From: Dolomedes plantarius
Taxonomy: Eukaryota; Arthropoda; Arachnida; Araneae; Dolomedidae
Assembly (NCBI GenBank): GCA_907164885.2
Contig: OU015490.1
Coordinates: 212,113,847-212,177,846, forward strand
Reading direction: 5' to 3'
DNA length: 64,000 nucleotides
Shown here: one piece after another, positions 1 to 64,000 of the stretch
Layout: every line of letters starts with the position of its first letter
Position numbering within the stretch: the first letter of the stretch is position 1
Translations under genes and position numbers: made by a program
Notes under the pieces: generated by a model
Told to the model about the DNA's origin: nothing
Databases searched by the model: none
What the model saw: the letters and a program-made list of their open reading frames with translations, nothing else

Positions 1-1166
1 TCGTCGAAAACAGCGATCATATTTTGATCAAGTATCCGAGTTCGACAGAGGAAGGATAGTGGCCTACCGAGATTGTGGATTATCTTTCAGGGAAATCGGT
101 AGTCGTGTTGGACGAAACCAAACAACTGTAATGCGGATATGTGATCGTTAGATGCAGGAGGGTACGACGGACCGGCGTGTTCGATCGCATCCACCTCAGC
201 GCACCACTTCACGTGATGACAGGTAAATTGTGCGCATGGCAGTGATGGATCGCTCAGTCACATCACGAACCATAGCACAGCACATGCAGTCTGTAACGCA
301 TCATCCAGTGTCTGCGCGTACCATTCGACGCCGTTTACAGCAGAGTGGTCTGTCCGCAAGACGTCCATTGCTTTGTCTACCCTTCATGCAGAACCACAGA
401 CGTCTCCGCCGCCAAGTGTGCGATGACAGAAGGATGTGGACGCAGAATGGAATGAATTGTCTTTACTGACGATTGTTTTTCTGTCTGCACACCACGATGG
501 TCGCATTCGACTCTGGAGACACCGTGAAGAGACGATGCTGAACAGCTTGCGTTATGTACCGCCACACTGGTTTCTGCACCGTGTATTATGGTATGGGGCT
601 GTATTGGATATCACTCTCGCACACCTCTAGTACGCATTGCCGGTACTTAAACAGCAGCGTTACATCTCCGGAGGTGTTGGAGCCAGTTGTCCTTCCTTAC
701 CTTCAGGGCTTATCCACAGCCATATGTCAACAGCATAATACGCGACCACACGTGGCAAGCATTGTCCAACAGTTCTCCGTCAATCGCCAGATTGAATTGC
801 TTCCTGGCTGCCTCGCTCTCTGGATCTTTCGCCGATAGAAAACATGTGTCCATGGTTGCTCTACGATTGACCCAGATTTCATCCCAGCTGCCAAAGCAGA
901 TCAACTTTGTCAACGTGTGGAAGCTGCTTGGTCTGCTGTACCCCAAGAACTCATCCAAAGTCTCTTTGAATCAATGCCGAGGCGTGTGGCAGGGGTGATC
1001 TTCAACAATGGTGGCTACTCTGGCTACTGATTTTGGCAGGAAACACACTACATAGAAGTCTATAAAATTAATCATTTGATACTTGGTCAACATGTTATCT
1101 ACAAAATAAATTGTGTTGTGATATCTCTTGTCTTTCTTGGTGTTGCAATTTGGGTGGCCAGCAGTG
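1..1166 (+). pseudogene. Tc1-like (DD34E) transposase relic, left end outside window
   Basis: A degraded IS630/Tc1/mariner transposase read on the plus strand. Frame 2 opens with a helix-turn-helix region (a segment reading SEFDRGRIVAYRDCG, then SVTSRTIAQHM), broken by stops at 149-151 and 224-226. The frame then changes near 435-470, about 550 and after 840. The stretch around 733 reads QQHNTRPHVA, where the family has Asp before Asn, so the second catalytic residue appears replaced by His. The C-terminal part (about 840-1030) still resembles the family. The element probably ends near 1160-1166, where the sequence becomes (TA)n. The upstream inverted terminal repeat lies beyond the window. 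Family assignment is by recognised motif pattern; the protein cannot be functional. Confidence 0.85.
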
Positions 1167-1169
1167 TAT

Positions 1170-1592
1170 ATATATAATTAAATTCGTTGGTTCACGGCAT
1201 CGACGAAGGAAGGTCATACTTGAGTTGTCTCTACGTTCATCCAAGTCTATCTAGGCTCGACAGTATATCCTTGTCTTCTGCTCCAGCGTCACTCTGAATA
1301 ACTTAGTCTCTGAATTACTGACTGACTTTAATTCACGTCCGGCCACTTTATATACCTTCTCTGAACGTTCTCGAAAGGTCTAGAAAATGTCGCATTTATT
1401 CAGTTATTGTGCCCAATGACTAGACGCCTCCATTCGGCAACTTCCCTTGATAGATCACGAACTTTTCCGCGACCTGTCGGTAGCACCTTCCGGTCTTTAT
1501 GTCGCCAAGACTGTCTCCATCCGTCTAAATCAATTATTGGTCTTCCCGGAATTCCACGTACAAAATATTCTTATTGTACGGGAGTCGTTACA
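1170..1592 (-). other. LTR-like block, possibly a solo LTR
   Basis: Read on the minus strand, this block begins TGTAACGACTCCC (1592 down to 1580), a start often seen in arthropod gypsy-type LTRs. It then carries a heat-shock-element-like array and a TATA box (see the 1346-1385 entry), followed by about 170 bp that could be a transcribed leader. No second LTR, primer-binding site or pol sequence is seen nearby, and the inner end is not defined because the Tc1 relic abuts it. A plus-strand open frame at 1407-1679 has no recognisable features and I do not call it. The LTR interpretation is an inference. Confidence 0.35.
1346..1385 (-). promoter_or_regulatory. Heat-shock-element-like array plus TATA box
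   Basis: On the plus strand GAA (1363), TTC (1368) and GAA (1373) sit exactly five bases apart, followed by GTC (1378) and GAA (1383) at the same period. This is the alternating GAAnnTTCnnGAA architecture of a heat shock element with one imperfect unit. Seven to seventeen bases away, on the minus strand, is GGTATATAAAG (1356 to 1346). The order HSE then TATA fits transcription on the minus strand, starting near 1310-1325. Activity is not shown by sequence alone. Confidence 0.5.
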
Positions 1593-2574
1593 ATAGCCAT
1601 AGGATTCAGTATAGTATTACACCACAGGATTGCAGTGATCGCTAAAAAGAGTATTGGTTTATTAATATTAGACTCGTAATGATGCTTAGAGCACAAATGT
1701 TTGATATCGAGCCTAACGGTTGTGGGCGTGAGATTAGATAATTCATCCTCAGGAACAGGTGCATTCGATTTATGTGTACATTTAGGTCGGGCATAAGAGT
1801 ATTAATTCAATTTAATTTATTTTAAGTATGTCCTATTGGCTATATTTAGTTTAGAGATAAAACATTTCGCAGGCATCCCTGGTCGATTTCACGGCACCCT
1901 AAAGAGTCGCAGTACAACGGTTGGAAATAATTGCCTGAATAGGGATAATCCCAGGCGAAATTAAAAGCTATTTAGTTCGGTGTATATTTTACAGCCTGTT
2001 GGCATTGTGTGTCTGTAATGTTCTTTTTGTCCCTGTTTAATAATCTAGTATTTACCTCCGTTATTTCGAGTAATACAACATTTTTTTTGTTAATTTAATT
2101 AGCTTTACTTGCGGTTATTCCAGATTACTTGATTCTCAGCACATTAACTATGCCATGTGTCACCCTTCCATCTCTACATTGGACATTGTCTAATTCTCTC
2201 ATTATTCTTAAACCTTAAATTATTTTGTCCCCCTGAAGCTAGCTAATAATTTGTTGGAGATATTCAATAAGATCGAATGTCTTACAGCATCGTGGCTTAT
2301 AAGTAGTTATTTATACGTTGCATTAGCTATAGTTAGGGGTTTCTATTCTTGCAGAAACAAAACAAGGTATTGATGTACCGAATCATATGTTGTCTGCACA
2401 ACGTTCTTATACTTTTGGGTAAATATGCCAAACTGACCGAGGCAAGTGTCCATACTGTAGGCAGCTAACCACCTTTTCCAAATCAAGTTTTTTTCCTACC
2501 CCACAATGTCCTTTTGGAAAGTCTGGCAGTGTAGTGGATGTCGTACACATGAAGGAATGCACAACATTATCAGA
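1593..2574. other. AT-rich spacer, nothing assigned
   Basis: No recognisable gene, repeat or transposon end. Open frames are short and without motifs. Confidence 0.6.
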
Positions 2575-3009
2575 TAATAGGGCAAGCTAGGGAGCGACTC
2601 TGTGCCATTGAGACTGCTTGGTAGCCGGACGACGGGCGAATAGTTAGGGTGCTGACCTTCGGTACCAGAGTATGGGAGTTAGAGTTCCACTGTTGGCATT
2701 TGTAGTCTTTCGGAATCGGTAATAGGGCAAGCAAGGGATTGACTCAGCACCATTCAGAGTGCTTGGAGCCGGACGACGGGCGAATAGTTAGGTGCGGATC
2801 TTCGGTACCAGAGTATGGGAGTTAGAGTTCCACGGTTGGCATGTTTGTAGTCTTTCGGAATCGGTAATAGGGCAAGCTAGGGATTGACTCATCACCATTC
2901 AGACTGCTTGGAGCCGGACGACGGCCGAGTAGTTAGGGTACTGGCCTTCGGTACCAGAGTATGGGAGTTAGAGTTCCACTTTTGGCATGTCTGTAGCCTT
3001 TCGGAGTCG
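2575..3009 (+). repeat. Tandem repeat, three ~145-bp units with tRNA-like features
   Basis: Three head-to-tail units start with TAATAGGGCAAGC at 2575, 2720 and 2865, giving a period of 145 bp. The units are clearly diverged but collinear, and each ends CTTTCGGARTCG. Each contains GCGAATAGTTAGG (or a close variant), a TTCGGTACCAGAG segment and GGGAGTTAGAGTTCCAC. In order and spacing these resemble a D arm, an anticodon-arm region and a T arm with a degenerate B box. The unit may derive from a tRNA-type SINE or tRNA pseudogene that was tandemly amplified. The tRNA resemblance is an inference; the tandem structure is directly visible. Confidence 0.8.
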
Positions 3010-3540
3010 ACATTAAACAGTAGGTCTCGTTCAAATTATCCCTCGTTTAGCTATAAGTACCCGTAGTGCTCCCAACCAAGACAATCAGACTGGTTGACTC
3101 TTTTAATTATTTAAATTATTATATTTTGTTTTATTAATTTATTTTTTTTATCTTTTGTGTTGACAGGTTATCATTGACAGTTTTAGATAGAATATTATTT
3201 TTTATTTATTTATTTGGTATCTTATGTTGTTATAATGTGTGCTAGTACAACTGGGGAATGATTTTATAAAGTGGCCCCTCTTAGAAATAAATGTTTAAAT
3301 CATACGTTATTTTTTAGAGTGTGGGTGTGTTTATTATTCCATGACGTTTATAGATCAAAATATTAAAAAAATGTCGGAGTTTATCTGCAGTTAAGCGCAT
3401 TCAATACGTTCCTTTTAGGCTACTGGAAGCTGATAAAAACAGATTTGATTCTTTCTAGGATGTATAAGTATATTTTTTACTAGAGCAGTCATCTCTCTTC
3501 TTTGGCTGATTTTACATCTACAATTTGTGAAAATCATTTT
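3010..3540. other. AT-rich spacer, nothing assigned
   Basis: Low-complexity T-rich sequence without coding or repeat features that I can define. Confidence 0.55.
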
Positions 3541-4090
3541 TAAAACTTCTCTAATGTTAAAACATGAAAGCGTTCCATATTTATTCAGTAAAAAATGTTT
3601 CTATTGTAAATATTTTATTTTATACTGTGTTATATTCTTCATGGTTTATCATTAAACTAGTTAAATGATATTAAAAATCACAAGGTTTCCATCGAAGTTG
3701 TAATTGGTTTGTAATAAAATAGATTAGTTTGCAATTATTTATGTAATTCAACATGTTTGTGAAACTTGTATTCTCTTGCAAAAATAATGAATGCATTCCA
3801 TATTTTAGTCAGTATGTATTTCTATTGTACTGATTTTATTTATTACAGATATTCATCATAATTTAATGTTACTGTTAGTTACGTGATAGTAGGAAGACCA
3901 GATTGTTAGAGTAGTTGCAATTAATTATGAAATAAATATGTTTATGAGACTTCTATCCTTATGTAAAAATTATGAAGACTTTCATATTTATTCAGAAAAA
4001 ATATTTCTATAGTACTGGCTTTTATTTTGTAAAAGATTTTCTTCATGGTTTAAACAATAAACTAGTTAATTGATAGTAAAATACCAAGAG
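3541..4090. repeat. Degenerate tandem repeat, three ~185-225-bp units
   Basis: A segment containing CATATTT-A-TCAG, then TTTCTATTGTA, a TATTTTATT tract, TTCATGGTTTA and ACTAGTTAA recurs with starts near 3575, 3798 and 3983. The units differ by many substitutions and indels, which suggests an old satellite-like amplification. Confidence 0.65.
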
Positions 4091-4800
4091 TTTTTGATAT
4101 TTTTTACGTCTAATTATATATAAAGATAAATTTATTTTAGCAAAGATATACTGCATTAATATTAAATTAAATCGGCTAAATTAAAAAAACAGTCTTTTTT
4201 CATACATTCTTAACAAATACACGTAAACACTGGTTGTCCATATTTTATTGTTCAGAAATTAAAGAGAAAATTGTATTTTTTGTTAATTTAATGAAAGGCA
4301 AACATTTCTTTTTAACAGAGGGAATATATTGATTTAATTAAATTTTAATTTGCAAGTAAAATTTTGAGTATAAGATGTTTGGTCTCTATCATTATTTTTA
4401 AATACGAAATTTTTCAAAATTAAGAAAAATATTTAATAGGCATTCAAAAAAGAGAAGGGTTTCAGAAATCAAAGAATTTAATAAACTCCTTTTCATTAAA
4501 TCTTCTAATTAATGAGATTTTGCAGTGAACTTAATATTTTATCTAAAATATTCTAATAACTCCAAAGAGCATTCTTTTCTACTACGGTTTCGAGAGTAAA
4601 TAATAATCTGGAAGAATAAATTTATCACGCCAGAAAATAATCATTGATTAAAATATCACTAAACTGCACTTAGTAGCATTTATGACTCAAGGCTCTTTTT
4701 TTAATTCTGGGATAATCATCATTTCTGTATGCAGTGATGGAGATGATCTTTTTCTGATTTCAAAAGAATTCATCACATAGAAAAGATCATAATGGTTTAT
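4091..4800. other. AT-rich spacer, nothing assigned
   Basis: A very AT-rich stretch without convincing coding potential or recognisable transposon ends. Confidence 0.55.
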
Positions 4801-6055
4801 CGGAAAGATGTAATGGATAAAAGCAATTTTCCTTTTATGAGATAGATTTGTAATGTTCTGCATAAGGAAAAAAAATAAAATACCTCATTTGTTTTAATAC
4901 GATTTATTAAAAGAAAAATCATAATATGTGCCATACTTTACCGTAGATTACTCTTTAAACCGATTTCTTCAAAAACTACGTTCATTTTGATTATGTTTTG
5001 TGTAAGATTTAACTTACGATATTTTTTAAAAACTTAAATATTAAGTCTGTCTTCGTTTAATCAGAATCCTAAACGAATAAAATTTTGACAAATTTGTGGT
5101 ACCATACTAAATATTTCACTAAAAGTTAACTTTAAAAATTCATTGATTTCTTTATACGAGATAGAGTTGTAATGTTTTGTATAAGATAAGTAAAATACAT
5201 CATCTGTTTAAAAAAGATTTATAATTAAAATCATAAAAATAAGAGTCATATTTTACTGTAGATTATTTCTAATAGATTTCTTTAAATTTCATTTGTTTTA
5301 ATACGATTTATTAAAAGAAAAAAAGCATAATATTATGCTCAGATTCCTAAACGAATAAAAGTTTGACATTTATGGTACCATGCTAAATATTTCACTAAAA
5401 ATTAACTTTAAAAATTCATGAATTTTCTTTGTATGAGATAGAGTTGTATGTTTTGTATAATATAAAGTAAAATACTTCATCTGTTTTAATACGATTTATA
5501 AATAAAATCATTAAAATACTAGCCGTTATTGTTACCGTACATTATTTCTAATAGATTTCTTTAAACTTCATTTGTTTTAATACGATTTATTAAAAGAAAA
5601 AAAAGTAATATTATGCACCATATTTTACCATAGATTACTCTTTAAATAGATTTCTTCAAAACTGCGTTCATTTTGTTTTGATTTGTGTGCGATTTAAATT
5701 TATATATTTGAAAAACATAAATATTATGTCTTTATTGGTTTAATCAGATTCCTAAACAAATAAAATTTTGACAAAGTTATTGTACCATGCTAAATATTTC
5801 ACTAAAAATTAACTTTAGAAATTCATGAATTTTCTGTATATGAAATAGAGTTGTAATGTTTTGCATAAGATAAAGTAAAATGCTTCATCTGTTTAATACG
5901 ATTTATTAATAAAAGCATTAAAATAAGAGCCGTATTTTACCGTACATTATTTTCTAATAGATTTCTTTAAACTTCATTTGGTTTAAAGAAATGTTTAAAC
6001 AAATTCTATTAAAAGAAAAAAAAAATATGCGTCATATTTTACCATAGATACTCAG
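4801..6055. repeat. Degenerate tandem repeat with ~270-410-bp spacing
   Basis: Landmarks such as GAGATAGAGTTGTAATGTTT, GTTTTAATACGATTTATTAA, ATTTTACCGTAGATTA, CTAAATATTTCACTAAAA and TTAACTTTAAAAATTCAT recur about four times. The GATAGA-TTGTA-TGTT landmark falls near 4843, 5160, 5430 and 5840. Unequal spacing comes from partial copies: one sub-block around ATACGATTTATTAAAAGAAA is repeated additionally at about 5310 and 5580. It is a satellite-like array that has decayed and partly rearranged. Confidence 0.7.
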
Positions 6056-6865
6056 AAATGGTTTTTTCCTAGGCACATGTGTCTTAAAACTAGCTTCATG
6101 GAGCCTCCTGCAAACTGTTCTGGAACTGGCAATGACAGAAGTCGACTCACTCCCTTCTCTTGCAAGTGTAGCAGAACTTGCAATCCTTTTTTTTCAGCAT
6201 TGAGGGCTTTGCCTCTAGGCTCGCTACACTCGCTCCTCTGTTATGGCTAATATCGTGATACATAGGGTGATTCTCGGGCAATGTAACAGTTTCCATCCAT
6301 TTGCTGTTGTAACACTTAATGCGAAGGGCGTTTCATCACTGTTGAATTATCAGCTTTAAAATTCAATTAAAAATCGAAAATTTAAAATATAGACTTGAAA
6401 TGAGGTTTATATGAATACGAGTATAAGAGCTGTATAATAGTAGTTATACAGCTAATTAGCACAATATTAGGAGTACAATATATAAACATTAATTTATAGG
6501 GTACTTACTTTTGAAGTGGACAGCGGCTTACTTCGCTGTTGGCTACGGTGGGTTGATCTGAAATTAGTGCTCAATGTGTTCAGTGTTATGCTATAGTGTG
6601 GAATTATTGGACCAATCGAGCTGCCCGTTTTGGTGCTGCGTTGTTTTGGCTATTGTGGGAAAAGGTAAAATAAGCTATTATAAGCAACTCATTAACTTAT
6701 TTGGCTCTTAAACGATAAAATTAATAAGCACAAAATTAAATTTGGGATTCTGGTGATTTGTCCCACTTTATGGGGGGAATTGTAATAAGTAGTTTCATGA
6801 ATAATATTTAGAAATTATTAGTTGGATTATAATTTGAGTTATTTGAGAAAATGGGTTTGGATAAG
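6056..6865. other. Spacer, nothing assigned
   Basis: Mixed-composition DNA. A more GC-rich patch at 6100-6240 and another near 6510-6660 carry no recognisable motif or long open frame. Confidence 0.5.
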
Positions 6866-6869
6866 CATG

Positions 6870-6945
6870 TGGAATGTGGTCTAGTGGTTTAGACACGTTG
6901 TCGCTGGAATCTTGCTGGCTCAGTTTCGGGTTCGATCCCGCTTGT
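6870..6945 (+). other. tRNA-like sequence (tRNA pseudogene or SINE head)
   Basis: TGGTCTAGTGGTTTAG at 6877-6892 matches an internal A box and can form a D arm (GTCTA/TAGAC). GGGTTCGATCCCG at 6928-6940 is an excellent B box/T loop. The A-to-B spacing fits a tRNA. However, the acceptor ends do not pair and the anticodon arm is not clean, so I do not call a functional tRNA. A tRNA-derived SINE head or tRNA pseudogene is most likely. Confidence 0.6.
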
Positions 6946-7339
6946 GACATTAAGCTAAATGATACTGGGATTTGGAATTTAGGAATTAAATGGATTGAGT
7001 TTATTCTAGGACCTAAAATGAAATTAAATTAATTCAAGTAAATTTAGTAAGTTTGGTTAAAAAAAATATGTACTACCCGTTGTCAACTACTCTAAGTAGT
7101 TTCTAAATTTGCTAGTTTATTCCGACTTAAAGGGGGTTTGTATTCGCGCATCCTGCGGACCCGGTGGGCCGGAGGGACTTCTATTGCGCGGTTGGTCATC
7201 AATTTTTGCCGATACGCGAAAGCGGAGGGGGCTGTGGTGCTTTAGATATTATATGAATACGAAAGCTTTCAGCTTCCAGATGATGTAAATATATTATTTG
7301 TAAGGTAAAACTCCAGGAGCATCGATATTACATCCACAT
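6946..7339. other. Spacer, nothing assigned
   Basis: A GC-rich patch at 7130-7235 stands out from AT-rich flanks but has no recognisable feature. Confidence 0.5.
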
Positions 7340-7725
7340 AGGGGACGATATTTCTTGAAAAACTGTGTTTCATTTTTGGTGAAAATATTTGTCTGTTTTA
7401 AAACATTTTTTAAAAAATGAGGTCTAGTTTAAAAGAGAAATGGCTGTAGTCTTAGAAATGTCTGTAGTCTTAGAATGTAAAAAGATCAAAATTCTATCAT
7501 TTTTTGGCGAGTTATCGTAATCTGACGATAAAAAAGTCAATATTTCTTGAAAAACTGTGTTTTATTTTTTGATGAAAAGATTACACTGTTTAAAATATTT
7601 TTAAGCAATGAGGTCTTTTTTGAAAGAGAAATTTTTGTAGTCTTACATTGTAAAAAGATCAAAATTCTACGATCATTTTTTGGCGAGTTATCGTAATCTG
7701 AAGATGAAAAAGTCAATATTTTCCC
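7340..7725. repeat. Two tandem ~190-bp units
   Basis: ATATTTCTTGAAAAACTGTG occurs at about 7348 and 7540. Each copy is followed by the same succession: a T-rich tract, AATGAGGTCT, AAAGAGAAAT, a GTAGTCTTA segment, GTAAAAAGATCAAAATTCTA and TTTTTTGGCGAGTTATCGTA. A third partial start follows at about 7713. Within unit 1 the GTCTGTAGTCTTAGAA segment is itself doubled. Confidence 0.75.
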
Positions 7726-7919
7726 ACAAAACATAAAATAAAAAAAAACTTCGAAAAAGTCCGACGAAGATGAGACATGTCTTACTTTGGTCCCCTCATT
7801 TTTTCGCATCCATTGGTATCGCTCTCGACCCCAATAATCCCAGAAGTTTCGGAGGAGATAGACTGACAAGCTTTTGACAGCGGCAGCGGGAGTTACTTTT
7901 TTTTAGAATAGAGAGATAT

Positions 7920-8125
7920 TCATGTCAATGAAGCATCAGTACGTTTCGATGATAACCTCGGACGGTCATTTCTAGGCTTCTTATCTACTGTTCCTTCTGT
8001 TTTAAATCTCTTATTAGGCGTGAAACAGTCGACTCACTGCAGCCGTACCGATGAGAATTACTAATATTTACAATACTTTCTTTATGCATTAAAATAATAG
8101 CCTGCGCGTCCGAGGAGTTACTTAA
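7920..8125 (-). pseudogene. Tc1-like transposase N-terminal relic
   Basis: On the minus strand one frame reads a helix-turn-helix-like stretch containing AQAIILMHKESI, then GCSESTVSRLIRDLKQK. The ESTVSRLIRDLK part resembles the second DNA-binding helix of Tc1/mariner transposases. A stop follows, and a second frame carries the basic linker that usually follows this helix. No catalytic part is present downstream. I call it a short 3'-truncated relic. Confidence 0.55.
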
Positions 8126-9462
8126 CACATTTTAAAAGAAAAGCACATTTTATTTTTAAAAGCAATGCGCAGCGGTACACACTTCAGCAGCGCAACAAAC
8201 CAAATAAAAGTCTACGCAGTCGACTTTATAATAAACATCCGGGATGACCCAATCGTTGGCAAGATTGCATCACAAAGTATGACACAATAGTTTGAAAACT
8301 TCTCTACCACATTTGCACTTAAAAAAATCAGTTTAATTGAAAAAATACTCTATTTTAGGCTCATTCTTGAAAAAATGTTATATTTCTCAATCATGAAATA
8401 CTTTCGGTCAGTAGTGTAATTTATAGAGATATCAATATTTAGAAAAGGACACCGGAAAGGTGGCCTACAAAATATAAACTTCAACAAAACAATAGTACTT
8501 GAAATCAGTATACTAACTTCAAAGTTTCAGTAATTCTTGTTTCAAAATTTCAAATGACATTCACCTAAAAACAATTTTGAAAGGGTGAGTTTGTTATATT
8601 AACTGTAAATGTTTAAAATATGTTGGTATCTAACTGTATTGAACGGAGTATTATGGTACATTGATGATAAAATAGAATATTACTCCGCCTTTAAAGGCGG
8701 ACTATTACAATGTGTGACAGTCAGAGAATACAATGCGAGTATGTTGTACGTGAAGTTATTCAGTCCTGATGATGCAGTTAGCCGTGTGGCTAGCCTTAAA
8801 TATTTCCGCGTTTTGTTTTGCCGTCTGTGTTCTTGAGGGTTCGTTCTCCCGGGAAATGACCCTCACTACATTTTTTACAACATGGGGAAAGTTTGCAGGT
8901 CAGTTAGGAGTGACCACACATTTGACATCGGTAACATTCACTTACCCCAGTTTGGTTAAAATGTTCAAAGGTCATTTCTAGGTAGTTAATCGCCTTAATT
9001 TTTACTAAATTATCAATATTAGGATAGGTTCTGATAGCCACCATGAACAGTAGCACGGGTTCATTGCCTATTAATCCGCCTGTACACCATGGTGGAAGAT
9101 ATTTTCAAACTATTTGAAATATAATTTCTTAATTTCTAGCATTTTACATTGGAGTATGGATAAAATATTCGCATTCCAGTGTGGTGAACAAAAAATGAGC
9201 AGAATAGAATAAGATTTAGAAACGTGCTAACAGACTGAATTGAATAGATGTAGGTTCATTTTTTTTACATTTAAATCAAATATTTCTTTTTGGTCATATG
9301 TTATTCCTCGTTGCTTTTAAAACGACCAGATGTAATTGATGATCATTACTTGGAAATTATGAGTTTAGTTCTCGTGGTAATGCCTTGAAAGTTGAGTAAA
9401 TGTTAAGTACATCATTCCTTGCAAATCTCTTTTGCAAAGCCTAGCGTTTGCTATAAATTTCT
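8126..9462. other. AT-rich spacer with a 16-bp perfect palindrome
   Basis: No gene recognised. A perfect palindrome CCGCCTTTAAAGGCGG lies at 8685-8700. A short 24-codon frame at 9042 begins in a good Kozak context (GCCACCATGA) but has no other support. Confidence 0.5.
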
Positions 9463-9466
9463 TTAA

Positions 9467-10213
9467 GGGGATGGTGGACTTTCAAATTACCAAAAATCGA
9501 GCAAAAATTGGAATTTTTTTTGGTGTGTATATATATTTTAAAAACATGTAAATATTGGAATGAAATGCATTTAAAATGTATAGTGAAAAGAAAAATGAAA
9601 AATTGGTGGCTTTAGAGTAGTATTAAAGGTAGATAAAAAATTATCTTTTAAATGACTTTTTCTCAAAATGGGAAATTTCCAGATTTGCAAGTCTTTAAAA
9701 TGCTCCTCGCGTCATAATTTTTGACGAAATTTTATGAAATTTATAATAAAGATTCCTGTAATACATCAAAATAAAGTTATGTATCCATTTTAGGATTCGA
9801 GGTCATTTAGGTTATAAAAGTTTAACTTTAGTGTAGAAAAGTACAAAAATTTCGCGAAAATACAGGTACGTAAAATACAGGTACATTTCGCGAAAATACG
9901 TACAGGCATAAAAATATTTTCTAAAAATTAGCTATTCAACGACAGTACATAAAAATACATAACTTTGTTCAGAAAGTATTTATAAGCAATATAAATGCAA
10001 AATTAAGGGGAAAAGTTTAAAATTGAGTCGCAAGGAGCATTTTAAAGAAGGGTAATTTAATTTAAATTTTTTAATTATAAAATATTTTTAAAAAAATATT
10101 TATAAAATTTTATAAGGTGCTTAATATTGTTATACTTTTATGAATATATTTACAAAATTTCATATCTCTGTGGTAAAAATTTCAAAAATCATTTTGAAAG
10201 GTCCACCATCCCC
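9467..10213 (+). mobile_element. TTAA-flanked inverted-repeat element, copy 1 (747 bp)
   Basis: The element starts GGGGATGGTGGACTTTCAAA and ends TTTGAAAGGTCCACCATCCCC, giving near-perfect ~22-bp terminal inverted repeats. TTAA lies directly outside both ends (9463-9466 and 10214-10217). Subterminal motifs are also inverted: TCTTTAAAATGCTCC occurs near 9690 and as its complement near 10040, and AAGTTATGTAT near 9775 is mirrored near 9960. The whole element is therefore an imperfect palindrome. It encodes no long frame, so it behaves as a non-autonomous MITE or foldback element. TTAA target duplication is characteristic of piggyBac-type transposition, although piggyBac termini usually begin CCC. 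Related copies lie at 25677-26395 (opposite strand) and 63070-63739. Confidence 0.8.
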
Positions 10214-10230
10214 TTAATCTGTCACCGCAT

Positions 10231-10470
10231 TTACACAGTCGCGATAGCGGCGAGTCTAATCAATGTGTAAATGGTGTTCTCGACGTTTCTCCTCACCAAT
10301 CGTGGCGCTCGCTTCAGGAGCGGTTTTCTGCCACGAGTCGAAGGAAAGAATGGCGCCGTTGCGATGGGAGGTCTTTTTCACAGCAAGAGGCGGGAATGTG
10401 AGAACGGTCACTCGCGTCCATGCAGGCACGTGACTAATGTGTCGCGAATGGCGCAATCGCGATAGTGTAA
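10231..10470. mobile_element. Candidate 240-bp MITE
   Basis: The left end reads TTACACAGTCGCGATAGCGG and the complement of the right end TTACACTATCGCGATTGCGC, an inverted repeat of about 20 bp with three mismatches. The interior is unusually GC-rich for this neighbourhood. The eight bases outside each end (CACCGCAT and TACGGCAA) match at five positions, which is weak support for an 8-bp hAT-type duplication. It lies only 13 bp from TTAA element copy 1. Confidence 0.5.
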
Positions 10471-11059
10471 TACGGCAATACATAGGGGGGCTCGCAGTTA
10501 TTGCTGAACCGCTCGTTTTCACAAATTGACGTAGGGGTAGACCGCCACCGGCTTCGGTTAGCGCGAAAAAATTATTTTATATAAACTGAAACTAAATATA
10601 AAAAGTGGTAGCATCATATTAATTTAACCCTCTGAAGGCTGGAACCGGCCGAGCATTGAAAAGTCCAGACGGGCGACCGAAATTCTGGTAGGTGGCAATT
10701 CTACCAACAGTCCAACGTCACCACAGAGTCGTTCTCTTATCTGTTCGATGGTCTGTTATTGTGTAAAACCGATCCCTGCGTGCTTTATGACTTGAAGCTG
10801 ATAGAGGTGACAGCTTATAGTGGGGACGCACCCCTACCCACTCCTCGCGACAAATTTCAGTACATTCGTCGGATGTTCTGGAGGAGAAGGGAAAACCACT
10901 TCTCGTTCTGAGCGGGAACGAACTTTTGGGGTAAGCTTTCGAAATCGGATTTCGGCCATCAGTGACTTAAATATCATTTGGAAGCCTTAAGTTATATTAA
11001 TTTCCTAATAATATGGATTATTCAGTTTCATTGTACCTAAAAAATTACCACTTTATTGC
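10471..11059. other. Spacer, nothing assigned
   Basis: Mixed GC content with no recognisable gene. It ends at the left breakpoint of the LINE copy. Confidence 0.5.
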
Positions 11060-11868
11060 CTTTTAATGTGCCCGTGCAGCTTCACCGTGTAGGCGGGAGA
11101 ACTGGAAAAGTTTGGGTGCCGAATTACGGTCTTTAATTAGGGTAACAATGTTTGCTGGAAGGTTAGGAAACCGCAGTCTTTTAAGGGCATACGTAGAACT
11201 GGTTTGGGCGCTGATGATTGTTTCACTTAAATTTTTGGTGGTATACTCGATGTCTCCTGGATTACGAATAGAGGGGTAAATAGGGTGGGAACAATTTAAA
11301 ATATCCTGGAACTTATTCCAATTAGCATAGGTATGCGGGTTCGGAATTTGAATACCGACCTGTTGATCGAAAGTAATTAAAACGGATAAGGGTTCCGAGT
11401 CAAAAGTATCATGAGTTTCAATAGTGAAAGTGTAAGGAATGTTTTTAAGGAGAGAAAGGTCAATAGTGGAGGAGCCATTTTTGAAAAAGTGCGTAGGAGA
11501 GGGAGGGTTAAGAAGTTTAATGTTCGAATTATCAGTAAAGAATTTTTGAAGGCTTCAACCAGAAGGATTTGTGTAGTGATAGTTCCAGGCCGTATTATGC
11601 GCATTTAAATCGCCTGCAGCATTAATGAAATTATTGGAACTGAAAATTTTGGAAAATCCGGACACCAGAATTTTTTTTTCTGGGAAAGGATATACAAAGA
11701 GGTAATTAAGGTCTTTGCCACGTTGCTGTTATTAATTCCTGGCTTGTTAAATGGAAATGAAAAGTAGTTCGGATAAGTGCAATGCCACTATGTTCACTCA
11801 TAAATTCGATAGAACCTTTGCTAACTGCAATATTGAAATTGGTTCCACCATTATCACTTGATCAAACA
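11060..11868 (-). pseudogene. Jockey-type LINE, inverted 5' segment (endonuclease)
   Basis: Read on the minus strand from 11868 downward, this encodes the apurinic-type endonuclease of a jockey-like non-LTR retrotransposon. Seen in order are NGGTNFNIAVSKGSIEF, then AAGDLNAHNTAWN (the GDxNAH motif), then PSPTHFF and SSTIDLSL. A THDTFDSEPLSV segment sits where the family has its SDH motif, and a linker runs to EAARAH. The linker ends about 11062. At least one in-frame TGA (after the NPSG stretch) and one or more frameshifts near 11650-11740 break the frame. The segment is collinear with a LINE but has opposite orientation to the RT tail that starts at its right edge. Confidence 0.8.
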
Positions 11869-12480
11869 CTGTTAAATACCTAAGGTTAACCCTCGATAAA
11901 AAACTTACTTGGAAACAATATATCAATAATAATCGTAATAAATTTCGTAATGCTAAAATACAACTTTACCACTTAATTTCCCGAAATAGTAAATTGAACT
12001 TTAGTAACAAAATGCTGATTTATAAAACTTTCATAAGACACTTACTTACGTATGCTGGACCAGTTTGGTTCGTATGCAGCGGATTCCAACATTAAAATTC
12101 TGACAGTTGCTCAAAACATGACCATTCGGCAAATCAATAACTCGCCATGGTATTTACGCAATGTTTATATTTATAGGGCGATAAATCTCCCCACTTTTCA
12201 AAAGTATCTTCAAAACCTTGCTATTAACTTCCATAAAGATTTACCAAATGATCTTATTAAAAATCTTGTCGATTACGACCTTGCTGAACCAGCTAACATG
12301 AAACGGCCCTGTGCCATTCTTGTTCGTAACTTTTAATTGTTTGTCCTGTTCTTTGTTCGCTCCGTCTCTTTTTTCCCCCATGTTTTATCTTTACTTGTAC
12401 TATCGAAGCCTTTTTTTCCCCCACTTTCTATTTTCCTTCCTACTTTCGTTTTTTATTGATCACTGAAGTTTTATGCATTG
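11869..12480 (+). pseudogene. Jockey-type LINE, 3' segment (RT C-terminal tail and 3' UTR)
   Basis: Plus-strand coding begins VKYLRLTLDKKLTWKQYI at about 11871, typical of the C-terminal thumb region of jockey/CR1-like reverse transcriptases. It continues through LIYKTFIRHLLTYAGPVW. A frameshift near 12060-12085 moves the reading to the open frame ending at 12336, which holds SPWYLRN and NLPTF, also family hallmarks. The RT core with the catalytic YxDD is absent. A T/C-rich tail follows to about 12480, without a clear poly(A). Together with the inverted segment on its left it forms one insertion. Confidence 0.75.
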
Positions 12481-12590
12481 CTATATCATCCTACAGTGGA
12501 GGGCCCGGACCATGTACTGTAGTTGCCACTACTCTTCCTGAAGCTCCCGAAGGAAATTTAAATTTTGGCAAGCACGCTACTTACTCTAAC

Positions 12591-12619
12591 GCAGCGAGAG
12601 ACTAAGTATTTCTCGCTGC
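12591..12619. other. Hairpin just upstream of an ATG
   Basis: GCAGCGAGA (12591-12599) and TCTCGCTGC (12611-12619) form a perfect 9-bp stem with an 11-base loop, ending three bases before the ATG at 12623. Function unknown. Confidence 0.5.
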
Positions 12620-12622
12620 ATT

Positions 12623-12764
12623 ATGGCGAGCCTTGACGTGTCGGATGTTAGCGCTGATGAAAACCCAGCGCTGTCAAACCCTGAAAATCCAACTCTCATA
12701 CCTGATATCACTGAACTTGATGACAAAGATAGAATTATTCTGCAACGACTCATCGAAGGGAAAC
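12623..12764 (+). pseudogene. Short open frame interrupted by the copia element, left part
   Basis: An ATG frame begins MASLDVSDVSADENPALS and stays open to the target site of the copia insertion. If the element and one GAAAC duplication are ignored, the frame continues without a stop into 17257-17336 and ends at TAA, for about 73 codons in total. The N-terminal part is acidic and proline-containing, and I do not recognise it. It could be the start of a host or transposon gene, or chance. The uninterrupted frame across the duplication is seen directly; coding status is inferred. Confidence 0.35.
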
Positions 12765-13001
12765 TGCTGTTTTCTGATGTCGGAGACATGAAATACAGTC
12801 CTTAGATCTTGATTAACAGTATTTATTAAGACATAAAAAACAGTTAAAAGATAAAATGCACACAGCTCAAGATATGCGCGCACACAGCGACACATTCCCT
12901 ACGCAGCTCTGGAGAAGAAACGGAGGCGAGGCGGACAGCGCCACTATACGTAGCTGTATTCTTCCGCACAGAAAAATAGTGCCACTCGCTCAAACTCAAC
13001 A
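12765..13001 (-). repeat. Copia 3' LTR
   Basis: It matches 17015-17251 over its full length. It begins TGCTGTTTTC on the plus strand where the partner has TGTTG, so one terminal base of the TGTTG/CAACA inverted repeat is mutated. It ends CTCAACA. Confidence 0.93.
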
Positions 13002-13010
13002 CACCCCTCC
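13002..13010 (-). other. Polypurine tract of the copia element
   Basis: The minus strand reads GGAGGGGTG immediately before the 3' LTR, the expected plus-strand priming tract. Confidence 0.65.
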
Positions 13011-13123
13011 TGCGAGGGACACATTTTATCATCAAGTTTAAGAAATTGCTACACACTACAAAATTATGACACAAAATACACACATTTACAAAAATACAAC
13101 ACAAAATACATACATATACATAG

Positions 13124-14977
13124 TTAAGAAATTAATGAAATACTTTTCAGAGAGTAAATTAGTTTGTCTTCATTGACAGCTTTTGTCAGAAAATCCGCTG
13201 TAATATATTCAGTCTGTATATAACCCAGTTTAATAATATTGTCCATTAACAAATCTTTCACAAAATGAAAGCGTAAGTTCATGTGTCTTGATTTAGTCGA
13301 TGATCTGGTACATTTAATCCACTGGATTGCTGCTTGACTGTCTGAATTTAAGGTTACAACATCATTTATAAATTGTTTACATTTCAACTCAGATAATAAA
13401 TTTACAGTCCAAATAATATCTTTACAAATTTCAGAAATAGAAAATAACTCTGCTTCACATGTAGAAAGACTAACACTTTTTTGCTTATTGCATTTCCATG
13501 ACACAAGTGAATTACCTAATAAGATTACACCACCTGAAAATGACTTACCATTTTCAGCATTTCCCCAACTTGCATCTGAACTAGCATTCAAAAAACCAAA
13601 ATCGTTGCTATAAAACAATACTTTGTCTTTAGTACCTTTTAAATACCTTAATACTCTTTTTGCGATAAGATAATGTCTCTTTTCCGGTTTATGATTAAAC
13701 TGAGATAGATATGTTGTTACAAATGATATATCAGGACGCGTTCTATTAGCTAAATACAATAATTCACCAATTAATTCTTGATACATAGTTACATCAATTA
13801 AATCATTTGTAAGTGGAAAACTTTTATCTTCTCCTTTAACAATTGGAGATTTTACTGATTTACAATTTTCTAACTTATGTTTAAGCAAAAGTGACTGAAT
13901 ATATTCAATTTGTGATAAACTTACACCATTGTCATGTTTATTAATTTCCATACCTAAGAATTTAGAATTCTTATTCTCTTGAAATTCAAATACACTTTTA
14001 ATTTTAGAAACAATCTCGTGATACATTTCATTATTATTACAAAAAATAGCAATATCATCAACATACATACTTAATATAAAAAGATTTGTACCATCATGTT
14101 TAGTAAATACACAATTATCAGAAGCCAACTGTACCAAACCTATTTTTTCCAATTCAGATTTTATTTTCATGTACCAATTCCTGCCCGATTGTGGTAAACC
14201 GTAAATATTCTTTTATAATCTACAAACTTTTCCATCCCCAATTAATTTTTCAAAACCAGGTGGAGGTGACATGTATACTGTTTCCTCTAAGTCACTATAC
14301 AAATACGCAGTTTTTACGTCAAAAAATTTAACTATCAAATTTAATTTCGCTGAAAGCGCAAGTAATAATCGAAAAGATTCTATGTTTACAACAGGTGACT
14401 AAGACTCTAAATAATCCTTATTTTTTATTTGATTGCATCCAGCAGCTAGAAGTCGCGCTTTATATTTTATTTTATTGGAATCGCTCTCCTTCAAAGTGTA
14501 GACCCATTTACTTTTTATTATTTTTTCCTTTAGAGGTTTTTCTACTATTTCCCATACTTTATGCTGATTCAACGAATCTAGTTCATTTTTCATTGCTGAC
14601 TCCCAATCGCGCCAATTTACACTATTTTTTGCCTCCAAAAAAGTGTTTGGTATATCATCAGTTAGATTTGCTGACATTTGTTTATATTTTAGCCGTTCAG
14701 AGCGTCGGAGTTGCGGTTCGTGTTGACAGTTTTCACTGTTTATTTCCTCATCGGAGGGTTGCTTTACCTCCTGCATTGAGACTGGCTGTCTCTTATCTAG
14801 GTCGCTGCTATCAACAAAAATCTCAAACTCCGCCATTTTGTTTTTTGAACTAGTATACTCTAAATAAGTGCTACCTTTTAAATTTTCATTGAATCGAACT
14901 GATCGTTCTTCAATAATTTTATTACTTTTTAAGTCATAAATACGGTATCCTCGGCGTTCTATAGCATAACCTAACAT
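13124..14977 (-). pseudogene. Copia reverse transcriptase and RNase H
   Basis: The N-terminal part (14977 downward) contains DWESAMKNELDSL and KWVYTLKE, the entry of the copia RT (RVT_2). An in-frame TAG at 14399-14401 and a TAA at 14213-14215 interrupt it. Between them FDVKTAYLYSDLEE carries the first catalytic Asp and after them IYGLPQSGRNWY follows. The uninterrupted 348-residue end (14170-13124) has MYVDDIAIF with the two remaining catalytic Asp. It also has the RNase H landmarks DASWGN, SLSTCEAE, DSQAAIQW and KSRHMNLRFHF, with ADFLTKA near the end. Not functional because of the stops. Confidence 0.93.
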
Positions 14978-16200
14978 TATTCCCCGTTTTCCTGGAACAT
15001 CAAATTTATTATTATTATTTTCGGAATGTGAAAATAAGCCACACAGCCAAACTTTCTAAGATAATTTAGTTTGGGTTTTTTGCCTGTCCAGATTTCGAGA
15101 GGATTTTTTTCTTTTCCTTTACGTGGCGTCAAATTGGAAATTCTTGTACTACAATTAATAGCCTCAGCCCCGAATTTTAAAGGAAGTTGACTTTCATATA
15201 ATAAATCTCTAGCTCTATCTAATAAAACTCGATTAGCTCTCTCAGCTTTACCATTGCTTTCACTGTTGTATGGTACAGTTTTTTTCCCGAAATATGCCTG
15301 AATTAGCAAGAAAATTATCAAATTGCTCATTTACAAACTCTAGGCCATTATCGGTCCTTAACTTTTTAATTTTCTTACCCGTAAGATTTTCATATTTAGC
15401 TTTAAATTTCAAAAATACATTAAATACTTCACTTTTAGTTTTTAAGTAATATGTAAAATACATCCCAGAAAAATCGTCCACTAATATCATGAAATATTTC
15501 GAACCGCCAATTGATTCCGTTTGAACCGGACCGCAAATATCTGCATGAATTAATTCAAGAATTGCAGAACTTTGCTCGATATCAATATTTGGATGATTTT
15601 TCCGTGTAATTTTACTTATATCACAAGTTTCACAAACAAAATTCTTTACATCATTAATATCAATATATTCCTTCATTTTAATCATATATTTAGGATTTAA
15701 ATGACACAACCTATTATGCCAAAGCTCATAATTTTTAGTAGAATTGTCATTAACAATACATCATTCAGAATTATAAAAAGGTTCTAAATACACTTCAAGT
15801 CTGTTATCATTTTTAAACGCTTTGGTAAGTAACTTATTATGTTTATCAAAAATCAAAATACAATTATGATTTGAAACAATTTTACATCCCTTATTCATTA
15901 ACGAGGTTACTGATAACAGATTATATCTTAAATCAGGAACATAATTTACATTACTGATAGTTAAAGTTATAGGCTTAGAATTCTTATTTATAGTATTAGC
16001 TTTAACAGTACCTGTTCCTTGAGAATAAATCACTGAGTTTTTACCTGCTTGGTGGATGTCCTTAATTTCTGGTATTATTTCCTCAAACCAGAAAGAATTT
16101 TTGGCCATATGACAAGAAGCCCCACTATCTAGTAGCCAAACTTGATCATGCTCATCATCTTGAGCAGAAACCGTAAGCGCAGACCTGGGATGTTGATCAC
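14977..16200 (-). pseudogene. Copia protease and integrase
   Basis: Protease: VWLLDSGASCHM near 16135-16105 contains the DSGAS active-site motif. An in-frame TGA at about 15761 follows. The frame then resumes with ELWHNRLCHLNPKYM and the CETC pair of the GAG-pre-integrase zinc region. The integrase core follows with HADICGP (first Asp) and LRTDNGLEF (second Asp). A one-base slip in the T7 run at 15279-15285 shifts the frame, after which NSESNGKAERANR supplies the catalytic Glu. A second shift lies near 15000-15015 beside an AAT repeat, just before the RT frame. Confidence 0.9.
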
Positions 16201-16244
16201 CCGATGAATAATGCGCATTTGGTGAACTCCTCTTTTTTTCTTTA

Positions 16245-16934
16245 TTATTTCTTGTGTTGAAGTAACAATTTTTTAGCTAAGTGACCAGGGCGTCTGCATA
16301 TGTAGCAGTTTCTATTATTAAAATTATTATTCTTCTTCGAAATGAATGCCTCTGCGTTTCCTTCACTGCTTCTTCCGTTTTGGGAATTCGTCGCTTCTTC
16401 TTCACGTAGAATTTCTAATACTTCATCCATTGATTTGTCCCTTTGGGTCTTCAAAATGTCACGCACACGGATAAATTTGCCTTTCAGGCCTCGAACGGTG
16501 TAAAAAACTAATTCCCGTGGTGTAACTTCTAATCCGAGAGAAAGACACTTAGTCAATATCCCTCTTGCTCTGGCAATATAGTCGTTCGCAGATTCATTTG
16601 AAGTCATTTCCAGATTTTTTAATTCGTTTCCTGCATCTATTTTTCGATCTTCAGCTTGCCCCATGAATGTTGACTTTATTTTCTCCCACAGAGTTTTTGC
16701 ATTTACTTCCGTGGCGAACTGCAGCGCCTGCTCGTCTGACATAGCGAGCTACATGTAAGCTACTGCGTCAGCATTCTTTTGATCCCATTTTTCAGATTCC
16801 TTTTGATCCAAATTTTCTGGTTTCACACTGGAAATAACAGTATCTAGACGTTTTAATGACAGAGCTGGTTTCATTTTTAAACACCAGATGAAATAATTTT
16901 CTCCAGTCAGTTCTGGAACGTTAAGTTTCTCCAT
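16245..16934 (-). pseudogene. Copia gag
   Basis: It starts MEKLNVPELTGENYFIWC at 16934, the usual opening of copia gag. An in-frame TAG after 61 codons interrupts it and the frame reopens at 16742. The middle part contains KTLWEKIKSTF and LEMTSNESANDYI, typical of the UBN2-type gag core. The zinc knuckle starts CYICRRPGHLAKK, but a one-base insertion in an A run near 16255 removes the final Cys from the frame. Confidence 0.9.
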
Positions 16935-16989
16935 TTTCGATTTGTGCTTCGGCAGTTTCGATTTCAGCAGCCTCTTTAAATATAATTAA

Positions 16990-17014
16990 TCATAACCACG
17001 CTCTTCTACCAATT
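16990..17014 (-). other. Probable primer-binding site of the copia element
   Basis: Directly inside the 5' LTR the minus strand reads AATTGGTAGAAGAGCG. This resembles the TTGGTATCAGAGC-type sites of copia elements, which pair with an internal part of initiator tRNA-Met. The match is partial. Confidence 0.5.
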
Positions 17015-17251
17015 TGTTGTTTTCTGATATCGGAGACATGAAATACGGTCCTTAGATCTTGATTAACAATATTTATTAAGACATAAAAAACAGTTAAAAG
17101 ATAAAATGCACACAGCTCAAGATATGCGCGCACACAGCGACACATTCCCTACGCAGCTCTGGAGAAGAAACGGAGGCGAGGCGGACAGCGCCACTATACG
17201 TAGCTGTATTCTTCCGCACAGAAAAATAGTGCCACTCGCTCAAACTCAACA
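17015..17251 (-). repeat. Copia 5' LTR
   Basis: Bounded by TGTTG and CAACA on the plus strand, a perfect 5-bp terminal inverted repeat. It is nearly identical to 12765-13001 and followed by the GAAAC target duplication. Confidence 0.93.
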
Positions 17252-17256
17252 GAAAC

Positions 17257-17336
17257 CAAATTATTCTGTCACCAGAGCTCTTAGTTTAACACTGACATCT
17301 TGTGAAAACCCTTGTAACTGGATTGAATACCCTTAA
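17257..17336 (+). pseudogene. Short open frame interrupted by the copia element, right part
   Basis: This continues the frame of 12623-12764 after one GAAAC copy is discounted. It contains SVTRALSLTLTSCENPC and ends at TAA 17334-17336. No recognised domain. Confidence 0.35.
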
Positions 17337-17439
17337 ATTTTTCACACAACATAGTACATGTATTCCTCTACATTTTAATCTTTATTTTTTTTCGGAAGAA
17401 ATGAGACGTTGTAAAATTCTTTAAGTGGATGATGTCAAT

Positions 17440-18695
17440 CTCAAACACCATAGTCTGTTAATTAAATTTTCCTTTCCCATGCTATTTAATTGTTCCATTC
17501 ATATAAAAACTAACTGATAAAGTTACTGTATTTGTATTAATGCAAAGCATATTCTGAAATTTTAAAAATGAATAATTAAATTATATTCAAAACATCAGTA
17601 AACCCTTTAAATTACGCTACTGTGGAATTAACACGACTTACAATGACTTGACTAATTTTCTTCCCTTCTCAATGGAAAAGTTTATTTTCCAGTCACCATT
17701 GTTGAATTCATTGTCAATTGGAAATATATCTACTTTTTAATTCGTTTAAGGTTCGTGTGTTCTTTGTATTAAAAATTAAGTTACTGAATGTAAATTATCA
17801 AGTTAACATAATTGCAATTAAGAAAAAGCAGATTTTTTAAATTTCGAAAACGAATTATTAAATTATACACAGAGTTACAATAAACGCTTTAAATTTCGCA
17901 TTGGTAGAGCTAACATTTCCATGAATTATTTTCTTCCCTTTTGAATGGGAATGTTGAAATTCCAATCGCTGTTGTTTAATTCATTGTCAACCAATTCAAT
18001 AAGTGATATGTTTACTATTTAATTCGTTTAAGATTATGTTTAAGTATAAATATATCTATTTAGGAATTTCAGTATTATAAATGAATTTACAAAAATTAAT
18101 TGATCAAGTTAACATGATTGTAATAAATAAAAAAGTATATTTTAAAATGTTAAAAAGGAATTATTAAATTATACCCAGAGTTTCAGTAAGACTCTTTCAA
18201 TTGCGTATCTGTAGAATTTAAACAATTCACATTGACTTGATTAATTTTCTTCCATTCCCAATGGAAATGTTTAATAATTCATTTTAAAATTTAAAAATCT
18301 GCTTTTTCTTAATTACAATTATGTTAACTTGACAAATTACGTTTAATACATTGGTTTTTAATACAAAGAACACATACTTAAACAGAACCTTAAACGGATT
18401 AAAAATGAGATATATTACCTATTGTATTGCATGACAATAAATTTAACAATGGTAAATGAAATTTAAATTAAACACATAGTATCAATAAACGCTTTAAATT
18501 TTGTATTGGCAGAGCTAACAAGATTTACATTGACATGAATTATTTTCTTCCCTTTTGAATGGGATTGTTTAAATTCCATTCACCGTTGTTGAATTCATTG
18601 TCAAGCAATATAATTGGTAAAATATCTTACTTTTTAATTCGTATGAGGTTCTTTTTGAGTATAAATATGTGTTCTTTGTATTAAAGTTGAAGTTA
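17440..18695. repeat. ~300-bp satellite array, left part
   Basis: Units share ATTGATCAAGTTAACAT, TTAAATTATACCCAGAGT, a TTACATTGACATGA segment, TTCTTCCCTT-TCAATGG, GAATTCATTGTCAA and TTTTTAATTCGTTTAAGG. GTTC-TTTAAGTA and GTGTTCTTTGTATTAAA complete the landmarks. The TTCATTGTCAA landmark lies near 17710, 17988 and 18594. A stretch at about 18270-18440 carries the same unit in inverse orientation, so the array is rearranged. It continues at 20004 after a piggyBac-like insertion. Confidence 0.8.
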
Positions 18696-18699
18696 TTAA

Positions 18700-19999
18700 C
18701 CCTTTTAAGACTGGCGTTGCGAAAACGCAACATTGATTTCTGTATTTTTTAAAGGCGTGTTCTAAGTTTTGTACGTCTGCAGTAACATTTTTATTTTATT
18801 CTCTACACTTTCATTGTTCATAATAATTTTTTTGTTTTCACATTTGCCCGCTTTTAGTACTTCCAAAAATTGTTTTTATTTTTGGTGTTTTGAAAGGGAA
18901 AAACATGACTAATTTGAAATAATAACTGTAGATAGCAGCACATGTTAAATTTCCGTTTTGATGCTTGTTCCGAGTTTACTAGAGACTAAAGAACAAAATA
19001 GCTGCAACAGGTAAGGCATAATTTTTGTTTTTATGTTTCTCAATTGATATTTTTTAAAATGTTGCGAAAACGCAACATCAGTCCAATGTGTATTACTTAA
19101 TTCGAATGTGCATTATTAGTGCTGTCTAGTTTTTTTATGCAGTAAATTGGTATTGTTTGCATTTCAGATAAGTTTGTCTCTAGAAAAAAGCGATTTTTGA
19201 CATTGGAAGAGGCATTGGAATATTTTCATGAGCTAGTTGATGATAATTTTTCAGAATCGTGCTCAACAGAAGATAATGATGGACCATAATTCGTCATTAT
19301 CCCTCCAGATCCGGATGATTTTACGGATGAAGAAGCTATTGATGATGATATTTTATGTGAAAATGTCGAATCACCTAAGGAAATTGCAGGTGAACATTTT
19401 TTTCTAATAAATGTAAAAGTAAGCAATATAGTAAGAAAAAGGAGCATATTGTATGGGAAGAAGGGACACTCTACATGGATGTAATGAATTCTAAAATAAG
19501 TTTATTAGAGTTTGAGGGATCTATATCTTGTGAGAGCCATATCTTTGATAAAAAGGCTTGAAGAAATGCTGATGAATTATGTTTTACCTGAAACTTCACA
19601 TATTGGAAGACCATCTTCAATTTAAAATCTAATTCTCAACGAAACTCGGAAAGACCGTATGGGCCATATTATTACTAAAAATAGTGACAATAAACAAAAA
19701 AGATGTAAACAATGCAAAAGTCAAGCAATTACTGTATGTAATAAGTGTAATGTACCTGATAATGCGAAATGTTTCAAAGACATATGAAATGTTGAAATGT
19801 TGAATGACTTGTGAAAGTAATGTTTCAAATTTTTTTTATATCGTTTTGCTCTGATGTTTCGAAAACGAAAAATTTTTAACTCTCGTAAAAATAAATTTAA
19901 TTTTATGGAAACAACTTATTTGTGAATTAATATTCTAAGAAGTGTTAAAACTGTTTGGTGCATTTCCAATAAAGGAAACATGGAGCGGTCGTAATTGGG
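18700..19999 (+). mobile_element. piggyBac-like element, internally deleted (1300 bp)
   Basis: TTAA flanks both ends (18696-18699 and 20000-20003). The termini read CCCTTTTAAGACTGGC on the left and, as complement, CCCAATTACGACCGCTCC on the right, an imperfect inverted repeat starting CCC as in piggyBac elements. The flanks join to the satellite unit: an unoccupied copy of the same site (AAGTCATTAAATG) occurs near 20310. The palindrome GTTGCGAAAACGCAAC occurs near the left end (18716-18731) and again at 19061-19076. A transposase relic lies inside. Confidence 0.85.
19168..19790 (+). pseudogene. piggyBac-like transposase relic
   Basis: An exon follows a good acceptor (TTTGCATTTCAG ending about 19168). 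It encodes an acidic N-terminal region, including LTLEEALEYFHELVDDNFSE and IPPDPDDFTDEEAIDDDI, broken by a TAA at about 19287. The central catalytic DDE part is missing. The distal part encodes the Cys-rich C-terminal domain (RCKQCKSQAITVCNKCNV), typical of piggyBac-derived proteins. The element is therefore a deletion derivative without a functional transposase. Confidence 0.75.
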
Positions 20000-20003
20000 T
20001 TAA

Positions 20004-20900
20004 AAGTGATTGATCAAGTTAAATTTCTTACAGTTAATAAAACGCATATTTTAAAAAAATTAAAGGGAATTATTAAATTATACCCAGAGTATTAGTAAAA
20101 CTATTTCCATTTCGTATATGTAGAATTTACACAATTTACAGTGACATGACTAATTTTCTATCCTTCTTAATGGAAATGTCCAAATTCCAGTCACCGTTCT
20201 TGAATTCATTGTCAAGCAATACGATAGGTAATATATCTGCTTTTTAATTCGTTTAAGGTTCTGTTTAAGTAAAGTATGTGTTCTTTGTATTAAAAATTAA
20301 GTCATTAAATGTAATTGATCAATTTAACATAATTGTAATTAATAAAAAGAGATTTTAAAATTTTAAAAAGGAATTATTAATATATACCCAGAGTATCAAT
20401 ATACCCTTTAAATGGTGTATCTGTAGAACTAACCAGATATACATTGTCATGAATTATTTTCTCCCCTTCTCAATGGAAAAGTTTAAGTTCCGGTCACTGG
20501 TGTTGAATTCATCGTCAAGCGATACAATTGAGTATATATCTACAATTTAATTTGTTTAAGGTTATGTTTAAGTATGTGTTCTTTGTATTAAAACTTAAGT
20601 AATTAAATGCAATTGATCAAATTAACATAATTGTAATAAATAAGAAGCATACTTTAAAATTTTTAAAAAGGAAAAATTAAATTATACTCAGATTATTAGT
20701 AAAACTCTTTGAATTGCGTATCTGTAGAAATTACACAATATACATTGACATGATTTATTTTCTACCCTTCATAATGGGCATTATTTTGAATGCGAGTCAT
20801 CGTTGTTAAATTCATTGTCAAGCACTGCAATTGCTAATACATCAACTTTTTTTATAGACTTAAGGCTTTGTTAGTGCATAAGTATATGCTCTTTTGTATT
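20004..20900. repeat. ~300-bp satellite array, right part
   Basis: It continues the 17440-18695 array. The TTCATYGTCAAGC landmark lies near 20207, 20506 and 20810, giving periods of 299 and 304 bp. Confidence 0.8.
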
Positions 20901-21280
20901 ATAAATTAAGAGAATATCTCTGAATCGATATTTCATTTGATTCATCACCTTCTTTCATGAACATCCTCTTATCATATAAAAATACAATTTTTCAGATCAG
21001 CATTATTTTACGCTTTAAATTCATACGTTTTTTTTTGTTTTGTTTCTGATTACTTGCGAAAACTACGATCAAAGACGCTTCTTCCTTGGCGGAAATAAAC
21101 TGTTTTCAATGTTATTCCTATCTCAAAAGAAAACAAATAATACAGATCTATCTGCAGCTCTCTTTTTCTTTTTTCTTTTTTGGATAAGTTTCGAAATTTT
21201 TCAAGCGCAAGTTAATGTAAAATCAATATTTTCTTTGTTTGGAGATCATTTGCAGGCCCCTGCCAATGTGTGACAGGAGG
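20901..21280. other. Spacer between two satellites
   Basis: AT-rich. An open frame at 21040-21273 has no recognisable features and is probably chance. Confidence 0.5.
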
Positions 21281-22152
21281 TTGCTATTTTCTAGTTAAAT
21301 TTCACACATGCATAGAAAGCCGAATATATTTATGAATCCAAACAGAGAGAAAAGGAATTTATGTAAAAGTCATAAAAGCTTATAAAGTTGTTTTTAGCTA
21401 TTGAAGAATTTTTCATTTGAGAAAAAAAGGTTCATATATTATTAGTTCATGTTTGCTCTTTAAAAATTTAAACATGATTTTCCAGCATGGTGTTATTTGT
21501 AAAACATATGATATAATTCCCCTTGATATATATATGTCTTTCAGTATATTTTTTACAATTATTTATTAATTTATTACCATTATTTACATATTGAAGAAAA
21601 TAAATTACATAGTTATTTATTCTATGTTGCTATTTTCTAGTTAAATTTCACATATGCATAGAATGCAAAATATATTTATGAATCGAAACAGAGAGAAAAG
21701 GAATTTATGTAAAAGTCATAAAAGCTTAAAAAGTTGTTTTTTAGCTATTAAAGGACTTTTCTTTCGAAAAAAAAATTTCATATATTATTAAAGTGAAACT
21801 TTTCAGCTCGTACTTGCTCTTTAAATATTTAAACATGATTTACCAGCATGGTGTTATTTGTAAAATATATGATATAATTCCCCTTGATCCAAATGTCTCT
21901 TTCAATATTTTTTTTTTACAATTATTCATTACTTTATTATAATTATTTAGATATTAAAGAATATAAATTCCATAATTATTTATTCCAATGTTGCTATTTT
22001 GTAATTAAATTTCACATATGCATGGAAAGCCGAATATATTTATGAATCCAAACAGAAAGAAAAAGTATTATGTAAAAGTCATAAAATCTTATAAAATTGT
22101 TTTATTAGATAGTGAAGAATTTTTCTTTTAAAAAAATAAGGTTCATATATTA
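21281..22152. repeat. ~350-bp satellite array, left part
   Basis: Units begin TTGCTATTTTCTAGTTAAAT at 21281, 21627 and (variant) 21991, a period of 346-364 bp. Landmarks inside each unit are CACA(T/C)ATGCATAGAA, TATATTTATGAATC-AAACAG, GTAAAAGTCATAAAAGCTTA, TTCATATATTATTA, TTTAAACATGATTTNCCAGC and ATATAATTCCCCTTGAT. The third unit is cut by the hAT element at 22153 and resumes after it. Confidence 0.85.
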
Positions 22153-22312
22153 CAGGGGTGGCCAACCTGCGGCTCGCGAGCCACATGCGGCTCTTTGAAG
22201 GATTATTTGTGGCTCTCGATAAATGTACTCGAGTTCCCTTTTCATTTTTGTGTTATTATATTTTAAAAATTATTATCGTTCCGTATGTGTTTCAAAATGT
22301 CTTTTGTGGAGG

Positions 22313-22698
22313 CAGAGCCTGACTAAGGCAGGGGCATACGGGGCAGTTGCCCCGGGCCCCCACATTAGAGGGGGGCCCCCAAATCGAATAGAAAGTTTAT
22401 TTTACGTTTCCTTCTTTAATGAACTTTCTTAGATGTGTTGTATCCCTTTTAATGATGGACATAGAATTGTCAGAAAATCAATAAAATGGACAGAACGATA
22501 TTTCGTCTGACCATTGGAGGAGGGGACTTTATAGCTATTTTAGGTTCTAGTCAATTTTCTTGTTATATATCTATAATGATGTGAAAAATTTAAATACCTC
22601 CATAAAGTTCGGTTCTTCATTACTAAAGTAGTGAAGCAGAGGGGGGCCCCCCAAAGAAGTTTTTGCCCCGGGCCCCAATTAGGCTAAGTCGGGCCCTG
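22313..22698. mobile_element. Nested hAT-type MITE, 386 bp
   Basis: The left end reads CAGAGCCTGACTAAG and the complement of the right end CAGGGCCCGACTTAG, matching at 12 of 15 positions. Next to both ends are GC-rich blocks with GCCCCGGGCCCC. Flanks TGTGGAGG (22305-22312) and TGTGGCGG (22699-22706) differ by one base, as expected for an aged 8-bp hAT duplication. It lies inside the larger hAT element and is therefore younger. Confidence 0.85.
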
Positions 22699-22706
22699 TG
22701 TGGCGG

Positions 22707-23450
22707 GAAAGAGGGTTGCTTCAACGTTCAACGCCAACCAAAACCAAAACTAAATAGATATTAAAAGCAAAACAGCGGCTGACGGCGACGACAACTCTTG
22801 ACAGCAGCATTAAGTGGAAACTTCACGACTTTATCCAGTGTTCGGCGTCCGACGGTCATCACTTATGGCGGGAAAGAACGCCACTTGTTAAGTTCAGCGT
22901 CGAAAATAAATCAGCTAACTGGAATCAGGTCTAACGCCATCTCAGAAGGTGAAGATATTTATTTAATTACACTAGCACATACATAATTAATTTAATTATA
23001 TTTACATATATACAATTTTAACATTAGGAAGAGTAACAACCACATTCAACGGCGTTAGAGGATCAACTACTAACCCCAACGCCTGTCTGGCGGGAGTTTT
23101 TCCCCGGAAGCCCCTCTCCCTTTTTAAAGACAAAAATAATAAGGAGAGGATACTTCTTCGTGGCGTGTAGCACCCTCTACTCATTAGAGAAAATAGTTGC
23201 TGAGGAAAAAAGGGTTGGTTACACTTTTAAATTACTGACAACAAATATGAAAGACTAAGTGCAACGTTGTAACGAATTTCATTTCCGTCCAAGTTAAGAA
23301 TGATATGACTCATCGAAAACTGCGCGAACGAACATAAACAGTGGCGTAATCGTCCGTAATCGACCTATTCCAGACCGATTTTGAATTTGTAAACTTTCAT
23401 TGCAACGGACAGTTGACATTGTGCTCTGGTGGAAACAATTTGTATCACTC
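22707..23450. other. hAT 5' region, unassigned
   Basis: No recognisable coding. A GC-richer part at 22770-23190 contains short frames without motifs and could be another unrecognised insertion within the hAT element. Confidence 0.4.
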
Positions 23451-23485
23451 TTGCTACGGATATAATTTGTAATCTGGAATGTTTG

Positions 23486-23584
23486 GTAAGTTAACTATAA
23501 TTTGTTTCGTGGTATGTAACGCGTGTTGTTATTGTTTAAATAACACAAAAATTGTATTTTCTAAATTTCTTTATTTATTTCCAG
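23486..23584 (+). other. Predicted 5'-UTR intron of the hAT transposase
   Basis: A donor GGTAAGTTAA at 23485-23494 and an acceptor preceded by a pyrimidine tract (TTTCTTTATTTATTTCCAG ending 23584) bracket 99 bp. The transposase ATG follows 14 bp later. Confidence 0.6.
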
Positions 23585-23597
23585 TTCTTTTAAAAAT

Positions 23598-25403
23598 ATG
23601 ACGACAGAGAACGAAAATAAAAAAAGAAAATACGAGCAAGAAAATAGAAATTTTAGTAATGAGTGGGAGGAGAATTTCTTTTTTATTGACAATAACGGAA
23701 AAGCATTATGTGTTATTTGTAATTCTACGGTCAAAAATTATAAACCTAGCAATTTACGTCGACATTATGAAACCAATCATCCTCAGTTTTCTAATCAGTA
23801 TCCACCAAATTACAAATTAAGATCAGATAAACTTGCTTCTTTAAAATCAAATTTAAATAAACAACAGTCAATTTTGATGACCTTTAGCAATCAAGCTAAT
23901 AATGTGGCTGAAGCCAGTTTTGTTATTGCCTGGAATATTGCTCGTGCAAAACGCCCGTATGGAGAGGGAGAGTTTATTAAAAAACACTTGGAAGAAATAC
24001 TTTAAGTTTTATATCCAAATAATGCAGCATTTCACAAAGTTGTTTCGCAAATTATCATCTCGAGACACACAACCGAACGACGCATAACTGCAATCAATAC
24101 ATCTCTTGAATATAATTTAAAAAATGATTTGAAGAACTGTATTGCATTCAGCTTAGCCCTTGACGAATCGACAGATATCACAGATCTTCCGCAATTGGCA
24201 GTTTTCATACGTTTTGTTTCACCTGACTTCATTGTTAAAGGAGAATTATTAGATTTAGTAGCACTTCAAGAGTCCACCCGCGGTGTCGATATTAAAAATG
24301 CATTATATTCCATAATGAAAACTTTTGATGTGCCTCTTAATGTGTTATGACAACATCAGGATATTTTAAATATTTGTGCTCTATGCTACGGATATAATTT
24401 GTAATCTGGAATTTTTGGTAAGTTAACTATAATTTGTTTCGTGGTATGTAATTTGTAATCCAGATTACAAATTATATCCGTTGCAAATTGCAAATTACAT
24501 TGGCACCAATGCAAAAAATCATCGACAATTCAAAAATTTCCTTGAAGAATTAAAGGACTAAGAACTTACAAATGACATTAATTTCTTTTGCATTGTTAGA
24601 TGGTTATCTAGCTACAACGTATTAAACCGATTTGTAGATTTGTTTGATCCGATAACTGCATTTCTAAAAGAAAAGGAAATAACTATTTAGAATTAGACGA
24701 TGACGAGTGGTTACAAGACTTTATGTTTTTGACTGATGTCATAGAACATTTGCAAACACTGAATTTACAATTGCAGGGGAAAGATAAAATAATATCTGAC
24801 CTCTCACAGTGTATATTTAGTTTTCAAACTAAATTACAACTTTTTCAAAAGGACATTAAAAATAAAACATTTTGTCATTTTACTCGAATTAAAAAAATTT
24901 GTTCCAATATTAAACAAGAAAAACTCAAAGAGTATATAAAAAAGCTAGAAGGAATATTGACGGAATTCCAAAATAGATTTCAAGACTTGAAATATTTTAA
25001 ATCATCTCTTGATTTTTTTTTCTGAATCCATTTGAAATTAACATAATTCAAGGTGAGTTTTCCATTTACAATATAATTATGATCCAAAAAGCATCTAGAG
25101 AATTAGAATTAATCGAGATGCAAGAAGATCAAGCTCTATAATTAAAATATAAGTCGACGCCGATTACTGAATTTTGGAAATTTGTACCAGAATCGAAGTA
25201 TCCTGAATTATAAAAAGGCTGCTTGTCGAATTATTTCAATATTCGGAACAACGCACTTATGTGAATCATTTTATTCCACTTTAAAATTCGTGAAATCCAA
25301 ACACCGATCAGTATTAACTAATGAACATCTCAAAGAATTACTGAGAAGTCCTGTCACCAATTATTCACCAAATTGTAAAGAATTATCAAGAGAAGTAAAA
25401 TAA
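23598..25403 (+). pseudogene. hAT transposase (BED zinc finger), broken
   Basis: Residues 1-135 contain a BED-type zinc finger (C38, C41, H56, H61, from ALCVICNSTVKNYK and SNLRRHYETNH) and part of the following region. An in-frame TAA at 24003-24005 interrupts. The same frame then continues to 24350 and includes FSLALDESTDITDLPQLAVF with the first hAT catalytic Asp. After a rearranged stretch (24381-24480), further pieces appear in changing frames: RWLSSYNVLNRF, then FLTDVIEHLQTLNLQLQGKD. The end holds IFGTTHLCESFYSTLKFVKS, the C-terminal dimerisation region. The architecture matches hAT proteins related to GTF2I-repeat/ZBED domesticated genes. Not functional. Confidence 0.88.
24381..24480. 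repeat. Duplicated and inverted 5'-exon segment inside the hAT transposase
   Basis: About 24381-24450 repeats 23452-23517 almost exactly (ACGGATATAATTTGTAATCT through GTTTCGTGGTATGTAA), including the splice-donor sequence. It is followed at about 24455-24480 by an inverted copy of its first 25 bases. The result is a palindromic block in the middle of the transposase. Confidence 0.8.
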
Positions 25404-25676
25404 ATGTGTTTAATTTTTAATATTTAAATTCAATACACATATTTTGTACTTTTATTTATGTTTTCAATAAATATAATTTCTGTAAAAAAAATTTTTTAAT
25501 ACCTTTTTTTCCTTACCTTTTAAATACGTATTTAATTGCGACTCGCGAAAAATTTCAAATTTTGAAAATGGCTCAGACTATCAAGGATCTTGGCCACCCC
25601 TGATATATTATTAAAGTGAAACTTGCTCGTTAAGGGGAATACATATATATTATTAAAGTGAATACTTGCTCGTTAA

Positions 25677-26395
25677 GGGGATGATGGACCTTTCAAAACG
25701 ATTTTTGAAATTTTTACCACAGACATATGAAATTTTGTATATATATTCATTAAAGTCTAACAATATTAAACACCTTATAAAATTTTATAAATATTTTTAA
25801 AAAAATATTTTATAATTAAAAAATTTAAATTAAATTACCCTTCTTTAAAATGCTCCTTGCGACTCAATTTTAAACTTTTCCCCTTAATTTTGCATTTATA
25901 TTGCTTATAAATACTTTCTGAACAAAGTTATGTATTTTTTTGTACTTTCGTTGAATAGTTAATTTTTAGAAAATATTTTTATGCTTGTACTCTGAATTTT
26001 CGCGAAATTTTTGTACTTTTCTACACTAAAGTTAAACTTTTATAGCCTAAATGACCTCGAATCCTAAAATGGATACATAACTTTATTTTGATGTATTACA
26101 GGAATCATTATTATAAATTTCATAAAATTTCGTCAAAAATTCTGACGCGAGGAGAATTTTAAAGACTTGCAAATCTGGAAATTTCTCATTTTGAGAAAAA
26201 GTCATTTAAAAGATAATTTTTTATCTACCTTTAATACTTACTACTCTAAAGCCACCAATTTTTCATTTTTCTTTTCACTACACGTTTTAAATGCATTTCA
26301 TTCCAATATTTACATGTTTTTAAAATATTAATACACCCCCAAAAAAAATTCCAACTTTTGCTCGATTTTTGGTAATTTGAAAGTCCACCATCCCC
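25677..26395 (-). mobile_element. TTAA-flanked inverted-repeat element, copy 2 (719 bp)
   Basis: The same family as 9467-10213 but in opposite orientation. It starts GGGGATGATGGACCTTTCAA and ends AAAGTCCACCATCCCC, with TTAA outside both ends (25673-25676 and 26396-26399). It interrupts the satellite unit at CTTGCTC(T/G)TTAAATATTTAAAC. Unoccupied versions of this exact site occur at 21821-21824 and 26750-26753, which shows that TTAA was the target. Confidence 0.88.
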
Positions 26396-26399
26396 TTAA

Positions 26400-26905
26400 A
26401 TATTTAAACACGATTTTCCACCATGGTGTTATTTGTAAAACATATAATTCCTTTTGATCTAAATGTCTCTTTCAATATCTTATTTACAATTATTGATTAG
26501 TTTATTACAATTATTTACATATTGAAGGAGATAAATTCGATAATTATTTATTCCAATGATGTTATTTTCTAGTTAAATTTCACACATGCATAGCATGCAG
26601 AATATATTTATGAATCCAAACAGAGAGAAAAGGAACTTATTTAAAAGTCATAAAAGCTTATAAATTTGTTTTTAGCAATTAAAGAATTTTTTTTTGAAAA
26701 AAAGATTCATATATTATTAAAGTGAAATTTTTCAGCGCATACTTGCTCTTTAAATATTTAAACATGATTTTCCAGCATGGTGTTATTTGTAAAACATTTA
26801 ATTCCCCTTGATCTAAATGTCTCTTTCAATATTTTTTTTTACAATTATTTATTAATGTATTACCTTTATTTACATATTGAAGAATATAAATTCCATAATT
26901 ATTTA
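26400..26905. repeat. ~350-bp satellite array, right part
   Basis: It completes the interrupted unit and adds another starting near 26561. Further divergent pieces of the unit appear at about 27080-27250. Confidence 0.8.

Positions 26906-28267
<1,362 letters not shown>

Positions 28268-28350
<83 letters not shown>
28268..28350. repeat. (CA)n-(TA)n compound microsatellite
   Basis: About 15 CA units followed by about 26 TA units, ending exactly at the terminal CAGGG of the next transposon. Confidence 0.95.
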
Positions 28351-28353
<3 letters not shown>

Positions 28354-29947
28354 GGTGTCCCAAAACGACCGCATAAACTCTGCACAGCTAGATTCCTCGT
28401 TTGGAGTACATAAAAACTGCCCAAAGAAGCGTTCCTGTACGATCCATAGTTTACGAGAAAAATACGAAAAGCAAAGTAGGACGTTACTGCCAGTGCAATA
28501 AAAAACACATTATTGAACATATCAACAGCATGCACAATTTAAAGCAGATGTTCAAAGTGTCCGCCGTGCATGACTTGGCAGGATTGAGCACGCCGTGGAA
28601 TGGCTGTCATCACACGTTGCAGCATCGCGGGGTCCACCGAAGTACAAGCAGCATGCAGACGAGCAAGTCCATTTGTGTTGTCACTACGTCTCGATACACC
28701 AGTTCCTTGAGATGGCCCCATAGGAAAAAATCCAACGGTGTAAGATCTGGTGAACGTGGAGGCCATAGAACCGGACCCCCACGTCCGATCCAACGGCCGG
28801 GGTATTCCATATCCAGCCAACCACGTACAGGAGCACAGAAATGCGCCGGAGCCCCATCATGCTGGAACCAAAGTCCCTGTATTGCCGCTAATGGTATGTC
28901 ATCGAGGAACTCGGTTAAGACCTCATTGTGAAACAACAAGTACGACTGTCCCGAGAGCTGTTCAGGCAACAGATATGGTCCAAGCAGGCGATCCCCCAGT
29001 ATGCCGGCCCAAACGTTAAGAGACCAACGTTCCTGATATTTCTGCGGCCGGATTGCATGCGGATTGACCTGGGACCACATATGGCTATTGTGATGGTTGA
29101 ATACTCCATGACGAGTGAAACATGATTCATCAGTCCACAGGATATGTGCAATGAAACCATTATCTGTGTTCTGTTGCTGCAACAGCCATTCACAGAATGC
29201 CATGTGTTTCTGAAAGTCATCTGGTTTCAGACCTTGCACGGTTGTGTACAGAAATGGGTATAGCCTCTCAGACCGTAAAAGCCTGTGCACAGTACTTTTA
29301 CTCGAAGTCAAATCACGGGCTAATGCGCGTGTGCTTACCTCGGGCGTCTCTTCTACCCGCTGTAGTATTGCATCCGCCTGTGCTACTGTCAGGCCGCTCC
29401 GCGGTCTTCCAGTATCGTGAAGAATGGCTGTTGGCAAGACGCTTCTCGTATTTCGCAGTCTGTCGTCCAGCCTATGGATGACGTTGACATCGGGATGACG
29501 GTGGGACGGATACCGACGGACATACTCCCTAGCAGTTTGTAAAGCATTTCCATTACATCTGCCGGAGATCAAGTACATATCGCAGTAGTCACGAACGGAG
29601 TACATGACAACCATACGAAGACTACCGGTAGCTGCAAGATGCAGCTACAAGTTCGCCTTTAAAATACCATTTCAACGGCGGCTTAACGTCATTCCATGGC
29701 GACCGCGTATGCATGACGTGATATGCGGGGCGAACGTATTAATCATTCTCGTCTCGAAAGATATGCAAATATTGTTGTTGACATGTCCAATAAAGTGTTT
29801 TTTTCTTGCTTTGACAGTGACGTCATACTTTGTTTTTCGTATTTTTCTCGTAAACTATGGATCGTACAGGAACGCTTCTTTGGGCAGTTTTTATGTACTC
29901 TCAACGAGGAATCTAGCTGTGCAGAGTTTATGCGGTCGTTTTAGGAC

Positions 29948-29953
<6 letters not shown>
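28351..29953 (-). mobile_element. DD41D IS630/Tc1/mariner transposon, 1603 bp, long terminal repeats
   Basis: Inverted repeats of about 185 bp (28351-28535 and 29769-29953) are highly similar, starting CAGGGTGTCCCAAAACGACC on the left and TAGGGTGTCCTAAAACGACC on the complement of the right end. Both ends sit in (TA)n, consistent with TA target use. The transposase runs on the minus strand and is almost intact. This is the best preserved DNA transposon in the window. Confidence 0.9.
28539..29614 (-). pseudogene. DD41D-type transposase, one C-terminal frameshift
   Basis: The open frame from ATG 29614 to 28610 encodes 334 residues. The N-terminal part (VRDYCDMYLISGRCNGNALQ, YVRRYPSHRHPDVN) resembles DUF4817-type helix-turn-helix regions, followed by STRALARDL and SKSTVHRLLR. 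Catalytic motifs are ILWTDESCF (first Asp), WFQHDGAPAHF (second Asp) and RSPDLTPLDFFLWGHLKE (third Asp). I count 41 residues between the second and third, so it is DD41D. Near 28660-28670 a frameshift moves the end into another frame, whose last residues HGGHFEHLL (ending 28539) look like the normal terminus. Only this shift separates the copy from a full reading frame. Confidence 0.88.

Positions 29954-29999
<46 letters not shown>
29954..29999. repeat. (TA)n microsatellite between two transposons
   Basis: About 23 TA units filling the whole interval between the ends of the two DD41D elements. Confidence 0.95.
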
Positions 30000-30003
<4 letters not shown>

Positions 30004-31219
30004 GACTGTTCGCACATTTTTTAGACGATTTTGGTAAGCGGTAATAATAAATCGTTTGCTGCAAAAGAAATAATTGCGATTGTAATATGTTTTTGAATAT
30101 CAAAATTATCGTCCGCGGGATGAAAGTTTTGTTTTCAATCAAATTGGCGTTTTTAACAAAGCAGTGGTTCGAAGGCTACATTTATGCTCATTCCGAAGAG
30201 AAATATGCATACTCCGTTATTCAAAAACGATGTGAGATTCATGGTTTTGTGATATCTAAAGCGTCGTTAGGTAATATCGTCAACAAGAAAGTAAAAAAAA
30301 AGTCAAATTGGAGCCTCAAGTGGGACAAAAATTCCAAACAAGTATCCAAGGAAAAAACGGACATCTTCGACTATTGCAAAGGTACGTTGTTTAATGTTAA
30401 AAGAAAATCCCCCTAGTCAAAGGACAGTTGCAAAACCATTAAAATGTTCGGTGTCCACTGTACACAAAATCATAAACGTTGATTTAAATCTTAAGAAAGC
30501 GAAAAAACGCAATGTGCAAAAGAATAATGGAAAACAATTGTCACAATAGATGAATCATGGGTGTATTTAAATGATTGCAACAAAAAAAGAGCCATTTTGT
30601 ATCATAAAAGGGGAGAAAAGAGCATGGTTCAAAGAATCGAAAGAAAGTTTATCTAAGGGATTCATGATTGTTCCTGGTTTTTCTTATAATGGCAAGTTAA
30701 AAATAAAGAGAGGGGAAAAATGTCAAGATTAACTCCAAATACTATCAGGAACATATTTTATCGCCAATTTTTCTGAATGAAATACCATCGCTTTACCCAC
30801 AGTGCCATCAATCTGTGAGACTCCTTCAGGACAAAGCTAGCAGTCACACATCAAAATCCACTGTAAATTTCCTAAAAGAAATGGAACAAAAAAACTGGTA
30901 TCAAGGCCATACCCTTCACTGATATCCCTACTAAATCTCCCGATATATCACCTATGGATTTTTGTGCTTTCGGACTTTTAAAATCTGCATTATCCAAACG
31001 TCGTCCTAAAACCCTTACAGGGCTCTGGAAAGCTGTTCAGGAGGAATGGGATAGAATACCTCTTCTGACACTTCAAAATGCATTAATATCCTAGAAATTG
31101 CGGTGTCGAAAGATAGTTCAGAATAAGGGATGTCAAACAGAACATTTAAAACATAAGAATTTTATGTAATTCAGTTTTGTGAATACTATATACATCATCT
31201 AAAAAATGTGTGAACAGCC

Positions 31220-31223
<4 letters not shown>
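30000..31223 (+). mobile_element. DD41D-type Tc1/mariner element, degenerate (1224 bp)
   Basis: Ends CAGAGACTGTTCGCACATTT and, as complement of the right end, CAGAGGCTGTTCACACATTT. The plus-strand transposase starts about 30087-30120 with an N-terminal region containing KQWFEGYIYAHSEEKYAYSV. TIDESWVYLND (first Asp, about 30545) follows after frameshifts, then QDKASSHTS (second Asp) and SPDISPMDFCAFGLLKSAL (third Asp). Allowing for a one-base slip in an A run, 41 residues separate the last two Asp. At least three stops and several frameshifts. A related copy lies at 58798-59838. Confidence 0.85.

Positions 31224-31310
<87 letters not shown>
31224..31310. repeat. (TA)n microsatellite
   Basis: About 43 TA units directly abutting the right end of the DD41D element. 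Confidence 0.95.
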
Positions 31311-31312
<2 letters not shown>

Positions 31313-31339
31313 AACAGATATAGGTCCAACGGAGTATTA

Positions 31340-31494
31340 ACTCCTCCGTTCTTTTGCGTTTTTCTCTGAAATAAATTGTCCGTTTTCTTTGATTTTCTTA
31401 TCATTTACTTATATCAAAGTAGTCATTACGTATGTAAAATTTCGTTTCATTTTGACGACTCCTTCTTGGTGCGCTAATTTTTTTGTCCATGAGT
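31340..31494. mobile_element. Possible Tc1-type terminal fragment
   Basis: The right part reads TTTTTTTGTCCATGAGTG followed by (TA)n, which resembles the outer end of Tc1-like elements. No transposase sequence is attached. Confidence 0.35.
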
Positions 31495-31689
31495 GTATAT
31501 ATATATACACACACACCTTAGTTACTGATTTATCACTGCTCCTTATGTTTTGAATAATCAGTACATTAATCTACAGTAAGCATCTTCACTGATTTGTCAT
31601 TAATTATATATTTGCTTTCAATATGTTATTTGAGAAAAACATGATGATGTGCATGTAGACAATAAAATTATAAAATCAATAATACATGT

Positions 31690-32505
31690 CTTATAAGTTT
31701 TTTTTAATTGTTATTAAATTTTATATTAAATATATATCTTACCTAATTTTCCAGCCCTTATTATGAAATGTGTCATTGCTAAAACTAAAAAGTCTCCCAA
31801 ATATCAAAATTGCATGAAAATAGCCGTCAAAATTCAACTCATTTATTAAATTTTATGTTTATTAGATATGTTACCTATTTTTCGAAAGTATTATTTATTG
31901 TTCTTAAAGATGTTCATTGGTAAAACTAAAAATTTTTACGTATATGAAATATTTATTGGAAATAGCCCTCTAATATCCAGATCTAAAGTCTGTATCCATT
32001 CATTTTATTAAATTCCATGTTAATTACATATCTTCCCCAATTTTCCTCCATTAATTACTTAATGTTTTTAAAGATGTTCTTTGCTAAAATAAAATTGTTC
32101 ACACATAACAAAAGTTAACGAAAACATCCCTCAAAAACCAAGATCTAAATTTATTATTCAGTCATTTTATTAAATTTTATATAAATTAGATATCTTTGCC
32201 CAATTTTCCTACATTCCGTTATTTAGTTTTCTTAAACATATTCATTGCTAAAATAAATATGTTCACAAATATCAGAATTTCGCGAAAATAGCCCTCAGAA
32301 ATCAAGATCTAAATTCACTAGTAGCTCATTTTATAACATTTTATATATATGCATTAGACATCTTATCTAATTTCCAACATGTGTATTATTTAATGTTCTT
32401 AAAAAACACTCATTTTTAAAACTAAAAATGTTCACAAATATCAAAATTTCACGAAAATAGCCCTCAAAAATCAAGATCTAAACTTCACTATGAGTTTTCA
32501 AATAT
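31690..32505. repeat. Tandem repeat, about five ~155-bp units
   Basis: Recurring landmarks are ATTTTATTAAATTTTAT, ATTAGATAT-TT, CCTAATTTTCC, TTAAAGATGTTCATTG-TAAAA and CACAAATATCAAAATTTCACG, with AAAATAGCCCTCAAAAATC next to AGATCTAAA. Unit starts are near 31715, 31845, 32005, 32165 and 32330. Confidence 0.8.
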
Positions 32506-33508
<1,003 letters not shown>

Positions 33509-33731
33509 AAAGAGGTTCCGTGAAAAAAAAATAGTTCCAAAACTCACCGATAGGAATAGGTGTGACGCTGTCGGCGAACCCTAGAATTTGCATAAAACGC
33601 AAGTAAAACATCAAAATGCAAATTAATGAGTACTTAGTCGACAGAAGCGATAGTATTTTGGACTATAAAGATTGGTGCGGAATCTGTTGCTCCTTCGCTT
33701 TACAGAAGAAAATGTCAGCAGTCGTTTTTTT

Positions 33732-33983
33732 CCACTTGCAAGGCCACCTCTCTCGCCGGACCTAACCCATGTGACTTCTTACTGTGGGGTTATTTAAAGT
33801 CTAAGGTGTATCTTCGTGGAGTCTCGAACTTGACGGCCCTAAAGGACAATATATCTGGGACTGTGATGAACAATTCTGGTGACATGTTATGCTCGGCCGT
33901 TGAGAACGTAGTGTTCAGGTTGCAATCTGTTTCCCACCAGGATGGTGGTAGCATTGGAGGAGGGAGATGCGAATTTGTTACAT
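33732..33983 (+). pseudogene. IS630/mariner-type transposase C-terminal relic
   Basis: A plus-strand frame reads NPCDFLLWGYLKSKVYL followed by NLTALKDNI and VENVVFRLQSVSHQDGGS. This is the typical end of DUF4817/DD41D-like transposases after the third catalytic Asp. The preceding SPD motif is partly lost. Only the C-terminal ~80 codons remain. Confidence 0.75.
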
Positions 33984-34259
33984 AAAGTGGTGTTGCAGTG
34001 GAATTTCTTTGTTCTTCATCTGTCTGCTTATTATAACTTTTTCGGTATTCTTCCCTGACCGTTATAGATTTAAATTTGCATTTTGATCTTTTATTTGCGT
34101 ATTGTGTAAATTCTCGGGTACGCCGATAACAACAGCGCCATATCTTCCGTTTTCGGCGGCTTTTGGAACTATTATTTTTTTTTCCCACGGAAACTCTTTC
34201 CCATGCCATCTTTAGTCTCTCTATCAATTTTGGTGGAATTTCGTCTGTTAGATCGTACT

Positions 34260-35000
34260 ACAGATGGTTCATATTAGTGTCAGTTTAATAAAAATCACCT
34301 TGTATACGTGCAAGCGTAATCTATTGATTAACTGATTTTATTACTTCGCTTATTATTTCCCTTTAAAATTTATATATATATATATATATATATATTTCTT
34401 TCGTTCTGAACTAAGCTTTCCAATGGGGCGACTACAAAGTGGACTGATCAAATAATGGATTTTATTTGTCGATACCGTTTTTGCCAGTCGGGCTGATATA
34501 TTAGCATGTCTGCATTGCTGTCTCAACTACATAAAAATCTCCAGTTTAAAATCATGTTCTCAATTTCGAATTTATACGGAAACATTTCATGTATTCTTGA
34601 AGTGAAATCACAATAGATTACTAATGAAACATATAATTTTCGGGTAAAATATCAAACAAAAATTCTACGATAACAAAGCATGGAAAAAAATATTAAGAAA
34701 TAATCTTTGAAAGAAATCCTCCTAGATTGCGAGGCAGAATATCTCTCTTAGAAAAGATTTTTGTATCCTAGTTTTACCAGAATTCTCAGTTAAAGAGTTG
34801 CATAGTCAGCTTTCTTCTTTAACATTCAACTTCTTTATTCGTTCTTTTGATTTCGAATTTTTGAGAAAAATGGACTGTTTCGAAAGTTAGGTAATACTAG
34901 TTTCAGATATGTATTTGTTAATAACTTAAAATATGTTTTATAACACAGAGACAGAGAAAAATCATTACATTTGTATTTCTGAATACTAAATTACCACTGA
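34260..35000. other. AT-rich spacer with a short (TA)n
   Basis: Only a TA run at 34371-34396 is notable. Confidence 0.5.
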
Positions 35001-35027
35001 TTAAATATTAAAATAAAATACCAGAAT

Positions 35028-35387
35028 TTAAAAATGTATTATACATAGAAATACTATTCGCAAGAAACTTATGGTGTAGTAAAAAATGATACTCACATTC
35101 ATTTTGCAAAAAATTGGATGAGAGTTCAATAGACGTTTCTTTGGTGGCTGAGGATGTGGGTGGTAGCGTATTTTCTTCTTGAAAGACGTCCAAACCCGTG
35201 AGAGTGAATGCATGGCCTGAATGACTGTAACACTTGAAAGGATGTTGGCATGGCGTTTGCCGATAGGAGAAGTTGTAGATCTATGAGGGGTCTTAAACCT
35301 TTCAGTGGCAACAACCTCTACCGCTTTCACTGTGAAGATTTTGTTCCCGATCTTTTTTAACCTAAAGAACCTTGAAAATGTTTCCAA
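35028..35387 (-). other. Unassigned minus-strand open frame
   Basis: A 119-codon frame with a basic N-terminal half (FRLKKIGNKIFTVKAVEVVA) and a hydrophobic end. An overlapping frame reads ENTLPPTSSATKETSIELSS and meets a GTGAGT donor-like site at about 35092. Either could be an exon fragment. I recognise neither, and both may be chance. Confidence 0.2.
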
Positions 35388-35469
35388 TTAAAGGTTGAAA
35401 ACGTTTTTACTTCTTTAAACTGATAACAGATGGCAGTACTAGCAATTTTTGCTCATTTAACTGGAATAC

Positions 35470-35910
35470 ATTGAATGCAAGTGAAAAAGAGATTAGATTT
35501 AGGCGTTTGCACTGTGCAAACGGCGCTTCTAAAAGGGTTAATTCGTGGCAGCACAGTCCATACCATTAATCATGAATCGTCTCCTCTGCAGTCACTTTTC
35601 GACATGCTGGATTCATTGATTGGTGTCGTGCTCTTCACAAGCGGACCTTTCCATCTACCCGAATCAGCTGGAGACGAGACTCGTCAGACTAGGATACTCG
35701 TTTCCAGTCGTCCTGTGTTCAGTGGCATTGTCCTTGACCCCGTACAAAGAGTAGAACTCTGTAAATCAGGAAAGCCCTCAATTTGGACGCCCGTAATTAA
35801 ATCCATACTGTGCAGGGAACGTTGTAAAGTATTCAATGTGCTAGTAGAGGCACCAGCATTTCGACGTCATTTGTGGCGATGCGGCAAGCACTCCTTTCTC
35901 TTGAAATGAT
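35470..35910 (-). pseudogene. Possible Tc1-like transposase relic
   Basis: A plus-strand open frame spans this interval, but the complementary strand fits better. Minus-strand frames give TLQRSLHSM, then a region resembling the first Asp motif and the following strand, then HESSMSKSDC and LMVWTVLPRINPF. These resemble the GTxQAGGGSxMVWG region of Tc1 transposases. The match is weak and frame-shifted. Confidence 0.4.
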
Positions 35911-36295
35911 TCTCGACAGATAAGATGGTGCATATCGCGATTATCCATAGACTCTCCACGGCCGAACTGTTACCGTGGGTTCCATGTTTTACCAAAATTC
36001 ATCTATACAAAGTACACCCTTGAAATGATCTATCGTAAAAATCTAATACATCTCTGAAATGCCATGACCCATTTCACGCGCAGACTGACCCATCTGTCGT
36101 ACCTCACTGAATCTCTATTAAGTCATGATCACCTCCCATGATTACTACGTAGACAGCTCTTAAAGGTAATAAAGATCACTCTTTCTTTATATATTGCAGC
36201 CCTAGGAAGAAACCGTTCACGAGAAAGTTTGTGATGCCCCTTTTTTCTAAATGGGATAGTCTACCGCTGTTATTCTGGTACCGCAATGTGTGTGT
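35911..36295. other. Unassigned spacer
   Basis: Nothing recognised. Confidence 0.5.
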
Positions 36296-36300
36296 GAATG

Positions 36301-36392
<92 letters not shown>
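36296..36392. repeat. (TA)n microsatellite
   Basis: TA run with one TG interruption near 36313. Confidence 0.95.
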
Positions 36393-36397
<5 letters not shown>

Positions 36398-37771
36398 CCG
36401 GAAGTTCATAACAAAAGGTTTTCTTTAAAAATAATAACATAAGCGGAAATTACAATAATTATGGGAAGTCTTTAGTGAATGACGTCTTCTCCTCCTGCAT
36501 TTAAGTTAAAGCATTCAATTTATGGCTACACTAAAACATGTCTAAAAGTGCCAGCAAAATCAAAACTACTTATAATTAAAGATCCTTTTAATTGTTAGTC
36601 ATTCACAGTTTTTTGCTTTTTTCAGGTCAAATAAATTTAATTTTTGAAAATATAGAAAAATTTCAAATTATTTAAACCCTATGTAAACTAAAAATTTTCT
36701 TATTTGCCCTTGTACCATTCCAGTAAATCATGTTTTATGTAAATATTTCTTTCTTAGTCTCAAATCTAATAAGACATATAAAAAATATTATATTTTCATT
36801 TCGATGAATTTAATTTGCATCTCAAATATCTAAAACTCCAAAATATAATCTATGCAATTTTATTCTTTCGGGTAAACAAGTTTATGCTATCTCTAACAAA
36901 TCTGTTGCTGTGATTTAATGCATCAAATAGAATAAAGAAATCAAATTTTATGTTTATGAAAATGATCAGAAAATTATTATTCCGAAAAATTTCAGCTGTA
37001 TTTAAAAATTAGATTTTATCGTAAGTTCATCCCTCATTTCTATCAAAAACAAAGTTAAAATTATTATCTCAGTTTACCTTTTCAAATATACTTGTTTTTA
37101 CTTTGAGTTAATTTTAGTGTAATATTCGAGATCAATTAATAATTCCTTTTGAAATTAAATAGCAGGAAGTGAAATAAGTGGACCGACTGTATTTTTCCTT
37201 TATCGTATTAAAATGATATCATTTTTGCTGTATAAAATAAATCGTCTGTGCGCTTAATTAAGGTAAAAGAATGTTTCATAGCTCACAAACTTATAGACTG
37301 GGATACAGAATTTTTCATGATATATGACATGATTTTTGTTTGGGTCCTTGATGGAAATTCCAATTTTCAAAAATTTTTAAACTTAAATTTGAAGCAACTT
37401 ACGCTTCAGAAAACTAATTTTAAGCGGACGTTGATGTTGATTCAATGAGCTATCTAAAAGAATACATTAATATGACTGCACTTCTACTGATTTAATTTAC
37501 TTCCTTCCTAAAATAGCGTTTTCGCAAATTAATGAACTTCAGAATCATGAAATTTTGATTTATTAAGAGACTAACCACTGAATTTTTAAGTGTAGTAGTG
37601 ATTTTCTATTTTGTTTGAGTATCATATTTCAATAACTGTCTATTTTGTAAAGAAACAAGTTTCTCTTAGCAGAGAGAATGAAAAATTTCCTATACCTAAT
37701 GACACGAAATAATACATATTGTTTTAAAAAAAATGAGTTTTACTGATAAGTTTGCAATTCAGTACAGATAT
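36393..37771. other. AT-rich spacer
   Basis: No gene, repeat unit or transposon end recognised. Confidence 0.55.
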
Positions 37772-38756
37772 ACGAGGGCTGTCCGTAAAGTATCCGAACT
37801 GAATGTATAAAACATTATACAGACACCGCTCTGCGTGCGCACGCTAATTAGCATGTTTAAATATATGTAAACTTGTTATGTTGGTAATCATCCAAGCACT
37901 GCGAAGCGCGGTTATCTGGTAGCAATAACGAAAAGTGAACGCAGTGGAAGTCTCGTGACGGGTTGGATCATGACGGAATCTACTGAGCAACGTGTTTGCA
38001 TCAAATTTTGTAGTAAAATTGGAAAAACTGCAACCGAAACGTTCGATTTGCTTAAGAAAGCATACGGTGATGATGTTATGGGCCGAACTCAAGTGTTTCA
38101 ATGGTTTAGACGTTTTACAGATGGAAGGGAATCTGTGGAAAGTGATGCACGATCAGGGCGTCCATCAACATCTAGAAATGATGTCAAAGTGGAACAGGTT
38201 CGTACTGTGCTGCGATCAGATCGACGAATGACAGTTCGAGAGATTGCGGGAGGTGGACAGACCATCGAGAGATGGACAAACCATTAATAAAGAGTTCTAC
38301 CGTGATGTGCTCAGGCGACTTCGTGATTCCGTGAGGAGGAAACGACCAGCAAAGTGGAAATCTGGGAAATTGATGCTTCACCATGATAATGCCCCTGCTC
38401 ACTCCTCACATGTGGTTCAAAATTTTTTAACCAAACATGGCACCGTTCAAGTCCCGCAACCTCCCTACTCACCAGACCTCGCTCCGTGCGACTTTTTCGC
38501 ATTTCCAAAGCTAAAGAAAACGCTTAAAGGACGACGGTTTGAGGATGTGACGACCATCAAACAAAAAGCGATCGAACAGCTGTTGACCATTCCAAAGAAC
38601 GACTTCCAATCCTGTTTCCAAGAGTGGCAACAACGTTGGGCTAAGTGTGTTGCTTCTCAAGGACGATACTTTGAAGGGGATTAAACTGAAGTATGTATAT
38701 CCATTATATTTTTTTACTTATAAATTGAATTCGGATACTTTACGGACAGCCCCCGT
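37772..38756 (+). mobile_element. Mariner element, internally deleted (985 bp)
   Basis: Inverted termini ACGAGGGCTGTCCGTAAAGT and ACGGGGGCTGTCCGTAAAGT (complement of the right end) differ at one position, continue further inwards, and are flanked by TA. The right end runs into a short (TA)n. The length is well below the usual ~1.3 kb because the middle of the transposase is missing. Confidence 0.92.
37955..38684 (+). pseudogene. Mariner (DD34D) transposase lacking its central part
   Basis: The N-terminal frame (37955-38287) holds STEQRVCIKFCSKIGKTATE, FQWFRRFTDGRESVE and SGRPSTS, the paired helix-turn-helix region and the linker. It breaks after TVREIAGGGQTIE. The C-terminal frame (open to 38684) starts INKEFYRDVLRRL and contains HHDNAPAHSSHV (second Asp) and YSPDLAPCDFFAFPKLKK (third Asp, 34 residues later). 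The region with the first catalytic Asp is deleted. Short similar sequences TGGACAGACCAT and TGGACAAACCAT lie at the junction. Confidence 0.92.
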
Positions 38757-38780
38757 ATATATATATATATATATATATAT
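38757..38780. repeat. (TA)n microsatellite
   Basis: Twelve TA units abutting the right mariner end. Confidence 0.9.
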
Positions 38781-39050
38781 ATCAGGGAGCTTGCACCACA
38801 TAACCTTTACCTACTAATTAACACATAATGACAGTCATTAACCAAAGGACGGTGAAATAACTAACACTTAAATAACAATTAAGAACTTCTTTTATTAATT
38901 AACATGAATTAAATACCGATTCAAACCAGCTAAAATGCCCTTCCCCATCACCTCTCAAGATCACGACAGGCGCGTCCTACTTTTCCGAAATATAATCCAT
39001 AATCCTATACTTGCGAATAACTGGTCTATAATGCGAATAACTGGTCATAA
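38781..39050. other. Unassigned spacer
   Basis: Contains a small direct repeat, TGCGAATAACTGGTC, near 39013 and 39031. Otherwise nothing recognised. Confidence 0.45.
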
Positions 39051-40080
39051 TCGATTAGACGACTCACTGAGATAGAGAGCAATCGAAAGGCTTGAAGCTG
39101 GCCAGTCTCAAACGGAGGTGGCTTGGTAGGTACAAGTGGCACAAAAAGTGGTATCCAACTTATGGCATGAATTCCAAACAAGTGTTACCATCATCAGGAG
39201 GCAAGACCGACGACATCTGCACAAGATCATTGCGTGGAATTAAAGGCGATACGGCATTCACAGTTGACGGTTAAAGAGACTTTGAGTGACAATCTCAAGA
39301 CTTTGCTGCTGCGTCTGAAACAACAATTCGTTGGCAAACTGTATACAGACGTCTAGCAGAAAAGGGCCTTTACGTTCGGCGACCAGTAGTGTGTCCGCCT
39401 CTGACCATATCGCACAACACAGCCCGTTTGTCATGGATCCGAACACATCATTATTGGATATAACATTGGAGGGGTTGATAGTGTTATTTTCACTGATGAC
39501 TCCAGATTCGGAAAACAAAGTGATTCCCGACGAGTCTTCATTTAGAGACAGCCTTGTACCCACTATCAACCCTCTAACCTATGGAAAATCTACCCCTTTG
39601 GTGTTAAGGGAATCCTTGATTAGGAAGGGCATCATGTTTGACATTCGTGTACTGCTCCACGTATCCGACGTCAGCAGTGTCAACACACAGCGCTATAGGA
39701 ATAAGGTCCTTGAAGCCTATGTGAGGGTATTCCGAAGTGGTGCCTGACTGGACTCCTTTTTCATGGATGATAATTAGAAGCCCCTCAGAGCGCACCTTGT
39801 CGACGATTTTCAGGAGGAAGAGGATATGTGCCGTATGGACTAGCCAGCGACGTGCCTGGACCTAAATCCTATTGAGTGTATTTGAGAGGGTCTAGGAAGA
39901 ACCGTTGCACGATGTCACTCCTTTAACAGCACCCTCCTGGCACTAAAGCCCTCGGTTTTAGAAGATTTTAATTTGTTTCCTCTAGCTTTTATAGACATCC
40001 TCATAAGGAGTATGAAGGTTCATTATGCGGCTTGTACAGCTGTGCACATTGATCATACCCACTATTAGACGAATCATTTC
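39050..40080 (+). pseudogene. Tc1-like (DD34E) transposase relic
   Basis: Shifting plus-strand frames give RLTEIERAIERLEAGQSQTE with a helix-turn-helix linker, then QDRRRHLHKI. Parts of the catalytic core follow: FMDDN (second Asp, about 39760), RAHLVDDFQEEEDMCRMD and LDLNPIECI (Glu position, about 39865). Many frameshifts and stops. The ends are not defined. Confidence 0.7.
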
Positions 40081-40325
40081 GGAGATATAATGCATCATGG
40101 TTTGATTGTGTTTTTTTATCTAATTTGCATAATGCTAAAAATTTACGTCTTAGTTAATCCATTACTTCTATTCATCTTGTTATGTTGCTATTTGCTTTCT
40201 CATTGTATGAGCCATCTCTCTACCAACTTTTATTGCTGTTCAATTATTTCTACAATCAATTATTTCTCCAAATATCACAGATTTTGTGTTTGTGACCTTA
40301 ATTTTGGACACAGTGTGTGTTTGTT

Positions 40326-40327
<2 letters not shown>

Positions 40328-40381
<54 letters not shown>
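40328..40381. repeat. (TA)n microsatellite
   Basis: About 27 TA units. Confidence 0.95.
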
Positions 40382-40385
<4 letters not shown>

Positions 40386-40519
40386 CTTAATTTAACATAA
40401 ATAAAAAAGTACAATATTTACTCATTCTAGTTGTAGTATAATAAAAAACTACAAGTAATGATCTTTAAAAACGGGAATTATAAATAATATTAAGGTGAAA
40501 CATGTTTTGGATAAGGATA

Positions 40520-41670
40520 AATTAAAATTTTGAATATACAGAAATTCACATTCTAGTAAAAAATCTACTAATGTGATCTTTGAAAAAGCAAATTGAATAT
40601 ACTACCTAAGAATAACCCTTTAAAACATCTTATTAATGACCAAAGGCCTTATGGTAGATAATATTTTAAAATACCATCATCAGGATGCCGCGAATATACC
40701 GCGAAATAAGAGTTATAACTATAGTAGCATTTTAAATGAATACCCTTAAATAATTATGCTTAGTTCACCACTTACGGTTATTCTTTCAATTTTAATAAAC
40801 ATCGACAAACAACGAAACAACAATCACCTCTGGCATATAACAGTTCCAAACTTTCTACAGCCTGTTTGAGAGGACGTAAAGCCGCGTCTGTACCCAGGGA
40901 CATTTAACCCTCGTTTTATAGGCTTAAATACATAAACCGTGTGATTAGATCCCAATTACCGCGAAAATTTCTCTGCAAATCTCTATTTACTGTTAAACTC
41001 ATTAGTTAAATTCACGCAATAATTCATTGCTAGATCATAATGTCGGCGCTTGGGAATTGTATGATTAGAATGACTGCTTATAATTTCAAAATCACGTTTC
41101 CTTTGCCGTAGGGGGAGGAAACATAAACAGAAAAATGCTAAAATACATGTTTGCGGGCCACTCAAAGCTAATTAAAGCTAATACGTCATTGCAGAAGTAA
41201 ATTATTTGGGGCAGAAGTTCCTCTAATCACTGGCAGCACACCGTAAGCAGTTTTGAAAGTAGCTGATATGGGTAATTAGAATTTATGTCACAAAAGTAAA
41301 TTTTGCAAAAATTATGCTTTTAATATTTGTTTAATTTTAATCGGAACTCAAGCAAATCCTGGGGATTGATATTTCTGGGTCAAGGTCGTTGTTTTCTAAA
41401 ACGTAGTATTTCTTATATTGTACTTAAAATGACATTTGTCTGAGAATTTTTATATTTTTAGAAAATCAAAAGCTCTAAATTAAATAAACAATGATATTAC
41501 AACCCAAATTCAATCATATTATTTACAGCATTTGCTTTAAAATATTCTCCATGTTAAATCATGTAAATTTACTATTAAATGCAACTGTCTGAAAAAACAA
41601 ACTATATTTTGGGTAAAAACAACCTCATTAATTTTATTTTTTTAGTTTACCGAGGCTAATAACTTAAAAT
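40520..41670. repeat. Diverged ~1.15-kb direct repeat, copy A
   Basis: It aligns with 42185-43325 at an offset of about 1660 bp. Shared landmarks include AAATAACCCTTTAAAA, ACAACAATCACC-CTGGCATA, CAACTTTCTACAGCCTG and GTTTACTGTTAAA. Also shared are AATAATTCATTGCTAGATCA, CATAAACAGAAAAATG and AAGTAGCTGATATGGGTAAT. A minus-strand frame (40983-41165) containing FFCLCFLPLRQRK is partly conserved in copy B. That could reflect coding or simply recent duplication. Confidence 0.85.
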
Positions 41671-42184
41671 TATCTGGAAATACTAACCCAATAAGAATGT
41701 CAAAAAAAGTTAAACAAAAAAACGATATTAACAGTCGAAAAAGTTAATAATTTTAGGTTATTGGGTTTCCGGTTTTCAATTAATCGGAGTATGATAAGTT
41801 AGCTTGTAAATTTCTGTTTTTGTGTGGTTCTTTTGTGTTTTTAATGTTGTGTTGAGATTTCAATTCATCTAATGCATTTGAGTTCTGTTTTTAATGTGAG
41901 GCCTTGGTATTATTTTTGTCTTGACCTATACCCTATCAGAAAGTTCCTTTTTGAGGTGACCGACTCGGCCAGGCCTCCCAATGAAGAGACCGGTTATATT
42001 TGGTTCTTTTGGTTTTAGATTGTTATGTTGTGATTTCTATTGATACTGGAAATATTAATTTATAAATTAATAAGTTTTTCTTTAAGTAAATGAAGTTTAG
42101 ATATATACATTTTAATCAATTTCGTTTCATTTAAAACATGTACAAATTTCGACTCAAAGGACCGGTAAACTTATTCAAGATGAA
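41671..42184. other. Spacer between the two direct repeats
   Basis: Unique relative to the repeats. A GC-richer patch at 41935-42000. Nothing recognised. Confidence 0.5.
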
Positions 42185-43325
42185 TATAGTCTGAAATATA
42201 AAGAAATTCACATACCATTAAAAACCTACTTAAGTATTCTCTGAAAAACATGTTAATGTGCCACCCATAAATAACCCTTTAAAATGTATAGCTTCTAAAT
42301 CACTACACAAGGCCTTTTGGGAGGGAAAGGGTTAAAATATCAATATTCCGAATAGGGAAATAAAATTATAATTCATTTTAAATGAACACCCTATAAATAT
42401 TCATGAATATTTTATCAATTACTTATTCTTTAATTTTAATGATCATCACAATCCTGTGACAAACAGGGAAACAACAATCACCACTGGCATATAATGGTTC
42501 CCAACTTTCTACAGCCTGATTAGGAGGATTTTAACCCGTGCCTGCACCGAGGGACATTTAACCCTCGTTTCATACTCTCAAATACATAAACCATGTGATT
42601 AGATCCCAATTACCACGAAAATTTCGCTGCAAATCTCTGTTTACTGTTAAATTCATTAGTTAAATTCGCGTAATAATTCATTGCTAGATCAAAATGTCGT
42701 CGCTTGGGAATTCTGCGATTAGAATGACTGCTTATAAATTCAAAATCAAGCTTCCTTTGCCGTAGGGGCAGGAAACATAAACAGAAAAATGTTAAATACG
42801 TGTTTGCGGGCCATTCAAAGCTAATTAAAGCTAATCCGTCATTGCAGAAGTAAATTATTTGGGGCTGAAATTTCTCTAAACACAGGCAGAACACCGTAAG
42901 CAGTTTTAAAAGTAGCTGATATGGGTAATTAGAATTTATGTCACAAAAGCAAATTTTGCAAAAATAATGCTTTTAATTTATTTAACTTTAACCGTAACTC
43001 AGGCAAAATCTAAGGAGTAATAATTCCGGGTACAAGATCGTTCTTTTTTACAGTGTGTTATTTCTTATGTTCAATTTAAAATGACATTCGTCTAAGAAGT
43101 TTTATGTTTTTAGAAAAACAAAAGCTCTAAACAGATTTGAAATATGATAACCCAAATTCAAACTTATTTTGAAGGAAGACTGTTTCTCTGAACACCCTTT
43201 CTTTATAGCATTTACTTTATACATTATTCTTAGTGAAAAATGTCATACAAACTATTAAATGAAACAGACTGCATTTGGGTATTTTTTTCTCATTGTTTTA
43301 ATTCTTTTGTTTCCTTAGACTATAG
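42185..43325. repeat. Diverged ~1.15-kb direct repeat, copy B
   Basis: Partner of 40520-41670. The minus-strand frame here (42610-42894) is longer than in copy A, 94 codons, and shares FFCLCFLPLRQRK, IPKRRH and LAMNY with it. No known family recognised. Confidence 0.85.
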
Positions 43326-43975
43326 CTGTAATTAATAACTAATAAATTTACTTATGTTGCATTAAGAAAATAAGTATAAGATGTTTACATGTTAAGCGCT
43401 TCCTTTTAGCTTAAAAAGTGTCCAATCTTCACCTAAATGATTTACAAGATTAAAGATATAATATAAAACATAGAGGCAAAAACTTCATAAATAGACTCAA
43501 CAGGAACAGGTTATTTCTAGAGTATGACAGGTGGCTCAATCCAGAGTCAGCTGAAGTTAAATCAAAAAGAAAATAAGCAAGAATTCCAGGTGCTACAAGT
43601 CTGTGCTGTAGTATTGGACTTCAAACATGACACGGGAAGTTGTTTTACGGATCAGTATAATATTAGGTATAACTGAGTCGTTCAGTACACAAATCGATTA
43701 ACTTCATTAAACAAAAATTGGAGAAATGCGAAGAAATAACGAACATTATTTTTTTTAATTCCCTTTATAATATAAATTCAAATATATATTATAACAATAC
43801 CATATGATATAAGGATAATAAACTATAATAACTAACTATATAACTTGCTTAATAGTTACTTATACTCTTAATGGCTTCTGAGACAAATTATTTATTATTC
43901 AATGTCCAAAATATTTTGTTGTTTACTGTTGTCAAATTTTATTATTTGGATAATTAATTAAAAATATAAAAAGCT
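43326..43975. other. AT-rich spacer
   Basis: Nothing recognised. Confidence 0.5.
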
Positions 43976-44641
43976 ATGGCTGAACCAAGTGCTTTTTTGA
44001 CCCTTGAATTTAAGATATGTCAAAAAGTGGAGTTAATCGATTTGTGCAATGAACGGCTCAATTATGGGTCTAGCTATCACGTCATAGTAAATAAGAAAGT
44101 TGTAGTTGTTATTGTAACTCAAAGAGTATTTCACATAAATGGTATCGACGTGTTCTTTTCATTCTCCATTTTTTCGTTGGCATCATATTTAAAAAAAATA
44201 TTGTTTCTTTCTACACAATATAATTACAATATATTTAGGTATATAGATGATATAATAGTAATTAATAAAAGTAATAATCCTATAGACTTAAATTTTTACC
44301 CTCCTAATCTGGAACTAATTAAAAGTAGCCAAGATGATATTAATGTAAACTTTTTAGATATTAACATTAAATTAAATTCTCAAAGCAAATTTACTTTTGA
44401 CTTATACGACAAAAGATCTGATTATGGTTTTAATATTGTTAAATTTCAAAATTACCTAACCTGTTTACATAAATCTGTTTTTAATAACATTATTGTAAAT
44501 CAGTTAGTTCGTATAAATAGGCTATGTTCTAAAGACAATAGGAATAACCATATTTTAGACTTGATAGCTGTGCTAACAAGTAATTATTACCCCGAAAGTC
44601 TATCCAAACACATAATTGGTTGTTTTAGTTTTAATGAATAG
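43976..44641 (+). CDS. Reverse-transcriptase-like fragment of unresolved lineage
   Basis: A 221-codon frame. The first ~75 residues show no RT similarity and may be an unrelated frame entry. From about residue 85 it reads FRYIDDIIVINKSNN, with a YxDD box as in RT catalytic motif C. DDINVNFLDINIKLN and FTFDLYDKRSDYGFN follow, fitting the region after the catalytic box. The upstream fingers and palm motifs are missing, so it is partial. I cannot place it confidently among non-LTR, Penelope-like or virus-associated RTs. No LTR is visible, and an A-rich tail region follows at 44650-44810. Confidence 0.55.
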   Translation: MAEPSAFLTLEFKICQKVELIDLCNERLNYGSSYHVIVNKKVVVVIVTQRVFHINGIDVFFSFSIFSLASYLKKILFLSTQYNYNIFRYIDDIIVINKSNNPIDLNFYPPNLELIKSSQDDINVNFLDINIKLNSQSKFTFDLYDKRSDYGFNIVKFQNYLTCLHKSVFNNIIVNQLVRINRLCSKDNRNNHILDLIAVLTSNYYPESLSKHIIGCFSFNE

Positions 44642-44649
44642 TTTGTTCT

Positions 44650-44810
44650 GTTGCAATTAATAAGTAAATCCTAATAATAAGTAAAATTAGAAAAAATGAC
44701 TACTAAAAATAAAAAATAAAAAATAAAATTAAAAACTAAAGTAAAAATAAAAATAAGATAAATAACTCTTAGTAATAAAAATAAAAAACTAAATTAATAA
44801 AGGATTAATA
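44650..44810. repeat. A-rich low-complexity tract
   Basis: Repeated AAAAATAAAAA-type words downstream of the RT-like frame. It may be a decayed poly(A) or tail repeat of a retroelement. Confidence 0.6.
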
Positions 44811-44985
44811 GTCCTAAAACACAGTATCCATAGTAGGTCAGTTTCTGTGTTTTCATAATCTTCATGGTTGCAAGTTTTGTGACGTCAGCCATCTTGCGGT
44901 TACTTATTCTTAACTTCCACACTTTCTAGCGCCAGTCTTGGTGTTCTGTGGATAAGTAACTCTAAATTCAATTCTACTGTTTTTC

Positions 44986-45261
44986 ATGGACTGTACGGTG
45001 TCTGAGTATGTTTATTGTATAGATCATACTAATCTGAAACAGTCCATTAGGTTTTTAGACAGTATTGACACCGCTTAAGAAGATATATTGTCTAAAACCT
45101 CTTTCATTCTTATCTTTTCATGTTTTTCGTTCCTGGCTGTAGTAGCTTTAGTGCTCATACTGGTTTTTCTCTTTCAACTATATATTATTTATTTTCTTTC
45201 AATAAAAGTGCAGCATTTAGTGCCTTACTTGAAAGTAATTTGTTTTAATGTCCAATACTAA
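44986..45261 (+). pseudogene. Small reading frame with a membrane segment, one stop
   Basis: Starting at ATG 44986, 91 codons can be read with a single internal TAA at 45076-45078. The part after the stop includes the strongly hydrophobic CFSFLAVVALVLILVFLFQL, a convincing transmembrane helix. The part before it has several Cys and acidic residues. AATAAA lies at about 45200. Not recognised. It lies 350 bp downstream of the RT-like frame and could belong to the same element, but this is unproven. Confidence 0.3.
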
Positions 45262-45330
45262 ATTAAATAATTTAAGTTTTGGCTTTTAAGCCTATAATCT
45301 ATTGTGTGGTCAATTACAAAGTCTTATTAA

Positions 45331-45440
<110 letters not shown>

Positions 45441-45640
45441 ACAAATTTTGTAAATGTTGCATTTTGTTTCGTTAAAATGGCTTCTATGGAAGAGCTCCGA
45501 TAGCTATCTATTTAACATGGGGGTTTACGGGAATCTAGCTTAATATGAGAGTTATCTCCAAATTGGCGATAGATTTAGTGACATATTTTGGTCGCCAGAT
45601 TTAACGATATTGCGCCAAAGGAAGGCCAACTTACCGACTG

Positions 45641-45693
45641 AGCCCCCAACAGAAGTTTGCCCCAGACCCCGTAAAGTCTCTGGGCGGCCCTTC
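45641..45693. mobile_element. Relic end of the hAT-type MITE family
   Basis: The order CCCCCAACAGAAG, GTTTGCCCCAGACCCC and GGGCGGCCCTT parallels the right end of the nested MITE at 22640-22698 (CCCCCCAAAGAAG, TTTTTGCCCCGGGCCCC, GTCGGGCCCTG). No left end is found. Confidence 0.4.
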
Positions 45694-47257
45694 CGGAGAG
45701 CAAAGGACATGTGTGAAATTTTTATCTTCCACTGTGGTGTTTCGGTTTGAGCGATTCCACTCAGTTATCATCTATGCGCCTGATTCATCATAGACGTATG
45801 CAACTGGGCGAGTGTGATTTTGATTAGCCGGCAATTAGGCAATTACTGTCAGTGTTTAGTGCAACCACCGCGAACTAATGTGCTTTTGGAAAGCAGTGGT
45901 GCTAGGATTGTGCGTTTCACAAACAACAGCGTGTGGAATATTCATCTCCTCCTGTGATGTTGCATTGCGAGTGATTTCATGCAAGTTTTAGTTCCGATGT
46001 GGGTGATTTCGAGTCACTAAAAGTGAATTAGCATGCGTTTATGTGAGTTTCGTTTTATATTATGAAACATTTGCTTCAAGTTCGTGAAGGTGTTGGCGAT
46101 CATTCGTCAAAATTAGTGATCTTTCATACGGATGCAACGATCCTGCAGGAAAATTGATGTCTTTTAACACTGTAAAATGAAGTTGCAATTGTTGTAAATT
46201 TCTCTAAAATTATATTTAATGTTTCTTAACATATGTGGCAAAGAGAATTTTTATTTAAAGTATAATTAAATTCTGATGAAGAATATTATGAGTAATTTTG
46301 ATATGTTTTCTTAAATATAATTCATAAAATAATATATAAAGGGATAGATTACGAATAAGAAAAAAATAAGAAAAATCCACCATTTCTTTTATGCAAGTAA
46401 GAAAATTGAATTTTTGAGTATTTAACTGTATATTGATTAATTGATATGATTCTAAAATTTTAAGGTCTAGTTTACTATTTTTGATATTCTATAGCCTTCA
46501 TTTAGTGTGTGTTTTGTTCTTTAAAGTGATTTTAATAGTTTTAATATACTAGTGATATTGCGTGTTTTTAAAAATAGGTGAATAAAATATAAAAAGTTAG
46601 ATTGATTATATTTTTAGTGAGTTAGGATGTGATTTTACTATATGCAAATATGAAAAATAGTACTTGGTATCAGTTCCAGTTTATTAGGGATTTAAAGATT
46701 ATATTTTGTTTTTGTGTTTTTGTGGTACATTTATTGCAACGCGTTGGACGTTGACTAGCAATACGAACTGAGAGTGTGATTAACAAAACAGAGACTGAGA
46801 TTTATTAACCTCAGATAAAAATTTTAGGAAAGTTAGATTGTTGTTAGAAAGTCTCTCAAGTACCACAAAATATTTAGTGTCTATTTAAGTGTATATTTAA
46901 GTGTTTTTGATATTCTTTATTTTATAGTGAATATTTTGATATTTTTTATTTTATAATAGTAATTTTGATAATTCTGAATGTTGATGAATCTTGAATTTTT
47001 TAAGATATTGATAATTTTTGTATCCGGATACTACCAAGTCAAAAAAATGAGAGAAATTGTGAATTCCTGATATATGCTCAAGTGATCCTGTTTTTCTATT
47101 CTGACTTTTTACCCTAACAAGACATACTAATGTGCACGCTTCTAACTAAATAAAAATATTTGAGAAAATTAATGATTTAAAACAATTTTCACCGAATTAA
47201 GTCAAAAATTTTTTTCTTCCGGTAACCTAACCTCAACTTAATTGAAATTTAATTCCT
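45694..47257. other. Unassigned AT-rich region
   Basis: No coding frame of note. GC-richer patches at 45740-45960 and 46735-46800 have no recognisable motif. Confidence 0.5.
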
Positions 47258-47409
47258 TGTGAGTCGGTTCGACCCCGACCACAAATATGATATAGTATAA
47301 ATCCCCATTGAGTCGGTTAGACCCCGACCATAATTTAATTTAATAATAATAAGTCTTTGTGATTCGGTTCGACCCCGAACGCAAAATAATACACGAATAA
47401 CCCAACACA
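47258..47409 (+). repeat. Three ~50-bp tandem units with T-arm-like hairpins
   Basis: GAGTCGGTTCGACCCCGACC (47261-47280), GAGTCGGTTAGACCCCGACC (47310-47329) and GATTCGGTTCGACCCCGAAC (47361-47380) recur at 49 and 51 bp. Each forms a 5-bp stem with a 7-base loop beginning TT(C/A)GA, the exact geometry of a tRNA T arm and B box. The sequences between are AT-rich and only loosely similar. Confidence 0.75.
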
Positions 47410-47482
47410 ATGGTAGCTCAGTGGGCCTAAAATTAGTGCGTTTTCGCCGGGCCTCTGCGGAATTTCACACCGCAGATTGTTA
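47410..47482 (+). other. tRNA-like sequence
   Basis: TGGTAGCTCAGTGGG at 47411-47425 is a near-canonical A box. About 40 bp later CTGCGG and CCGCAG form a 6-bp stem with a 9-base loop at the T-arm position, but the loop lacks TTCGA. It is probably a tRNA pseudogene or part of a tRNA-derived repeat together with the adjacent T-arm units. Confidence 0.4.
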
Positions 47483-48528
47483 CATTTGGAGACCCAGGCT
47501 AAGTTCATTGCTCCAGTGGCGTAAATCCATATCTAACCTAAACTTAAAATTAATGTTGAGTGTTTTGGTACTGAGAATTTTAAAACAACTTATAAGAGAA
47601 TTATTTTTAAAATCTTGTTCTTCCTAATTGAACTGTATTGTTAAAATTTATTTTATTAATTTGTTTCCATGGTGAATTTGCAAAAATTATAGTAGAAAAA
47701 CCTTTGAAGCTAATTACCAAGAATTTAACTAATTAATTTTAATAACCACCATGGAATCTAAACCTAAACAGCAACCAAACTCGTGAACCAGAGATCCATT
47801 TCCTTTTTGATTTTATTTATTTTTTGGGTGCCTAACACCTCTTGACTCCATTTAGATGGTTAAACTTTGCGTGTCGTCCAAATAAAGAAAAAAGTCTAAG
47901 TTTTAAGTACTTTTATAAAACAAATGTTGTGATTTCTTGTGTTTTAATAAGTATATTTTATCATTCCATTTTAAGTGTATATTTAAGTTTTTGTGAATAT
48001 TTAAAAATTGCCATACTCATTCCAAACTGTAATTTAAGTTCATTGATATTTTTTTAATTTTTGTTTAGTACTAGTTTATGCTATTTTATATATTTCATGA
48101 CCTGAGTAGACACACAAAGGTGATAGTAACCAAAATTTAAATTTGTGAACCCACGAATCAAAATTTTATTCCAAATTAATCCTCAAAAATTTAGTCCAAA
48201 TTAATCCTCAAAATTTTAGTCCCAATTACGTTTTTGATATGCGGGTCTCACCTGATGGAGAGCCTTGCTGAGGTAGTCGGCCGCTCACGTAAGTCTTTTC
48301 CGGAGGGGGAGGGGGGGGAATTGAAATAAATTTCAAGCCCCTTTTTACTTTTTATCACGCCCTTTCCAAATCCTTTATCATAACGCAGCAGAATACCGTC
48401 CCTTAACCTTAGATTGCGACCTATATTCAACCAATATCAATCTATTAGTTTTTCCCCTAAGGCCACGCGCGGAAAGAGTTATATAACCGTTATATAAGGT
48501 TGGAGAACTTTCCACCGATCACACCATA
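47483..48528. other. Unassigned region upstream of the gypsy element
   Basis: The phrase TTACATTTGGAGACCCAGGC (47480-47499) resembles an LTR-element primer-binding neighbourhood, but no LTR is found with it. A G-run lies near 48303-48320. Nothing else recognised. Confidence 0.4.
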
Positions 48529-49599
48529 TGACGCCTCTCCGTTAACAAAATAAATTCTTCTATCTCGGCCTGAGACACTTCAAAGGATTTCCGACGGCTT
48601 GGGTGGCAATATGCTGACAGCAATTTTCCTTTTGTTCATCCGATAGACTTGTTCCACAGGACCTTAGGGGACGTGGTCATTTTTCTTGATTTAGTCATCG
48701 CCACCGGGTGACGCCGCTGGTATTTATTATAAATGACAGGAGACCCCCCAGGTGCTTTCATTCATGAACTATCAATTGTTAAGCAGCATCCTGGAGGCGT
48801 CGCGTGCCTAAACAAAAGGACTCGTGCCTTTCGCATTTTACCGAAGCGGCCCTTTTGAGACTCTTTGAAGTGGCTTGGAGGACAAACTAAAAAGGCGGCC
48901 GCTTTAGACCCGGGGAAAATATTTCATTATCGCCCCAGGAAACCCATTTCCGTTGCTCACTTGTTCTAGATCGTTCGACTTTCTGGAGAGTGATGCAATA
49001 TCCGGTGGAGGTCTTCTATAAAAAGAGAATGGACCCCTCAGTCGAGGCTTGCGTCTTTTTAGTTCCTGACACGTAGCGGATCCAGTTCTAAGAGCAGCCG
49101 GGTTTGCCGCCCTTATCGGTTCAGAGTCCCTTGTGACTGTTTTGCAGCGACGATCTAGTTCCTGCAGGAGTAAACATACTCCACTAATTTGTCGGAGACC
49201 AGTCTTCGTGGAAGGAGCCTTTGCTACCTTATTTTCCAGTGAGGAGTCCTTTCTCCTTAATTTAATAATTTCATCGCTACCGGGTGCGTGCAGTGATCAC
49301 CGCCGTTGATATTATGGGGGAGCCCTTTCCCGTCAGGAGAAGTGCCGTTTCTTCATCATTGAAGCAGAGCCAGTTCTGCTAGCCTAGCGGACTTCTGTGT
49401 TCTTACTCCGCCCCACGCCGATAAAATCGAGTGTGATTACCTACGTTACGAAGTTCATCTTACATCTGTGCAGTGTACATATCTCATCATCATCAATTTG
49501 ATTAATAAATTACATTTGTTTTGTTTATGTAATGAGTGATGTATACCTGGTGTGTTTAAATCATCTTCTGGTTGACACTACGAACCTCAGTTCGCTACA
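48529..49599 (+). repeat. Gypsy 5' LTR
   Basis: From CCTCTCCGTTAAC (48534) to TTCGCTACA (49599) it aligns without gaps to 55257-56322 (1066 bp). I noticed four mismatches. Left of 48534 the two LTRs differ: the 3' LTR has about 20 more bases starting TGTAG, whereas here TGACG precedes. The true left border is therefore uncertain and may be truncated. Confidence 0.9.
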
Positions 49600-49624
49600 G
49601 AAGGTATATATTCATTCATAATTT

Positions 49625-49635
49625 TGGTGGCAGCG
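49625..49635 (+). other. Candidate primer-binding site
   Basis: TGGTGGCAGCG could pair with a tRNA 3' end (..CGCTGCCACCA). It starts 25 bases after the LTR end, further than usual, so the assignment is tentative. Confidence 0.4.
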
Positions 49636-49673
49636 TTTAGACGAAAAAAAAAGCGACAGTAAGAACATTTTGT

Positions 49674-49934
49674 TTTCCTTAGTGATAGTCGCGTGTGTTC
49701 AGAACTGTGACTGTGCGGATGTGCTATTGCTGGTGTGTATCCTGTGAAGTAGTGTAGAGCGGCTGACGTTCTTGTGAAATCTGCTAAACTGCTGCAGTGT
49801 TAATTTCCTTAGTGACATTCGCGCGTGTTTCAGAACTGAGACTGTGTGAAAGTGCTATTGCGGGTGTGTGTATCCTGTGAATTAGAGTAGAACGTTTGAC
49901 GTTCTTGTGCCATCTGATAAACTTGCTGCAGTGC
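49674..49934 (+). repeat. 130-bp tandem duplication in the retrotransposon leader
   Basis: TTTCCTTAGTGAYA starts both copies (49674 and 49804). Each continues with CAGAACTG-GACTGTG, GTGCTATTGC, TGTATCCTGTGAA and GACGTTCTTGTG, and ends near CTGCTGCAGTG. Many substitutions separate them, so the duplication predates this insertion. Confidence 0.85.
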
Positions 49935-50517
49935 CAACTAGATGCCAGTCTTCACATCAAATTGTGAGTACCATTCTGTTTCTCTTTTGTGCTGGTATCC
50001 AACAGTAGTTTAGTAAATAATATTTTGGTTGTTTTCTCAGAAGTAGGAGAATTAAATTGTTGAATTTAAGAACCGTAATTAATAGCTTGATCTGAACTTA
50101 AAAGGTGTTAAAATTTTTTTTAAGTTGAGGTAAAATAAGAACTAGTGTTATTGTGTAAAGTAGAATTGTTATTGAAATAGTAGTGTGTTAAATTAGTTCT
50201 CAGAAATTAAGGAATGTAACTGTGCTCAAAAAGAAATAGTGTAACTACATTGTGTTTAACTATTTTGCATTGTGTATTGTTGTGATATGTTAAAAGCAAA
50301 GTGAGTTATCTTTTATGAACCTTAAAATAGTAACATCGCAAGCGGAATTTTAAAAGTAATTTAGTTCATTTTTGTTAATACATTGTATGTGTACGTTAAT
50401 TGATTGTGTTGTGTAGTTGCATTTTGTGTTCAGGTTTTAATGTAATTACTACCTCAGGGTTTATAATAGTGTGTATTATTCTGTGTAGTATTGAAATAGC
50501 TTTGTATTCTGTCAAAC

Positions 50518-53500
50518 ATGGGTTCTCTTGTTCGTGCAAAGAAAGAGGACTTAGTTAACCTCGCTATAGAAATGAGTTGTGAGGTAGATTTGGGAATGCT
50601 GAAGCTTGAGATAATCAAAAAAATTGAAAGTTCAGCAGATTACAATGTAAAATTGGCTGAAGGGTTGTTAGCTGAAATTATGGAGACCCGTATAGAAAAC
50701 GAGCAACGAGCCCGGAAAAAACGGGAAGATGAATTAGCTCAACAAGAACGGGAGGATAGGTTAGCTCAACAAGAGCGAGAGTTTGAGCTAGCCAAATTAA
50801 GACTGAGTAGGGAAGCCCCCCAAGAAAGCCCGTCTGTTAGTCCTCCGAGACCTGCGGGACACTCATTAAGACACATAATGCAAAAATTCGACCCTGAAGA
50901 AACTGATATAAGTCTATACCTTTGCCTTTTTGAACGGCAGGCACAGCATTTAAAAATACCGGAAGCTGAATGGTCAGGCAGTTTAATTAGCCTGTTACCA
51001 TTATCAGTAGCGGCCATTGTGTTACGGGAAAAAGTCGAGGACACACAAAAATATTCCCATGTTAAGAGCGTGCTTCTCGAGCGATTCAGGCTCAGTCCTG
51101 AAGCTTTTCGTCAGAAGTTTGTTAGACACCAGCGTAAGCCAGGAACCCTATGGAAAGATTATCTTTTCGAAATAAAGACGTATTTCGAAGGTTGGATAGA
51201 GGGTCTCGGTGTTACAACTTTTGAGTCGTTAAAAGATCTCTTTCTGGTCGACCAATTAAAACGGAAAATGGGAAGTGAAATCCGGGAGCAAAATATAAGG
51301 GATTGGGAGAATTACACGTCCCCTGAAACCTTGGTCAAAGACGCGGATCAGTTTGAGCTTATCAGAAAAACAGGTAAGCCCCCCAACCAACCGAAGAAAT
51401 TCGAGGGACGCGCGCCCGACCAACGGAAAATGTTTGGGGCTGTAAAAACGGGAGAGAAAGTTGAAAAACCCCCCGAACAACACGAACCCGAACGAAATTT
51501 AGATAAGGTGAGCTCCCCTCGCCCAAAAGAAAACCGCCGTAAAGAATGGAACCATAAAGAGTTCGACAAAAGGCGTGTGACAGACATTAAGTGCTATTTT
51601 TGCCACGGGGTCGGGCATATTAGGCCCCAGTGTCCGTTATTAACAAAAAAAGAAGAGGTTAACTCCATAGGTGCCGATTTGGAAATCACAGATCCCTTAA
51701 AACCATATGTGAGTATAGGGACTGTGAACGGCCAGGTATGTGAGATACTTAGAGATACGGGTAGTACGATTGATCTGGTTTGTAAAAGATTTATTTCGCC
51801 CGACGACTACCTCGGCGAAACAGTCTGGCTCACTCAGCCGTTAGACACTCGTGCCATTAACGTGCCCCTAGCGCGCGTAATTCTGAACTCCCAGTATGGA
51901 AATATAACAACAAAGGCCTGTGTCATTAGCGACAGGTCAAATCAACAAAGATACATACTGGGAAATCAAACGGCAGCTCTTCTAAGACAGGGTCAACAAA
52001 ACTCTAAGAGCATGCAAATCAATGCAATAACGCGCTCGCGTTCCAAATGTCAAGAGAGCTGTACACAGACACTTCAGTCAAACGATTCTCTTCGAGAGCG
52101 TTCGGACAATAGTCCCTCAGATGGGGAGTCAATCGTTTTGATACAACTGGAAAGGGAGGAACAGGCGAAATTGTTAGTTTTACCCCCCCTCGACCGCGAA
52201 GACCCAGCGTTGAGTCTATTAAATGTTTCCCCAGAGAAATTCGCAGACGCACAGCGGGAATGTGTAGAATTGGCCGCATTGTTAAAAAAAGTCGAAAGTC
52301 CAAGTCAAACCGGCGAGAAGGGTTATGTAGTGATAAACGGGTTATTGTGTAAACAACAGAGGGACCACTTTGGGGATACACGAAGTCTTTTAGTTGTCCC
52401 ACAGGTATTCAGGGAAAAACTGTTGGCAGTATGCCATGAGTCAACAAACGCTCATTTAGGTGCGACGAAATCGAAACAGAGGCTAGCCAAATCGTTTTTT
52501 TGGCCCCGATGTTACCAAGAAATGGAGGAATACGTGAGGTCGTGCGACGCATGTCAGCGCATAGGAAATGCTCAAGATACTAAGAGATTCCCCATGCGAT
52601 TAACGCCTATAATTAGCGAGCCATTTGTCAAAATAAACATCGACGCTTGCGGACCTCTGCCCGAATCTGAGAATGGAAATAAGTACCTAATCACCGCTAT
52701 ATGTTTAGCTTCAAAGTTCCCGGAAGCAATTCCCGTGAAAAACCTAAGGTCATTATCTGTCACGGATGCTTTGTTGCAGGTATTCAGTAGAACCGGGTTC
52801 CCGAAAGAGGTGCAATGCGGCAATGGCACGTCGTTTACGAGCGAGTTAACGTGCGAATTTTTTGAGAAATTCGGCATCAAAGTGACGCATAGTTCAGTGG
52901 GGCATCCACAAAGCAACCCTGTAGAGAGATTCCACCGAACACTTAAGAGACTGTTAAAGGTCCTGTGTTTGGAAAACGGGGAGAGTTGGGAACGTCATTT
53001 ACCAGCCTCGCTCCTCGCGATTCGGACTATAACGCATAATAGTACGGGATTCTCACCGGCCGAACTGTTGTATGGAAAAAACCTACGAACACCCGAAGTT
53101 TTATTGTACGAAGGTTGGATGGGAGGTTGTGAGGAAGAGAGACCCGTGACAGAGCACGTCCTTACCCTAGTGAATAGATTAAAAAGAGCGCGAGAATTAG
53201 CTGCTCAGAAAATGGGTGAAGAACAATCTAAGCGTAAGGAAGCGTATGATAAGAGCGCAGTTAAAAGGCATTTCGAGGTTGGAGATTTAGTTCTGATTTT
53301 CTCTTTATCTCGACCTAGCAAAATGGCGCCGAAGTGGATAGGCCCAGCGAAAATTGAAGCTCGCGTATCCGAGACGAATTATCGAGTGCAAACTCCCGGA
53401 CCTAGACAGAAATCCAGCATTTACCATATTAATATGCTGAAGCCCTATATCAGGCGTCCCGAAACTATAAATTGGGTTTATGAAGGTAAAGTCGAAATTG

Positions 53501-54978
53501 GTACTGAGGATGATTTCGCAATCCACGTTTTTGAAACCGGTGCTACCGATTTCGATTACGAGGAGATTGTGCGCGAGAGCGAACTTGACGCTCGTCTAAA
53601 TCTCACTCAAAAAAGGGAATTAAAGAAATTATTGTGTAGCCATGCAAATATTTTTTCTAATAACCCAGGAAAAACCGAGAAAGTTACGCATGACATAGAG
53701 CTGATCTCGGATAAGGTCGTTAGGTCTAGACCATACAAAACGTCACACCGACAGAACGAAATCTTGAAGTTGGAGATTGACAAAATGTTAAAATTAGGAG
53801 TGATACAAGTAGGTGAGTCTGATTATACCTCGCCTATCATTTTGGTAGAAACCGATGGTCGTGAACCGAGACCCTGTATTGATTATCGTAGGTTGAACGA
53901 AATAATTCGCACCGAATATTACCCCCTCCCCAACATAGAGGAAAGGGTTGAACAAGTTGCAGGATCTGATTTCATAACAATACTCGATCTTGCAAAGGGG
54001 TATTGGCAAATCCCCTTGACAGAAAGGGCCCAACGCATTGCGGCTTTTGTCACCTCATTCGGGACATTCAGGCCTTTGCGGATGCCTTTCGGGCTTAAAA
54101 ACGCACCTTTCTTTTTCAGTAAGCTCATGGCTGACGTCCTAAATGGGTGTGAGGAGTATGCCGTTCCATATATCGACGACATCGCGATATTTTCTAAGAC
54201 CAGGGACGAGCATCTGAAGCATTTAGATATCGTGTTAAGTCGTGTAGCGCAAGCGCAGCTCACAATCAAATCATCGAAATGTCGGTTCGCCCAAAACCAT
54301 GTAAAATACTTGGGGTACATGGTCGGCGGAGGTTATCGAAATCCCGCCGAATTAAAGGTAAAATGCATTAGGGAATTTCCCCGGCCAGAGACAAAGACGA
54401 GTATTCGGGCATTTCTGGGTCTCACTGGGTATTACGCGCACTATATTCCAAATTATTCTATGATAGCGGCCCCCTTAACCGATGCGTTAAAGGGACGGGA
54501 GAAACGCGCGGAGGTTGTGTGGGACGAAGCTTGAGAGGCAGCGTTCACCACTTTGAAAGACGCTCTTATAAAAACACCTGTGCTACGAGCTCCTGATTTT
54601 ACTGTTCCATTTATTGTCCAAACGGACGCATCCGATCTGGGAGCCGGGGTAGTGTTGGCCCAACAAATAGGTGATAAGGAACGTCCTATCCTGTACCTGA
54701 GTAGGAAGTTCTCTGAGCCCGAAAGGAAATACAGCACCACAGAGAAAGAGTGCTTGGCGATCATATTCGCGTTAAAAAAACTTCACTACTATCTGGACGG
54801 AAGCGAATTCAAAATCGTGACCGACCATAACCCATTGGTATGGCTCAAGAAGAATGCCAGTTCAAATGGCCGTCTTTTTCGGTGGCAACTTATGTTGCAG
54901 CAATTTTGTTTTCGGGTAGAACACAAGCCGGGAAGACAGAATACAAACGCTGACGCTTTAAGCAGATACATTCCTTAA
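50518..54978 (+). pseudogene. Gypsy (Gmr1-like) gag-pol polyprotein with one TGA
   Basis: A single frame of 1486 positions plus stop. Gag has a charged helical stretch (about residues 58-105, with repeated LAQQERE), the capsid-type region, and a zinc knuckle CYFCHGVGHIRPQC at 359-372. Protease: RDTGSTIDLV, Asp at 413. Integrase: H640, H646, C676, C679 zinc region; D709 in NIDACGPLP; Gly768 in QCGNGTSF where the family has Asp; E803 in NPVERFHR. A GPY/F-like module follows (KWIGPAKIEARV, YHINMLKPY). Reverse transcriptase: ILDLAKGYWQIP and VPYIDDIAIFS (Y1218, D1220, D1221). A TGA at codon 1339 (54532-54534) separates RNase H, which retains QTDASDLGAG, STTEKECLA, VTDHNPLVWL and NADALSR. Integrase before RT is the hallmark. 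Start chosen as the first ATG of the frame. Confidence 0.93.
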
Positions 54979-55223
54979 ACGTCCGCGAATTACCTAGATT
55001 TGTAAATGTAGTAACCTAGAGAATTAATTGTTAGTACCATGAATTTATTTGTGTTTGTATTTAGTAATCCAGTTAGTGCATGTGTACGTACTTGTTAGAA
55101 TTGTGTATTTTTTTTGTGTAGTAGAAAAAAAAACTGTTGGAACTGGTACATTAGATAGCAGAATTGGGAACCACCCACACGAAACGTTGGTTTTCAATAT
55201 GCAACCACATTGAAAACTTTAAC

Positions 55224-55233
55224 GGCAGGGGGG
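55224..55233 (+). other. Polypurine tract of the gypsy element
   Basis: GGCAGGGGGG lies three bases before TGTAG, the start of the 3' LTR. Confidence 0.75.
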
Positions 55234-55236
55234 TTA

Positions 55237-56319
55237 TGTAGAGTATTGCATTTCAACCTCTCCGTTAACAAAAGAAATTCTTCTATCTCGGTCTGAGACA
55301 CTTCAAAGGATTTCCGACGGCTTGGGTGGCAATATGCTGACAGCAATTTTCCTTTTGTTCATCCGATAGACTTGTTCCACAGGACCTTAGGGGACGTGGT
55401 CATTTTTCTTGATTTAGTCATCGCCACCGGGTGACGCCGCTGGTATTTATTATAAATGACAGGAGACCCCCCAGGTGCTTTCATTCATGAACTATCAATT
55501 GTTAAGCAGCATCCTGGAGGCGTCGCGTGCCTAAACAAAAGGACTCGTGCCTTTCGCATTTTACCGAAGCGGCCCTTTTGAGACTCTTTGAAGTGGCTTG
55601 GAGGACAAACTAAAAAGGCGGCCGCTTTAGACCCGGGGAAAATATTTCATTATCGCCCCAGGAAACCCATTTCCGTTGCTCACTTGTTCTAGATCGTTCG
55701 ACTTTCTGGAGAGTGATGCAATATCCGGTGGAGGTCTTCTATAAAAAGAGAATGGACCCCTCAGTCGAGGCTTGCGTCTTTTTAGTTCCTGACACGTAGC
55801 GGATCCAGTTCTAAGAGCAGCCGGGTTTGCCGCCCTTATCGGTTCAGAGTCCCTTGTGACTGTTTTGCAGCGACGATCTAGTTCCTGCAGGAGTAAACAT
55901 ACTCCACTAATTTGTCGGAGACCAGTCTTCGTGGAAGGAGCCTTTGCTACCTTATTTTCCAGTGAGGAGTCCTTTCTCCTTAATTTAATAATTTCATCGC
56001 TACCGGGTGCGTGCAGTGATCACCGCCGTTGATATTATTGGGGAGCCCTTTCCCGTCAGGAGAAGTGCCGTTTCTTCATCATTGAAGCAGAGCCAGTTCT
56101 GCTAGCCTAGCGGACTTCTGTGTTCTTACTCCGCCCCACGCCGATAAAATCGAGTGTGATTACCTACGTTACGAAGTTCATCTTACATCTGTGCAGTGTA
56201 CATATCTCATCATCATCAATTTGATTAATAAATTGCATTTGTTTTGTTTATGTAATGAGTGATGTATACCTGGTGTGTTTAAATCATCTTCTGGTTGACA
56301 CTACGAACCTCAGTTCGCT

Positions 56320-56322
<3 letters not shown>
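55237..56322 (+). repeat. Gypsy 3' LTR, 1086 bp
   Basis: It begins TGTAG and ends CTACA, a 5-bp terminal inverted repeat. Its last 1066 bp match the 5' LTR nearly perfectly. The last base is followed at once by (TA)n. Confidence 0.92.
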
Positions 56323-56388
<66 letters not shown>

Positions 56389-56401
56389 TATATATATATA
56401 T
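56323..56401. repeat. (TA)n microsatellite
   Basis: TA run interrupted once by TTAAT, directly following the 3' LTR. Confidence 0.95.
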
Positions 56402-57416
56402 GAAAGAATGATAATTATGTTGACTTCGTCTTGTATAAAGCCCTTTTTGTCTAAACCAGGATATGTAGTTCGTTATATTAGATTTAAATAACTGTTTAAG
56501 AATTTATTACGGCATAGAAACGAAATAAAAACTATACAACTTTACAAAGTATATATTTCCGGCCACCCTCTTATAATAAGAGGCAACTTGTTTACTTGTC
56601 AAAACAAATGGTACCAAGAAAATATCAAATGCATGTCGTCTAATGGGCATTGAAAACGTAATATTTAATAGCATTTCAAAGATTTAAATAGAAAATAGTT
56701 TGTTCAACAGCTTCGGCCAAAAAAAAAAATACTCCATTCCCATTTATTTAAATTAATTCACTTTCCTATAAAGTTTGCTCCATTTTTAATGAAAAGTAAA
56801 TGATATATGCTTCTGTATTCCGAAAATTAATTCACTAGTCGGAATGATGACTTTGCATGTTTACTGCATAGAAACAACTTATGCAAAGAAAAATTTTCAT
56901 ATATATATTTTTTGCTATATGTAGACTGATTTATGAAGATTGCTGAAAAGGGCATTTATTTTAGTAATGATGACAAATGAAAAATTACTACAATAAATAG
57001 AGAAACAAAATGGATAGTGATCGGAGTTCTTAAATGGGATTTGAAAACATTATTTACAATGTTTTACTTCTCAGTACTTTACAGTAAATAGAAAAGTTTT
57101 GAATCAAGAAAATTTTAAATCTAGATCCTTTATGGATGGTTCATTTGTGTTGAAATACAACTAAATGGGTTTGGACTTGCTTTCCTTTTTTAATCTTAGA
57201 GAGAAACAACGGAATATCAAGTAATTTAAGTGGTAAAAATTTTATCTTAGTACGATAATTTTTACAAAGGAATAATTTTGAAATCTGACTGATTCTTTGA
57301 ATTTTTAAATTCATAAGCTAGCATGATGCGTATCTTTTCCAATAATTTGTTCATTTCCGTAACTGTTAACTGTATCATCACTGTAAAATATGTTCCTTTC
57401 AATTCCACAGAAAGGT

Positions 57417-57417
<1 letters not shown>
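56402..57417. other. AT-rich spacer
   Basis: Nothing recognised. Confidence 0.55.

Positions 57418-57418
<1 letters not shown>

Positions 57419-57475
<57 letters not shown>
57419..57475. repeat. (TA)n microsatellite
   Basis: About 28 TA units at the left border of a mariner relic. Confidence 0.95.
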
Positions 57476-57477
<2 letters not shown>

Positions 57478-57479
57478 CA

Positions 57480-58650
57480 CTCGTTGGAAAAAACAAAACT
57501 GGGTTGAAATTATAGAACAAACTTTTGCTGACATAGAAGTATAATACAAAATATATTTTTTGACGTAATCACCTCCTTTCTTTTAGCATTTGTTGAGGCA
57601 TGACAGCAGTCTTTTCTGGGCCTTCAGCGAAGAATTGCCGTTTAAGGTGAGATAACCATTGTTGGTTTGCAACTTTTACCTCCTTATCTGAGTCATATCA
57701 TCTTGTTGCAATTGCTTGTTTCATGGGACCGAAGATGTGGAAGTCATGGGTGAATATTCCATACCTCCTACTTAGACTTTTTTCAAAAGATCCCTCGTTA
57801 GAATAGCTGCATGCGGTCTCACAATGTCATGCAAGAGCATAATGTCTTTTGAAAATTAATGGCTTTTGAAAGTTCACCTAGTCATCGATCTTTAAGCGAC
57901 GTTCGGAATCACTAAATGGTTTTACAATAAGTCGCTGCATTAACTGTGGCACCCTATTGCAAGAATTCAGTATGCACTACACTTTCTCTATCGAAAAACA
58001 CTGCCAGCAACACCTTCCTTGCAGATGGAACTGTTCGACATTTCTTTCAAGAAAGATGCGTTTCATTTCAGCTGCGAAATGGTGAACCAGAGTCTCGTCA
58101 TCCGTCCCGATTGAGTCCCAAAAAGCATATCCTTCCTGCTGATAACGTTCCGAAAATACTAGAGCACTTTCTAATCGTTGCACTTTGTGTTGGGCAGTCA
58201 ATAGACGAGGCGATCTCGTCTACTGTGATACGTCTGTTTTGAAGAATGAGTTCATTCACGCATGCAACGTTCTCATCTGTCGTCGAAGTTGAAGAATCGT
58301 ATCCTCGATATCTCTACGGCCATTCTCGAATGAGAGATACCACATGGCGATAACTTGGCGCGATGTTGCGTTATCACCGTAAACTTCGACAACTGCCGAT
58401 AAATGTCAGTGCAGTTACCACCTTTTGCTCACAGGAAGCGGATTAAAGCACGCACTTAAAATTTGGACGCCACTGACAGCTGCCGAAACATATTCACGAC
58501 TGATTAGCAAGCGAACTAAAACTGCCACGGTCAAGCCGCTGCTGCATCTACCGCAGCACCTGTTTCTCTGTGTTGCCACAAATTTTCAACGCAATGTCTC
58601 TTTTACCGAGATTTTTTCGGTGCTTTGAACGTAACTTATTGACTAACCCT
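57480..58650 (-). pseudogene. Mariner (DD34D) transposase relic
   Basis: Minus-strand pieces in family order: NRRITVDEIASSI near 58235, SERYQQEGYAFWDSIGTDDE followed by TLVHHF (first Asp, about 58090), LLHDIVRPHAA (second Asp, about 57835) and HLFGPMKQAI (after the third Asp). EVKVANQQWL follows, with a run to about 57560. Several frameshifts and stops. Both borders are (TA)n tracts. I could not match terminal inverted repeats. Confidence 0.78.
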
Positions 58651-59838
<1,188 letters not shown>

Positions 59839-61143
59839 TATATATATATAATTATTATTATTCCTATATAATGGCAAACACGTTGCGACAAAAAAATTGT
59901 GTTTCCTACATTCCGAATTTTAAAATTAAAGATTAAAATTGAATGATTGTGATGAAACTGGTAAAATGTTGCTTTTAAAACACATATATACAACTCATTT
60001 TAAGGACCTAATTATTAAATATTATTAATAGGAGACGTATATTGGGAAAATTTTATATCTTCAAAATTATTATTAATTGTACATTATGTAGCATCTCTTA
60101 CCAATTATATGTTACCTGCATTCTAAGATTAAACCCAAAGACGGTATTCAGGATGTTGCACAAAGAACATGTCACTTACGGGTATAACTTCAAGTACATC
60201 TAAATGAATATTTAAGTCCTACACTAGGTTCGAGAACTAGAATGTCGTACAAAAGTAAATATTCTGGTGGAAAAAAATTCTAAGAGGTTTTGCAGTAATC
60301 TAAGCAGCGATTCTTTTTGCTAAATGATATGTTTTGATCACGTAAGGGATAAACGAATAATGGTCTCTTGATACAATAATCCAGGAGTTTTTTTTTCAAC
60401 ATTAAATCTATATATATTCCCTAATTCGAAAGGGATTTATATTTTGAGATTTGGAGATGGAACTCCATTTTAGAAGCATCAAGTATAAATTGTTCACTTA
60501 ATGGAATAGGTATGAAGAAAAGTATTTTTGATTACTTCTCAATCCAGAGTAATTTTTCTTTCCCTGCTACTGAACGCTATCAGTGCTTATCAATAAAGTA
60601 TCTTAAGGTTCACTCTGGTTGACAGTTCGACTTTCGAGCAGAGTTGATTATACATAAATAGTTCATGATACTTAGATGTTGGAAATAAGGATATTTATAT
60701 ATTTTTAAAATTATATATGCATTTAAAACGTTTTTATAATTGAAATAAAAATGATTGGAAAAAATATGAAATTTTTAACGTTATGATTTTAATAAAAAAA
60801 TATTTTTCACATTCTATTTCCGACTATTTCACTGTCTTTTTCTAATGTCAGATTTATTTAGAACTTAATATAAGTTTGAATTATGTCAATTTTTCTTAAT
60901 TCTAAATTTAAGAAGGATATTTCTAAATTAAAAAAAATATTTTCAACCTATAATAAATTATACTTTTAGTTTGAAGTACAAAGTTTTCCAAGTAGCTTTT
61001 TTAAGTTCAGTCGCTGTATTACATACGATTATACGGGATCAAAAAAAAATTCCTATACTGGAGAATTATTTGATGCTTTCTTACCCAGAGTCATTACATA
61101 TTCTAGAATTCCAATTTAAGAAAATTTATTGACAGCCTAATAA

Positions 61144-61146
<3 letters not shown>
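59839..61146. other. AT-rich spacer
   Basis: No gene or repeat recognised. Confidence 0.55.

Positions 61147-61198
<52 letters not shown>
61147..61198. repeat. (TA)n microsatellite
   Basis: About 26 TA units at the left border of a tandem array. Confidence 0.92.
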
Positions 61199-61201
<3 letters not shown>

Positions 61202-61202
61202 G

Positions 61203-61920
61203 ACAACGGATTTTATATAAAGAATATATTTATCAGAAATTTTTATACGATTTTCATAAATGTGTAGATATGTTTTTACTTTTAAGCAATTATTGAATTT
61301 TTATTTCAAGAAGTAATTTAATTAAAAATTATTTTACAGATAATTGATATCAGAAGATTTTTTATATGAATTTCAGATATATGTAAACATAGAATTCTGA
61401 TTTTAATGAGCTTTTTAATTTTCATTTCAAGCAGTAATTTAATCAAAAATAATGTTACCGATTATTGATTTCATATTTTTTTATAGGAATTTCAAATACG
61501 TGTAGATATATTTCATATTCTCAGAAAATGTTAAATATTTATTTCAATCAGTAATTTAATAAAACATAATTCAATAGATTACTGATTTTAGAAGTTTGTG
61601 ATATGAATTTGAAGTACGTAAATATATTTTTATCTTTTTAAGCAACTATTGAATCTTTATTTCGAGCAGTAATTTAATCAAAATTTATTTGACCGATAAC
61701 TGATTTCAGAAGTTTTTATTATGAATTTCGAATATTTGTGTATAAATCCATTCTTTTTAGAAATTGTTGAATCATTATTTCGAGCAGTAATTTAATGAAA
61801 AATAAATTTATCGTAAATCGATTTCAGTATTTTTTTTAAATATGAAATTCACATGTGCATAGATGTTTGTCATTCTAAGCAACTATTCAATCCTTATATC
61901 AAGGAGAAATTCAATCAATA
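61203..61920. repeat. Tandem repeat, six ~119-bp units
   Basis: The landmark TTATTTCRAGCAGTAATTTAAT recurs near 61312, 61433, 61550, 61668, 61786 and (variant) 61904. Each is followed by CGATWATTGATTTCAGAAG-TT and TATGAATTTCRAAT. Spacing is 117-121 bp. Confidence 0.85.
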
Positions 61921-62660
61921 AAATTTTTACAGAACATTTATACATGTCTAAAATCGAAATTTTGAGACATTTTGAGAGATTTATAACTCATAAATTTATT
62001 TTTATTGAACAATTCGAAAGATATATGCGAAAGGATCTTCAAAATTTCAAACCATTGACTTCTCTCTAATGTAATTTTTCTATTGAAAAGACGTCAGTAG
62101 ATTCAAATGAACAAAAAGTAAAATTGGAATGTGCAATTGTTTCTGATGCAGATTATCACCCTGCCTTAGTGTTGTAAAAGTCAAAAGTTATAGTTGAGCA
62201 AGCGACAAACAAACATACAGAATACATAAAACACGCCAAGTAGAGATAAATATGCAAATATTATTCCAGTTTTTTTCCCATAATCTCTACTGCATCCACT
62301 TAAACTACTGCATCCACTTAAAAAAGTGCTTTCAAATTAATTTCTATTAAAGTCACAAACTATTCTCAATTTGATATAAATTGAGTGACTTCAAACAGAT
62401 CCTTAGAAATTTCGCTTATGCATTACAATAAATGTTTTTTTCAATTATTTTTACATTTTTTGTGTCTACCGGAGTATGACAAACCTACAGTCTTACAATT
62501 GTACAGTCTATACGTCTTTACTCACTTATACAGATTAAAGTAGTATTTAATCAAGGAATTTTGAAGTACAGATATTGCTGTTGTCTGTGCTTGACTTGTA
62601 ACATATATTTTCTTGCCTGTCCTTGGACTGGGCTTTACCGTGTGTGCTTCTTAAAAGATA
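61921..62660. other. AT-rich spacer
   Basis: Nothing recognised. Confidence 0.5.
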
Positions 62661-62665
62661 AAACT

Positions 62666-64000
62666 AGTTGGTACCCGTCAAAACATGACGGCTAAATAGT
62701 AAATAAATGTACTAATACACAAATTCTACTCAACACATCATTGCCAAATGTTGAAAATCATAATAATGCGCAGAAACATTTTAATATGTTAAAGCTGCTT
62801 CGTGTTTAGTGAGTTTCTAAAGCCAGATTTAAAAATGTCACTGAGCATGCACAGAAAGCAATTTTTTTAATTGTGAATTATCGCTAATTAAACAGCGCGA
62901 AATAAACAATTTCCATTAGTTTAATCTTATATTTCCCAGACATAATTATCATAAACATAAAAATGGCAGAGATCGATCTAGGGAGAGTCCTCGGAATAAA
63001 CATGTTTATTATTAAAATATATTACTACTGGGCATGCGCAGAAACAGTGAGTTTCTAAAGCCAGGTATAGTGGACTTTCAAATTACCAAAAATCGAACAA
63101 AATTTGGAAATTTTGGGGTGTATTAATATTTTTTGAATATGTAAATATTGGAATAAAATGCTTTTAAAATATGTAATGAAAAGTAAAATTAAAACATGTT
63201 GCCTATAGAAAAGTAAATATTAAAGGTAGGTGGGAAAATATTTTTTATATAGCTTTTTATGAAATTAAGTTATTTCCAGATTTGCAAGTCTTTGAAATGC
63301 TCCTTGCGTCACAATCTTTTTAAAATTTTATAAATGTTATATCAAAGATTCCTCTTATACATTAAAATAAAGTTATGTAACCATTTAACGCTTCGACATC
63401 ATTAATATTATCAAAGTGTAACTTAAGTGTAGAAAAGTACAACAATTTCCGGAAAATTCAGAGTACAAACGTAAATATATTTCCTGAAAAATAACTTTTC
63501 AACGGAAGCACAAAGTAATATGTATTTATAAGCAATATAAATGCAAAATTAAGGGGATAACTTAAAAATTGGATCGCAAGGAGCATTTTAAAAAACATAT
63601 TAAAAATTTCAATTTTTAAAATATAAGTTTTTTTAATAGTTTTTAGAATTTTATAAGGTGTTTGATATAGTTATACCATAATGAATATATATGTAAAATT
63701 TGAAATATCAAAAATTGCTTTCTAATGTACACCATCCCTTTAAACATGCCTCTAAGCATGCGCACAAATCAATATTTAATTTTAAATTATTGCTAAATAA
63801 TAGAAATTGCGGTTACGAAAACCAAACTTAACAAATCTACGGATTACAATCTTTCGTTTAAGACCAAAATGAAGTAAATTGATGCAGTAGTTTTCTCTTA
63901 CGGACTGCATAAATAGTCGGCGTAGCAACTTAAATATATAGACTAGTGGGTACCCGTCAAAACATGACGGCTAGATAGTTAATAAATGTACTAATACACA
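62666..64000. repeat. Long-period direct repeat with a 6-bp hairpin
   Basis: A segment of about 60 bp at 62663-62721 recurs at 63939-64000, 1276 bp later. It includes GGTACCCGTCAAAACATGAC and AATAAATGTACTAATACAC. The hairpin CCGTCA-AAACA-TGACGG lies at 62675-62691 and 63954-63970. The phrase GTGAGTTTCTAAAGCCAG also recurs near 62809 and 63045. The second copy runs off the window, so the repeat length is unknown. Confidence 0.7.
63070..63739 (+). mobile_element. TTAA inverted-repeat element, copy 3, left end eroded
   Basis: It follows the same order as copy 1: GTGGACTTTCAAATTACC, then TTTGCAAGTCTTTGAAATGC, AAATAAAGTTATGTA, ATCGCAAGGAGCATTTTAAA and ACACCATCCC. TTAA (63740-63743) follows the right end. 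The outermost left bases are missing. Its flanks match a related unoccupied site at 62829-62832 (CCAGATTTAAAAATG). Confidence 0.8.

Follow-up and report, generated by a model that had tools for sequence, protein, structure and literature searches.

An LTR retrotransposon in the spider Dolomedes plantarius carries its integrase (IN) ahead of its reverse transcriptase (RT), and the locus raises the question of whether this arrangement is an accident of one copy, the product of recombination between unlike elements, or the property of a lineage. We examined it in a 64-kb window, by which we mean the whole stretch of DNA analysed. An earlier note on this DNA had described gag, a DTGS protease, an HHCC integrase with a GPY/F module, an RT with YIDD and RNase H, in that order and flanked by LTRs. 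Pfam matches and the translation recovered the same domains in the same order, with a stop between RT and RNase H, between two LTRs of about 1.09 kb (Table 1). The Pfam E-values of the RT, H2C2, rve and RNase H matches exclude chance, and protease residue D413 is invariant across 26 sequences.

Table 1. Features of the element and its immediate flank, in window coordinates.
Feature	Position	Strand	Basis or remark
5′ LTR, extent of match to 3′ LTR	48534..49599	+	1,066 bp; 4 substitutions relative to 55257-56322
Candidate primer binding site TGGTGGCAGCG	49625..49635	+	read directly; 25 nt past LTR end
Untranslated leader, tandem duplication of about 130 bp	49674..49933	+	copies 49674-49803 and 49804-49933
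Single ORF with H2C2, rve, GPY/F-type C-terminal domain (p58_C), then RVT_1	50518-54534	+	
Capsid part of gag (residues 194-284), homologue of the SCAN domain in related elements	51097..51369	+	hhalign
Gag CCHC zinc knuckle	51586..51636	+	zf-CCHC, weak (E 0.073 and 0.026); also visible in translation
Protease active-site motif DTGS	51754..51765	+	visible in translation
Integrase N-terminal HHCC (H2C2) domain	52396..52563	+	PF17921, 3.6e-16
Integrase catalytic core (rve match)	52621..52908	+	2.1e-11
Integrase triad codons	52642 (D), 52819 (G, not D), 52924 (E)	+	E lies just past rve match
Integrase C-terminal GPY/F-type SH3 module	53341..53445	+	PF22938, 1.1e-6
Reverse transcriptase with YIDD	53866..54321	+	PF00078, 3.7e-30
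In-frame TGA cutting polyprotein ahead of RNase H	54532..54534	+	
RNase H, in RT frame, beyond the stop	54553..54978	+	PF17917, 2e-40
Candidate polypurine tract GGCAGGGGGG	55224..55233	+	read directly; putative function
3′ LTR, TGTAG...CTACA	55237..56322	+	1,086 bp
(AT)n microsatellite adjoining 3′ LTR end	56323-56384		

The 5′ LTR matches its partner over all but its initial 20 bp, which are missing or replaced, and no shared sequence was seen to the left of position 48534. The LTRs end in TG..CA. No target-site duplication is visible, the 5′ end of the element being altered and its 3′ flank consisting of an (AT)n run. The candidate primer site, which we take to resemble the 3′ end of tRNA-Leu, stands apart from the LTR end rather than adjoining it, an unusual distance for such a site. 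The two leader repeats are about 85% alike over 130 bp (110 of 134 columns in a second alignment). Only 258 bp separate the end of RNase H from the 3′ LTR, too few for an envelope gene. The G+C content of the coding part and LTR is 45-46%, against 33% in the window, and no second copy of the element was found within the 64 kb. Elsewhere in the window are a decayed copia-type element in pieces on the minus strand (13124-16742; RVT_2 fragments, retroviral SH3 and copia gag), a 334-aa transposase-like ORF with DUF4817 and Tc3-type helix-turn-helix domains (28610-29614, minus strand), and a 221-aa ORF with YIDD (43976-44641, plus strand), which has no Pfam match at E 0.01 and is perhaps a Penelope-like fragment.

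The LTRs are identical at 1062 of 1066 positions (99.6%, K about 0.004). Despite this, the copy should not be able to mobilise itself, since a TGA precedes RNase H and the second catalytic aspartate of IN is replaced by glycine; the intact polyprotein and catalytic residues that an autonomous element needs are both lacking. The earlier description was therefore right in part: order, motifs and LTRs stand as given, whereas the "DDE integrase" reads D-G-E, with 34 residues separating the second and third positions, and the "single gag-pol frame" is parted by the stop at 54532. Near-identical LTRs together with this damage fit a recent insertion that either has since decayed or was made in trans. 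The apparent damage may also stem from sequencing error. Taken as it reads, this copy would move only if served by others.

Three protein searches were run with queries extending from IN to RT, the third with P0156, an unnamed row that belongs to the IN-first group described below. The best 120 of 1503, 1395 and 5769 matches, respectively, gave 277 distinct relatives, the closest among the matches listed being P0001 (79%) and the closest with a named source coming from spiders. IN precedes RT in all 277 of these listed relatives, which include sequences named for sponge, tick and spider, and the order is thus a property of the lineage and not of this copy. As queries of this kind, with the best 120 matches kept for each, favour IN-first sequences, gypsy elements found by RT alone were added for comparison. 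A scan of prokaryotic genome contigs with an RT alignment found 35 gypsy-like loci (L001-L035) under archaeal or bacterial names, mostly in MAGs and apparently eukaryotic contamination; the same scan of viral contigs found nothing, and a scan with a polyprotein alignment found nothing in either viral or prokaryotic genome contigs. Thirteen of the 35 loci were present in just one domain set and were dropped, and L014, L032 and L034 lacked any domain of full length. In the 19 loci in which both domains were long enough, and in Ty3, IN follows RT; these 20 rows served as standard-order outgroups. None of the 35 loci has both domains with IN upstream only. On four short contigs (L015, L019, L022 and L025) pieces of IN also lie upstream of RT near the contig end, and in L013 a piece of RT lies downstream of IN. 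We read these extra pieces as neighbouring elements; the IN pieces flanking one RT in the first four may be tandem or circular copies.

RT (282 columns) and IN (364 columns) trees were then built separately for 46 rows with IQ-TREE under a mixture model. The 26 IN-first rows formed one group apart from the 20 standard-order rows, with support of 100/99 in the RT tree and in the IN tree, and the grouping was recovered in 100% of 200 bootstrap trees for each domain. Inside it lie the window element, named spiders and ticks, the sea urchin Diadema, frogs, turtles and a number of unnamed rows. Two sponge rows, P0246 (Halichondria) and P0259 (labelled Em0001g1970a, presumably Ephydatia), were found by the search with P0156 and are additional to the 46 rows of the trees. 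The attachment of the urchin differs between domains, with the arachnids in the RT tree (80/65) and with P0156 and P0157 in the IN tree (99/93). For the rows sampled, the trees point to one origin of the IN-first order, at the root of a clade that spans several animal phyla. The Gmr1-type placement and the order, which the earlier note had made its main point, are supported by these trees and by the 277 listed relatives. The separation of RT and IN into unrelated clades, named there as evidence to the contrary, was not seen, both falling in the same IN-first group; nor was IN found after RNase H in any of the 277, which are protein-search matches rather than copies from the same genome.

Two other accounts of the order bear weighing against these results. 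A rearrangement or assembly fault confined to this copy, in a family that normally has IN last, would agree with the lack of another copy within the window, but every listed relative shares the order, in BLASTP matches that cover 46-100% of the query and mostly more than 80%, and we consider this account extremely improbable. Alternatively, the element might be a recombinant, with an IN captured from a different, copia-like superfamily or an unrelated clade of gypsy and an RT from a second source, a suggestion that draws on the order being that of Ty1/copia. The IN itself is of gypsy type, however, with a GPY/F module and Ty3 as its best solved match. In the IN tree, which was built without copia integrase, the IN-first group joins the standard-order gypsy rows L031, L012, L016, L023 and L027 (99/100), and its nearest standard-order rows in the RT tree are L031, L012, L016 and L024, although weakly (84/60). 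Several standard-order rows are long-branched and of unsure placement. That both trees share L031, L012 and L016 as nearest neighbours speaks for a rearrangement inside a single gypsy lineage rather than the acquisition of an integrase from elsewhere, and we regard a recombinant origin as very unlikely.

Residues 194-284 of gag aligned with the SCAN region of the relatives in hhalign (97.6%, E 3.9e-12), which identifies a SCAN-related capsid domain; Pfam SCAN itself was not reported for the window gag. Among the 26 IN-first rows, 15 reach Pfam SCAN at E 0.01, the window element not being among these. In the tick, sponge and frog elements looked at (P0066 and others) Pfam SCAN stood above the cut-off in gag, and in the urchin row P0129 just below it. 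An N-terminal SAP domain, suggested by P0129 and seen in 2 of the 26 rows, is unsupported for the window. The SCAN domain of vertebrate zinc-finger proteins has been noted to resemble Gmr1-like capsids (PMC4592553).

The integrase of the window element departs from the D,D35E pattern in a way that many of its relatives share. Of the 277 relatives 239 could be scored for spacing, the other 38 having too little of IN to be counted. The second Asp and the Glu are separated by 34 residues in the window element and in 105 of these relatives, and by 35 in the other 134 and in all 20 standard-order rows, Ty3 included. The catalytic triad is complete in 236 of 239, the exceptions being P0257, with Asn in place of the second Asp, P0271, in which Lys replaces Glu, and P0037, where the first Asp falls in an alignment gap; P0037 is the one relative among the 105 with a spacing of 34 that does not show the full triad. 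One row, P0256, also counts 34, but its gap lies elsewhere (a His) and its glycine is kept, and it is set apart from what we call the DD34E branch. The active-site-loop glycine three residues before the Glu is absent from the window element and its 104 DD34E relatives (0 of these 105 rows), as compared to its presence in 154 of 154 rows with a spacing of 35, which include sponge, urchin and vertebrate IN-first elements as well as Ty3. In HIV-1 integrase two glycines bound the active-site loop, which comprises residues 140-149 (PMC2920056).

The distribution of this trait follows taxonomy where species are named. All 36 scored arachnid-named rows, out of 38 looked up, show the spacing of 34; they come from six spider and five tick species. 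All 13 rows looked up that are named for sponge, urchin, frog or turtle (nine species) have 35; no arachnid occurs among the species-named DD35E rows, most DD35E rows being unnamed. P0014 and P0057, with 34, bear archaeal MAG labels and look like contamination. In the 46-row trees 16 DD34E rows form one group (100/99 for RT, 100/100 for IN); 14 of them, the window element included, came from the search with that element, P0130 and P0150 are unnamed, and every one has a spacing of 34. A larger RT tree of 251 rows was built with FastTree, independently of IN and with nine more DD34E rows left out. On it the spacing trait needs two changes, which fits one for the DD34E branch and one for P0256. 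Because standard-order and other IN-first rows alike have 35, the deletion is most simply the derived state. We take the altered integrase geometry to be old and probably functional.

It might be argued that DD34E is instead the mark of dead integrases, whose elements spread with help in trans from DD35E relatives. The copy in the window also lacks its second Asp, and the loop glycine is otherwise kept in every one of the 154 rows with 35; both points speak for this account. Against this, 103 of the 105 DD34E rows have the complete triad (the window element and P0037 are the exceptions, P0256 being set aside), even though DD34E rows are down to 43% identical over IN-RT, and the scored arachnid-named rows are uniform for the short spacing while the DD35E rows that carry a species name are non-arachnid. 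We therefore judge the dead-integrase account unlikely, and consider it somewhat more probable than otherwise that the arachnid Gmr1-like branch runs on a working D,D34E retroviral-type integrase that lacks the loop glycine and became fixed before the split between spiders and ticks.

Among solved structures, the best match of RT is the Ty3 RT (4ol8, 3.8e-54) and that of IN is Ty3 (intasome 7q5b), and the IN core fold agrees with those of the prototype foamy virus and Ty3 integrases. Yeast Ty3 differs from the window element in having IN after RT and a D,D35E integrase with the loop glycine; in Ty3-G, RT was matched at 584-849 and IN at 1088-1450, the opposite order. The retroviral integrase of prototype foamy virus is 24% identical to the IN described here, and retroviruses, prototype foamy virus included, carry integrase last. 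Ty1/copia elements are ordered PR-IN-RT-RH (PMC6238403), as here, but the RT and IN of the window element match gypsy-type families instead.

The Gmr1 clade was reportedly first described in 2002 by Goodwin and Poulter, from deuterostomes. It is characterised in the literature as gypsy with IN upstream of RT (PMC6238403, PMC2774666). The earlier note had treated the order as one described from deuterostomes, which no longer holds. A 2013 paper presented four Gmr1-like elements of crustaceans as the first from protostomes (PMC3587641), an annelid Gmr1-like family followed in 2021 (PMC8220671), and another survey of annelids lists Gmr1 as one of five gypsy clades present in several phyla (PMC8556966). 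Among the papers listed in searches of the open-licence literature, we found no report of an arachnid Gmr1-like element; the "spider" of PMC3587641 is a spider crab. On sequence comparison the window element is a Gmr1-like Ty3/gypsy retrotransposon, as judged from its order, from the frog, turtle and urchin elements it groups with, which stand in for the type element Gmr1 of cod, and from published Gmr1-like copies of the frog Silurana (Xenopus tropicalis), which number about 200 (PMC4131045). Set beside the known clade (Gadus, Xenopus, Tetraodontiformes, crustacean GyRex4/5 and annelid LGF3), it shares IN upstream of RT, a SCAN-related capsid (PMC4592553) and a grouping with vertebrate and urchin IN-first elements, and it can be likened to the Gmr1-like elements of pufferfish and kin, which have a single gag-pol frame of 1,506-1,634 aa (PMC11117352). 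It differs in its LTR of 1,086 bp, compared to 337-518 bp in fish Gmr1-like elements (PMC11117352), and the arachnid-type branch differs in being DD34E without the loop glycine, whereas the integrase of crustacean GyRex5 is described as DD35E (PMC3587641).

Taken together, we are largely confident in reading this locus as a young, damaged, non-autonomous Gmr1-like LTR retrotransposon of an arachnid, in a lineage whose domain order arose once among the rows sampled and whose arachnid-type branch derived D,D34E. The order would most likely have come about by rearrangement inside a gypsy element. In intact relatives, one Gag-PR-IN-RT-RH polyprotein would be cut by the protease, freeing IN from its middle and not from its end; to judge by the domains, the RNA would be packaged and copied by RT and RNase H, and the DNA inserted by the retroviral-type integrase. 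In the ancestor of the arachnid-type branch, IN would have lost one residue and the conserved loop glycine to give the D,D34E pattern seen in its rows, and conservation suggests that these enzymes work.

The rows sampled indicate that the IN-first order goes back to one event in a clade extending from sponges to vertebrates and arachnids and is not a deuterostome oddity. For the active-site loop of retroviral-type integrases, the DD34E branch offers a natural experiment. If these integrases do function, nature can rebuild a spacing and a glycine hinge that 154 of the remaining 155 sampled rows retain (P0256, with a different gap but with the glycine, being the exception).
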